NCBI GenBank assembly: GCA_015499995.1
Contig: JADNRV010000065.1
Span: 208,863 to 272,862, forward strand
DNA from: Flammula alnicola
Taxonomy: Eukaryota; Basidiomycota; Agaricomycetes; Agaricales; Strophariaceae
Direction: 5' to 3'
DNA length: 64,000 bases
Shown: in pieces, positions 1 through 64,000 of the stretch
Layout: every line of letters begins with the position of its first letter
Position numbering within the stretch: the first letter of the stretch is position 1
Made by a program: the position numbers and the translations under genes
Notes under the pieces: generated by a model
Seen by the model: only the letters and a program-made list of their open reading frames with translations
The model's database searches: none
Told to the model about the DNA's origin: nothing

Positions 1-479
1 CTTCGCCTTCGACGCTACACCATACGGCCTGCTCGACGCGTATCCGAGCCCCATCTTTCCAGGGCCAGCATGATTGGCCTATTCTACCGTAACTCTATGG
101 TTCGAATGCATTTCTATATCCTGCTTTTCTACTATGGCTGAGGCTGTTGGCGTTCTCCTCACAACTCCTCTACAGCAATCAAAAACTCAAACCAAATTGC
201 GTGGCAGGAATGGGGCCGGTACCCAGTTCACTCTCGACTTGGGCGCACAGCTGCTGCGCCACTAACGTTCGCACAAGATCATCAGGTTCGATGTGCACCT
301 ATACCGATTTACTGCTCCTGGTGAGTTGACTGTCCCGCCCTACGTCTACTTCCTGTTAACAAATCAAGCTTACAAGTTGTGGTGTTTGTAGATCTTTCGC
401 GTCCTTCTAGATTGCCCACGCAAAACTGCCTCCACCTGCACCACCAGCACCCTGCACGGCGTTACCGAAACTAACTCCT
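1..479. other. No intact gene; 5' part of a duplicated relic
   Basis: I see no supportable coding exon here. The first ~70 bases resemble the stretch beginning at 30240 (both carry a 'cgcgtat(c/t)(c/t)gagccc' core), so this looks like the upstream part of the same duplicated segment that carries the phosphatase relic at 480-665. A splice acceptor (ctctacag) closes the interval directly before that relic. Confidence 0.35.
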
Positions 480-665
480 TCGCTCTACAGGGTGTCTCCC
501 ACTCTCTCTTGCTCCTCCCCCATATCGTCATCGCCTACCTCATCCGCAACCAGGGCATGTCCTACGACGCTGCCCGTGCCCTCGTGCGCCGCAAGCGCGC
601 ATGCATCAGGCCCAACACTGGATTTGTCGGCACGCTGCAGGAGGGGGACGTGTCGCATAGTAAGC
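480..665 (+). pseudogene. Dual-specificity phosphatase fragment
   Basis: After an acceptor-like ctctacag at about 481-490 the frame reads GVSHSLLLLPHIVIAYLIRN and then GMSYDAARALVRRKRACIRP, NTGFVGTLQE. This follows the C-terminal half of dual-specificity phosphatase catalytic domains, where the HCxxGxSRS loop leads into a helix and ends in an RP(N)xGFxxQL segment. The catalytic HC is not found in an adjoining exon, and the loop reads GVSHS instead of GxSRS, so activity is unlikely. Translation continues only briefly after 'QEGD'. A more decayed copy lies at 30540-30650. Family assignment is by motif order only; this could be a terminal exon of a real gene extending left of the window. Confidence 0.5.
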
Positions 666-1549
666 TTGCTAGTGCGCGGCGGTTGCATGAGTGTCCTCGG
701 CTGCTTGTTCTGCGCTGTGGTTAGGATGACGAGGATGAGGTAGCGCTCCTAATCCACCTCATCCATCCACCTCCGCTCTGCCTACGACACACGACACACC
801 ATTACATGTAACGACACCTGAGTGCACCGAAAAGTAAGTCGATGACGCCATCGCCAATGTCATTTTCTCCATCCTTTTTTTCAACTTTTCCCCAAGTTTG
901 ATTTCTTTTGATTCCGTAAACCATCGAGGGGGATTGCTTCTGCACTTTTTGTCTGAGGGCGTTTTGCGTTTTCGCTCGCTCCACTGCTTTGGAAATCTAT
1001 CAGCTCTTGGACATTGGTTTGGACAATTTCTTTCGTGTATTTGTTCGACACTCCTTTCCTATATTTCACCCTCCTTTTCCTCGGACCAGCACGGCTCTGC
1101 GTCCGACTTTTATCTTTCTTATAATTGTCCTTCCTCTAATCGCTCATTCACTTCAATCCCTTGTATCCGTCGTTTTGTATGGATATCTCCTTCGCTTTCT
1201 TTCTTCCCACTTCTGTTCACCTTCCTGTGGGCCGTTTGTGATCCCACTTATTTTTGTTTTCTTTCTCTCGTTGTTGTGTACCCTTAGGGCTTGTTGCCAT
1301 TCCGCTATTATATATTTATGTCTGCGTACGACTCAGTTTAATGTGATTTTATGGTTATTGTCTTGTTCTGTCTGTTATCAGCCCTATGCTTGGGTGGTAA
1401 CAAGCTACTGGGGAACGTCAGTGATGTTGGCGTCCGAGCTGCCGAATTCAATTCAGGCAGGCGCCGCAATACTAGTCATTGCGACATGTTCGCAACATCA
1501 ACCTCATCATAAAACGCCCATCGCTCCTTGCTCGTTCGTATGCGATTTT
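666..1549. other. No gene recognised
   Basis: Pyrimidine-rich, intron-like or UTR-like sequence. The stretch around 838-930 (gatgacgccatcgcc..., then tttcttttgatt) has a counterpart at 30808-30860, so it belongs to the same duplicated segment as the phosphatase relic. Open frames here are of low-complexity composition and I do not support them as genes. Confidence 0.4.
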
Positions 1550-1607
1550 TTCGAAGGTGCGGTATTGAACAACTCCTTGCACTACTTCCAATCACTATGC
1601 ATGGACT
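1550..1607 (+). repeat. Short relic shared with 35217-35266
   Basis: A ~45-base block (core cggtattgaacaactccttg followed by cactacttcc) is nearly identical to 35220-35265. There it follows a TPR-like relic, and in one frame it reads GGIEQLLALLP. It is a fragment of a shared ancestral gene rather than an independent feature. Confidence 0.6.
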
Positions 1608-1616
1608 GTCAATAAA

Positions 1617-1740
1617 GTTACTTTTTCGGGTCAACTTGCTAACTTGCGGCCTGCAGTGGCCGAGATGCCGGTGCAGGCGATGAATATTCAACTTATTCCC
1701 ACGCTGACGACAATCTAACTTGCAACTTGTCACGCTAGGC
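1617..1740. repeat. Cluster of caactt / gctaactt motifs
   Basis: Several copies of the short motif aacttg/gctaacttg in a ~120-base stretch. Similar clusters occur at 4461-4566 and 13178-13330. Such motif clusters are typical of subterminal regions of non-autonomous DNA transposons, but I could not define ends or a target duplication here. Confidence 0.4.
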
Positions 1741-2738
1741 GCTCTTACACTGTAAATGGCCCAGCGCCGTAGGTACCCATGAGTTATATCATTTCCTACG
1801 GATATCGGGAGATGCGAGCAGATATTTATATACTAGCAGGTGCATTGAAACATATGTACGAATGTTTTGTATATCTGATCCTCCTCAGATGCCGTACTGC
1901 GCTTTGAAGTGGAGGAGAAGAGGGGGTCAAATTGTTATCTATAGATAACCTCATCTAACCGAGTCAGAATTCAGTTCAATAAAGACTCAATAGTTACATG
2001 TAAATGTAGAAGCCAATTAGAACTGCATAGAGCCGTCTCTGTAAGTGTTATGTAATAAAAAAAGCATGTATAGGCAGGAGCACATATGCTAACTTTCTTT
2101 TCACTAGCTTGATTGCTACAAAAGGTTGCCTGTATATATTAAGATATATGTCGTACTCGGGAAATATAGTACAATATGAACATAGTGGCTGTAACTGTTG
2201 TTGTCGCCAGTTTAGATTATTTTTGAGGGGGAGATTGTGTGGTAAATTGACATATACCATTTTTCGCCGCTTGAAAACAATTTTCGCATAATACATAACA
2301 GTAATAGATGTTGGGATACTGCTTATTTTATGGCAGGGATATACCCTGCAGATTTCGCGCGCATGAGATTCTCTTAAAGCCTGCATCTTGATATATCTCA
2401 GCCGGACTAACCTCATAGCATAATTTGTATTTAACAATTGAATTATATGTATATGTAAATATATGAATATGATTTCAAGTCTGGATTTCAGCCATGAACG
2501 TCCTTTGTGACCATGAATGATTGATGATTTGCAGTGGCTGGCGTGAATCGTGATGAGGTAAGCACTGGTCTCCGTTGATAAGTGGAAGGGGACAGATTGA
2601 CAGAGGTCTTATCTTATCACCTCCGCTAAATTTGGATTCAACTTTGCACACTTTATTTATCACTCTGTGATGAAAAGAGCAGCTCTGCTGACTTCGAGTA
2701 GTACCTTTTTGTTGTTTGCGGGCACAAGTGAGCAAGTT
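1741..2738. other. No gene recognised; AT-rich
   Basis: AT-rich sequence with only short open frames that lack domain-like content. No terminal repeats or RNA gene signatures seen. Confidence 0.4.
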
Positions 2739-4460
2739 CATCAGGAAAAGCGGAGAATGGTAATCCGGCCTAATTATCATCAATTTCCAACCACCAAAGT
2801 AATTGTCAGTGATTGGTGGTAATTTAAGGAAGCTGAGGTAATAGTTGGGTAATGCTGAAGAATTGCGGTCATATTTCCGTCGAATACTTTTTAGGTATAG
2901 GAATTACCCTTCAATTTATTTTAATTACCCAATCCATAAATTTATTCCTAAAGAATATACAATTCTATTTAACAAAATGAACAAAGAAAAGCTCGCAGCG
3001 TGATGCACACTCTGAGCTGTAAGTAGACAGGGACCATATACAAACCATAAATAACTTGTACACCTTTCTTGAGAGTTGTGGACAATGATTAATGAAGTGG
3101 CAAGAGACGGGAGCAATGGTGGTGTTGAAAGGCTTGAAATCTGCAGTGAACGTTTGGACTCAAAGGTGCATCGAAATCACTAAGTCAAATGAAACTCCGA
3201 CACACGTGACTTTGTTGATTGTGGTTGAAGTCCACGACGTTTGATTCTGAACTTGAACTTCGTCTCTTTCCACCACTCACCGCCACCACGATGACAACCA
3301 CAAAGGCTTGTCCTCGTCACTGCGCTGCCCAATGGCAACAAAAAGAGGTAATGAGCACCCTCGTCACAACCTCGCTGCCCCGTATGCTGCCACTCACCCA
3401 TTCCAACCCCATTTCGTGCAGGAAACAGAGCTTGAGGCTGTCGCCTCGCCCTCGCCCCCTTATTTGAGTAGCACAGGAGCAACTACGCCATCTATGCAAC
3501 CCCACCCAATCCCTCCGCCACTTCGGATGACCTGTGAGTACGAACGACGACCATGAATGGAAGGGCCACCGGACAGCAGGTACGTTGCAGAATGCACCAT
3601 TACCTTGCTGCTGGCAAGCTTCACTTATTCACCCAGAACACGTGTCAAGGCCATTGGCTCGCCCTCACCCTCGTTCAGCACCAACATCCACACCATATCC
3701 CATTTGTCACAAACAACATAAGACACACCCCAACCTGAAGCCCTGGACCATGAACCGTGGACAGACCAGCACGGTGAATGCACCGCGGGAGGAAAATAGA
3801 TGAGGAAGGTATGTATACACCCACAAAGCGCGCCCCCTCTGATCGAAGCGCTGACTACCCCAAAGTGATGGCCAGGATGAGACAGCATCCAGCTACGCGA
3901 CGACAAACGATTACCACCATGGCTCCACAATACGATGGCCATTTGGTAAGTGGCATCTAGTACACTACCTGTATAATCCCCTAACGTCGCTCATGCACCA
4001 CATCTCCATTATATATACACCACCATGAGTGTGTCCTCCGTTGTTCTTTCGCGCGAATGCTAACATCCCTCATTAGGGCTGACAAGTCATCGAGATGGAA
4101 ACCTTGACCATATTCATTTATTCGTGGTTCTTTTTTGTGCGGTTAGGTTTCTTCCACGATGAAGGGTAAAGTAATGTAGTCATAGTATTTGTAGGACACA
4201 TGTAACTATTTGTCTTAATATCATTGATTGTCGTCCTTTCTACATTATCAAAGTCAGCCAAGAAAATAAGTGAGCAAGAGGGGAATGCTGTCAAATTGAG
4301 AGGTAATACCTTGGTAATCCTAGGTAATTGAAACAGAATTACCAGCAATAAACTGGGAACCTCTCCGATTATAGGTAATTGGGTAATTGATGTTATTCAC
4401 AGTAATCGACGGTAATTCACACTTATTATCTACAATTACCATTCCTCGTTTTCCCTGATG
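2739..4460. mobile_element. 1.7-kb non-autonomous TIR element
   Basis: The two ends are imperfect inverted repeats of about 27 bases: the left end starts catcaggaaaagcggagaat and the reverse complement of the right end starts catcagggaaaacgaggaat, both continuing ggtaat. Inside each end (2757-2933 and 4308-4446) there are many copies of ggtaatt/aattacc, a pattern expected of subterminal transposase-binding repeats. The middle has short open frames but no transposase motifs. I could not identify a convincing target-site duplication, so the superfamily is not assigned. Confidence 0.55.
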
Positions 4461-4566
4461 TTAGCTGCAAGTTAGCGTTACAAGCTAACTTGTCACGTGG
4501 TCAACTTGTACCGCAATAGGCTAACTTGCCCCTCACTTAGACTAACTTAGTGCATGTAAGTGCATG
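4461..4566. repeat. gctaactt motif cluster
   Basis: Directly abutting the TIR element is a cluster of ttagctgcaagttagc, caagctaacttg and related motifs in both orientations. It resembles the clusters at 1617-1740 and 13178-13330 and may be the remnant end of another non-autonomous element. Confidence 0.4.
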
Positions 4567-4670
4567 CAAATGAATGCGTGTTACGACTCTTTTACGTAAG
4601 TAAAAGGGAGTTCTTTTAATCTACAGCAACCAGCAAAAAAACAGGTTTGCAGCGACCTTGTTGGTCTCCT

Positions 4671-4766
4671 ATCTTTGATGGCATCACATTTGTAAGCATT
4701 GCCATGCTGTTCATGCCCTTATCTTTGATGGCATCACATTTGTAAGCAGCTGCCATGCTGTTCATG
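4671..4766. repeat. 50-bp tandem duplication
   Basis: Two nearly identical copies (4671-4720 and 4721-4766) beginning atctttgatggcatcacatt and ending gccatgctgttcatg, differing by a small indel near the middle. No coding content. Confidence 0.85.
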
Positions 4767-6371
4767 ATTTAAAAATAGCTTTACAGCTTTCAGCCTGCTG
4801 GATACTGCACAGAATGATTTGGCCTCAATTAAATTACATAGACATATTCTACTTGTATTTCTGAATAGAATGATACCACTTTTATATGCAAGAGGAAATG
4901 GGAAAGGGAGGATCCATTATTGAGTCTGGATGACATAGCTATTTTTGTTCATGCCATGATGGCAAACCGGACCGGGCATCGCGGTAGTTACATCTATTTT
5001 TAGTTCTCATAGCGTAGATTTCTGGCCCACTAACCATGCAATTTGATATGCGTGGTGATTTCAGGACGTCCGTTGGAGCAGTCCATTCTGACCGGACGCT
5101 CAGAAGGAGGAGCTCGGATATGCGTCGAGCACACTGTGTGGTATAGCGTCACAGGCAAAGAGTGGAATCTGTCAGACAAGGAGACGTGCTGGCACACAAG
5201 ACCATGCACAGCTGCTGATGGAGTCTAATTATGCATTATTAGTTTATTATAGTCTTTCTATGTTCAATAAAGTGCTTACATAAACAGCTATGTAGAAAGT
5301 GGCTGTTTCTTGGTTTCTTGTGTGGTTTATATAGGATTTCAGGCTGATTATTCATAAGAATCTGGGATTTGGAAACACCGGCATCGTTCACTGGCAGTGT
5401 CGATGGTGGCAAGCCCCGAAGATGACCTAAGCCTTCCATAAGCCTTGTCAGCAGATCGGCAGATGTCCAATTTGGTGTAGCATGGTTCCATCAGCTGCCT
5501 GCCTCGCCCTGCCTGCACAGCGCTCATAGATTTGGACGTTCAGCAGGTGCTTTAATTGTTCTCGCCATATAGAAAAGTTGCCTATTCAATGTAGTAATGT
5601 AGCTTCAGTGCCCATGTCATTTTTGGTATGTTTTGTAAAGTTTAAGAGCATCAAACCAAGTTTAACCAACAACAGACTGTGATACTACCCAAGCTGCAAC
5701 CCGCCCACCCATTGCTCGTGCCTTCAAATGCTCAGCGCACTTCTTAAACTTCCCTGCCATATTAAAAAACTACCTTGCTATGTTATTAACATAATCCTAC
5801 CACCAAAAAGCAAAGCATCTGTGGTGGCAGAAGTTGTCATAAATCACAATTGAGATTATATTTTCCAGTTCCATTTTGATATAAAATAAATATACCAACT
5901 ACTAAAATATTTTTTATATATAAATATATTGGCTGTAGTGCCTCTATCTCTGCTGTATGATGCTTCAATATCTACTGGTCATCGTTTGCAATGATGAGCT
6001 CACACATCCTGGTGGGGACACGTGCCCCGGTGTTTGCCACTGGTGTTTGATGGCGTCGATCACCGCCAGTGTTTCCAATATACGGATGCCCTCAATTATT
6101 CACGACTCTTTTCCTTTTTGATATTTTTATTTTTTATTTTTATTCTTTATATAAGTAGTAATTTTACTGATAGTGTGTCTACTTAAATCAATATTATATT
6201 ATACCTCACCTGTGGCGAGGTATCTCTAAGTAATACAGTAATTTTGGTATGGTCTCACTTGCGTCGATCACGGTACACTTGAGAACGCCTGTATTGCATC
6301 ATGAGATCCACAGGCAAGGGCATTGGTCAATAATGCCAAATAATGCTCCATTTGATGTTGGGGGGCTTGGC
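4767..6371. other. AT-rich intergenic DNA, no gene
   Basis: Contains AT-rich palindromic stretches (for example around 5880-5930 and 6100-6140), a short open frame at 5043-5228 without recognisable domains, and the promoter-like block at 5312-5349. Nothing else is supportable. Confidence 0.4.
5312..5349 (-). promoter_or_regulatory. TATA-containing block shared with 12314-12350
   Basis: Read on the minus strand this block carries cctatataaaccacacaaga, with a TATA-like core. A block of the same sequence with three or four changes is at 12314-12350 on the plus strand. A repeated TATA plus downstream leader is what one expects from LTR or other element promoters; an AATAAA-type signal (caataaag) lies ~45 bases downstream on the plus strand. 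The parent element is unresolved. Confidence 0.4.
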
Positions 6372-6415
6372 AGTGTTTATGTCAGCACTTTTTTCGAAGT
6401 GCTGACATAAACACT
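6372..6415. repeat. Perfect 19-bp hairpin
   Basis: agtgtttatgtcagcactt (6372-6390) is followed by a 6-base spacer and its exact reverse complement (6397-6415). It sits ~80 bases left of the Crypton boundary and is followed by an AT-only palindromic stretch at 6416-6456. No terminator-like role is implied in a eukaryote; it may be a very short foldback insertion. Confidence 0.85.
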
Positions 6416-6493
6416 CAAATTTAAATTTATTATTTAAATTAAATAATTTAAATCATGTCATTTAATATGTGAGACATAGAGGAGCATCTAGGA

Positions 6494-6506
6494 TCTCCTA
6501 AGACCT
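6494..6506 (+). repeat. Left 13-bp direct repeat of the Crypton
   Basis: tctcctaagacct; an identical copy is at 12194-12206. It is interpreted as the recombination core duplicated by integration. Confidence 0.7.
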
Positions 6507-6731
6507 GTGAACCCTAGGAAAAGCCTAAAGCGGTAATTCACAAGTTGTGACGTGTGAATTGGCGGGCGGTTCACGAAAAAGTTGTGATCTGTCCTGGGGC
6601 GCAGGAAACCCCAGGTGAAGTCCTAAATCGGGTAATCAGGTAAGCGTAAGCAGGGCGCGCCGCAGGCGAAGAAAAAATTAGAGACAAGCAAGTCTTAGAC
6701 GTGACTTGTTGGCAAACGTTCACTGAGCAAC

Positions 6732-9700
6732 ATGGCTTCTCTTTCCAACATTGACCCGGTTCTTCTGAATCCTTCAATCACCGCAAGCCCTACAACAAAT
6801 CAGTTCATTTCTCAAGATGGAAGTATCATTGTTGATGGAAACTCCGTGCCAGCAGGTGAGCCAGTTCATCGTTCGGCATCTTCGTTCTCAGCATTGACCC
6901 ATGCTTATTGTGCAGACGGGTCCCTGACACCAGTCCAAGTCCGGTCCTCGGTCCAAACAGATGCCATGCAGGTGGACATTCCCTTGGCACCTCTAAATGC
7001 GACACTGGCAAGCGAGCTGCATGCGGTTCCTGCGAACTAGTAAGGCTTATTATCTTATTATTCACGCATCTATGTGCTGTGCTTAATGATCTATTCTAGT
7101 GCGGTACTCAAAGTCGATCGATTGAAAGCGCAATGCAAAGCTCGGAAACTGAAAGTAGGGGGGAGGAAAAGTGAGCTGGTCAGCCATCTCGAGAATGATG
7201 ACAGACGTCAAATATCAAGGTGCGCTTGCACTCTCTCAATCTTAAAATGACTTCTAATGAAAGAATTGCCATTTATTCTTCTATAGCACTTCACCGACAT
7301 CTCTCCCTCCGCCTTCACCCAATCCCAACCCAACTGTCATGTCTACAGTCACGACAATACACACAAATGCGCCATCCGAGCCCTCTGGGCAGGGATCCCA
7401 TCAATCCCAAGTCGGAGATGTGCATCGTGCATCAACTGATCCGGTAGAAATTAACTCGACACAAGTTCTTGCAGAATCTGCGGCGCTCGAAAGATATTTT
7501 GAGAATGGACTTATGCGAGAGAATGGCGCAAACAAGGAGGATGAAAGCGAGGATGAGGAGGACAAGGAGGAAGCAGCAGAGATAGATAACGAGGATGAGT
7601 TGCAAGCCGTAGATAATTCAAGAACACATGATGCATTAGCTTGGGCGGACAAATTTATTCTCGAAACACGACGAAAGGGGGGCCGTCAAACAGAGAACTC
7701 GGTACTGAAGTTGTGGATGGTGTGTCTCAGGTCACGGAGACTAACCATACTATCTACTAATCCATTAATTTTAGTCCTGGGCTTCCATCGCAATAAATTC
7801 TGGACAGCTGCCTGATATTATTGTCGATGCAAAGCACATGATTGCCTACCTCAAGTACGCGGCAACCCGTCAACTTTTCACGAGGCGAGGTGAAAACAAA
7901 TCAACAAGCAGCCGACTGTCTGCGGTACGTGCGAAGTTCACTTGAGCTTTTAGACTACAAACTAAAAACTTTACTCAGGCTTCTTTAAAAAAAATTATGA
8001 CTATGTTAGGACGTGTTCGTCGACGCCAGGAAGATGAAAACCCTGATATCAAGATATCAAGACCATCCAAAGATTCTCGAACACAAGACTTTTACAAGGC
8101 CGTCATGGTACAAGCTCAGCGGATTCGCCTTGAGTAGATTAACCTTGTACTCAATTATGCTTTCATCTCACAAATAACTCTCAGGAGTGAAGACTTCGAT
8201 ATTACCAAAGGCACAATTCTGGATTCGGAACTCCGGCCAGAACATTTTAATGAAATTACTAGTGCGATATTTGAAAAACTCGATCAACGTAAGCTATTTC
8301 CCGCTTCTGAAAGCTCTACCTTTGTTTACTTTTATAAATAGTGCCGTCGATTATCAAAGCTCATTTCTCATGGACATGGCAATGCTCGACATTAAACCGA
8401 AGTGATGAGCTTGTCTCATTGCTAATGGCCTGCATCCAGCCATTTTCCCTGAGGCTTCCAGATTATACAGACCACAACGGCCGGATATCACCATTAAATC
8501 GACAAGCGCTTGGTGTTCTGGCCATGTTCCATGAGACGAAAACTGCTCAGCCCGGGGTGAGCCAGTTTCCACTAAACTTATATCCAAATATTTCTCATGG
8601 TTTGCGGTAGAAAACAGAGCCGAAATACAGCTTCGTTTTACCACATCGAGATCCACTGAGATGTCCAGTGGGTGCCTTGGCTATCCTTCTTCACTTCATG
8701 TTTGATCAGGAGGACCTAATGTCTCGTGTGTCTCCTTGGGATTGGGAAAATGCAGCAACATGGCGTAAGGTAACCGTAACTATATTATATTTTAATGGAA
8801 ATCTGCTCAACTTCGCACACAATCTAGGTTCATGTTTTATTTGGACGAACTGTTGATCAAGCGGTTACGGGAGATGCAATCGGGCATATGTATGGCAATT
8901 TCCTCTCCCATACTTCAATTACCTCAAAAAAGAGAACCCATCTTCCCCGCCGAAGTTTTCCGACAGTTTTAGAGGAAATGGGGTATGTACAAGACAATTA
9001 AATCAGAAAGGGGATATATATTAATTATTGACATAGTGTTCCTGCAGATCAGGTGGATGCTACAGGCCATTGGCAAGGAAATACACGACGAGAGATATAC
9101 GGCTCCAAAATACCAAAAGCGATACGTTATCGTTATCTTATCAACTTGGGCTGGGTAAATTTAATGTAATATGTATTACCTCAGTCCACTGTGGCATTAG
9201 CGGGATTTCCAGTCGGCGAAACATACTTTGTGCCTTGGGCGAAGGTCCAGGTTCCGGATGCACTTCAAAAAGAAATTTTTCCATTCTGCGAGGGTGAATT
9301 AGCAAGGCTTCGTGTCCGCGGCTGTAAAAACCAAGGAACTATCAATTTCTTGGAGCTTTTACAGCACCTTCGGCCTTTTTTTTGGAGGGTACGCAATGAA
9401 TAACCACGGTTTCTTTACCATTTACCCTAAATGTGTCTTTCTCAGGCCATCAGTTGTATCCGAGAACGCTTTCCTGACTCGCGCATTATTAAGCGACTCC
9501 CTGTTTTATCTCGGTCCGATGCGCAATCATTTCTTCAGCAATGGCCAGACCTCCGTCGCCGAGAAGAGGCAGTGAATAATCAGTCATCAGTCCAGAGAAA
9601 GCCTTTCACGAAACTCCAACCCGAAACGCCTTCTCGTCTTTTGCTGCTCAACTCCACGGAATGAATCAACAGTTATCAGTGCTTACTAGACGAACTGAGC

Positions 9701-10592
9701 CTCTCTCCCCATCAAAGTGCAGCACACATCCTAATTCCGATTATCTCCTACTATTAACCATTTCTCCGCGCAATCTTTTCCCATCCAGCATGCCCATACT
9801 CCCAACGTCGACTTCAAGTTCACCATCACCGCCCTCGACTCCTTCAAATTCTTCACAATCTGTCGAGCCTCGGCCTTCTTTACAATCAGCTCAAGCTCAG
9901 ATTGCCGCATCTGAAACATTTTCATCTAGTAATGTATTGAGCCCAACCACGATTTCAGCATCTAACCAACATATCTACCGCGTTCTCCCCTTGTCACCAT
10001 CAGCCACCCTTGGTCAATCACTCATACATACCTCACATGACTTGATTCTTCCACCCCTGTCCGCTTTCTTGTCCTCGACGTATCCCGCTTTTACCACCGT
10101 CGACTGTACCTGGCAATACGTCTTTGATAGGGTTGTAAATCCCTCTCCCCTTTGGTCTTCATATGCGCCTGGTAGCCTCGGTGACTATCCAGATGTCAAA
10201 TCCCTTTGGCAAGCATGGGACAAGGGAACCTATGTTAAGGATATTGGCCGCAAACCAGCATTGCGATTGATCGATGCGAGATGGGGTAACTTAGAGAGCC
10301 AGGAGACACATCGGCGGAAGTTTCCCTCTTGGAGACCTCGAAATGACGACAAAGTATGTGTAATAATAGTATTCACGGAATTCTTACTTATCATTCATAG
10401 GCTCGCAAGATATGGTCGAATTTTTACTTCTTTATTCACCGCATCGACAGCAGAATGAAGTCCGGACATAGCTCCGATGAAGCTGTCGTGTACTTCGAAG
10501 GTTTGCGAGGGGGAAAAAGCTTGAGCCAACTTCATAAAAGCTTACAGACCAAGAAGCGGAAACGGCGAATGACCGACGATGAGTCAAGTTGA
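6732..10592 (+). CDS. Crypton tyrosine recombinase with SAP and GCR1_C-like domains
   Basis: Multi-exon gene, roughly: 6732-6855, 6916-7039, 7100-7219, 7288-7719, 7775-7924, 7979-8133, 8185-8288, 8342-8556, 8611-8769, 8828-8982, about 9038-9150, about 9184-9390, about 9447-10353, 10401-10592. Exon 3 encodes a SAP-like helix pair (KVDRLKAQCKARKLKVGGRK) for DNA binding. An acidic linker follows. The recombinase core shows the tyrosine-recombinase set in order: R in LNRSDEL (~8395), HxxR in RTHLPRR (~8930), GHW (~9065) and a candidate nucleophile Y in REIYGS (~9100), so the catalytic residues look intact. The last part (WQYVFDR to FFIHRID) resembles GCR1_C, known from fungal Cryptons. At 9661-9664 the recombinase frame stops with TGA overlapping an ATG that opens the GCR1_C frame, so the two parts are separate, joined by an unrecognised intron, or frameshifted. 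The start ATG follows a TATA-poor leader; the start choice is the first ATG of the open frame. Confidence 0.75.
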
Positions 10593-10826
10593 GATTTATG
10601 TACGTTTCTTCAATAGCACATTTATACATTATTCACTTATATTACTTATTTACTTGTACTACCTATTCACATCTTGTCTACTACAATGAGATCTCGTGTG
10701 TGCTCGCCTCTCGCAATGGCTCTTTCCTCTCCTCCAGTACAGTAAATCATGCAAAACGAGGACGGATGGCCGGCCCCTCACGCAAAACGACCTCTCTCGT
10801 CTCGATGCTCCAGCCAAAGGTTGAAC

Positions 10827-10970
10827 GATGGTAGCGGTGGTTGAACGATGGGCAACGATGGGACAGCCGGCGGCGATGGTAGCGGTGGTTGAACGATGGG
10901 CAACGATGGGACAGCCGGCGGCGATGGTAGCGGTGGTTGAACGATGGGCAACGATGGGACAGCCGGCGGT
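10827..10970. repeat. 48-bp minisatellite, 3 copies
   Basis: Three perfect or near-perfect tandem copies starting gatggtagcggtggttgaac, with a partial fourth after a spacer at ~10993. The unit is a multiple of three, so it stays open in several frames, but composition and context (3' of the Crypton gene) argue against coding. Confidence 0.9.
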
Positions 10971-11260
10971 GAGCGGCGGCGGTAGCTCAAATGATGGTAG
11001 CGGTGGTTGAACGAGAGTGGAGGGAAGGATAAAGGAGCGCTGGAGGAGAAAGGAGAACAGTGAGCAAGACCAGCTCAAAAGACGCGTAACGATAACAATA
11101 CTTACCTCAGGTTCGTAGCTGCTGAGCTGTCCGTGGCTGTAAGCCACAACTGCCAACTATGTTTGCCAACTATGTTCTGGATCTTAAACTCCGAGAACTT
11201 GGCGTCGAAGCGGACATAGCTCAACTTGCGCAACGCCCGTTGAGCTATGAGAGCTATAGA

Positions 11261-11368
11261 GCTATGATTTGAGTGGCGGAGTGGAGTGCTATGATTTGAG
11301 TGGTGGAGTGGAGTGCTATGATTTGAGTGGCGGAGTGGAGTGCTATGATTTGAGTGGCGGAGTGGAGT
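11261..11368. repeat. 27-bp minisatellite, 4 copies
   Basis: Four copies of a unit starting gctatgatttgagtggcgga, one with a single c/t change, inside the Crypton 3' region. Confidence 0.9.
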
Positions 11369-11394
11369 GCATTTGATTTAAGAGAAGAATGGGT

Positions 11395-11690
11395 GAGCAG
11401 GCGTTGTAGCGAGGGGTTCGATGTCGACAAAGAGTTAAAATCAACGTCGATTCATCGATTCTTGAATTGGGGTGGTAGAAACCGGGGTAGAAACTGGTGA
11501 GCAGGGGTTGTAGCGAGGGGTTCGGAGTTGAAATCGACGTCGATTCTTGAATTGGGGTGGTAGAAACGGGTGAGCAGGGGTTGTTGAAATCGACCGTCGA
11601 ATCGATTCTTGAATTCAATTCTTGACGACATCAATTCTTGAATTGGGGTGGTAGAAACGGGTTGGGGTGGCAGAAACGGGGGTGCGAGAA
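11395..11690. repeat. Imperfect 60-85-bp tandem repeats
   Basis: Repeating segments containing gattcttgaattggggtggt, agaaacgggtgagcaggggt and gtagcgaggggttcg in variable spacing, three to four degenerate copies. Non-coding. Confidence 0.75.
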
Positions 11691-11709
11691 TGGTAAGGCG
11701 AGCTGGGAT

Positions 11710-11989
11710 GAGGCTAATGAGCTAATGAGCTAATGAGTATAATGAGTACATTTCGACCTGCAACGTGTGGGGTACCTTGGGTTATATTCAGCATTCCTTC
11801 CATTCCTTGCATGATCGTCTTGAGCGTAGGCGTCTTGAGCGTAGGCGTAGATGGATGTGCTGTGCGATGGATGTGGGGATGGGTGGGCAGAGGACGACGT
11901 CGATGTCGTGTGGTGATGGGAAGGCCTGGCGAAGTCTAACGTGGGAATGGCGAAGTCTGTTGAGACTTCGCCATACGGGCCATTTCCCT
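11710..11989. other. Crypton 3' region, no gene
   Basis: Short agctaatg microsatellite (about 11714-11748) then unremarkable sequence with a duplicated 13-base motif cttgagcgtaggcg. No coding support. Confidence 0.4.
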
Positions 11990-12190
11990 GCCAAAAGTTG
12001 TGAACCAAATTGTGAATCGAGGGGTCCAAATTGTGAATCGCACCTGTCCAAAGTCGTGAATCGCCGTTCCCATATGCCAAAAAGTTGTGAATCGATGGCG
12101 AAGTCCATTTGAGGCGTGGCTGTGTTTTTGGCGGGCAGCGCGCGGTTCACGATTCACGGTCGGACTTTCAAAGTTTGATCGGTTCACAGG
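11990..12190. repeat. Subterminal gttgtgaatcg repeats at the Crypton right end
   Basis: Four to five copies of (g)ttgtgaatcg or its variants, followed by ggcggg and ggttcac motifs. The left end (6530-6590) carries acaagttgtgacgtgtgaat, ggcgggcggttcacg and aaagttgtgatct. Shared motif content at both ends suggests binding sites for the element's own DNA-binding domains (inference). Confidence 0.55.
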
Positions 12191-12204
12191 ACTTCTCCTA
12201 AGAC

Positions 12205-12314
12205 CTCGAAGCCTTCTGAAGGCTTCGAGATGGCGGGAATGATCATTAGTCTATTATTAGATGCTACATATTGGGTGATATCCGCATTTTTCAGGCCAAA
12301 ATTTGGCCTGAAGG
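12205..12314. repeat. Two perfect palindromes just outside the Crypton
   Basis: 12205-12229 is a 12-base inverted repeat (ctcgaagccttc) with a one-base centre. 12292-12314 is an 11-base inverted repeat (ttcaggccaaa) with a one-base centre. The second abuts the TATA-containing block at 12314-12350. Confidence 0.8.
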
Positions 12315-12350
12315 ATCAGCCTGAAACCCTATATAAACCACACAAGAAAC
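12314..12350 (+). promoter_or_regulatory. TATA-containing repeated block
   Basis: Contains ccctatataaaccacacaag. It matches the minus-strand block at 5312-5349, and the shared part starts and stops abruptly, as expected for pieces of an element promoter (solo-LTR type). The sequence up to about 12690 holds tandem gtgcacgcag motifs (12486-12530) but no gene. Confidence 0.4.
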
Positions 12351-12765
12351 TGAGAAATTCAATCACATGTGGCAAAAGTCGATGTCGGGCCCCGGCATCA
12401 CTCAGCATTGTACCGCGGGGATGGAAAAGACTGACACTTGTCACCATATGTCACATATCTCGCAAGTTGCACGCAGATATCACACAGGTGCACGCAGGTG
12501 TCATGCAGGTGCACGCAGGTGCACGCAGATGTCACGAAAGTGCGCACATATGAGCAATTGTATGTCAGTAGCGAAAGGATCAATAAACGTACAAATAAGT
12601 CGCGATTTCTTCATAGGCAGTCGAATGCCCAACACCATTGAGCGAACCAGCAGTTGCCTCCGAGAGGTGCGCGAGAAGCCCTGAATCTGACATGCCCGAA
12701 TTTAAAATTCGAACAAGCAGCACAAGAAGGTTCGAAAGAAAATCAGAGGAACTAGAATGATAAAA

Positions 12766-13060
12766 CTATAAGCGTGAAATTCGCAGACAATAACGAGAAG
12801 AAATGTACTGATACGCGTCACCATCTATGCGAAGAACAAGAAGGATAAGCAGATGAGAGATGGCTGTGAGTAAACCAGAGTAGATAGGAACTACTTGGTC
12901 GTTCAACGATGCAATGTAGAGAATCTTCTTTCTTCCTATTCCAAAGAATATGTTATCTCCGCACTTAGTTTCTGCGAGGGCGTTGGGCAATATACACTCC
13001 TCCCTTACCTCGATCCTATTGTCTAGCGGCTTCTGAATATTCCCAGGCCAAGGAGACCAG
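12766..13060 (-). pseudogene. Fragment resembling a fungal alpha/beta-hydrolase C-terminal region
   Basis: On the minus strand the frame reads FGIGRKKILYIASLNDQVVP, IYSGLLTAISH and RIDGDAY. This pattern (xAxxDQVVPxYS, then a xxIDGDAY segment) is familiar to me from large uncharacterised fungal hydrolases, where the D and H/D residues would belong to the active site. Only one or two exons are recognisable. A preceding splice-site segment (aagccgct(a/c)gacaatagg, then gtcgaggtaaggg) is also found at 24140-24175 on the plus strand, showing that this gene has been duplicated and scattered. Family call is tentative. Confidence 0.35.
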
Positions 13061-13177
13061 AATCAGGTCTGACGATATGTCTAGGAGGAGGCCGTCACCG
13101 CTCTTGCTATGGCGGCAGATGCTAGCGAGTTTTCCTTCAACGGGTTGCATTTTCAGTACTTTACTTTTACACTTACT

Positions 13178-13330
13178 GTGCAAGCGAGCTGTGCCAAGTT
13201 AACTTGGTTGCGGGCATGATCGCTGCGCCAAGTTAGCTGGTAACTTGTGACAAATCAACTTGCCTGCCAAAAGTTAGCACAAGCTAACTTGTCGCAGGAA
13301 TAAGTTAGTTGCGCAAGTAACTTTCTTAAC
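13178..13330. repeat. caagttagc/gctaacttg cluster
   Basis: At least eight copies of aagttaac, aagttagc or their reverse complements in 150 bases, bounded by aagtaacttt at the right. Third cluster of this type in the window (others 1617-1740, 4461-4566). It lies directly 3' of the membrane-protein gene. Confidence 0.5.
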
Positions 13331-13881
13331 CACCCTATGCATGTGTATAGATAATGTATAGTACATAGAGGACGTAAAGTATACGAGTATACATATACAG
13401 AGAAGATTGCAATTTAAATGTGAGGTAGGAAGGATGTCCACCGAACAACGGCTAGTGTGCTGGGGGAAAGATCCCTAAGTGCGACGAAAGCCTCTGCGAG
13501 GAGAGTAAATCGTGCAAGTATATACATCAGTATACATACTGAAATACCACAAGTAATGATGAAATCAATCGGTCCACGCCACACTTGCTCTACAAAGTTA
13601 GAGGTCTGATCAGGCATCCGTGTAAAGTAAAAATCTGCTGAAGCAATTGAAAGTGGAACGGCAGTTATAACAAGGGAAGAGATCCTCCAGAGGATAAGTT
13701 CGGCATGTGAAGGAAATAAGAAATTCCATCCAGCACAATGAATCGCCCCGAAAACCATGCCGATAAGGCAGATGCAGCCAGTGAGATTTGAATCTTGCCT
13801 GATGGTTGTATGCATTGCATAGAATGTGTGCACTTGCATGGTGTCTGTTGCAATGACGTAGGAGTTTCCTCCAGTCATGTC

Positions 13882-14497
13882 TAGTGTTTTAAAGTCCGGT
13901 CCAGTCCGGTCTTTTGGCCCCCAGGGACATAGACCGAGACTGAGACCGGTCCATATACATCCCAAGATGTCCAAAAACCGGACTGGACCGATTCAGACCG
14001 GTCTACGTCGGTCTTTTGCAGTCTTGGACCGGTCTGAACCAGATTCCGGTCTTAACCAGTCTTAACCGGTCTAAGACCGGTTTTTCGATGCAAACCACCA
14101 GTAATTTGATATATATGTATCAGTAATATTTGTAGACGTAATATATACCTTGAAATTGAGCCCTGGAACGTTAAATTTCGTTGAGAATTGACTGTTCTAC
14201 ACTAATATTCCGCATTTTCTACTCTTTTAGAAACTTTTTGACTGTTTTATTTATTTCTCAGCCAAAACTTTACCAATCTGGATGCCCTTGGGGCCGATTT
14301 GAAGGGATAAATCAGGGCTAAAAAGTAGCCGGTTCAGACTGGTCTTAACCGCAAAGACCGGTCCACCGAGACCGGTCTTTTTGCGGTCTTTGATTCTCAA
14401 AAATCAAAAGACCGGACTGCTGGTCCGGTCTTTTTGCGGTCCAGTCCGGTCTGGTTGCGGTCTTTTTCCAGTCCCAAGACTGGACCTTTAAACACTA
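13882..14497. mobile_element. hAT-like MITE with 8-bp target duplication
   Basis: Flanked by identical gtcatgtc at 13874-13881 and 14498-14505. Termini are inverted: the left starts tagtgttttaaagtcc and the right, reverse-complemented, starts tagtgtttaaaggtcc. An 8-bp duplication and a TAGTG-type end are hAT hallmarks. Internally there are about 20 copies of gaccgg(t)/ccggtc motifs concentrated near both ends, as in hAT subterminal regions. It has no coding capacity and sits inside an exon of the membrane-protein gene (WADMTGGNS region). Confidence 0.85.
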
Positions 14498-15096
14498 GTC
14501 ATGTCGGCCCATCTGATAACAATTGCAATGACGGCGTTTACTGGCCAATGGTAAAATATGTCGGACAGGATTTTTAATACATCTAATATGGCTTTCAGCT
14601 TGCCTGGGTACAATATTAACATGGCGCTTACCGAATCCTATGGTCTTGAGTTTTTCCGCTGTTGTTCCGCAATGATCACTTTCATGGTCGACTGTGTGGA
14701 CAGGTAGGTCTTCATCTAATGTTGGTGATGAGCGACTTCAATGACGTTTCTGAGAAATTTGCGATGAACCTTCGAGTGTGGAATATGCACCGCCCGTCGC
14801 ACCAATTCCTGTGGTCGTTGTTGACTTCTCATTGTTTCTGTCATTGTTAGCTTCTCGGACACCGTCGACTTGGGCTGCGAGTAGTACATACTAGACTGTA
14901 TATAAGTCATTTAAAATCCATAAATTAGCACGAACCTTTTTCTGTGGAGTCAGCATTATCTGTCGGCGTGTCCAACAGGTAAACGGGTACGGAAGTCTGG
15001 ACGCCGAGAGGCTTATTCCACCAGAAGTAGTACATGAAGCCGTTGAGGACCGCAAATCCAAGAGTGGCAAGCTCGAGCTCTGTTGTTACCAAACCT

Positions 15097-15872
15097 CACC
15101 TGTATGTGCCAGTATCATGTATGATACCTAGGCTGCCTGCCAATAAGGAGTGTACATCTACGAGGCTAACAAGCCTGTTGGGCAGTTGCCCAACACTATG
15201 CAACATAATACCTACAGGCTGCTGGGGTGCCAGAGACGGCTTTGGTGCTTGTTGTTGGGGCGGGTGATGGTAAACAGGTGTCAACAATGCAAGAAATGAT
15301 GCCCAGCACTGTATTTTGGGTGCTGCTCGTCGTCGGGGGCGCTTTTGGGCGTGGAAAAAAATCTAATAGGATCTATTAATATATTCTGACCTGCCCCCAC
15401 CGTTTGCGCGCCTCGGGGAGGGCGGGGACGGGTGGATTGACGAGCATGGCTTTGGATGACGTTCCTATTTGGGGCGGGGCTGCTGTCAAACAACCGTCAA
15501 CAACGTGGGAAATGATGTCCGGGGTTGTATTTGGGCTCTTGCTCATTGTCGGGGGCGGTTCTGAGCACGGAAAAAATCCAATGGGGTCCAGTAATATATT
15601 GCTACCCATTGCCGCCCCTTGCGCGCCTCATGGGGGGCGGGGATGGGTGGATTGACGAGGATGACTTTGGATGACAGTCTAAAATTAGACGGAAAGCGCC
15701 CTAGTGTGATATTTTTAGATGCCAGCGCTTGTGCCTTCTCCGGTTCCTTATCTGTAGATTAGATATGGGCCTGGTTTGTTATCTATAGATTAGATAGCCA
15801 AAAAGCGCCCACCTTGCCATTTTTAGATGCAGATGCTTGTGCCTCGACGCCTGTCTCTGTTATCTATAGATT
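15097..15872 (+). repeat. Left outer arm of the foldback element
   Basis: Runs from the tip through gcctgccaataaggagtgta, two copies of a ~155-base unit (15309-15464, 15522-15677) and ends in short ttatctatagattagata palindromes. The inverted partner is 20910-21658. Confidence 0.85.
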
Positions 15873-16030
15873 TTGTATTTGGGCTCCTGCTCGTTGGTTT
15901 TGAGCACGGAAAAAAATACAATGAGGTCCCTTAATATATTGCCGCCCAATGCCGCCCTTTGCGTGCCTCACAGCGGGGCGGGAATAGATGGATTGGCACG
16001 GATGGGTTTGGATGACGTTCCAAAAATAAC
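15309..16030 (+). repeat. Three dispersed copies of a ~155-bp unit
   Basis: Units at about 15309-15464, 15522-15677 and 15876-16022 share tgtatt(t)tgggctc, the gcgcgcctc segment, ggcgggga and a tgactttggatgac end. The third copy lies just inside the arm and has no counterpart in the right half, so the arms are not fully symmetrical. Confidence 0.7.
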
Positions 16031-16879
16031 TGCACAGGTCCGGATATTTTTAGAGACAATGATGGCATCACAGAATGGGATACCGGGCTTATTTTGGCGC
16101 TTGCACACCTTTCCTGTTAGAATTTTATTAAATAAAAAATCTATTCGTGATCTACAAATAAGCATGACTCTAATAGTGTAATTCCCATCCCAAATTTCGA
16201 GGAGGAAGGGATGGATGGATCTTTATTCATCTGGATGATGCTACCCAGAATGGGAACAATTGATGGGACCATATTGGGATGCCCAGGTCTGCTCCACTGG
16301 CTTGCTGCTCAAATAAATCAGTCGAAAATCTTTGATAAAAATGAATATATTATGTTTCACAAAGTAGTATTATACATCAATACTACTACTAGATAACGAA
16401 AATACCGTAACGGTGGGCGGCAATGCGCATATCAGGCGCAATCCGAGCAATAGTGGTGCGGCGTACAACCCCAGCCCATGGCAGCGGTGGGTTGTCCCCT
16501 CGCTCCCTCTCGCCTCCCACCCTTCTACCTCGTTGTTCGCTCCCGCGGCGTCGTTATGGGTTTATCGTTGACCTTGCTGACCTTGCAGTGGGGTGCTCCC
16601 CTTGGGCGATGGCGGCGGCGCTGGGTCGTTGGCTCCCGGCGGGGTCTTCACTTGTCCTCCCCACCCATTTGTCGTCTCTTCGCGTCGTTACCCACGTGTG
16701 GCGTGGACGGCGAGCTAGGAGACATCGGGGCATGGGTGGGGCAAGGGGAAAGGGAAAGCGGGGTGGGGCAGGCAGGGCAAGAGTGGAGGGTGGAGGTTGG
16801 AGGTAGGCGGTGGATCAGGAGGGGTGAAGCGCGGCGTCGTCGCTCCTGGGTGTTTCGTGAGGGGCCAGCATCTGCTACG
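16031..16879. other. Foldback interior, no supportable gene
   Basis: AT-rich stretch to ~16400, then GC-rich. Long open frames from ~16420 onward arise from biased composition, lack domains and are open on both strands; I do not support them. Confidence 0.45.
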
Positions 16880-17615
16880 CGAAGGGTGGGGACATGGCCT
16901 CTCCGCGAGCAGGAGCTGGCACTCTCGGCGGCGGTGCTGGGTCGTCACCTACTTCGCCCCCATCTCCCTCGCCCTGCTTTGTCGCCCTCGTCGGTGTGGT
17001 ATCCGAGCAGCGGCAGTCGTGCTGCTGCTCCTCCCACGTCGCCGTCGTTGTGGTATCCGAGCAACAGCATTCATGCTGCTGCTGCTCCGACCTCGCCCTT
17101 GTCGCATCCAAGCGGCGGCGGCTGTGCCGCTGTGCTCCCACCTAGCTGTCGTCACCGTATCTGCTGCTGCTCCCACCTCGCGGTCATCATGGTACACTAG
17201 CAGCAGCGATCGTCGCACTTCTGACAGCGGTGTTGGGAGGTGGAGGCAGTGGGTGCTGGCGTCGGCCGTGGATGCGAGCAAAGGGGGGTGGCAGTCAGTG
17301 GTGACGAGGGAGAGGTGAGGGGGACTCCATTTACCACGTACCGGGTGGGTCTCCCTCTGCCAGGGTCTCCCCTCGCGCACTCTAGCCCCCCATCTCCTAT
17401 TTGCGTCCTTCCCAAGTCGGCCCATCTGTCAACGAGGGGAGGGGCACGCGACGTGGTGGTGGGTCTCGTTTGAATTGTACCGTACCTATTAACATCCCAA
17501 AAATGTTAGAATATATATAAAATCCTCAAAACAAAGACTTACTAACGTTTGCTAAACTCCTGAGGCATCAGGATAGGCGAGAGAGACACGGAAGGATGGA
17601 GGGATAGTGGTGGAA

Positions 17616-17655
17616 GATAACCATCAACGACGGTTCAACGTCGTTGATGGTTATC
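17616..17655. repeat. Perfect 17-bp hairpin
   Basis: gataaccatcaacgacg, a 6-base spacer gttcaa, then the exact reverse complement. It overlaps the left end of the 17649-18480 inverted repeat. Confidence 0.9.
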
Positions 17656-18480
17656 CGGCGTTTTCCGAGAGTGACACGATTGGCTGGCAAACTCGGACCG
17701 GCCAGCCTCCGATCCGTCGTCGAGGTCTCGAGCGTCCCCGAGGACATCCACAGCACATATAAGGGTAGATTTATCATCGGAATATATGTACTATGTTGTT
17801 TAGGGCACAAATATAAAATTTACAGTCAAAAGAATAATAGTAGTGCTTGTTAAAATGAGTTTGCGAGCGACCGTGGACTGTGGTGATTTCGGGCATTTTG
17901 AAGACAGATACATTGCGTTTAGTATTACAATAATCTTATCAATAGCTCGACATATGATATAGTTTCATTACAGGGTGATATTACCCCATGTTTCAGAGGC
18001 TTCCGAGATAGTCTTTAGAGTATGTGCCACAGTACAGACATTCTCATCAACTAATGCATGAAATCAATAAGAAATCTTTGGATAATATGATCACGAAGCT
18101 GGTATTTCGAAGTTCTGAAAATCCTGACTCATTATAGACCTCACAAAGTATCTGGAAATGTTTTATTTGATCCAAATAATGGTTCTATTACATTATCCTC
18201 AGTTCGATACAACTTCAAGTAACCTAGTGGAAGATATCCGACCTCAAAATGCCCGAAATCACCTCGTTTGAACACCTCACCATAAATCGGCAAGTTCTCG
18301 ACCTCTGGAAAGGTCTGAAATATGTTTTAAACTACTTATAAATATAACTATATTTTTTCGTCCCTTTTCTGGCAGCTCTAGGGAGCTCGGAGATGTTAGA
18401 AACGTCGACGAACATTTGGGTGTTTGGCCGGTCCGAGCGTGCCAGCCAATCGCGTCACTCTCGGAAAACGCCGGATAACC
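17649..18480. mobile_element. Inner TIR element, 832 bp
   Basis: Arms 17649-17704 and 18425-18480 are inverted copies of ~56 bases starting ggttatccggcgttttccga, about 90% identical, with weaker similarity extending beyond. AT-rich non-coding middle. Nested inside the foldback element, at its axis. Confidence 0.65.
17882..18263. mobile_element. 382-bp MITE-like insertion
   Basis: Perfect 20-base inverted ends ggtgatttcgggcattttga (17882-17901 and 18244-18263). AT-rich and non-coding, nested within 17649-18480. No clear target duplication. Confidence 0.6.
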
Positions 18481-19084
18481 AACAATGATTCGAGTCGGTT
18501 CTTCAACCACCACCACCGCCCTCCTTCACCTCTCCCTCATCCACCCCGTCCCACAACGCCACCATCCAGGTCCCTACGACGCAAAAACGAAGCTGCCCAC
18601 GACGCTGTGTGCCCACGACGCTGTGTGCCCCTCTCCCTCATAGAGGTAATGTGGGCCGGCTCTGGAAGGAGATGGGAAGGAGATGAGGGGTAAGGACGCG
18701 AGGTGAGACCCTGCGAGAGGGAGACCCACCCGGTAAGCAACGAATCGAGTCGTATGACTCGATTCGTTTTCTCCTCCCTCCCTCCATCCACCACTTACCT
18801 GAAGGCAACGAGGGGGTAGCAGCAGCAGCAGCGGTCCCGCGGCTGCTGCTCGGATACGGCGACGACGACGAGTGGGGAGGAGCCGCAGCACGACGGCTGC
18901 CGTTCGGACACGGCGACTGCGACGAGATAGAAGCAGCAGCAGCAACACGATGGCTGCTGCTTGTACACAACAGCGACGACGACGGGAACAGCAGCTACAG
19001 CACGACGGCTGCTGCTGCTCGTCTACAGCGACGGCGACAAGGTGGAAGCAGCAGTGAGGCACTGCTGCTTCTCAGATGCGAGTG

Positions 19085-19920
19085 GTACCTACCATTTATA
19101 TGATAAATCTTAAACAAATGCCAGCACAGTCATCTGTATCCTCCCAAGTGTAGTTATGAAATGAAATGCCTAGACAAATGAAATGAAATATGTTTCATTT
19201 CTTACCAGAGAATATATCATAACTAGTAGGAAGATATTTCATAACTGTCTAGCTACTTATTTTATATCTATGTGGCAACTTTTTCATAACTTTTTCTTGC
19301 AATATTTCATAACTTCCTGGTTATTTCATTTCATATCTATAGGACGACTTTTTCATAATTCCCTATGTCTATTTTATTATTTCCAGACAACTGATTACAT
19401 TATTAATTAAGTAAAATAAGCATGTTTCAATGGCTAAATTAATGCAATATTGTCTGCACTTGTCTGCAGGGGGTGCTGGACTAATTTTTAAATAACTTTC
19501 AATTTGAGGCCATAATTTGATAAGAGTATGGGTGCAGGAGCAAGGAAAAGGCAATTTCTAAGTTTCCCATCAATTACATAATCCAGTCACATGATCTATA
19601 AAGTATTTAATTATCTATGATAAATAAAATAGACTGATAGGGAATTATGAAAAAGTTGTCCTATAGATATGAAATGAAATAACCAGGAAGTTATGAAATA
19701 TTGCAAGAAAAAGTTATGAAAAAGTCGCCACATAGATATAAAATAAGTAGCTAGACAGTTATGAAATATCTTCCTCCCAGTTATGATATATTCTCTGGAA
19801 AGAAATGAAATATATTTCATTTCATTTGTCTAGGGCATTTCATTTCATAACTACACTTGGGAGGATACAGATGACTGTGCTGGCATTTGTTTAAGGTATA
19901 TCATAAAGGGTGGTAGGTAC
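19085..19920. mobile_element. 836-bp MITE with ~290-bp arms
   Basis: Arms at 19085-19378 and 19616-19920 are inverted copies of about 95% identity (shared starts include taaacaaatgccagcacagt). The arms contain many cataact/agttatg motifs. Both ends carry gtac (19085-19088 and 19917-19920), which may be a 4-bp duplication or part of the arm. Non-coding; inserted in the GC-rich trinucleotide block. Confidence 0.75.
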
Positions 19921-19924
19921 TAGT

Positions 19925-20690
19925 GCAGATGCGGCGACGACGACGACGAGGTGGGAGGAGCGGCAGCACGACGGCTGCCGCTCGGATACGACGACGACGG
20001 CAGTTGGGAGCGGCAGCAGCAGTACACCACTGCTGCTGCTCGTATATGACGCCGGCGACGAGGTGGGAACAGCAGCAGCAGCACGACCGCTGCTGCTCGG
20101 ATACGGCGACGATAACGAGCAGTAGCACGACCGCTGCTGCTCAGATACGGCGACGATAACGAGCAGCAGCGCTGTTGCTGGGGTATGACGACCATAACGA
20201 GCAGCAGCAGCGCGAGCGGCTGGTGCTCGGATACGGCGACGATAACGAGCAGCAGCAGCACGACCGCTGCTGCTTGGATACGGCGACAACCATCCTCGGA
20301 TACGACGACGACCACGAGCAGCAGCGCGACCGCTGCTGCTCGGATACGACGACGATAATGAGGAGCAGCGCGACCGGCTGCTGCTCGGGTACGAGGTACG
20401 ACGACGACGAGCAGCAGCACGACCGCTGCTGCTCGGATACGACGACGATAACGAGCAGCAGCGCAACCAGCTGCTGCTCGGGTACGATGAGGTACGACGA
20501 CGACGAGCAGCAGCACGACCCGCTGCTGCTCGGATACGACGACGATAACGAGCAGCAGCGCGACCAGCTGCTGCTCGGGTAGGACGACAATGAGCAGCAG
20601 CGCGACCGCTGCTGCTGAGGCTCTGTTATGGGAGCGAGGATGAGGGGAGCAATGACGAGGGGAATGAGGATGAGCAGCAGCAGGCGAGGT
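19925..20690. repeat. Degenerate CAG/CGA-type minisatellite
   Basis: More than a dozen degenerate ~40-60-base units made of gcagcagc, gaccgctgctgctcggat and acggcgacgataacgag, each unit itself partly palindromic. It is open in several frames on both strands, so the long frames here are compositional artefacts. The same unit type in inverted orientation occurs at 16980-17190, and in the same orientation at 18800-19050. Confidence 0.8.
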
Positions 20691-20909
20691 GTCGACGTGC
20701 GTCACTCACGTCGACATGTCCCCTCCTTGCTTGCTTATCCTCATTTCACTCGTGTATTTTATTGGTCTTTTTTTAATACCTTATGACTAGTAGTATTCAT
20801 AGTTTAAATATATTCAATGTGTTCTGTTTTAATCTTTTTTTACCTGAGATTTTCGAGCAAAGAGAACCAAGTCTATTTTTAAACATGCAGCGTGGGATTA
20901 ATAAAAGAT
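20691..20909. other. Foldback interior spacer
   Basis: AT-rich sequence; tgactagtagtattcata (20786-20803) may pair with aatactactactag near 16380-16395, suggesting another diverged inverted-repeat level. No gene. Confidence 0.35.
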
Positions 20910-21658
20910 ATCTAATCTATAGATAACAGACAGACGCCTAGGCACAAGCGTCTGCATCTAAATATATCATGCCGGGCGCTTTCTGGCTATCTAATCTATA
21001 GATAAGGAACCGACACAAGGCACAAGCGCCGGGATCTAAAAATATCACACTAGGGCACTTTCCGTCTAATTTTAGACTGTCATCCAAAGTCATCCTCGTC
21101 AATCCACCCATCCCCGCCCCCCATGAGGCGCGCAAGGGGCGGCAATGGGTAGCAATATATTACTGGACCCCATTGGATTTTTTTCCGTGCTCAGAACCGC
21201 CCCCGACAATGAGCAAGAGCCCAAATACAACCCCGGACATCATTTCCCACGTTGTTGACGGTTGTTTGACAGCAGCCCCGCCCCAAATAGGAACGTCATC
21301 CAAAGCCATGCTCGTCAATCCACCCGTCCCCGCCCTCCCCGAGGCGCGCAAACGGTGGGGGCAGGTCAGAATATATTAATAGATCCTATTAGATTTTTTT
21401 CCACGCCCAAAAGCGCCCCCGACGACGAGCAGCACCCAAAATACAGTGCTGGGCATCATTTCTTGCATTGTTGACACCTGTTTACCATCACCCGCCCCAA
21501 CAACAAGCACCAAAGCCGTCTCTGGCACCCCGGCAGCCTGTAGGTATTATGTTGCATAGTGTTGGGCAACTGCCCAACAGGCTTGTTAGCCTTGTAGATG
21601 TACACTCCTTATTGGCAGGCTGCCCAGGTATCATATATAATTCTAGCTTACATGGCTG
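20910..21658 (-). repeat. Right outer arm of the foldback element
   Basis: Reverse complement of the left arm, with small indels and substitutions (for example cagcttgtgcc-type segments differ). It contains two copies of the ~155-base unit. Confidence 0.85.
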
Positions 21659-22534
21659 CAAACCTTGTGCCTTGCGCGAGATGCACTGTGCAACGAACCA
21701 GGCTGTCTGTCCGACGACAAGGGTCTTCGAGAGCGCATCGCCTTTACTGCGATCCTGGATCTCCTCCTCCGTAATATTTGGCAACTTGATTTTTCCCGCT
21801 GCCAGCAGGTTTCCAAATCTCACGGGCAAGAGCACTCCTTTCCGAGTGTCTCCCTGGAATAGCATGAATCCTCCCATTTGGAGAAAATATCCGTGCGTCT
21901 TTGTCCATCCCTTGTCTGTTTGACAGCCAGCACAGCGGGCAAGATTGTAAGTATAATGGAACCAGCAACGATGGACGTTTATTGTTGCAACGCACCCTTG
22001 TACCTTCTTTCCAAGCTTCGCGCACCAAACCACTGTCTCATCGCCCAAAGTATCATCATCTCCGGTGTGATGATCGCCCATATCATCAATTCCAAGCGCG
22101 ACAATGCAACGCGCCACCATGTCGCTCCAGGAGCTGGAATGTTAGGGTGAACGGCAACCCAGGAGCATGCAAACATTGTGGAGAGGCAGCTCCAAAGGAT
22201 GTCCCATATCGCTCGCTGATCAGGACATGTGCAAGCGGAAGATGAGAGGTTGAGTGTAGGAGTGTCGCGAGGAAACAATGGGGCTGTCAGGGCTGCGTGG
22301 ATGCCGCCTCGCACAAGATACAGCAGAGAAAGGATCAGTAACATGGTGGGGTCTACGTTCAAGTCGTTATACCGCTGTTCATGTATTGGAAGTATATTTA
22401 GATTCGCACGGCCTCGACACGAGGTAACAGTGCAGATGGGCGTTTACACCGCCATTTTGTTCGGATGCCAAAATAGGATCAGCGTCGTAACCACCATCTC
22501 CCACGGTCATGTCGTATGTAAAGACGAACAAAAA

Positions 22535-22871
22535 AAAAAAAACGGGGGCGCAGTGGTTGAGTGGCATGTGCCATTGCGTCTGGGCTGGTTAACCCAGTTC
22601 ACCTCGGTGTTCCCGAAGGTCGCAGGTTCAAATCCTGCAGAAGCTACCAGGGAGTTTTAGTGGGTAGTCGTCAAGGCTTCGGAGTCCCACAGTACCCTGG
22701 CTACAAACGCCACTATGGGGTCTGCGTAAATGCATTTCTTCCTGGAGGTTGGGCACCCCTCCACAACAAACAAGCCACTAGGCCTCTGTTGGTGTTCCAT
22801 CTACGTATGATTGGTTAGGGCGGATGTTATCCGTGGTCCCAGTCACATCCTCAAAAAAAAAAAAAAAAAAA
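22535..22871 (+). mobile_element. tRNA-derived SINE with poly(A) tail and 15-bp duplication
   Basis: Polymerase III A box tggttgagtgg at 22554-22564 fits TRGYNNARNNG, and B box ggttcaaatcc at 22625-22635 fits GGTTCRANNCC exactly. The element ends in a run of about 21 A (22853-22874). It is flanked by a 15-base duplication, aaagacgaacaaaaa (22520-22534 and 22872-22886). A T-arm-like gcaggttcaaatcctgc is present, but the acceptor stem cannot be closed, so this is a SINE head and not a tRNA gene. The head could come from a class II (Leu/Ser) tRNA, given the extra distance between boxes. It lies ~190 bases upstream of the membrane-protein start codon, in the opposite orientation. Confidence 0.85.
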
Positions 22872-22886
22872 AAAGACGAACAAAAA

Positions 22887-24705
22887 CGACACGATCAAAT
22901 GATTATTTAAGAGCTGACATCTCCAAAGATGTCTTTCTGAGGTCTGGCTGTCAAGGGAATAATTCTCGCCCTGCGGCACTGCAGGCACTTTTCCTTATAT
23001 TGGGTGGTTTTCCTCACTCCCCTCAGTATGGTTCACAAATGCAAGAGAGAGGGAGAATATAGTAGTATTCCCTATGTGGAGTGCAGCCCAATGATGTAGT
23101 GTTACGAAAATCCCAGCCACCACCATGATGCTAAACCGTCCCTCCACTGCTCAACGTTCAGCGTCGCTGCGACGGGCCCGAAATCCCTTCCTCTAGTTGC
23201 ATGCATTTCGAGCTCTTTCACACGAAAAAAAATTAGGTCTGAAATTGCTGAAAGTGTCAATAGAAAACATATGGACTTACGATGATCATGAGCGGCTGCT
23301 GGCATGGCCCTCCCTGTTCCCGATTCCATTGCCCCGCCAAAAGCTCGTTCCCTCGAAGCTTGATGTAAAGATATCTGTAAACAATGAGAAAAAGGGTGAG
23401 TGGAATACAAGCTGCCATGCTGTCGGAGCTTTCAGAGATCGAGGTAGACACACCATGATGCAAAGGTTTTTTGATAGATATTCTTGTGTTTGTATGGAGT
23501 ATTCATCAACCACTCCCCGTTTCATCTTTCTACGCTCCTACATGCCTTGCGTTTTCTAACTAGTCATGCCGCGTGCCATCCCATCCTGTCTTGCTGTTCT
23601 CCCAGAAACCAATCCTGTCCTCTTCCCTCAAGCTCCTACTTGCATTCAGTAAAGAATATTTACATTTTCCATATTCTCGTGAAATCAAGTAGAATTTTCT
23701 TCGCTCGTGAGTCGACGGCAATAGCTGCAGAGTACTGAGCTACCAGGTTCATAAAAAAAGTAAGAACATCGAGACGACAACCTGCCGATTAGCCTCGCAC
23801 AGCCCATCGCCTTCATTCAAGTGAGGTTCCTCTACCATAGTTATTTTGGTCGGTCTGCATTCCGCAGCATCACAAGAGAAGTCACATTCTCGTGGAGAGA
23901 AGAGATGGACATGGTGGAGGCCAGGAGGCAGAAAGCCGAGTGAGTGAGGCAAGGGTAATGCTAACGAAACGAATGGGTTTGACCAGGAGATTTAGCGTAA
24001 TAATGTAAACATAATAGCGAAAACGCACCTTGGTGGGGGTCAACTCGCTGCCGTCTGCGCTTATAGCAAGAGTAGTAATGGCCTCTACTTGGACGTATCT
24101 TCGGATCCGATTCCAGTCTCCTTGGTCGGAGAAGCTTGAGAAGCCGCTCGACAATAGGGTCGAGGTAAGGGAGGTGTGTATCTCGTTCAATACCCTAACA
24201 GATAGGCATTCATAGGTGTAGACCTCCAGGAGCAGGTATGAGAACGATGTCCGGTGAATCCGTTATTGGATAATTGCCTGTACATGTGGAAAACGGAGCT
24301 GAATGAGGGGTTTACAGCGGATATTACTGAAGAACTGGAATTGAACATGCGTACCTCCAAGCCTATTGAGAGTTGACCACTGAGCAGAGACGATACCTGC
24401 ATGACATTCTAAACTTCGAGCATTCTTGACATCTCAGAGTGTCTTCGCTGTTCTCTGGCTCAGTCGCTGAGGCTTGTGCGTGTAGCTGGTCGGATGTTGA
24501 GCTAGCCATGCTATGACATTGTGGCCACATCATTTGAAGCAGAGGATCGAGCTGGAAAATTTTGCGGTGTCAAAATCACCGAGACGGCGAGACCTTGTCG
24601 TCTTCGATTGTCGATGAGGAAGACGGCAATTTGGAAGCCAATGTTGTGGCGGCGCGCTCGGCTAGATTAGATAGCTAGATTAAATTCCATCAGAGGCAAG
24701 TGCAT
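22887..24705. other. No confident gene; possible decayed exons
   Basis: Several 60-120-codon open frames, none with a recognisable domain. 24125-24190 shares a ~60-base segment with 12980-13060 (opposite strand), ending in a splice-donor-like gtcgag/gtaagg, so scattered exons of a duplicated gene are present. Segment 24690-24710 immediately precedes the copia insertion. Confidence 0.35.
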
Positions 24706-24710
24706 GTACT

Positions 24711-24808
24711 TAAAGTTACGAAGCGCAGTGAGTAACTCAGACGTCGCACGATGAGTGTAAACGGCTATATAATACTATGTTGAAGTGCTATGCCTAGTTC
24801 CCTCAACA
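24711..24808 (-). repeat. copia 3' LTR (98 bp)
   Basis: Differs from the 5' LTR at two positions (aaacggc/aaatggc and gaagtgc/gaagcgc). Very short for an LTR. Confidence 0.92.
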
Positions 24809-24831
24809 CTCCCCTAAGTAGGATAGCCCTT

Positions 24832-27800
24832 CTAGTCGAACAGATGGAGCATGTAGCATTGGGATTCAGTCGCGTGGCGGGATAGTGGCTTCATGAGTAT
24901 ATCGGCCAGGTTGTCCTCCGATGGTACGTGGACCACTGTAACGTCTCCATCGCCGACCCGCTCACGGATGTAGTGGTATCTAATCTGGATGTGCTTCGCC
25001 TTCTTATGTCCTTTCTTGTTTTTCGTAAGTGCAATTGAACCAGTGTTATCGTTGAATAGAACTGCTGGCATAGGTTGCTCGAGACCCGCTTCACGCATGA
25101 ATGAGTACATCCACACGCTCTGCTGGCATGCATGGCTCGTCGCCATGTATTCGGCCTCAGTGGTGGATAATGCGACAGTATCTTGACGCTTAGAACTCCA
25201 CGAAACTGGGCCTCCGGCCATCATGAAAATATAGGCGCCCGTCGAGCGCCCAGTGTCGAGCAGATCTCCTGCATAATCAGCGTCCACAAATCCGTAGGGT
25301 TTTATCCCGTCCGCTGTCCCCGCTCGGTAGGTTATCTTGTAGTGAAGAGTCACCTTGATGTATGCAAGTACGTGCATCAGCACCTTCCAATGCTGTGGGC
25401 CGGGGTTTGTCTGAAAACGGGCGAGTAGGTTGACTGCGAATGATAGATCGGGTCTTGAAGCGACTTGAGCCCACATTACGCTCCCTAGAACCTCGCGGTA
25501 TGGTTTATCGGACATGAAACATTTGTCTTCTTCCGTGGTTGCACAATCCTTGAGTGATAGATCAGTTCCAGTAGGAAGCGCGGTGTACTTTGGATTGCAC
25601 TCGGACATCCCAAACCTCTGCAGGATGCGCTCGAGGTATGGTCATTGCGAGAGCGTAATTGTTCCTGTCTTCGTGTCCTGCTTCATGCTCATCCCAAGAA
25701 TAAACCTCCCCTTTTTCTTGTCATCCTCTATCCTCTTTATCTCATATGCACTCTCCAACTCCCCTATTGCCTTTATCTCCTCCGCTTTCGATGACGACCC
25801 GCCTATAACATCGTCCGTATACATCACGTTCAGCGTGTATTGTCCGTTTATGATTCGATGTCGTACGCATGGGTCAGCAAGTGATTGGTAGTAGCCGAGC
25901 GCGTCGTATGTGCCCGACAATTCGTCCTCCCAGTCATGAGCTCCGGCCATCATCCCATACATGGTTTTGTGAGCGTGGTAGACCAGATCCTCCTCCCCTC
26001 GCTTAATATAACCAGGTGCCTGCTCCGTATAGACTTCGTATTTGTTCACACTGTTGAGATATGCCGCGATGAAATCAATCTGCCAAAGATTTAGCCCCAG
26101 GTGCGCGATGATCGCGAGACACATCCACATTGATTCCAAGCGTGCAACTGACGCATATGTCTGATCGAAATCGACCCCAGGTATCTGGTTGAAACCTTGA
26201 GCGACCAGTCGTGCCTTCCGCTTGGTAATATCCCCACCACCATCAAACTTGTACCCGAAAACCCATTTGAGCCCTATCACCTTCCTCCCCATAGGCCTCG
26301 GTACTTTGCTGAAAACTCCTCTACTCTCCATCATTGACATCTCCAGGTCCATTGGCGGTGTCCATTCATCTGGGTTTTTCATCGCTTCCACGTATGAGCT
26401 CGGTAAGTACATGTCTTTTTCAGTTTTCGCAAGTAGGGCGATGTATTCATCCAGGTCTGACTGGAAATCGAGCATGTGCTCACGTTGGAAGTCTACGGAG
26501 TCGAGGTTCATGTCGTAGGCAGGGATCACGTGTGTTGGAAAAGCGTTAGATGCCTGTGGTACGTCCGAGTCTGACTCTGCCCACTCCTCGCCCATTTCTC
26601 TCGCTGTTTCCTGTCTCTGCCGCCATTCCTCGGATTCTGATGCTGCTACTGTAGGTTTCGAGATCCTTGCTGATCTTTGTGGTGGAGCGGCCGGTGCATC
26701 CTGGGCAACTGGCTGTAGGATGTTGAAGAGTTGGACATTGCGAGTCCGTTGGATCCTTGGAGCATCTGTAGGACGGTGTCGCGGTGCGATGGGATATGGT
26801 TCGTGTACGGCTGGAGCTGGCGGCGCTTGCTGATCATTCAGCGGCAACTGATCTGCGGGCGCTTGTGTCGGCGTCTCGTCCACTTTGGGCTTAGGTCCAG
26901 TTTCCGCAAATAGAGGATCGTCGTCGGCGAATATTGGATCATCGTGCAAGGGGTCTTGATCAACTGAGGTACGATGACCTGAACCCTCCTCGAATACGAC
27001 ATTTCTGGCTTTGACGATAATTCCTGTGTTTCGATCCAGCAGTTTGTAGGCATCACGACCGTAATAACCGATGAGGGTATATTTTATGGAGGTGGTATCG
27101 AGCTTCGAGGGATTAATTTCCTTCGGGATTTTTGCATATGCAATAGACCCAATTGGACGTAAGTGGGAGACATCTTGTCTCTTTTGGAACCACCGCTCAG
27201 CAGGGATTTGTCCGGGGTGCCGTCTTGATGGCATGAGGTTTAGGACGTATATGACCGCTGCCAGAATGTCCGGCCAATACGATGGGGGCAAACCCGCATC
27301 GCATCGCACGCATCTGACACCTTCCAAAACCATTCGGTTTGTTCGCTCAGGAACACCGTTTCCAGAGTGGGCATATGGGGCAGGTGTCTCGATTCGTATT
27401 CCGTTCTCCTTGCAGAACGCCTCGCTTGTACGGTTGAGGAACTCCTTCCCCATGTCAAATCTGAAACACTTGACCTTTTTCCCAGTTTGTAGTTCTGCCT
27501 CGACTTTGTACTCCTTTATCGCCGTTAAGGTTGCGTCCGTGGTCTTCTCTGACAAGAAGTATTCCTTTCGGTAAGAACACGTGCCATCAGTCATAATTAG
27601 CGCGTAGACTGCTCCTCCGACTGATGCAACCCGCGCGGGTCCCCACAGGTCCATGTGAACTCGATCAAGAATCCCAGTTTCTGGCGTGACCTTCTCGTCA
27701 TATGGGCGGTTTGTTTGCTTCCCATAGATACAGTCTTCACACATTCCCACTTCTCCTTTTCCTGCAACGATTTGCAAACCGTCGACTAGGCCCTTGCTCG

Positions 27801-30010
27801 CCATGTCCTGGATTGTCCTGATACCAAAATGGCAGAAACGGCGGTGCCACTGGTCAATCGAGGTGGGTTTTTCATGAGATTTTGCTGGCATCGCTGTGAC
27901 ACTGATCTCTGGGATAGCTTCGTCGAAAATGTACATCCCACGGTCTCGTCGTACGCTTAGGAGAGTCTCGCCTTGTGGGTTGATAAACTTCGCTTGGCCG
28001 CCCCCAAAATTGACGTTTAGTCCAGCCTGGTCAAATTGGCTGATGGAGATGAGGTTTGCGGCGAAATCAGGTGTGTGCAGGGAATTGTTGAATATGAGTT
28101 TTACTCGTTTATCTTTGGACATGTAGTGTTTCACGATGGTTCCTTTGCCGTGGATTTTGAAACGTGCTTCGCGGCTTGCTGCTTGGCCCTCCTTTGGCTC
28201 GTCAAACAATTCATAGGTGGAGAAGTTTGATTTATTCGCGAAGCAATGGTTGCTCGCACCAGAGTCTGCATACGTGACGGTAGCTACCTCGCTTTCTCCA
28301 GCCATCATAGCTGTTGTTTCTCCAGTGTCCTCTGCTAACCCCTTTCCAGGAATTGCCATAACGATGTACTCGATTATAGGGTCGGTATCTTCCACGGAAA
28401 TCTCAATCGACTGGTCGACTTGGGCTATCTCGGTGCCAGCGTATGCTGCGAGGGCAAGGACTCGTTCGACGATGGCTGCTTTTGCGATAGGTGCCGTGGT
28501 GTCTGGTGCTGTACCTGCCGCCGATTGCCCTGAGTAGCCGCCACGCTGTCCAAAACCGGGTGGGAATTGTCCTTCTTTTCCCCCTCCCTTCCAATAGCAC
28601 TCGGTGATCAGGTGGCCTTTGCGTCGGCATATGGGGTTAGTACAGATTTTTCTGCTGTACGCCTCATTCTTGACTCCCACTTTTAGTGCGATTGCGGAGG
28701 TACCGGGAGCCACAACACGCCCAGTACGGTTGATTCTCGACCAGTGCATCTCCAATCGGATGATGGTGTCGATCGATGTGGCCGATGTGTGCAGGGTTGC
28801 GATGATGTGGTCCCATGACGGTGGCAGTGATGCCAAGATGATTTCGCGGAAATCGGCGTCGTCGATCTTAGCGCCTACAGCGTTAGCTTGCTTGTGCTTG
28901 GTGAGGAGGTCTGCGAGGTGAGTTGGGAAGTCTTCCCTGTCATTCAGCCTCACGCCGTGCAGCTCTCGCTGAGCGTACACCCTGGCTAGGTTGGTCGATG
29001 TCTTGTATCGGTCCGTGATGGATTTCCACGCCTCAGCGGCCGTTCCATCGGTTTTAACTCCCAGTCCCACGGCATTCTTCACGTTTTGCCGAATGGCTAT
29101 GTGACACCATGCATCCCGGGCGTCCCATTCCTCCCACGACGGAGTAGGAGAGGTCCATGGAGTTTCCGATGGGGCAGTTTGTGTTGGGGTGGCCGTGGTA
29201 ACCGGCACTGTTGGTGATTGTGTGGTAGTTTGTGTGGGTATAGGTGCTCTAGGACTTGTAATTGTTCCTTCGAGGTACAGTGTAAGACACCTCCTTGACA
29301 TATGATACCTCCTTGACTCAAACAAGGATTTCGGGCCCATTTCTTCACCAATTCACACCATATTCTGCACATGGATTGTCCTCACCTAGAGCTACATTAT
29401 TATAAAATTTTCGTGTGATTCTGAGCAGTATGAGGTCCGGAATATTGTGTGTTGTACGGAAATATCCCCCATTTGGGACCATGCACAGATTGTGCTGGTT
29501 CTAGCTCACTTTTGGGCATTCTCATTTCGCTAAAATTCAGGAATCAAGTAGGAAGGATGTATATCTAATAGATTATGTACTTTTCTGCACAAATTTTGCC
29601 CAATTGCACTTGAGAAACGGGAAGAAGGTGAGGCGTGACAAGTGGGTGATGCATCTCTGATCTAACACAGGCGTGTTCGGGACCTGTCGCCAGGCTTCCT
29701 GGGCTATGTCACACTCATGTCAAGGAGGTGTTTTTGTGACATTTGGACTCGCAAACTTCTTTCCTCCAGTTTGGGCTCCAATGTGCCGTTTACTTTACTC
29801 TATTGTGGTAGTTCCATCTATTACAGTATCTAGTTATAGTTTATTAAAAAAAGTCCTGGAATTTGTGGATGGATGCGCCACAAAATGGGAAGTTTACTTT
29901 TTCATGTCAAGGAGGTGTCTTACACTGTATCCACGGGCTCCCCTGAGGCGACATGCCATGAGAATTGTCTCACTCCATTCGAGGTAATTTGTTCCATCAA
30001 ATTTATCCAT
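24832..30010 (-). pseudogene. copia Gag-Pol polyprotein, interrupted
   Basis: Start ATG at 30010 (MDKFDGTNYLEWSETILMAC), a classic copia Gag N-terminus. The frame is cut at 29927 by a MITE and resumes at 29277 (LEGTITSPRAP). Next come a CCHC-like knuckle with 4-base first spacing (CTNPICRRKGHLITEC), a protease motif (YADSGASNHCF, ~28265), a GAG-pre-integrase domain (WHRRFCHFG, ~27860) and integrase with DLWGP, a D in FRFDMGKEF and an E in GNGVPER. The RT box is MYTDDVIGG (~25825), then a TGA at 25642-25644, and after it in the same frame RNase H (WSSKRQDTVALSTTEAEYMA) to the stop at 24832. The unusual RFDMGKEF replaces the usual DNGGEF. One nonsense codon and one insertion are the only breaks seen. 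Confidence 0.9.
29278..29927. mobile_element. 650-bp MITE with 24-bp TIRs and TA duplication (Tc1/mariner or pogo type)
   Basis: Perfect 24-base inverted ends starting cagtgtaagacacctccttg (29278-29301 and 29904-29927), flanked by TA on both sides (29276-29277, 29928-29929). The CAGTG end and TA target fit the Tc1/mariner-pogo group. Extra partial copies of the end motif occur at about 29303-29318 and 29712-29730. No coding capacity. Its insertion splits the copia gag. Confidence 0.88.
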
Positions 30011-30125
30011 CTCGGGAGCACCGGTGGTGAGTTATTAGTCTTTCCAGACATGTTTTGTTACGTTGTGATCTGCTGAGCCTAGCAGGATGTTCGTGGATGG
30101 GTTTTCTGAGCTTAGTATTTACGCG

Positions 30126-30137
30126 GGGCCCATAACC
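30126..30137 (-). promoter_or_regulatory. Primer-binding site, half initiator-tRNA type
   Basis: Read on the minus strand, the first 12 bases after the LTR are ggttatgggccc. They are complementary to the anticodon arm of initiator tRNA-Met (loop CCAUAA, in the C33 form gggcccauaacc). Priming by a half initiator tRNA is known from Drosophila copia and some fungal and plant elements. The site abuts the LTR with no gap. Confidence 0.75.
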
Positions 30138-30235
30138 TAAAGTTACGAAGCGCAGTGAGTAACTCAGACGTCGCACGATGAGTGTAAATGGCTATATAAT
30201 ACTATGTTGAAGCGCTATGCCTAGTTCCCTCAACA
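30138..30235 (-). repeat. copia 5' LTR (98 bp)
   Basis: Partner of 24711-24808. Read on the minus strand it contains a tata-like atagtattatatagcc. Confidence 0.92.
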
Positions 30236-30240
30236 GTACT

Positions 30241-30900
30241 TATGTATGCCGCCGAGCGACCGCGTATACCGCACGGCGTCCTCGCGTATCTGAGCCCTCG
30301 CTATCTCCAGTCTGGTCAGATTGGATTGCTCCAGCGGTACTCCTGCCATCGACATATGTTAAATGCCGCAGGGGTGAGGTAGAGCTTATAGCTGCCTTAT
30401 CTCCGGCTTGTTCTCCTTCTGTCTTCTGTCATCATGCATCCATCGTGCCTGGTATCTCGGCCACTCTGTCCATCCATCTCTTCTAAGTATCCATCCTCCT
30501 TTACCGGTTACCTCTTCCTCCTCTCTCTTCCTACGGCGCCGCTCCTGCTCTCGTCCACCGCACGTAAAGCCCAATTCGGCGTTTGTTCGTGCGCTGCAGG
30601 AGTGGGATGCGGTGTCGCATACTCGGCCTGGGTGGATCACGTCTTAGATTCCTGCTGGGCCAGCCTGCAGCTTCCAGTCGACCTCACGCATTTGCGTTGG
30701 TGGTGGAAGATATACTCGAGAAATGGCGTTTGAACCCGTCATACCATCCTATTCCATTCCTCCATCCCTTCCTCCGTCCATCCTCCGCCCCTTCAATGAT
30801 GACAGATCGATGACCCCATCGCCCAAGTCATCTTAACATTTCTTTTGATTACCGTGACTTTGGACTCTTGGCGCGTTTCACGTTTTTGTTTTTGTTTCAC
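30241..30900 (+). pseudogene. Second, more decayed phosphatase relic
   Basis: At 30565-30645 the frame reads KPNSAFVRALQEWDAVSH, matching RPNTGFVGTLQEGDVSH of the relic at 480-665. The preceding helix is shifted out of frame (YGAAPALVHRT then a stop). Flanks on both sides are also similar to 1-100 and 838-930, so a ~900-base segment was duplicated and both copies decayed. Confidence 0.45.
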
Positions 30901-31129
30901 TCACTATTTGACATTCGTTTGGCCTTCACATTTTCCTTCATGCATTGGTTGGTTTTATCTAAGTGTTCCTTCCCTGCCTTTCCTTTGAACACTTCACTCT
31001 CATTTCCCTTCCCGTGCATGGTAGAATAATAGAATGAAAGATGGCGTGTGGCACTGCATCGACGTGGAGTAATAATAGGAAAGGGGCTCAAAGGTTATCA
31101 TTACTACCGACGCATAGGCTACACTTACC

Positions 31130-32553
31130 TTACCTTCCATCGATTTCAAGACAAAAAATACACCCTATAGATTCCACGAGGTGGTATAAACTCAAGTCGG
31201 AACCGCAGCCCACCTTGAGAGGTGACGCTTTCACTAACACTGCCATGACCGTGACCCCTCGACAAGTACGAACGCGAGTGAGAAATTTTTCGTCAGTCGC
31301 GGCAGTGGAAGAAACTCTTACCTCCAGTCGGTAGCGGGACAGGCCCTCCTCCGATTGCAGTCAAGAATTCATTGATAAATCCTGCGCGAGCAGTAATCGA
31401 AATAACTGTAAAACACCCCAACCAGTGAACACAATTCATTCGAGTCAACGGCGTGATCATATAGAATGAAAGCTCGCAGACGTACAGGGATGCTCTGTAT
31501 CCATCTCAAAAATTCTATCAAGCACCTTTCCAGCACGTTGAGCGACCTCCGCTTTCATTTCTCGAATGGTGGGGTGCCATAGTTGATCGTACTCCTCAAA
31601 TCTCTCCTCGATCGTGAAGTGGGGCTTATAACCCGAGATATATGATCGAGTGCGGCGCTTGTCGCAGGTATGTACTCCATTCTCCTCGCGGAAATTCTTG
31701 GAACTCGTCAATGAAAATTGGTGAATAGTGCAATGACGAGAGATTGTACATACCTCAAGAATGAGCATCGGATGCGGGTGTTCCGAAAACACCTTATTGA
31801 GCATGATATCGCATGTATCGAGCGCGCGGGAGAGCGGGCTGCAGTATCGCTTGTGGGGAGGAGATAGACCTGTGGCCGCTTCCTCCATCCACGCACGTTG
31901 GATGGTGTGCGCCTGCTCTATCCCGATGGGCGTGAGCTGAGGATCAGCTGCATCGATCGGTTTGGGTTGGACGTGGGCTCAAAAAGTTTGGGCAGAGAAG
32001 TACTGACGTCCCCATTTTATTTCTCCATCGCCATCTATCATCGCCCAGTAGCTAGATGAACAAGTTACGGTTGACCTCGGTCGACACGATGAAGATCAGG
32101 TGCAGTGCTTACTCGTCCCATACTTGTGTTCCGTATTTTTCTTCTGCAACGTTATCTATTAAGAAACGATCAATAAAAGTGTAACTGGATACGTAGAGGG
32201 AATTAACGGCCGGTATCCTTGGCCATGCCGAGAAAGTAAGAAAAATTTGTAGGAAGTCCCTTTTGGACTTTCGTCATTCAAGGCATGCATATGCTCGAAC
32301 AATTTCTCCCATCTGTCTTCAGATGCGTTCTTCAGACCGAATCTAAGGGGTATCTGAGAACGAGGGGGATTGAGCAGACTGCGAGAGCACTCTCAATGCC
32401 GCGGTTCCTCACAGCAGGCAATGGTTCGTCTGCCTCGTCATGGGCGAAGTGACCTGGTACAAACTGCAGTCGAACTCAATTTCATTGAGAGGTAGAAGTA
32501 CTCGAGAAGACAAGAGGCCATACCTCATATTTGTAGCCAATGTCGCCTGGCAT
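31130..32553 (-). CDS. Histidine phosphatase (phosphoglycerate mutase-like) protein
   Basis: Eight or more small exons: 32553-32524 (MPGDIGYKYE), 32463-32413, 32353-32212, 32155-~32116, ~32050-32006, ~31950-31757, ~31698-31490 and further exons to a stop at 31130-31132. Motifs in order: LLSRHGQGY holds the RHG of the histidine phosphatase superfamily, with the phospho-accepting His; then PDPQLTPIGIEQA, KRYCSPLSRALDTCDI, ENGVHTCDKRRTRSYI and ISITARAGFIN. In this fungal family the last motif usually reads ITAHSGFIN, so a catalytic His appears replaced by Arg. The donor after RHGQGY(H) reads GG instead of GT (32211-32210). Both changes suggest the gene may be inactive. Role: likely a cytosolic phosphatase of unknown substrate. 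Confidence 0.7.
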
Positions 32554-34709
32554 GTCCCCTTTGAAACGAGCTCGAGGACAGTGTGTGTTGAAGCTCTCGG
32601 TATGAGGATATACAGAAAGCAACACACTCCCTATATTTAGAAGGAGGATGAGCGCGACACAGTGTCCAACTCGTCCTCAATCTTCTTCAATTCACGACAC
32701 AATGTGTGTCGCGGTACTCATTCGCCCACGTGATGACCTTGCGGATCGGCTCAGCTGTCCAGATCGGGCAGCATCGTCTCTTCCTTCCCTCCCACCACCA
32801 CCCCGCTTATGCACCGTCACTGCTGGCGGCGGTGACGACCCATGAGAACCACAACAACAACAACGGCTGTAGGACTTGGAACGCCATCATGCTGCACCAC
32901 CATGTTACCGTCCTCTGACACGACAAATCCGGCAACCTGGGATGTGGCGCATGCATACGATCGTGAGGTCAAGGGGAATAGGAGGAGCATCAGGTAGGTT
33001 TTCGAGCAACCTCGCACCGAACTATTAACCCTTTACCCATCATGCACAGATTTCTGGGATAGAGGCCCTGCTCCTTGCGCTTCATCACTTGCTCCGAATC
33101 GAGACCAAGATCCCCCAGATATCCACATTACAATGTATGCAAAGCCGCCAGCCACTCGAAAGATGTCGTGTAGATGACCCCTCAGCCTCGACTCGCAACC
33201 CAGTGGATCCGAAGACAGACGGGGACTGTGATGAAGCGATTGCAGAGGGCCTGCCGATGCCTCCGAGGTGGGTGATGAGTCGACGGTCGTAGGCCCGTTC
33301 ACATATACTACATAAATTATCATGTACCCATAGTACTTGCTTCAATAAACAGCTTATGCCCTTTGTTAAAAAGAAAACTCCAAGATGATAAGTGAAATTT
33401 CCGGATTGTTAAGCTCACATTTTAATTTTCACACCTCATAAACATTATTGACTTGACAAGATTATTGAGGCGCCATGATTTGGACGAGCCGGCTCGTCTC
33501 ATGTGACCAACCACTTGTCATAGCAGAAGCAATAACCGACTCAAGGGAATACGAACAGCGACACACTTCCATTAATCAGCGACACATTGGTGCACACCAT
33601 CCTCAGCTCAAATTTGACACATGTAGTCGATGTGTCGCAGACCGGGTTCGATGTGTCGTTGATCCACACCTTCCCGATTCGGGGAGTGTGTCAAATGTGG
33701 TCTATCCTGTCTCGGTATCGCTGACCTTTCGGATGTTCGGAAAAAGCCGGTATTGATGCCGCACCGGTCCGCGTTGACCGCCACCTGCGCGATAATTCGA
33801 TGTTTGCAATTTCAACTTGCTCTCGACTTCGAATGCACATCGTTCAACTGATTTTTTTTGGTTTCACGCTCACTCTGTCGGCAACTTTCATATCTACTCC
33901 TGCACAAAACAGTCCGCCCGAATTCAATTGCTTCCAGCCCAGCCATAAATTATGGCCAGCTTGGTACGGACGAACTTCGGTGGTTGGAAGTTGGTTGGAA
34001 GTTGTGCACTGTGCAGTATTGAACCGCCAAGTGGGTAAATGACTTAAGGTGAGCAGCTTTTTCAATCCATTTAATCGACTTTTCTTACTTGAATGATAGC
34101 CGAAATACTTATGCATTGATCGCTATTGATTATCGCGGAAGAGAAACGTCCCCAACGTTGGCGTATTGCTATATGTGCGACATTCTGTCAGCGACGCCTA
34201 TCTGGTCATGTAGGATACAAAGCGGCTCGTCAAACGTCGGAGGATTCGTGTTCTTCCTTCACATGGCCACGTACATTCACAGTTATTATTATGCGAACAT
34301 GTCTGAATTTTTCATGAGATAGAATAATCCTTCAGGGTACGCACCATTGTTATGCAATACAACGTTCATCGTCTAATTCGCATGATAGATATCGCGCTCC
34401 ACCCCAAACTAGCAGATCTTTCTGAACATGCTTGTTTTGTGGCCCAGCTACTGATGGTTGACCTCGTCTTCGAGGAGACAGAAGTTGTTGGGAAAGGCCC
34501 GACAGACCCCTTTTAGAACCTTCCGGGAACTTTTAGCAATGGTACAGTAATTCGTTGGTTCGTGAGTATGTACTTCTCACGATTTTCTTTTCTTAGGCCG
34601 GCGAATGCCGATTATTTCACCATCTCGATCTTTAAAGTGAGCTGCAGCGAGGAGAGATCGCCCAGGGTGCTATCAAGATTCCCAGTGCGCGAATTCGGGT
34701 GCCTTAGCA
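32554..34709. other. No gene recognised
   Basis: Short open frames only. 33540-33680 has repeated (t)gtgtcgc motifs. No terminal repeats that I can define. Confidence 0.35.
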
Positions 34710-35036
34710 TTGAAATTGTTGGAGGTCCCCCGTCTCCCAGATGAGCAGCCCAAGAAGCCTATCTTGCTTAACTATCTCGGTGTAGTTCTTGGCCACAGAT
34801 ATACCCCATACAGCGACCTTCTCGACCTTAACAACTCAATCGCAGTGCTCGAGGATGCCATGCGGCTTACGCCTGACGATATTGCGTACAATGCCTCATT
34901 TCTGAACGACCTCGGTCATTCACTATCTCGGCGGTTTGAGGGATTACATGTACCCAGTGACAAGTCAAGACCCCGCCGACTTCGCGAGACCGCCCTGAGT
35001 CTCACGCCAGACTCCCTCAAAAGCCAGTTCTACTGA
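34710..35036 (+). pseudogene. TPR-repeat fragment (CHAT/TPR-type protein)
   Basis: Reads PILLNYLGVVLGHRYTPYSD then LLDLNNSIAVLEDAMRLTPD and NDLGHSLSRRFEGL. This is the repeated LNNLGxxLxxRFxxxGxxxDL / AVxLTPD pattern of agaricomycete tetratricopeptide proteins that often carry a C-terminal CHAT protease domain. Only two or three repeats remain, with no start context and no CHAT domain nearby. Confidence 0.6.
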
Positions 35037-35216
35037 GTTTCCTGGGCTGTGCATTCTTCCTTCGATCTGAAGAATTTAGCGCCCTCAACCTCACTAATAG
35101 GTCCATCCAGTCGTACGAAACCGTGTTGCTCCTAAGTGGCGATGACCATTCCGAGAAGCCCATCCTTCGTAGGATACAACAGGAGCTGGAGGACAGCCCG
35201 TGACGCTTTCGAAAGC

Positions 35217-35266
35217 GAAGGCGGTATTGAACAACTCCTTGCACTACTTCCGATCATGATGTATAG
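35217..35266 (+). repeat. Relic shared with 1550-1607
   Basis: gcggtattgaacaactcctt... block, nearly identical to the copy near the left end of the window. It directly precedes the 3' flank shared by the two membrane-protein copies. Confidence 0.6.
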
Positions 35267-35321
35267 AAGATGTATAGTATATAGAGGACGTAAAGTATAC
35301 ATATACAGAGAAGATTGCAAT

Positions 35322-35560
35322 TCAAATGTGAGGTAGGAAGGATGTCCACCGAACAACGGCTAGCGCCCCCGGTGAAAGATCTCTAAGTGCGATGAAAGCC
35401 TCTGTGAGGAGAGCAAATCGTGCGAGTACATACAATGGTATACCTACTAAAACACTAGAAGCAATCAAAAAGTCGATCAGTCCACGCCACATGGTACTGG
35501 TGTTTCTGTGCGACAGACGCCACATTTGCTGTACAAGGTGAGAGCTCCCATCGAGCATCC
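35322..35560 (-). pseudogene. Truncated copy of the membrane-protein last exon
   Basis: Ends ALRDLSPGALAVVRWTSFLP-HI, nearly the same as the C-terminus of the gene at 13414. The 3' flank (35270-35330) also matches 13345-13430. The copy is cut off at ~35560. It shows that the family is spread by segmental duplication. Confidence 0.75.
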
Positions 35561-36594
35561 ATGCAAGGGGGTACCGGGATTACAGTGCCGGGCCTGATGT
35601 AGGTAGGGAGGGTCGGCCGCCAGGCCGCTAAATTTTTTGTAATACATACTTAATATTTAACCATATACTGCTATTTTAGGCACATTATAGCATAGTTTAC
35701 ATGTTATATTGACCAATAGAGGTGTCTAGCAACCTTCAAACACCTTGAACTGTCAAAGGGACCACATATAAGCTGACCTACAGTCAATGACGCCGGAAAG
35801 GGAATGTCACATGACCCCAATCACGCATCAATCTCATACAGCTTTCTGCCAAGCTTTATGTGTGAGCACGCGTTGAGGGCACCTATCAATTTACAAGGCT
35901 ATTTCCCAGACAGATAAAATTCTGCGTGCTGGGTATTGTTATGGAGTGATTTAAGCACTGCATATGCAGAGGTACATCCTGATGAAGGAACAGTTCAATG
36001 TAAAAACACAAAGTATGTTACAAAATGGGTATGTACCATTTATTCATTTTTTTTCATGACATTTCTTACTAACTATGGATAGTATCATCTCGCCTGTGTT
36101 GGTTTGGACATTGCGCCGAGGGGCTGGATGTGCGAAACATGCATTTCCGATGGGCATGCGGCCATGGGCGTGCGCTGCCTTGGATGACAAATTGATCATA
36201 TATACCATATTAGGACGTTTTGATCGTTATGTAATGCTTACGATGGAGGGTGGGTCATCTGCCAGGTCCTTAAATATTTTGTCGACATAAGGTAGACTCA
36301 CGACCAGTCTGGTTCGCAAGCTCACCGGCATCCATGTATTAGATAATCATAAATATTACATAACCGATCAGAACGAAAAGAGACAAGTGCATGTGAGCTT
36401 GCGAACAGACTGGAATGGCTGGCTGCCGTTTTGGGTTGAGCGTGACACACGCGCCAAACGTGTCAACGGACTTAGCCAATATTCGTTGATTTCAACCTTG
36501 ATCTTGATCACCGTCAATCTCATTGCTCTCCCTCACTCGCCGGACTTGTTCTAACATCCAAATCACATCCAAATCATTATTTTCTATCTTCTGT
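35561..36594. other. Non-coding; short hairpin element at 36304-36413
   Basis: No gene recognised. 36304-36325 (ccagtctggttcgcaagctc...) and 36393-36413 are inverted copies with a one-base indel, enclosing ~67 bases; this looks like a ~110-base MITE. Confidence 0.5.
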
Positions 36595-38786
36595 CTATGT
36601 GAAAACAGTGAAAAGGCCTTCTCTAGGGTTGAGGGGTTTCGAGAAATCAGTTGAATATCCGGAGACTTCAAAGGTGACTTGCATCTCCTCGGGAATCTCA
36701 CGGATTAACTCTACCTTCTTCCTTTTTCTCGCAGGTTTCTCTCTTTCTTCTTGACCATCCTGTCCTCTCTTCTGTGCTCGAGGTCTCGCTGGACGAGGTA
36801 CAAGTGGGGGAATGTCCATGTCCCTCATTGCAGCAAATAGCTCATTTCCGTAAGTCGTCTCCCATCCCCATTGACCACCCAACACCGCTGATAAAATTTC
36901 ATGCGTAGGCACCGGTCCAATGCTGGCGAGGAGATCGATAAGAAGATCTGATAAGAGCGCATCCGCGCTGAACAACGATGCTGCAAAGTCTCGCTTCTTG
37001 ACCAGACACCGCCAGTCGTGGAGTTTCTGGAGGACTGGAGAACATGGCTCACCGACTTTTACACGGCTCGCCTTTCCACTGTCTGTGGGTCTCCCAGGGC
37101 GTGTTTGGTTGAGCAATGAAGGGTCGCAAATATCGCAGCATGGCACAGTCGGGTCTATTCAAGTAAGTTTCATGTTAAGGAATATAAGCTCAATGACTTA
37201 CTGGGTGGTTTATTGTCATAGATCCGTGTCAATACCGAGCGCCGGCAAAGACCTGACTGAACCAAGGAGTAGAGGCCCTCGTCTTCGGCTTCTTCATCGA
37301 TTGCAGGGCAGTCGCGGATAAGGATAGCATCGTCCTTCAGGTCGTTGGAACCCCGCTTCCCGCCTCTCGCTATCGCGTGAGTCTTTCTTGCCTTGGAATC
37401 TTTATTTGCTTGTGTCTGACTGACTCCTGCAGATGCATGGCCACGGCGCTTGTCGCCTTTCTTGAATTTCGATTTCATTGGCCTGTTACCATGTTCATTC
37501 AACATGGTACCATAGACGGACTGTTCGGCAAGCAAAACCGCAAGTCCGACATGTCCTGAAGCTCGCGCGCACCGTCCTGCCCTCTGAACAAAGGCGGATA
37601 TCGACCCTGGCACCTTCCACTGGACAACGAGGTCGATATCAGGTATATTACATCCCTGCTCATATAATTAGCATCCCAAATACTGATATGTTCTCTTCTA
37701 GGCTTACCATTCCTGCTGCGTCAGTACAAACGAGGATTCGGACATGGCCTTCTCGAAACTCCTGCATGACGGCCTTCCTATATTCCTTGGAGAAACACGC
37801 GTTATATGGCCGGATGATGCCCATCATTCGAAGGTCAACAGGTAAGAGTTGCGTTAGATGATCAATGATTTCAGTACCCATTGCGATATTATCACAGTAT
37901 ACAAATGCTTTCCCGATGTCCAGAGGTGTCTGTGCAAGGCGATTGATGGCAAAGTCAAGGTCGGCGTACGTATTCAGTGGGTGTTGGATTCCACGGATCA
38001 CGATGGAAACGTTAGGTCGGTCATTACCAATATCAATGTTAAGGAAGTTTTTCTGATCAAAGCGTAGGATTCGAAGGACATCTCGCCGAATTCGTCCGGG
38101 CATTGTTGCGGAGAGGGCGACAATTGGAGTGGACTTCAGAAGGAATGACCGTATGATGCCAAGCTCGCCGTACTTCTTCCTGAATCCACTTCCCCAGTGG
38201 GAAATGACATGGGCCTCGTCAATGACCATGGAGAGGAGCCGTTGCTTGAACTCCAGGTCCTTCAACACGTCTTGAATAAATCTTCGTGTCAGCAGTTGTT
38301 CCGGGGAAATCAGGACAATCTGCCAGTCTCCGGTGACAATTTTCTTTTTTCTTGTAAGCTTTTATCATTTACTGCATGAACTGTACTGACCTTGAGCCTG
38401 TCAGGTGAGCAGCCACCATTACTGCTATTAACCGCTGTTGCAGAAAGGTGGAATTCATCGCGAAATGTCTCGACCATTTCATCGTGAAGGGCAATGAGTG
38501 GCGAAACCATGATCGTGACTCTCCCTTTAGCACTCAGATGGGCATGAGGACCTGCTGCAACTGCCGTTTTTCCCATACCAGTACCAGCATGTATCAATAC
38601 ATCCTGTCTCTTGAGCTGGGCAATTATGCCGTCCATTTGATAGTTCCGCGGACGAAAACCCCATTTTTCGGCCAATTTTTCTTCAAAGCCTTCCAGGTCG
38701 CTGTCAGAGCATGGCTCTGGCACAAAGGTTTTTTTACTTGAGGTTTTCTTTCGTCGATGCGCAGTACCTTTAGGAGGAGTCGACAT
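36595..38786 (-). CDS. RecQ-like DEAH-box DNA helicase
   Basis: Four exons: 38786-38391, 38343-37708, 37655-37202 and 37154-36595, giving 681 codons in frame. Motifs in order: Q-motif-like FRPRNYQMDGI, Walker A AGTGMGKTA, motif Ia VSPLIAL, motif II IDEAH followed by ISHWG (RecQ aromatic-loop region), motif III SATMPG, motif V TDAAGMGCNIPDIDLVVQW and motif VI QRAGRCAR. A cysteine-rich C-terminal part (PCCDICDPSLL) resembles the RecQ zinc-binding region. The basic C-terminal tail carries RKRKK. I chose ATG 38786 (MSTPPKGTAH) over 38855 because the divergent DUF6589-like gene starts at 38906. It appears intact. Such RecQ-like genes are expanded in agaricomycetes, and a link to mobile DNA is possible. 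The role is ATP-dependent unwinding of DNA. Confidence 0.85.
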
Positions 38787-38905
38787 GATTTCTGAGGAGG
38801 AAGGAACAGGGGATTTTTTTCGATCATTTATGTTCAGCCCACGTGATGGTCTCATTGCCTGACCCTCAGCCTTTCGCCTCTTGCCTGTCTTCCTCTAAAC
38901 TGTCA
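38787..38905. promoter_or_regulatory. 119-bp head-to-head intergenic region
   Basis: Separates the ATG of the RecQ-like gene (minus) and the first reasonable ATG of the DUF6589-like gene (plus). No clear TATA. The short distance implies a shared, bidirectional promoter (inference). Confidence 0.45.
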
Positions 38906-40119
38906 ATGAGCAATCCTGGCTCTGCGACTCCTCGTGCTCATGTCATGTTCTCACCTCTTCCACCGTCATCTCCACTCGCACCGTCTTCACCTCTTTCCTC
39001 TGCGCCACAGTCTTCGCCTCATCAGCAATCTCCAAGCCTTCCTTTCACATCTTACCCCCAGCCTCACCTACCTCTATCTTCTCCTTGCCGGCCCCGTTCT
39101 TATTCTTTGCCACCCCTTTCAAGTGATGATATCATTCGCAGTCCGCCCATTGTTGGAACTGCCGCTCAGCGCACTGCACTCTCTCATCAGAAGGGCCAGG
39201 TTAAGCATGCTGTCACAATGGAGATAAACCGACAAGCTTTATTTCACGAGCAGAAAAAGAAGCACGAGGCAGGCGAAACGGCCCTTCGCATGGCAGAAGA
39301 GGAGAAACAAGCATACTTTTTAACAATTCTACAAGGACTTCATCAACGAGGTTACTTGTTTGGGCAACTGGTCACCTTCGTGTCAGATCCTATATTCAAG
39401 CAAGGTTTTACACGTTGGGAGGGCATGCTCAAAGATACTGGCTTTGTACCACGTATTCTTGACCTCTGGGCCTTCAAGTCTAGTGATACGACATGAGAAC
39501 AAGTTCGAGAGTGGGCTGTCGACTATGTAGCAAAGGCAGTTCACCAAGAGGCAAAGAAGATTACCTCGTCCCACTTTCTTCAAACTCGCTGGCGCCCAAT
39601 TGATTCTGAACTTATTCTTGGCTTTAATATGTCGACAATCGAATCTTACTTTCGAAAACACGGATCGATTTTTGAGGTCTTTATTGTCCTCCACTGATTC
39701 CTACCGGAATCCGGCGGAATCCGGTCATTCCGGAGGAATGAGTTTTGGCTGAGAAGCCAGCCAAAATGCATGATTTCATTCCGGCGGAATGCAGACCGGA
39801 ATGAGCCGAGACCGGAATACCTAACAGGAATGACCGGAACGGAATGGTCACCGGAATCCGGTGCACCATTGATTTATTGCTAATATTATTATTTATTATT
39901 AATACATTGAGTTATTGTTAATATTATGATTTACTGATCATAATACTTAATGTTATTTAATAAATGGCACGCGCGTTCCGAAAACGCCGAATCACGTGAC
40001 GCAGCAAACGCCGTGCCCTGAACCCAGATGCCACGCAATCAAATCCGTTGGCCATTCTTTCCTTCCCCCCCCCACTTCCTTCCCCCCCACCACCACCATC
40101 CACCCCGTTTCACCACCCC

Positions 40120-42647
40120 ATGGCTCCGTCCCCACCACCAGCGCCGGCGTCGATGAGCGCCCGTGACCAGCGCGCTGCAAACCGCAGCGCCGGCACGCTC
40201 TCCGCCCCTACCACCGCCAAATCGAAATCGACGAGCCGCAAACGGCAACAGTCAAACGCCGAAGAGTCGGCGAGCAAACGCAGCAAGCCCGCCAACGACG
40301 CCAACGACGACGACGACGACGACGCCAAGGAGGCAAACGAGGGGCGGAAAGGAGGAAAGAAGGGACGGAAAGCGAAGAAAACCGCGGGCAAGCGGAAATC
40401 CAGGTGCGTAACCCCCCCTTTCCTGCCTCTCGCTTCCCTAACCCGTCGTTTACCACCCCCAGCAGGAAGACAGGGGCCCAGCGTCGTCGCGAAGATGAAC
40501 TCGAGAACGCCAAGGGCACCCCCGCCCACCTAAAGCCGTACGTACCCCCCTCGTTCCCTCTTTTATATAAAAAAAACTAACCTTTATTTTGTTATTGTAG
40601 CGTCGAGCGCATCCTCGAGGCCGCGGGCACCTCTGTGGCCCCCCCCGAGCATGCCGCCCACTCGTCGACCGCCTCTATGCTGCCCCCTCCGCCCACCGTC
40701 CCCAGCACCCGTGCTCGCGTTGAGCGCGAACCTGACGTCACCTCCCGAAAGGCCGCGGCTACCGGCCACAACGACGACAGCAGCACCGACAGCAGCACCG
40801 ACGACAGCAGCACTGACCACCGTCACCGTGGCAATGACAACGCCCGCCACGACAACACTCACGATGACAGCGAGGACGCCAGCGACGGTGACTACACCAA
40901 CGACAGCAACTCCGACTCCGACACTGACACCAGTGAGTCCGACAACGACGACGATGCTGACGCCGACGGAAGCAATGGCGGTGGCCATAACGAAGACGCC
41001 CAGTTGCGTCCCGTCCGTATAGGACCCCCCCGTGACAAGCCCTCTCAGCAGCGCAGTGGGCCGTCCACCACTGCTGCTGCTGATGGTGATGTCACCGCGG
41101 CACCCCCTGTCCGAGGTGGTGACTCATCCACCACCACTCTCGGACTGGCCATGGCCCCCACCACACCAGCAACCTATCAGGGCGATGGAAACTCCACCGT
41201 CGCCCATGATCAGGGTACTTATTTTTTTCTTGTATATAATTATTATGTATTTATTTTATTGAATATATCTAGATGTTCACATGTACAGTCCTCCGCCAGC
41301 ATCATCTCAACGTGGCCATGCTCGTGATGTTAAGGCTATTGGCACCTTCCATCATTATCAACCTACGAAGTCCAGTGGAGCATCCAGAGCATATGGAGGC
41401 TTATTCCGGGGTAAGGCTCTTGGTAATGCGCCGAATATTGGCGACTTTGAATCTGTGAATGTTCGCCCTCAGTCTGTTGACGTTGAGGGCACTGTCAATA
41501 TTTTCCCCTCTAATACGCGACCGACCACACTCGATATCGATGAAACTGCCATCATTGCGGTTACTATTCCTTTCGAGGAAGCATTGGCTCCTCTCTTGCA
41601 ACACATTGCAAAATATTATTCTCCGATATCCGGTATGTACTCTAACTTTTATTCAAAATTATAATTATCATAGTTTATTTGCAGACAACAATGAGCGCGT
41701 GTATATCCTAGATCAACAGAAATCCAAATGGATTGTCAAAGGGAGATTTAGACAAGCACTGGAGTTTGACGACTCTGTTCTTCATCTATGGGACCAGACC
41801 AATTTCGGTCCAATGCTTACTCTTTTCCTCGTAAGCAATGTTTATGCTTATTATAAGTTTATTTTTTGACATATAATAGGAAAATGATCCTGAGATTGCA
41901 TCTGCTATTCCACCGTCTTTTCACTCTCGTCGATCTTCTCTGGCAACTTCTAGGTCTTCCACTTCTCGTTCACCTTCTATTTCTTCCACCATTCATTCTG
42001 CTGCTATGGTTCGTTCTCTCCCTATTGCTGGACCATCTAGTCCGGCTTCTTTTGACGGTCCATCTCCCCTTCCTCTTGCGCATAAAGAGGCGCTTCTTAC
42101 ATTCTTGGGCATTCCTACTGAGTTGCCGAATCTTGGTCCTGCTTCGCTTCGCACTGCATATGCGAAGTACAAAGTATTGATACATGCATCCAAACCTATG
42201 CAGGGTCTACGAACAAGCCAAGAGTGGACCGATCATCTTGACGAGCATGGCATTGAACACTGGGTGCCTATCTATGTTGACTTAGTAAACGTATTCATCG
42301 CAAAGAGTCAATTTTACTCGGGATGGAAGGAACCCTTCAAGCGTGTTCAGGCCTATCCGAGAATGACAGCGTGGCTTGACGATCATCCGAACTGCGAATC
42401 CGACTTAGACATTTGGGGTGAGAGCAAAAAGTCGGACGATTACTCTTTCGTGGACTTGGTTAGTTGGCTTGATAAGAAAGATGTGGCGAAGGAAAAGAAG
42501 CCAGTTGTGGCTAGTCCAAGGGCAGTAAAGAAGTCGGTTAAGAAGGAGAAGCGGAAAGCAAAGAAGAAAGTGTCTTCAGACTCAGAGGAGTCACCAGAAA
42601 GGAAGAAGAAGTCGAAGAAGTCGAAGGGTAAGAAAAAGTCTGAGTAA
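40120..42647 (+). CDS. KDZ-element protein of unknown function, or N-terminal part of its transposase
   Basis: Exons 40120-40403, 40463-40537, 40601-41214, 41273-41632, 41685-41830 and 41880-42647 sum to 748 codons. The N-terminal ~320 residues are low complexity: Pro-rich, then Lys/Ser/Asp-rich with NDDDDDDAKE and long Asp/Ser runs, suggesting a disordered nuclear segment. The C-terminal half (TIPFEEALAPLLQHIAKYYS, LTFLGIPTELPNLGPASLRT, EWTDHLDEHGIEHWVPIYVD) looks folded but I do not recognise it. It ends in a Lys/Ser-rich tail. The stop TAA (42645-42647) lies inside a consensus donor GTAAGT. Splicing from 42643 to 42713 would bypass the stop and fuse this protein in frame with the downstream transposase. 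Confidence 0.65.
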
Positions 42648-42712
42648 GTTTTTTTTTCTATATGCATCTATTTCAATATGTAAATTTTTTTGGTTGTATC
42701 CTTGTACTATAG

Positions 42713-45042
42713 CTGGCTTGAGGCTTGTGTTACGGCTCTTTCTTGCTTAGGACAATTTTGGATTATTATCTGGCTTCTGATCTGGTGTAATCTGGTGTCT
42801 TTGGTTTCTGCTGCTCGAACAGAAAGTCCTTTCCCGGATATTTCTTTCAGTGCTGTCAGTGGAATTATCGAATCAAAATTTGGCTCTAAAATCTCTCTGG
42901 CAACTGTCTTGGCTCTTTTATTCACACTTACAGAGAATACGGACTTGTTAAACCTTCATTCTCGACAGCAACATCCAGAACACCCAGGTGAAAACAAAAC
43001 TCGGACAACTGGATGGATGATTGCACTGGCTAAAGCATTGATTGAACAGTTAGGAGATAAAAAAAGCTCTTTACTTCATGATGGAGAAGGAGAAGATTTA
43101 TCTTCAAAAGAAGAGGCTAGACTTATTGCAACAAAGCTGGATAATATGGCTATCAATTTAAATTTGACACCATATGATGATGATGATGCTTATGCAGGAA
43201 AGCTCCTTTCTGTTTCTCTTAAAGACATTCAACCAGTTCATATGATATGTCCTGCTTCACTGGTTTGTGGAACTGCAACATGTAAATCCAGATCACTAGT
43301 ACAAGCCACACGACAGCGTGATATACCATTGGTGACTTTGATCAAAGGCCAAAAGATTTACAAGAATGCTTCTGTCTTGACAGGAAAATGTCCAGACTGT
43401 GAAACATTTTATTCTGCAGATCACGAGCGTTTTTTCTATGATCTTAATGGAACAAAACAACCGAAGCAAGTTTACCTTAACTCAGCTAAATACCTAAAAA
43501 TTGGCAGTAATCTATGGGTAGATCGATTGTTTTCAAGCTCTGTGATCAATGCAATGTACAGCTTTCATGCTTCTGCTTCTGCATATTCACAATATTGGAA
43601 TATTACCTTTGGAACAAAGTCTACAACTGTTTCCCATGCTCATATCTGGCAGGCCTTTGTACAAGATTCTTTGCGCACAATTGCAGCAGAGTCTAAGATT
43701 GATATCGAGCTCAATGATCCTCTCAATATTAAAGAAGTTACTACTCAGGCTTTTGAACTGTTGGGAGAACAGGGAATTATCAGAGCAGCAGATCACCATG
43801 CATGCAGTGAATGTACTCAGCCATACAAGAAGACAAGTGATGCTGTTTTAAATGATCCTGCAGCTGTAGTTGGAGTTGATGAAAATCAAGATGTACCACC
43901 ATTGGCAGAAACTGCTGAAGTTATGGATCAACCAGCTTCTCCTATATCTGTGGATAGTTCTAATGATGCCATGAATGTTGACAAAAATATTACCATGGTT
44001 GTACTTGATGGAGTTGTTATGGGACCAACGGTAAATTTTCTAGATATAATTTTGTATGCAATGGATACTAACTTGGTATTTATAGCATTGCGCAATTGAC
44101 AATTGTGTAAATGATCTTTCAAATTCTCGAGGTGGATCTTTATGTAATGTGCATCATTTACAACTTGGGTCTCGGTGTCTTGTGCGTGATTGTACAAATA
44201 ACAGAGTTAGAGATACCTCTGCATGTCAAGCTCATCAGGGACAGTGGCGAAAATATACGAAATATCGCACTTGTCAGACTCAATCAGGAGTACGCAGAAT
44301 GCTGCAAAGACCTGGAGAAAGTCAACCTTGGAATCCACAAAGGAGAGGACCAAACCCACAGCGTCATGATGATGATGAAGAAGAGCCTCCACTATCTTCC
44401 AACTATTTCAGTCCTGCCCGATATTACTGTGTGGAAACCATTTGTGCACCATGCGGTGTTGTGATTGCATGGACAAAATTTGCAAGAGCAGAGTCTACAA
44501 CAAATATTCTGAACTTTTTGGAGTCTGTTTATCAAACTGAAGAGTCCCGTCCTGACTATATTTGTATTGACAAAGGATGTAAAGTCTTCCAAACTGCTGT
44601 TAGAAATGGAAGTTGGGATAGAATATGGAAGCACACTTCAAGGTTTATTGTTGATGCATATCATTATATCAATCATCGTGTGCAGGATTATCTTTGCCGG
44701 AAATATTGTAATCCATCACCAGGCGATGGCTCTGCTCCAAACCTTGTTATAATTGAATATGACAACAATGGACGTCCATATGCCAAGCGAGCATTTAATA
44801 CACAAGTGTGTGAGCAATTGAACGCCTGGCTCGCTGGATTTGAATCAATTCTGAAGCGCATGACACCTGGCAATTTTAACTGGTTTTTGCATGCAATGCT
44901 TTTTTACCACACAAAACATGTGATCACTCAACAAAAACAAAAGGCGAAATCTCAAAATGATAGTGATGATGACGATGATGACTTGGGATTGGATGAAGAC
45001 ATTTCCGATAACTCTGCATCTGAGTCTGAAGATTCTGATTAA
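42713..45042 (+). CDS. KDZ transposase with CxC5/CxC6-type cysteine clusters
   Basis: Two exons, 42713-44030 and 44086-45042 (55-base intron with consensus ends). The N-terminal region is followed by a cysteine cluster (CPASLVCGTATCKSRSL then GKCPDCETFYSADHE) of the CxC5 type. After the intron comes HCAIDNCVNDL and CLVRDCTNNR (CxC6 type), then YICIDKGCKVFQT, VDAYHYINHR and QVCEQLNAWLAGFE, where conserved acidic residues of the KDZ fold are expected. The C-terminus is acidic (DDDDDDLGLDED). KDZ transposases cut and paste DNA with an RNase H-like core. No ATG lies near the 5' end of the open frame (the first Met is ~100 codons in), so the true start is either upstream through splicing from the preceding gene or missing. 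Confidence 0.8.
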
Positions 45043-45088
45043 AAACAAAGAGATATTAGTATTTAGCAAGCGTAGAACATAACATCAG

Positions 45089-45184
45089 AATAGCAGTGTA
45101 TAGTAGGTGTACAGTATATAAATAGCAGTGTACAGTAGGTGTAAGATATATAAATAGCAGTGTACAGTAGGTGTAAGATATATA
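45089..45184. repeat. 32-bp tandem repeat, 3 copies
   Basis: Units start aatagcagtgta(t/c)agtagg. A partial fourth copy follows. It lies just 3' of the transposase gene inside the KDZ element; a triple ccacaggaat follows at ~45270-45299. Confidence 0.9.
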
Positions 45185-46279
45185 AATAGCACTTAAAGTA
45201 GGGTTACATAGGTACACAATATATACATCACACAAATCTTTCCAAAATGGAATTTTTTATTCTAAATTCCACAGGAATCCACAGGAATCCACAGGAATTT
45301 AGGACATCTTTTGAAAATAACACCTTTTATAGCAACTTTCAGGAATTCCTGTGAATTCCGGTCTGCATTCCTCCGGAATCCTGTCCATTCCTCCGGATTC
45401 CGGTCCATTCCTCCGGAATCCGGTCATTCCGGGAGGAATCAGTGGAGGAATGAAAAGTATTGCGATTTTTATGAGGATATTGGAGTCGGTTGCAACGTCT
45501 GCAAAACAACTCAAGGAGATGACTCCAGCTCGGGTAGTAAAAAAGGCGAAGGTAGGTTTCGAAATATGAGTTATAGACCCCCGTTGACAAGTTTACTTAG
45601 GTCATTACCTCCAGTGCTCTCACTCTCCTTGGCGAATATAGCTACAGCAATAATTGGGCAAAGAAAGCCATCGGCTTGTACCTCTACAGCATTGGCTCAC
45701 AGCGTCAGCCACTATCTGTCATGTCCCATGTTGGTCTCTCTGAAAGCTACAATACGATTACCGGAAAGGAATACCATGCAAAGAAGGACGACAAAGAAGA
45801 TGAAGATGGCACTGCTCCAGCATCGTCAAGAGGCTCAAGGAAAGGAGGAAGTCTCCGGCGGCTCTCAGCATCGATGCTCGACATGGCTCGCGTTGTCGCC
45901 TCAAAAGGGCTCTTTGCAACATCCTACGACAATATTAATATGGTGTTCCGAGCTGCTGAACAAATCGTTGGGCGGACAGGTACGTTTCTTGATATTTGGG
46001 AAGAAACTAAAGTAACTGAAATTAAAAACAGATGCTCAAGAGAATGGAACGTGCTCTACCATCTGGCCGCTCTTCAAGGCTGCCCTTTGTGATATGCACA
46101 CGAAGGACTTGGAGGACTCATTTGACAAGGCACCCCTGCTATCTATATTCGACATTCTTTTGACCTCGAAAGAATCAGAATGTTTGAGGAAAAATCTCAT
46201 CCATTGCATCTTGCGGATCATCATTACCCATGGTGGTGAAATGTTCAAGAAGTTTCATGCCGATCACCTAATGCTGACA

Positions 46280-46388
46280 GTGATGTGCACATGCCTACTC
46301 TAGTAGAGTATTTAGGCATGTGCACATCACACTCTGAGCAGAGCACTCTAATGTGCACACGAATGCCTAATCATGTGCACATTAGAGT
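46280..46388. repeat. Twin hairpins at the truncated end of the DUF6589-like gene
   Basis: First hairpin: 17-base perfect arms gtgatgtgcacatgcct (46280-46296) and 46314-46330, the loop itself palindromic (ctctagtagag). Second: 15-base perfect arms actctaatgtgcaca (46345-46359) and 46374-46388. Both share the tgtgcaca core. They mark the point where coding similarity ends and may be the terminus of an element extending right. Confidence 0.85.
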
Positions 46389-46668
46389 CAGCTCAGCACA
46401 TGCTCAAGGCCATACAAGCCGTGCCGGCATATCCAAGGCATGCCTGCCGGCCTCTTGGTGCGCTTGTGGCGTGCATCCACACGCGCCTCCACACGCGCCT
46501 TGTGCGCGCTCAGGTGCGCCCATTCCCATATTTGTCAGCCCCCGCCGTTCCTCCAAGGGGCAACCGCCACATACCATTCTGGGTAATGTACTTAGTAGCT
46601 AGATCCAGTAAATCATTAAACCGCGTAATAAGCATCAATAAAATGTAATGCTTGTATTTCTAAGGATA

Positions 46669-49600
46669 TTACAGTGCATCTACAGATATAGACCCGAGGG
46701 GTGCATTATGCTCAGCCTCATCTTGAAGCGGTGACACCTCGTCATCCTCACCATCGTCCTCCTCCCTCATGCTACTACTACGTGGAACAATATCACAGCG
46801 ACCTTCAGACTGTACATACTTTGCGACATTGCACCAGAGCATGCCACAGTGATGCGCCATCATCAAGAATTGCTCCTGCTGGTTGAGCGCAAATGCGACC
46901 CGTCCTGCGTCGAACAGTGGGTCCGCCGGCACATTTGGAAGACACCAGCTAGCCAGATCCGCGGCGCGCTTAGACCAAGTTGCGGCACGATGGAGGAGGA
47001 ACTGTTGAACGCGCCGCATCTCCTCCTGCAGCAGTTCGACTTCCTCCCTCCATCGGTCTTGCCGTGCTCTGCTCTTACACCACTCCACGCGGAGAACTAA
47101 AGGTGTAACATGTAGATATCAGTATAATCTGTCAGAAATTTCGAAGCATACACGCACTATCGTGGAGCGCCCCATCGCCGTGCATCTGCTCGCCAACCCC
47201 CACATGCCTCCATATCCACGACAACATTCTATGACCCTCCGATGCGACCTCCTTCTCCGTCCCCCCTGGCTTCCTCCTTTGCTTCTTCCTCGCCTTCTCT
47301 GAGTCGTCATCTTCAGCCGCTGCTGCATGGATGTCACCCTTCTTCAGTTCTGGAACAAGGTTCTCCCACCCCTCAACCCCTAATCGAGGCGCCAATCCAT
47401 CCAGCGCAGATCGCGCTGCACAGTATCGGTTTGCCGCAGCGTTGACCTTGGCCTGACACCTCACGACAATGGTATTCGCTCGAGTATTTGCCACTTGGCC
47501 ACGCTGAAACCGCGCCTTGTCGATGAGGACATAGGATCGAAGGCGGAGACCCTCGCGAAGATCGTCAAGCGCATCGGAGGCCTGTGCTTGGCGCAATTTC
47601 CATTCAATACTGAGCAGGCGCATGTCGCATGGAGTCGTGGAGGTCAGGGAGGAGGGAAGTCTGAGGAGCACCTCATGCGCGGGGATTTCCAGTTGTTCAT
47701 CCATAGCGTCATGGGCACGAGCACGAACCATTCGTAGGCTGGGAATATACATGTGTTGAACCTCAATCCAGGCCTCGATCTTCCTCTTGAGTGTTGACAT
47801 ACGAAGCTTGAGGTTTGTCTTCTGTTTATCGGTAGCAGTAGTTGAGCTCAGACTTGCAGCGGTCATCGCCGTCTGACGTCTAGGATGTATGTTTAAATTG
47901 ATATCTTATTGAATAACATAACTAGAGACTTACTGGCTCTCCTCAAGGTCAATGCCCATAGAAATAAGGTGGCTGGCCGATATTTCCTCGTGCATTACAT
48001 ATGCGACACCCAATGATGCGTCTGCATGTTCCTCGTCAGCAAGCTGAAGACGAACTGCATTTTGAGACAGCGCTAGACAGGCTCGTTATAAATAAAAGAA
48101 TAAACCATACATTAGTCTGGTAACACACCTTTAACACGAGTTTCCATTGGATTAGGAAGGCTGGTATCCTTCTCCCAGGCAGATAGCTCCACCTCCCATA
48201 GCGAAACATCCTCAGTGGGGAGCCTTTCTGTCAGCGCCTTGTGCAGCTCCCTATGCTCGACCATCTCAGGTACCGCATCTGTAATTCGCTTCAGGAGTAT
48301 CGTCGCTAGAAATTTAAATGATCAGTTTCATTAAAATGTGCATAGAGGTGAATAACGCACCGAGCTTCACCGTCTTCTTCCAGTTCCAGTCTCCGAAATG
48401 GTCATCGAGAGTATCACGGCGGGCCCCCGGCCCCATTTCCCGAGTGCTTGAAGCAATGGGATTGATGTGAGCCCATCCACGTTCAACGCCTTCGCCATCT
48501 GTTCGCCCAACTTTGGGATTGAAATTGAACGAATACTTGGTCTGGCATTTCAGGACATGAGCGGGAAGATGGAATTTGGGGACCAGGAATCGATACGAGG
48601 TAGAGCTGTCGTGATTAACGCGCATCCAGGATGGGTAGATTTTGAGGCGTTCCCAGAGGTTGATGCTCCATTGGCAGGCGATATCATATGATATCACGAC
48701 CTCGACCAGCTCCTCGAGCTCCACGCTTGAGCAAAAGAGATAATCCATATTCACGTAGCTAAAAATAGATGCATTAGCAAACTTGTTCTATAAATATAAA
48801 TGTCGTAGATCACACACCGTTCGCCCTTCTGGAGATCTCCAACAGAGCTTGGGCGCTTCATATCGTGCCGAGTACAATCCACAGTCCCAGCCCCAGATGC
48901 TGCCAGCCCATCCTTTCCCCTCTCTTTGTTGACAGCATTGTGATTGGAGCAAGTGCTGGGCTATTGTAGCGTTCATCAGAGGCGGCGACCATGAAAGAAA
49001 TAAATCGGTACTCACCTCCTGTATTATGAGGGTTCCAAAAGTGTTTAAAAACTCCTTGAATTCACTCTCATGGACAAAGTATGCCCATCCATTGCTCAAG
49101 CTAGGATCCGAGGCATTATTGCTCACCATCTTCCGCTTCAATCGGAAGTTGGCATCCATTCCAAGGAAAAGAGTGTAGAGAAATCTAGAATGAGACATCA
49201 GTGACAATAGATAATGAGATTCAATCATTCACACCTTTTTTCGGGGGGTGCATCCCTCCAATCGCTCTCCAGGTTTACTCCGGGATGAGGACATGCGGGA
49301 CAGAGCACGGCACATTCGCGTTGGCGCGTACCAGCTGCCCCAGAAGACTCGTGTCCACGTCCAGACCGCTTGAGCATCTTGATATTCCGGTACTGCCGGA
49401 CCATTCTCATGAACGCACGGTAGCGATCCTAATCAAGGCAGTTAGATAGATACTAAAGCGGCCCACTGGAATGAAATAGTATCTCACGGGAATTGTGGTC
49501 GTCCCTATATTGTCTGAAAGTCTTGCCAAAGACTGATAATACTCGAACGCAGATGCCTTGGATTCAAAGGATAGAATTTGAAAGGTATTGAGAACCCGCA

Positions 49601-50515
49601 GAGTGGCGGCTGAGCGAGGAAATCCGACGGTGGATGGGTACCAGCCAAAGCGAAGCAGTTGGACGAAATGGGGTGGAGGGGTACCACAGCCACAGTAGTT
49701 CAGCGTAACTTCATGTATGCCATTCGTCTCTATGACAGTAAATGTGTTGTGGGAAGAGCGGACAGGGAAGTGGCAGGATTCGCCCAGCGGATGGCCGAGC
49801 TGGAAGCAGAAGCCTAGTGACTTGAAGCTAGTCTTTGCGAAGTACCCTTCTTCCCGCCAGACCTGTTACCACAAGGTAAGACATCCACATATGACATCAA
49901 GCAGGCAAACTGACCTCGATCCGGTGCAAGCCATTCTGAAAGTGCCTGCGAAGAAGACAGCCAGAGCAGTACAGCTCACGGCCATCACAGTCAATGCACC
50001 GGTAAACCTGCGCGCCAGTATCACCACAGTCACGGCAGGTAGGCGTTAAAGTGCCACGGCTCTCTAATCGTAGGAACTCGGCGAGAAAGACTTCGCGATC
50101 GAGAAGCCACTGCCGCATAGGAAAGTCCTGCCAGAACATTATTAAATTTTGTAATAGACAACAAGACTGTACATACCCCTTTGCGCTGTTTGCGAGTAGA
50201 TGATTTTGGAATGCTGGTTTCTTCCAGAAACTCTGCGTATGCTGGATCGATTGCATCGTCGACATTTGCCTCCCAAATTGGGGCAGAGGATGGGTAAATT
50301 GGGTCATATGGGTCATCCAATGCCGCGAAGTCGCCTGCATCAGTCAAATCGTCCAGCTCCACTTTACGGGAACGGTACCCCATTTGCCCGCTAGGCAGCA
50401 TGCTGAAGGATGTCGAAAGGATAGGAGTGGATGCAGGCACAGGGGGATCAGGCTCGTCCGCGATGGAAATCATGCAGCCATTGGGTGAGCGTTGGCGGCG
50501 CCGTCGTTTCGACAT
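46669..50515 (-). CDS. KDZ transposase with CxC zinc cluster (intact, 11 exons)
   Basis: Exons (minus): 50515-50177, 50127-49915, 49862-49488, 49428-49235, 49184-49016, 48960-48818, 48758-48361, 48305-48129, 48072-47934, 47879-47158 and 47096-46669; the sum is exactly 1099 codons. Order of motifs: a basic start MSKRRRRQRSPNG; a cysteine cluster CRDCGDTGAQVYRCIDCDGR, CSGC and HRIE (CxC domain); CAVLCPACPHPG; the KDZ signature MDANFRLKRK with the first catalytic Asp; DLQKGERYVNMDYLF; SYDIACQW with the second Asp; FLVPKFHLPAHV; VGRTDGEGVERGWA with the catalytic Glu; and MGPGARRDTLDDHFGDWNW. The C-terminal third is coiled-coil-like with an LRVEWCKSRARQDRW segment. No stop or frame break was found. 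It would excise and reinsert the surrounding element. The start at 50515 gives a basic N-terminus; an upstream Met at 50584 is less likely. Confidence 0.9.
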
Positions 50516-51491
50516 GTCAAGATAGTATTCTGTAACAGTATGAACAAATTCTACATAGGCAGTACATGGAATATTATGCACCATGAGCTCACTGTGGGTT
50601 CTGTGGTGGCAAGATCTCCAGATTTCTGCCGGATCGGTTCATTTCAATGCCATACGCAACATTTGCTGTTGAATTTTCCTGGTGTCGCGGCCCACGTTCG
50701 TGCGAAATTACATTACCCTCCCCTCGTTTGACCTTTTGCAATGCAGAAGTGCCGCAAAGATCGTGTGATTGCATGCAAAGCGCTTATTCAACCATTATCC
50801 GTGTTTGCTCCATGCGTGCATGTATTCAAACCTGGCGACCCGATCATTATGTACGGATGCAGTAGATTAAACTGTAAAACCTTGTTCCATCATTGGTGCC
50901 TGATCGTCGTGATGGCACAGACGTCAGTTGTGGGTCCATGTCCACCGACACGCTCACTCGACGCAGGGTAGCTAGCTCATAGCTGTATGCAGTTCAACAG
51001 AACCACAGAAATTTCTTAGGAGATACTACTTGTGGGCATGTCTCAAGTGCTCTGAATACATACATATGCGCGATGCGTGAATTTCAAACAATGAATTTCA
51101 ACGCATCTGCGTGACTAATACATATGCGCGATGCGCGAATTTCCAACAATGAATTTCAACGCATCTGCGAGACTTCAGTATTGCAAAAAGCTTCTGGATT
51201 TTTTTTTCCAGGTGCACGTTTGCTCATGAATACATTACCCCCCCCCTGTTCGACCTTTTGAGATGCGGCAAAAGGAATTCCAGCTCGGTCAGGAATATAT
51301 TACCCGCCCCCTCATTCGACTTTTTGGGACGCGGTGCCGGCAAAACTCAGCCGTGCCCTTATTCAACCGCTATCTGCGTTGCTCGATGCATGCGGGAACA
51401 TGCGGCGGCGGCCAGCATATTCTGAATGTGGCGATGCTCATGATAACAGAGCTGCATTGAGGAAATACGCCTAATACGCTAATACATTTGA
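50516..51491. other. Spacer between transposase and TET/JBP genes, with direct repeats
   Basis: Contains two 58-base tandem units (51061-51118, 51119-51176; starting tacatatgcgcgatgcg), each holding gaatttc and acgcatctgcg. A diverged ~110-base direct repeat (50700-50825 and 51290-51400) shares cattaccc.cccctc, ttcgac(c/t)tttt and cttattcaacc. No gene. It holds the promoter of the transposase gene; the repeats may be binding sites or element ends. Confidence 0.5.
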
Positions 51492-53244
51492 CTAGGTTGT
51501 ACGGAAAGTATTTCTACCAAAAATAAAGGCACGATCATCGGGGAGACTGGCTGCAGTCGAAAAAAGTTGCAGCGCAGCCTCGGTCCGATCTTCTAACTTA
51601 CCGTCGATGAGTTTCTTCTGCGCCCTACCTGCCGCGGTCAATTTGAGAGTGGTTCCAGTTTGGAACCCATAGTCTACCCATCGAAACAAACCGCCTGAGC
51701 AGTATTGCGTCATGGACATCCGCTGCACTCCCTCTCCAACGACCGGGGTGTTCCCATGCCGAAGCACACTGGACGGGATCAAGATAGTGGCACCAGGGGG
51801 GAACTCGATCACCAGGCCGAGGTCAAAAAGGACCATATGACCGCCGAGAGTTGGATCGAAATTGCCAAGTGCAGTGATGGCACAGAGGCCGTAGGCGACA
51901 TTGTTGTAATCCGTGTGATCAACCGTTATCGTTCCAGGCCCAAGGTTGAACGTACAAGCTGGGAAGATGCTGCATGTAGGGAAGTTGGGGCGCAGATGTG
52001 GGGAGTGGTCATAGAGCCGCGAGAGATAGGATCGATATACGTTGTAGAGCTTCGGCGCATAGAATGCAAATGCACCTGTAGAGTTAGAATGGCAGTTAGC
52101 AATTATAGGCCCGAAGATTCTCAAATGAAACTTACCACTCTGGAAGCCGGCTATGCGCTTGATGTCGTTGTGCTGGCAGAGAGATTGAATGATGGCTTTA
52201 AGTCTCCCAGGAATGCCCAGATTACCCGGTTGCTGGAATAGAGTTGTTAGTAGAGAGAATATTAAATATCGTATGAATAGATGCACCACAGAGCCACCAC
52301 CAAATGATACTCCGGTCGGAATCGCGTAATAATTGCCTCGACGGTGGTTGAAAGGGTCCTTGCTCGCCGACGGTGCAAAAGCTCCATTCCGCTTGCCTTC
52401 GACGCGCGCCTGGGTCATAGCAGATGCGGCCTTCCTCACAGAAGGCATCCACGTCGGATCTTTGGGCCGGGCCACGAGGAAAACCAGGCCGTGACCGTCC
52501 ATGTCAGTGTACGTCTGGGATGACCTGAAAATAAATTAGTCTGATATCCGTAAGAAATAGAATTGAATACGCACTCTCCGTCCCACGGAACACGCTCCAT
52601 GTTCAACGCCATGAGCTCATCCAGCGTCCAAGTCCTAGGCTGGCGTTCAGCTTCCACCTTCACAGCGCGACGCCCAATCCAATTACCGGCAGGAAGGTTG
52701 CGAGATTCGAGGGACACCTTCTTTGCAGGGATATCACGATAGCGCGTGAGGGCGTGAGCCTTGGACGGTGAGCAGGGATGGAAACGGTAGGTGCGGCAAG
52801 CTTCCGGCGTGCTTTGGATCGATCCTTGGCACGCGCTTTCTCGATCTTCCCCGGTTGTGCAATGGTGTATGGGCGAGCTGGGATTGGAGCTGATGCAGAG
52901 GCGAGGCGAGCAGATTGTCGAGGGATGGGACTGGATGAGAGTCGACGTTGGGATAAACGCGCAGATTGTCGGTGCGGAAAGGGCGTCCTCAAAGGGTGTA
53001 TCCTCGTTGTCACCCACATCGCGATCAGAGCGAAGTTCGGCGACTTCCAAGGCGTTTCGAAAGAGGGGGGCCATGAGCACTTTGAACGCCGTGCACTTGT
53101 TGAGGCCGATCGAGGATGCGTCACATATTCCAAGGACATAGTCCCCGAATGAAGTCCCACTGCGCGTCTGGACATATCAATTAGAAACCGAGTAAGTGAG
53201 GAGGGCCAAAGGGAACTTACCACACGACGGATTGGAGTTTCCAT
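51492..53244 (-). CDS. TET/JBP-family 2OG-Fe(II) dioxygenase
   Basis: Exons (minus): 53244-53221, 53167-52575, 52524-52290, 52232-52136 and 52075-51492; sum exactly 511 codons (510 aa). The catalytic double-stranded beta-helix is in the last exon: HTD in TITVDHTDYNNVAYGLC supplies the first metal-binding His and Asp; the stretch ALGNFDPTLGGHMVLFDLGL follows; distal His in VLRHGN; and the 2-oxoglutarate-binding Arg in GVQRMSMTQY, then GGLFRWVDYGF. This is the fungal TET/JBP pattern; such enzymes oxidise 5-methylcytosine in DNA. The Ser/Thr/Pro-rich N-terminal ~130 residues look disordered. Both introns inside the 3' half have lengths divisible by three and are open. It is collinear with, and upstream of, the KDZ transposase gene; a link between the two has been described in basidiomycetes. 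Confidence 0.87.
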
Positions 53245-53353
53245 ATTGCAAATGCACTATACACACTAGTGCGGTGTTCGTCGCCAACTGTAAGGGCGTA
53301 TAATCACGTTAGTCAATGCATAAAACACAGAGTAGCAACTGCAAAAACTGCGG

Positions 53354-53552
53354 CCAGGGTGTCTGGGTGGACTCGCCTGCACCGCGGAACGAATGACGGG
53401 GAAACGCCGGCAGGGTGTCTGGGTAGACTGCCGCCCCAGAACGAAAGACGGAACGCAGGTGCACGGGCAGGGTGTCTGGTGGACGCCTGCACGCGGATGA
53501 AATACGAAGCACGGTGCAGGCAGGGTGTCTGGGTGGACTCGCCTGCACCGTG
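53354..53552. repeat. ~56-bp minisatellite, 4 copies
   Basis: Four diverged copies around cagggtgtctgggtggactc at ~53354, 53410, 53467 and 53520, upstream of the TET/JBP start codon. Confidence 0.85.
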
Positions 53553-54595
53553 TACTCACATGAATGGCCCTTGAGTGACGACGTTGGAAAGTTGTGGGGG
53601 GAGGGAATAAAAAAAAGCAAAACGCCCACCTTATACCAGAGATCGAGGGCCCCTAGCGAAAATATGATACCCGCACCTACGGGTCAGGCATCATCCGCGG
53701 GTGCCAAAACCGGTGCGGGCTGGGTTGGGGGTATGGTATTGAGGACGGCATGCGAGGGTGCGTGGGGCACTTGCTGCGCAGATATCGGGTTGGGAGGGGC
53801 GGTCGTTGTGCGTTAACTGGCCAGGGGTGGTCGGTATGCCTTAGGGGGGTGCAGTGCAGCAGAGTGTGCAAGGCGATGGGCGGTATTCGTCCATTGGCGG
53901 TGGTGATGCTGTGCGTACAAGTTAACACTGGAAATCACGAAGAAAATCGTTCGTTGACATACCTGGCGGGCCTCCCATTGCATGGGTCCCCCCTTCTGTA
54001 CTCCAAGTCCCCGTGAATCCGTCATCGTCGAATGAAAACCCCGCCACACCCATGTCTGACGGAGGGGAAGGGCTCACACTGCACATGTCGTCGACGTTGG
54101 AGGTCCACGGCGCGCGTGTTAGTCTGAGCGGTTCAGGTTTGCTGAGTGCGGTACAACGTTGGGAGCCGTGCCGGTTTGAAACCCATGTCGTTCACGCGGG
54201 AGGCTCACATTCCTCTTTTGGTAAATGTGATGATCGCCCCTTTTGGACGATCAAGATTCACATTGACGATCTGCCAAATATAGTAATATGGCCTAGCGCC
54301 TGTGCCTACGGCTCGCATACGGTCGCATATGGGTCGCATATGGTCGCATACGGGTCGCATACGAGTCGGACCACTGTAGATGGTCGCATATCAGTCGCAT
54401 ACACCTCTTATTTTGTCAACCGTGTGCGCTCTGCTGCGTTATATTAAATATACAAGATATACCATAGTTGAGTAATGTACTAGCTACAATTAGATAGTGT
54501 TTGGGAAGCTCAGAGAATCTATTGCATGTCGGTAATAAATAGATCAGTACATGCAACTAAACATATATATTTAACATACTACACTCAGTACCACC
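53553..54595. other. No gene; tcgcata array at 54312-54402
   Basis: GC-rich sequence with no supportable coding exon. 54312-54402 holds seven copies of tcgcata in (g)ggtcgcata(t/c)-type units of 10-12 bases. It lies between the TET/JBP gene and the start of the next host gene. Confidence 0.5.
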
Positions 54596-54773
54596 ATGAC
54601 CAAGAAATCTGGCAAGGATGGTTTGACCAAGCATCAACGTTATTATCAACGGTGAGCAGTGATATATTTGATTATATCACTTCTCTAGATATTCACTGTA
54701 AATACAGGCATCGAGATACAGTAAACGGGAAGAACGCAAAGCGCAATAAGGAGAGACGGGTCAAACGGTGCGG
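54596..54773 (+). pseudogene. 5' end of a host gene cut by the gypsy insertion
   Basis: Exon 1, 54596-54651, reads MTKKSGKDGLTKHQRYYQ. An intron, 54652-54707, has consensus ends. Exon 2 (RHRDTVNGKNAKRNKERRVK) runs into the gypsy LTR at 54774. The basic Y..RHRDxVNxKxxxR pattern is seen at the start of several uncharacterised agaricomycete proteins. Beyond the element, sequence resumes at 63963 and the window ends 38 bases later, so the rest is not visible. Confidence 0.5.
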
Positions 54774-55798
54774 TGTGGAGGAGATGGATAGCGCGCTCGT
54801 AGAAACAGCGGGCAAGTCCGAATTCCCACGTGATGCCGATCAAGCCGTGCACACTACCGCGCGACCATCGATTTGAATACCCCGCGTAGCATACCCTTTT
54901 CTCCCCATTTCAAACACTTCATACACTCATTACATGATCCTTTTTCATCTCCGAAAACCCCCGTACTCTCACCTCTCTTCGTTACTCCACAGACACCGTA
55001 TTTCACACGCAATGGCCGTGAGAACGCGCCTCGGCAAGCCCCGTTTTGCGCTCAAGGTGTACCGCGGTCTGCCTCGACGAAAGAACAACTTCAAGTACGA
55101 TCTACACCGATGGAAGGATGGGAAACCAAGCCAAGAGGAACCATACGGCTGGTAGGAGGTCCTATTTGCAAATTCTATTCCGTTTTATTCCATTTTATCT
55201 TGTTTCATCTTGATTCTCGATCACTTCCGCATCTCTTTCTCTTTTCAAATAGCCGACACCGAGTGCAACGAGACGACACGCTGTACGCAGGAGGACGCCC
55301 CGCCCTAACGTGCGACGAGCAGCGGACACGGTCTGGTCCACCGTGGAAGATTGTATGTCCCTTGAGCAAGGATGTACAGTTCACTCGCGCCCGCACCAAG
55401 CCTCAATCTTGCCTCCTATCCTGCGTGCGGCCGAAATATCGTTGCACAAGGTCGAAGACCCTTTTTCTTTTTCAAATGGACAATCTAGCACATGCGTAGT
55501 ATATTTGATTTGATTTCTTGGGCCTGGCGACGCAAGAGTACGCGTGCGCCAGGAAAATCTCTATATACCCGCGTTTGTAAACTTAGGAGTCCTTAGTCAA
55601 TCTACCCCCACTTTGATTCGGAAAACACTACGAGGAGCACGAGCTATTGAGCAAGAGCATCGAGCAGAGCGCGCCGTGACATTCGCTATCTACACAACTT
55701 CTCAAATACCCCGTACTTAGGCGCCCATCAGCGCCGCTCTCTCTTCTCTTTTCGACGACCTCAATCCAACCTACCTGGAAAAGATCAGCTCTTCCACA
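54774..55798 (+). repeat. gypsy 5' LTR
   Basis: 1025 bp, TG...CA ends. Contains a plausible start region around 55560 (ctatatacccgcg). The short open frames inside, repeated in the other LTR, are not genes. Confidence 0.93.
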
Positions 55799-55935
55799 GT
55801 AGCTATCGAGACTGGATCAAAGGTTTTCCGTCGAAAACAACCACTGCTGAGTCCCTGAATTTCGATTTTTTCCCACTTTCCATTCTGTCTACACTTCTCT
55901 CCCAACTTCCCTTCTTCCCTGTCGAAGCTTACAAC

Positions 55936-58356
55936 ATGGCGACCCCGCCGCAGTTGTTCACGCAGCTGAAGCCGATGCCGATTCCTCGGACATTAAGCGC
56001 ACCTTTATTCGATGGGAAATATGTCAATGACTTCTTAGCTATTTTAGAGCGACATGGGAATTCCGCGGGGCTGCTCACTTCCGAGCTCCCAAAATACATT
56101 GTCCAATACTGCACTGACGAAGTTAAACAGGTCATCCGGTTTTGCGATGAGGTCGAGGGTGCTGACTGGGACAAGGCGAAGCAGCTCCTCGTTGACTTAT
56201 ACGGGTCTAATGACGAACCGGCAAAGGCGACACTCGAAACCCTCAGGCTTTTCGTCAAGGAACACGCGAAGGGTAAAGAATTTGGCAGCCGAGCTGACGT
56301 TGATATCTATCATAGGAGCTATCTCACGATTGCCGCGCAACTTAAGTCAAAGACGTTGATTGACGAGAACGAAATGAAGCTCAAGTTCTTTGCGGGTCTT
56401 CCACGAAGAACCCGAGCGTTTGTAACCTCTCGCCTTCCTCCCGCCAACTTGGCTACCACCTCACCACCTCAAATCAAGACGGTGATCGAAATTATATGCC
56501 GCCAGTTCAACCCGAACAGCATCGAGTCCTACAATGTGGAATCAGATGCTGACGACTCTGACGACGATACGCCCAGCGCGGCCCCATTGACAAAGCCTTC
56601 ATTACTGCCTCTCACTAGTGTCCTCGAGTCAGCTAGACCCAAGAGCAGCAATATCAAGACCGACATCGATCTTCTCACCCAGCAGCTGCAGCAGCTCTCA
56701 ATCAGCCAAGCTCAGATGCAGCAGATGTTTCAGACCGCGATGAGCGCAGGATCCTTCTCTCGTCCTTCTAACAGTACGAACCCCGCTGATAAAACTTGTT
56801 TCATTTGCGGACAGGTTGGAACGCACCGGTTGCACCCTCGTTTCTGCCCGGAAACAGCCAAGCTCATAGCGGAATCGCTCATCAAGTTTGACGCCGCCCG
56901 CGCTCGATACACACTCATGGACGGAGCAGACCTTCCGTTGATACCATTCACGCCGGGCGGTGTCGCTCAATACCTGCGCGAGCATCGAAGTGACTTTCCG
57001 CGGCGCGAACCACCACCTCACACCTTGACAGCGAGCGCGTCTCCCGCGACGCTAATGATGGGCGACTATCCGGCGTTGTGCGGTGACGTGTACGCCATCG
57101 CATCAAACCAAGATGAGTTCGATTTCAGCGACTCTTACCCTGTGACACGCACTGGCAAAGATACTGCTCCTAGACATGACCCAACACGACGACCGCCTGC
57201 GAGGAAACAGCCCGAGCGGCCGAATACGCCTGCAAGTGCACCGATGCCTGCACCTCGCCAGCCATCAGGACCGGCGCCTACGACATCTCAACATATTCCC
57301 AACGAAGCGCGTGTTCCCGGCACTAATGGGTCCGCACCGCCGCCGCCCATCAATACGCGTGAAGGGTGGAAGGAGTCGCTCCCTCGCAACAACAAGGACG
57401 TCGAAATGAAAGATGAACCAAAGAGTAAAGCCCCTCAGTACCACTACACGTCGGACGTTCAGGAGAAGATCTCCATGCAAGACATCCAGGATCTCATTCT
57501 GCAGACTCAGGTAACCCTGACATTGCGTGACATCTTAGGCATATCCCCGGGACTCCAAAAACGAATGGCGGATGCTACGAAGACTCGACGGGAATATTTG
57601 ACAAAGTACGGCGAGTACGATCTCTACACGGCGCAAGCCGAAGAAGAGTTCGCGAAGACCAGCGTGGGAGCGCAAGTAAATTCGGCGAGTTCTCTCCAGT
57701 TTGACGAATTGAATGATCCTTCCATGCTTGATTCATTCATGCTCAGGTACTCGAATGCAGTCAGCTTCAGGCCTACAAAGAAGTACGCGATGACTACAGG
57801 CATTTTTACTGCTGATCTTGCGGGAATGTCCATCCGTCTCATGGTCGATTGCGGCTCTGAGCTCAACATTTTCCCTGAGCGCCTTCTCGCCCAGACCAAC
57901 TTACCTCTTGACTACGAGGGCACGCGTTGGTCCCTGAAGGGCGTCAACGGTGGTCCTGTGGGTCTGAGAGGGGTATGCAGAGACGTACCGATATCGATCG
58001 GCGGCCACAGATTTGACCATCATTTCTTTGTTACGCGCGAGGACATGGACTCACAAGATTGCATTTTAGGACAGCCTTGGATTCAGTGGTTCGCCGCGCG
58101 TATCGATTACTCAAGAATCGGTCACATGAAGATTATGCTATGGAAGGATGGCGATCGAAGCAACAACCCTACGATCTCGGTACAGCTGACACGACCCAAT
58201 GACCCAAGGAATGTCGATGCAACAGGACCACTCCCAGGGGCCTCACGACCAGTAACCGAAGAATCGGAGACAGCTCATCAGCAGCACTCGCACCACCAAC
58301 GAGCATATATCGAGGAGGTCGACGATGATGATGCGTACGCCCGATATTTTCATTAG
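55936..58356 (+). CDS. gypsy Gag with zinc-finger and aspartic protease
   Basis: 806 codons. The Gag part begins MATPPQLFTQLKPMPIPRTL. A Gln-rich helix precedes a cysteine/histidine finger at about residues 285-305 (CFICGQVGTHRLHPRFC), a variant of the retroviral knuckle. A disordered Pro-rich region follows (~390-500). Near residue 637, IRLMVDCGSELNIFPE is a retropepsin-like active site with DCGS instead of DTG/DSG, as in other fungal gypsy elements. The frame stops with TAG at 58354-58356. The next frame, shifted by -1, is open from 58332, so a short overlap exists. It makes the particle shell and processes the polyprotein. Confidence 0.88.
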   Translation: MATPPQLFTQLKPMPIPRTLSAPLFDGKYVNDFLAILERHGNSAGLLTSELPKYIVQYCTDEVKQVIRFCDEVEGADWDKAKQLLVDLYGSNDEPAKATLETLRLFVKEHAKGKEFGSRADVDIYHRSYLTIAAQLKSKTLIDENEMKLKFFAGLPRRTRAFVTSRLPPANLATTSPPQIKTVIEIICRQFNPNSIESYNVESDADDSDDDTPSAAPLTKPSLLPLTSVLESARPKSSNIKTDIDLLTQQLQQLSISQAQMQQMFQTAMSAGSFSRPSNSTNPADKTCFICGQVGTHRLHPRFCPETAKLIAESLIKFDAARARYTLMDGADLPLIPFTPGGVAQYLREHRSDFPRREPPPHTLTASASPATLMMGDYPALCGDVYAIASNQDEFDFSDSYPVTRTGKDTAPRHDPTRRPPARKQPERPNTPASAPMPAPRQPSGPAPTTSQHIPNEARVPGTNGSAPPPPINTREGWKESLPRNNKDVEMKDEPKSKAPQYHYTSDVQEKISMQDIQDLILQTQVTLTLRDILGISPGLQKRMADATKTRREYLTKYGEYDLYTAQAEEEFAKTSVGAQVNSASSLQFDELNDPSMLDSFMLRYSNAVSFRPTKKYAMTTGIFTADLAGMSIRLMVDCGSELNIFPERLLAQTNLPLDYEGTRWSLKGVNGGPVGLRGVCRDVPISIGGHRFDHHFFVTREDMDSQDCILGQPWIQWFAARIDYSRIGHMKIMLWKDGDRSNNPTISVQLTRPNDPRNVDATGPLPGASRPVTEESETAHQQHSHHQRAYIEEVDDDDAYARYFH

Positions 58357-58394
58357 CGCAGGACACGACCACGCGGCCGCCAACTCTCTTCAAC

Positions 58395-61300
58395 GTGTCT
58401 TGCGCAACTATAGGCCGATCACTCATGGGTCTTCTCGGAGATCCTGAGTTTCGTGAGTTTGATAATTTTCTCTATTCTTTTGACCCTCCAGATTCGTTTG
58501 ATTATTTATTGAGACAAGTAAGTCTCGCATCTAATAGTTTAAGACCGCTAACTACGTCGTGGACGCTCCGAGCATTATCTAGCTCACCATATACCCATTC
58601 GCGCACTGTATCCCTCACTGCGAAACGCAAATACAAACCCGTGGACCGCAAAGTACGGCCAGTACCTACGTACATGCCAAACCCCGTGGCTCTCGAGTTC
58701 AAACCTATCCCCTTACCGCCGATATCACAACTCCCATCAAAACCTCCGCATTTTGCTTCGCTGGAACCTACGGAAAGGATGACAGCTGAGCGTCTCTCTC
58801 TTCTCTTAAACACAATACCTGAAGGATTTCTTTCTCCAGAGGAGGTAAACCTGCTCGCGTTCGTGGTGGCGAGGCGCGAGAAAGCGTTCGCGTTCACGTT
58901 TGCTGAGAAAGGAACATTCCGTCAAGAATTTTATCCAGATTATGAAATACCAACTATCGAACATACGCCGTGGCAGCGTCCTCCAATCCGAGCGCCTAAA
59001 GCCCTAGAGGAGGTTATACGCCAAGAAATCCTGGAGCAGGAGGCTGCGGGACGCTTTGAGGCGACATCATCAAGCTATAGATCGGCCCTCTTTGCCGTGG
59101 CAAAGAAAACGAACAAAGTACGCCTGGTCCTTGACCTTCAGGAACTAAACTCCGTCACGATCAGAGACGCGGCGCTACCTCCGTCGGTGGACGATTTTGC
59201 TGAAGCCTTTATCGGGCGAGCAATCTATGGATGTGTCGATCTATTCGCCGGATATGACGCACGCATATTAGCTGAGTCCTCACGTCCTCTCACGGCATTT
59301 CATTCACTTTGTGGACCCAAACAACAGGCAACTCTACCAATGGGTGCTACAAATGCTGGAGCGGAATTCCAGCGATGTGTCAACCACGCTTTACAAGAAG
59401 ATATCGATGTCAACGCGAAGGCATTCATGGATGATGGAGGAATCATGGGACCGCACACGACGTACGACGACGCGCCCATTGACGACAACCCCAACATCCG
59501 ACAATTTGTATTCGAGTACGCTACAACGTTGGATCGGATTCTCGCGCGATTCATTGCAGCAGGAATCACGGCGTCGGGACTCAAAACCACGCTCGCAACG
59601 CCGCGCCTTCGTATTGTTGGGTCTGTAGTATCGATCGAGGGATGGCACCTTGAGAAAGGGCTCATCTCGAAGATAACGAAATGGCCTTCCTGCGAGAACG
59701 TGTCTCAGATCCGAGGTTTCCTAGGAGTAATGGGATGCGGAAGAAAATGGATCAAGAACTTTGCTTTAATCGCTAAGCCTTTGACATCTCTATTGCGAGT
59801 CACTGATGCCGATTTCTCATTCACGCAGGAGGCGCAGGATGCGATGGATTCTCTCAAGCAACTTGCCACGACAGCGCCGGTGCTCATCAAGATCGACTAC
59901 GACAAAGCCAAACTCATCACTCAACTGCCGCGGGCGTCTGACGAAGGACTTGTAACTGTCGCCGTCGACGCAGCAGCCTTATATGGTGCGGGGTGGGTGG
60001 TATATCAACATCTCGACAATCAACGCCGACCTGCCGTTTATGGGTCATGCACCTACAATGAGCGCGAAACGCGATACTCGCAACCAAAAGCAGAGCTCTA
60101 TGGAGTGTTTCGCGCCTTCAAGCACCTCAGACATCGCATTTGGGGCATCCGATTTTGTCTAGAACATGACGCTAAGTTCCTTCGTGAGATGATCGTGACA
60201 CCTGATTTACCAAATGCTCCTATGACCAGGTGGATTGCGTATCTGCAGCTTTTTGATTTCGAAATGCACCATGTGAAAGCCGAAAAACACCAAGCTCCGG
60301 ATGGCTTATCTCGAAGGCCGAAATCGGACCAAGATTCCGAAGATGAGGAGGAGTCGGAGGAATATCTTGATAGATTTATCGGGAATTTCTTAGCGTCGGA
60401 TAAAGAGTTGCCACAGGGGTTCTGGCATAAAGATTCATATAAACTCTCAGCAAGGCAAGTTAAATCTGTTCTTCGAACCATACAACTTGCTCGCAGTGCT
60501 TTCTCTATGTCATCAGCTCCGTATACCCGACTATTGCAACCACAGGCCCAATATAATATTCACGCCAATGCCTCTCGACCGCCGGCGCTTAACTTCTACA
60601 ACCTATTCACCACCGGAATCTTGGTCGACTCGGAGCCGCACTCGGGCGCTAGGCATCCGCAGTTCCCAATTCGCCCAACTCGGTTCGATCCTTCCAACTG
60701 GACTCGCAATAATCTGGCCGACTACACCCTTCTCCGGGTGACTGACACCATGACGTACATGGGCCGTGAATTCTTCGACCGCAAAACGCCAATCGAGCAA
60801 GAAGTTGAATACCGTTTGGGTGATGAGGTCATCAACCTTTCTGTCACCTCATATCACTATACGTACGCGTCGCGGCTGCGAGCAGGTGAGTACCCTCCAG
60901 CTATAGTCGATCATTCAGTGGTTGGATATTGTGCGGTCGAGGAGAGGACTGATAGCCGAGCCAACTATGAAATACTCACTGCGCCAGAGCATCGCGAGGC
61001 TATTGCATGTATTGGTCATAAGTTTGGAACCACAGACTTGGACGCACCTGAGATGTGGAAGGACCTCCGAGCCTTCTTTACCGATGGATCACTTCCTGCT
61101 CTGTGTCTGACGGACACGAAAGAGAAGGAAAGGTTCCTTAAGCGTGCTAACCGTTTTCTTTTCTTCGAGGAACGTTTATGGCTCAAGCCCAGCAACAAGA
61201 GCTCGTCCCTGCCCCGCCTCGTTATCGAAGATAACCAACGACGCCAAGAATTACTCGTAAAAGTACACGATGAGTGTGGCCACCGAGGACGAGACCCCAC

Positions 61301-62755
61301 TTACGTCAAACTTGCCGAGCGCGTATACTGGCCGAACATGTATAACGACTGCGCGTATTTCGTGAGATCGTGCGTACCCTGTCAATTCGAGTCAAATGCT
61401 AAACCTATCATTCCATATAACCCATCCTGGATGTCATCAATCCTCCGTCATTGGCACATGGACTGCATTCACATGCCTCTCGGCGTCGGCGGAAAGCAAT
61501 ACCTCATCCAAGCAACTTGTTCAGCATCGAAATGGGACGAAGCCGAAGCTATACGTAAGGCTAATGCCGACACCATCGCGAAGTTCATTTATAAGTTGGT
61601 GTGTCGTTTCTCTTGTATTCCCTACATCACGGTCGATGGCGGCTCTGAGTTCAAAGGAGTCGCTGAGGAGGTGTTCCGCCAATATGGCATTGTCGTTATT
61701 GTGTCTACAGCTTATCACCCCGAGGGAATGGCGTGTCAGAGCGCGCAGCACATCAGACCCTCGTCCATGGCCTCATGAAAGCGTGCCATAAGGATAAGTC
61801 CAAATGGCCGCTCTATGTTGACGCGATTTTGTTCTCGATTCGCGTTACCACTAACCGAGTCACAGGGTATCCTCCTTATTACCTGGTCTATGGTATATTC
61901 CCGGTATTCGCGTTCGACATCGAGGACGGAACTTGGCAAACCTTGGATTGGGATACCGTCCGCACCACCGCTGACTTAATCGCCCTTCGCGCCCGACAAA
62001 TCGCTCGCCGAGATGAAGATGCAGAAATCTCTTATGAGCGTGCGCGCTTTTCACGTCAGCAAGCCATCGATAACTTCAATAAGCGTTACGGTAAAAATTT
62101 CTCCTTTCATGGGTTTGATGTTGGGATGTGGGTGCTTCGCCACGAGACGTGGTTGGACAATCAATTTGGCAAAAAGGACTTTTGGCGCTGGTCGGGGCCG
62201 TACATTATTCACGAGAAGCGCGATAATAACACCTATGTGTTGCGCGAGCTCAACGGCACGGTTATGCGAGGCCATGTTACTGCTCACCGCCTCAAACTTT
62301 TCTTTTTTAGGTCAGAAAATCACCTTATGAAGACCGTCACCAACACACGCCTGTACTATGATATTCAGCACTTCGAGAAGCACTACATCCAGACACTTCG
62401 TTCTTCGAGCGGCCTTCACGCAGTACGCCACCCCGACATCGACTACTACCACTACAACAAGGAGCCGCACGGCGACGACGAGCTTCCGTTTCCAGACTAC
62501 GCATCAGTGGGCGCGCGCTTTCCGCTCCGCATATTATATTTCCCTGGTATGGCTTCCAAGCCTGTCAACCTCGCCCTTGCACACCGACCGCACTGGGGCG
62601 GTTCTATCCGTGATGACCCCGCCTTTGAATCTTTCGAAAAATGGTCCAAGAAACTCGCGATCATGGCCACGGATGAGACGTCAATCACCGAGAAGATCTT
62701 TTCGCCTGCTAACGCGAACCCGAACCGCTATGCCTTGGGGTTTATTCGAACGTAA
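58395..62755 (+). pseudogene. gypsy Pol (RT, RNase H, integrase) with one frameshift
   Basis: The first part runs to 61778: RT with VRLVLDLQELNSV (~59120) and the catalytic FMDD box (AFMDDGG, ~59425); RNase H with AVDAAALYGAGW (~59955) and the E in KAELYG; a His/Cys zinc finger (HDECGHRG ... CVPC, ~61270-61380); integrase first Asp in WHMDCIH (~61455), second Asp in TVDGGSEF (~61630). After YHPEG at ~61725 one base is missing. The integrase goes on in the next frame from ~61733 with SERAAHQTL-like sequence containing the catalytic Glu, to the stop at 62755. The first ATG in the Pol frame is 58425, but fusion to Gag by -1 shift is possible. Confidence 0.88.
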
Positions 62756-62923
62756 TGTCCCCTTCTTTTTCTGTTGATTTTGCCATCACACTCCTTTCAC
62801 CGCGCCGTTTCTATGCCTTACTTTGACTCTCTTATTTTGTTCTTGTTGTTCTCTCACTTACTACCCATCACACTCCTTCTTTTATCTTCCATCTCATCAC
62901 TTTGGATGTTGGGGACAACATCT

Positions 62924-62932
62924 AAGGGGGGG
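62924..62932 (+). promoter_or_regulatory. gypsy polypurine tract
   Basis: aaggggggg followed by cac and the 3' LTR start; the expected second-strand primer site. Confidence 0.8.
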
Positions 62933-62935
62933 CAC

Positions 62936-63958
62936 TGTGGAGGAGATGGATAGCGCGCTCGTAGAAACAGCGGGCAAGTCCGAATTCCCACGTGATGCCG
63001 ATCAAGCCGTGCACACTACCGCGCGACCATCGATTTGAATACCCCGTAGCATACCCTTTTCTCCCCATTTCAAACACTTCATACACTCATTACATGATCC
63101 TTTTTCATCTCCGAAAACCCCCGTACTCTCACCTCTCTTCGTTACTCCACAGACACCGTATTTCACACGCAATGGCCGTGAGAACGCGCCTCGGCAAGCC
63201 CCGTTTTGCGCTCAAGGTGTACCGCGGTCTGCCTCGACGAAAGAACAACTTCAAGTACGATCTACACCGATGGAAGGATGGGAAACCAAGCCAAGAGGAA
63301 CCATACGGCTGGTAGGAGGTCCTATTTGCAAATTCTATTCCGTTTTATTCCGTTTTATCTTGTTTCATCTTGATTCTCGATCACTTCCGCATCTCTTTCT
63401 CTTTTCAAATAGCCGACACCGAGTGCAACGAGACGACACGCTGTACGCAGGAGGACGCCCCGCCCTAACGTGCGACGAGCAGCGGACACGGTCTGGTCCA
63501 CCGTGGAAGATTGTATGTCCCTTGAGCAAGGATGTACAGTTCACTCGCGCCCGCACCAAGCCTCAATCTTGCCTCCTATCCTGCGTGCGGCCGAAATATC
63601 GTTGCACAAGGTCGAAGACCCTTTTTCTTTTTCAAATGGACAATCTAGCACATGCGTAGTATATTTGATTTGATTTCTTGGGCCTGGCGACGCAAGAGTA
63701 CGCGTGCGCCAGGAAAATCTCTATATACCCGCGTTTGTAAACTTAGGAGTCCTTAGTCAATCTACCCCCACTTTGATTCGGAAAACACTACGAGGAGCAC
63801 GAGCTATTGAGCAAGAGCATCGAGCAGAGCGCGCCGTGACATTCGCTATCTACACAACTTCTCAAATACCCCGTACTTAGGCGCCCATCAGCGCCGCTCT
63901 CTCTTCTCTTTTCGACGACCTCAATCCAACCTACCTGGAAAAGATCAGCTCTTCCACA
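62936..63958 (+). repeat. gypsy 3' LTR
   Basis: 1023 bp, nearly identical to 54774-55798. Confidence 0.93.
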
Positions 63959-64000
63959 GCGGTCAAATTCAGAACTTATGATTTCAATGACTTCTACTAA

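What the first reader, a model, noticed from the sequence alone, without database searches (positions are those of the whole stretch)
46669..53244. Collinear TET/JBP dioxygenase and intact KDZ transposase
Two complete-looking, intron-rich genes on the same strand, 976 bases apart: a 510-aa TET/JBP-type dioxygenase with HxD, distal H and R all present, and a 1098-aa KDZ transposase with CxC cluster and D, D, E motifs. Linkage of TET/JBP genes to KDZ transposons has been reported in basidiomycetes, so the class is known. An intact, possibly live pair would let one study whether the enzyme protects or re-activates the element through 5-methylcytosine oxidation.
Basis: partly seen in the sequence, partly recalled or inferred. 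Interest (0 to 1): 0.9.

Follow-up and report, generated by a model that had tools for sequence, protein, structure and literature searches.

The report
Mushroom transposon carrying divergent TET enzyme
The two genes belong to one multi-copy jumping element of a mushroom (very probably Flammula alnicola), which carries its own transposase and a distant relative of the TET enzymes that edit DNA methylation; elements of this general kind are known, but this branch of TET-like enzyme does not fit the types described in the one detailed paper that could be read.

Summary
On the minus strand lie a spliced 1098-aa KDZ transposase (46669-50515) and, 976 bases away, a 510/511-aa TET/JBP-like dioxygenase (51492-53244). 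The genome (74 Mb, very probably Flammula alnicola) has eight more contigs with 99-100% identical stretches. Both genes lie inside one element, about 13.6 kb without a nested LTR retrotransposon: 9 left and 5 right ends were found, and 3 of 5 right ends pair with a left end by an exact 7-bp duplication. Four copies of TGTGCACA stand mirror-symmetrically, within 1 bp, at each end.

The dioxygenase is not the CcTet-like (AG) type reported for Kyakuja transposons. By sequence it finds no solved TET, yet its predicted fold matches CcTet, NgTET1 and TET2 best. 64 of 64 aligned relatives keep HxD; 63 have Asn and one Asp where CcTet has Gly. The genome also holds 26 loci over Pfam's Tet_JBP cut-off (five read: CcTet-type); 16 have KDZ within 10 kb, all convergent. 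Of 42 loci of the second clade 17 do, collinear or divergent. Copies decay chiefly by C-to-T at CpG, suggesting methylation. The enzyme's role is inferred. New variant of a known kind.

The parts
46258..46264 (.). left copy of the expected 7-bp target-site duplication of this insertion (TGCCGAT); its right partner was not found
   Evidence: Flank listed; 7-bp length established from three other copies
46265..46392 (+). left terminus of the element (5'-CACCTAATGCTGACAG...) with four copies of the palindrome TGTGCACA starting 20, 55, 88 and 110 bases from the end
   Evidence: Shared start in 9 left ends with different flanks; motif positions, and no other copy in the 64-kb window
46669..50515 (-). 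KDZ transposase gene, 11 exons, 1098 aa, CxC2 cluster plus KDZ domain
   Evidence: Gene model; Pfam; protein P0121 of F. alnicola, 100% over the searched region
50516..51491 (-). 976-bp spacer with a 57-bp tandem direct repeat (51060-51116, 51118-51174)
   Evidence: the repeat finder; a 26-mer from it occurs at 8 places of the genome, this one included
51492..53244 (-). TET/JBP-like dioxygenase gene, 5 exons, 510/511 aa; H371-T-D373, N376, C382, H424, R436
   Evidence: Gene model; Pfam Tet_JBP below cut-off; AlphaFold model pLDDT 95.7 of the 99% identical P0001; best fold matches CcTet, NgTET1, TET2
53349..53550 (.). minisatellite (units of about 56 bp) upstream of the dioxygenase gene; variable between copies
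   Evidence: the repeat finder; variable columns
54596..54773 (+). 5' part of a third element gene (MTKKSGKDG..., two exons by my reading), interrupted in this copy by the retrotransposon; no Pfam family over cut-off
   Evidence: Reading frames of the uninterrupted copy; Pfam scan
54774..63958 (+). nested LTR retrotransposon (LTRs about 54774-55797 and 62936-63958, 1 substitution and 4 gap columns between them; ORF 55651-58356 with DUF4100 and an aspartyl protease); 4-5 bp duplication GCGG(T)
   Evidence: the repeat finder; Pfam; empty site in C663 and C222
63959..64000 (+). first 42 bases of the element's right arm; the arm continues for about 5 kb in other contigs to the terminus ...GCGTCTCTGACTC-3'

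Best explanation
A Kyakuja-like KDZ DNA transposon, about 13.6 kb (about 22.75 kb with a nested retrotransposon), encoding a KDZ transposase, a dioxygenase with a TET/JBP-like fold and up to three further proteins of unknown function. Shown: two common ends, 7-bp target duplications, many near-identical copies, the dioxygenase gene inside the ends, mirror-symmetric arrays of TGTGCACA at both ends. Inferred: the transposase recognises those arrays and moves the element by cut-and-paste; the dioxygenase, whose pocket carries the Asn that a conventional TET uses to hold 5-methylcytosine, oxidises 5mC that the host places on CpG sites of the element and so loosens silencing long enough for transposase expression. 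The dioxygenase belongs to a clade separate from the CcTet-like type found near other KDZ genes of the same genome, so KDZ elements probably took up TET-like enzymes at least twice (replacement of one by the other is the alternative).
Against: Pfam Tet_JBP score is below the curated cut-off and no solved TET is found by sequence, so action on DNA is not established. 25 of 42 loci of this clade have no KDZ match within 10 kb. The other 114 of 120 listed relatives had no partner in the (capped) KDZ list; for Crassisporium the top hits lie on different contigs. The 3' end is TC, not the TG given for two Laccaria Kyakuja families. CpG decay persists in copies, so protection is at best partial; a retrotransposon pair shows it too (161 of 276 transitions at CpG; a host-flank pair 24 of 91). 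Several copies carry disabling changes in one of the two genes. C605 (left end) and C663 (right end) share a duplication but differ at a 41-bp indel and in carrying the retrotransposon: two alleles or an assembly switch.
Confidence: 0.65

Rival explanations
1. The dioxygenase is a passenger: captured and carried by KDZ elements without helping them; long-term conservation reflects use elsewhere or recent capture.
For: In the short term the gene collects frameshifts and replacement changes. 25 of 42 loci of the clade lack a KDZ match within 10 kb.
Against: Catalytic residues near-invariant in 64 relatives; a KDZ match within 10 kb of 17 of 42 loci against about 2.2% expected per random site; even with copies of one element counted once, about seven groups with differing scores remain (groups judged by scores and orientation, not by sequence); the same pairing in four other genera.
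Confidence: 0.2
2. The enzyme works in trans on the whole genome, producing oxidised 5mC as a mark on all repeats, not specifically reviving its own element.
For: Oxidised 5mC is found on retrotransposons as well as around Kyakuja elements in Coprinopsis, and near both classes in Laccaria, as summarised in PMC12730594 and in passages of PMC8889193. CpG decay is not confined to this element.
Against: No targeting data. Does not by itself explain repeated physical linkage to KDZ genes.
Confidence: 0.3
3. The enzyme is a TET-fold oxygenase acting on something other than 5mC (6mA, RNA, thymine or protein).
For: Only distant sequence similarity to TETs; 3 of 120 listed relatives carry a UniRef name beginning 'Prolyl 4-hydroxylase'.
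Against: TET structures hold ranks 1-11, at least 3 Z units above FTO and prolyl hydroxylases. The residue at +5 is the one that contacts 5mC in other TETs and is reported to clash with 6mA (passages of PMC11040006).
Confidence: 0.15
4. The copies are segmental duplications or assembly repeats, not a transposon.
For: Contigs C612, C848, C105 and C605 all end 42 bases past the retrotransposon, typical of assembly breaks in repeats.
Against: Precise common ends, different flanks and three exact 7-bp duplications.
Confidence: 0.03

Closest known systems
TET+ Kyakuja DNA transposons of Agaricomycetes (Kyakuja-1_LB, Kyakuja-2_LB and others; Kojima 2025, PMC12730594)
   Same: KDZ transposase, TET/JBP dioxygenase inside the element, 7-bp target duplications, 5'-CA start, no long terminal inverted repeats
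   Different: 3' end TC instead of TG; the dioxygenase has Asn and Cys where the AG type has Gly/Ser and Asp; whether the transposase sits in the Kyakuja branch was not tested by a tree
CcTet of Coprinopsis cinerea (AG-type TET)
   Different: No sequence match at E<=10 from the single protein or the profile; +5 Asn instead of Gly331, +11 Cys instead of Asp337; the same genome has separate loci of CcTet type
PE-type TET/JBP of Kojima 2025
   Same: Distant, poorly recognised TET-fold enzymes of Agaricales transposons
   Different: PE hallmark is HxE; 64 of 64 here are HxD; no PE sequence was available to compare
Zisupton
   Same: KDZ superfamily
   Different: 8-bp duplications and terminal inverted repeats per PMC12730594; here 7 bp and no long inverted repeats

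Membership tests
KDZ transposon | KDZ transposase domain over curated cut-off | tested here: met
   227.7 bits against 26.6, profile positions 1-217 of 217
KDZ transposon | associated cysteine cluster (CxC2) | tested here: met
   129.4 bits against 27
Kyakuja | 7-bp target-site duplications | tested here: met
   3 of 5 right ends pair exactly with a left end
Kyakuja | 5'-CA..TG-3' termini (as given for two Laccaria families) | tested here: inconclusive
   5' CA met; 3' end is TC, so half of the feature is not met
Kyakuja | no terminal inverted repeats | tested here: met
   15 of the first 30 bases agree between one end and the reverse complement of the other; most of that is a TGTGCACA motif at the same distance from both ends
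Kyakuja | transposase falls in the Kyakuja branch of a KDZ tree | not tested
   No tree built; a Laccaria bicolor KDZ protein (P0153) is 57% identical over the searched region
Zisupton | 8-bp target-site duplications | tested here: not met
   7 bp in three pairs
TET/JBP family | Pfam Tet_JBP over curated cut-off | tested here: not met
   19.1 bits against 34.9; 24 of 64 relatives match at E<=0.01; 5 of 120 listed relatives carry the label
TET/JBP family | double-stranded beta-helix closest to TET structures | tested here: met
   CcTet, NgTET1 and TET2 hold ranks 1-11 by Z; model of P0001, 99% identical
TET/JBP family | HxD, distal H, R | tested here: met
   H 64/64, D 64/64, distal H 63/64, R 60/64
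TET/JBP family | oxidises 5mC or T in DNA | not testable with these tools
   needs protein
AG-type (CcTet-like) TET | Gly/Ser at +5 and Asp at +11 from the first His | tested here: not met
   Asn and Cys; control: 5 of 5 Tet_JBP loci read from this genome (of 26) have Gly/Ser and Asp
AG-type (CcTet-like) TET | sequence match to CcTet | tested here: not met
   none at E<=10; control: one AG-type protein of this genome finds CcTet at 1.2e-24
PE-type TET | HxE motif | tested here: not met
   0 of 64 have E

The most novel reading that the evidence does not exclude
KDZ transposons of mushrooms took up TET-like dioxygenases at least twice: the known CcTet-like type, convergent with KDZ wherever a KDZ gene is near in this genome, and a second clade, seldom labelled by Pfam, with the conventional 5mC-type pocket, collinear or divergent with KDZ. 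The two differ in substrate range (5mC plus 6mA against 5mC only), so two families of elements in one genome fight methylation with different enzymes.
Probability: 0.45. Interest if true: 0.75.

Novelty: new variant of a known kind. Interest (0 to 1): 0.6.

Why it matters
Whether transposon-borne TET enzymes free their elements from methylation is an open question (PMC12730594 states that their function is not experimentally validated). Here is a family with both ends defined, young copies, a CpG-deamination footprint and an enzyme whose pocket makes a clear prediction (5mC, not 6mA), side by side with CcTet-type genes near other KDZ genes of the same genome as a natural comparison. It also suggests that TET-like genes in mushrooms are undercounted: only 5 of 120 listed relatives of this clade carry the Pfam Tet_JBP label.

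Tried and rejected
Rejected: that the dioxygenase lies outside the element (ends and duplications); that it is CcTet-like; that it is PE-type as defined by HxE; Zisupton (7-bp duplications).

Led nowhere or inconclusive: the right end of the window's own copy (its contig ends at 64000; its expected flank is not among the 5 right ends). Functions of the further element genes: no Pfam match over cut-off (weak sub-threshold ones only); the plus-strand gene has 4 relatives at E<=1e-3, two in Flammula, one in Pholiota, one in Mycena. Of 40 'private' substitutions of the window copy 31 lie at 53400-53520, in the minisatellite, and are taken as alignment noise, so the CpG counts were redone without 53330-53560; 4 ambiguous columns were dropped there (first version: 69 of 83 at CpG). 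C215 ends inside the KDZ gene, so its dioxygenase figures are meaningless and were dropped; so were the partial dioxygenase rows of C852, C318 and C557's left piece. Co-amplification of the nested retrotransposon: five contigs carry it at the same site, but only C856 runs on to a right end with its own flank (by coordinates; the inside was not read), and the C605/C663 pair conflicts (output cut; indel length), so it is not claimed. Iyer et al. 2014 (PNAS) and Iyer et al. 2013 (NAR) are not held; what they say of this clade is unknown to me. Table S1 and the figures of PMC12730594 were not seen; of its Discussion only part 1 of 2 was read.
Full report
Setting. The window is G000:C612:208863-272862 and ends at the contig's end; the genome has 74,442,744 bases in 861 contigs. 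It is very probably Flammula alnicola (Strophariaceae): proteins P0001 (99%) and P0121 (100% over the searched region) of that species match, and contig lengths given with its proteins (213917, 62720) equal those of C856 and C205.

The two genes. Eleven exons with GT..AG introns give a 1098-aa KDZ transposase with CxC2 and KDZ domains far above cut-off. Five exons give a 510/511-aa dioxygenase. The spacing of 976 bases is exact. In the window copy a compensating indel pair in exon 2 changes about 75 linker residues. Of five other copies that cover the dioxygenase gene, two have the whole frame open and three carry a frameshift or a stop. KDZ in the eight other copies examined (C848, C105, C605, C856, C852, C318, C557, C215): five open throughout, one with a stop, one with a 601-bp insertion, one truncated (splice sites of the copies were not checked).

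The element. A search with 46000-54800 gave 31 matches, the window itself included; eight other contigs carry long stretches of this arm at 99-100% identity (C557 in two pieces), and C663 (96%) and C222 (100%) carry only its last kilobase. Left ends: 9 in the genome, one of them (C4) decayed, each with a different flank. The right end was found by extending C856 and asking where copies diverge: four other contigs stop matching at the same base, 5 right ends in all. Three right ends carry the same 7 bp as a left end: C848/C156 TGGACGG, C318/C222 ACTCAAT, C605/C663 CTAATGT. The other two (C205, C856) have no partner; C856 has lost its left 233 bp. Length: 8.5 kb left of the retrotransposon plus 5.05 kb right arm. 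TGTGCACA begins 20, 55, 88 and 110 bases from the left end; seen from the right end it begins at 20, 56, 89 and 109, a mirror arrangement that reads like transposase binding sites (inference). Six more copies lie in the right arm 3.4-3.7 kb from its end, just upstream of the plus-strand gene that starts there. The right arm holds the rest of the interrupted small gene, a minus-strand gene (my reading of frames only) and a plus-strand gene matching the annotated 708-aa P0241; none has a Pfam family over cut-off.

Nested retrotransposon. 54774-63958, two LTRs of about 1023 bp with one substitution. C663 and C222 have the uninterrupted site.

Two TET clades in one genome. Over Pfam's Tet_JBP cut-off: 26 loci. 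Five read out have HRD with Gly/Ser at +5 and Asp at +11, and one of them finds CcTet at 1.2e-24: the AG type of PMC12730594 (read: abstract, sections 4, 10, 18, 23, 24 part 1, 34). Loci of the clade studied here: 42, pseudogenes and weak matches included; no locus is in both lists. With 82 KDZ loci (merged from 119 matches; 0 of 14 control genomes), 16 of 26 Tet_JBP loci have a KDZ match within 10 kb, all 16 convergent; 17 of 42 of the other clade do, 10 collinear (8 are copies of this element) and 7 divergent, none convergent. Random expectation is about 2.2% per site. The KDZ domain beside one convergent locus is 33%, beside one divergent locus 39% identical to this element's (one of each). 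Such genome counts are lower bounds. Positions and orientation in those genomes were not seen.

Methylation footprint. Among copies of 46265-54774, without the minisatellite, 96 changes could be polarised by majority; 75 are C>T or G>A and 66 of these lie at CpG: 6.5% of CpG cytosines against 0.6% (CpC), 0.2% (CpT) and 0.1% (CpA); odds ratio 24.6. Deamination of 5mC is the usual cause (established knowledge). Unpolarised pairs show it too: 161 of 276 transitions at CpG for the retrotransposon against its relative on C321, 24 of 35 for the decayed end on C4, 24 of 91 for the host flank and its relative. So the element is treated like other repeats.

Literature. Library searches (listings) showed one paper on complete TET-bearing transposons, PMC12730594; its main text names no Flammula, Gymnopilus, Pholiota or Strophariaceae. 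It gives three types, PU, AG and PE; this clade fits neither AG (residues) nor PE (HxE) as described; PU is rust-specific there and was not compared. Iyer et al. 2014, which reported KDZ/TET linkage, was seen only as a citation. Novelty is therefore claimed against one paper, not against all print.

Verdict. A real, recently active TET-bearing KDZ transposon: known kind, new variant by its enzyme. Structure and linkage are shown; enzyme activity and benefit to the element are inferred.

Noticed in passing
window 42684-45042 +: Two ORFs with CxC5 (9e-29) and CxC6 (2.1e-10) clusters, the kind named after KDZ transposases, beside this element. In Pleurotus ostreatus such CxC5/CxC6 genes were reported not to be linked to KDZ (passages of PMC7641404).
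   Followed up: partly
window 45598-46264 +: The element has inserted in a DUF6589-like gene (sub-threshold Pfam match); a 74% identical relative without the element at that point lies on C261 (L022).
   Followed up: partly
C557:289689-298004 (L016, L018): A copy with a 601-bp insertion in the KDZ gene, with a 3-bp overlap of the two flanks at the site.
   Followed up: no
C222:48732-55654: About 6.9 kb of other DNA inserted in the right arm of one copy.
   Followed up: no
L013 just before 1501 (C856 left break): The truncated left side of the C856 copy abuts CCCTAACCTAACC, a telomere-like run.
   Followed up: no
right arm, 3427-3679 bases from the right end: Six further TGTGCACA copies upstream of the plus-strand gene; possibly autoregulation by the transposase.
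   Followed up: partly
C323:355796, C235:392351, C268:24478, C588:20551, C779:212696: Five Tet_JBP loci with near-equal scores (one read: CcTet-type) and no KDZ match within 10 kb; perhaps another TET-bearing mobile element.
   Followed up: no
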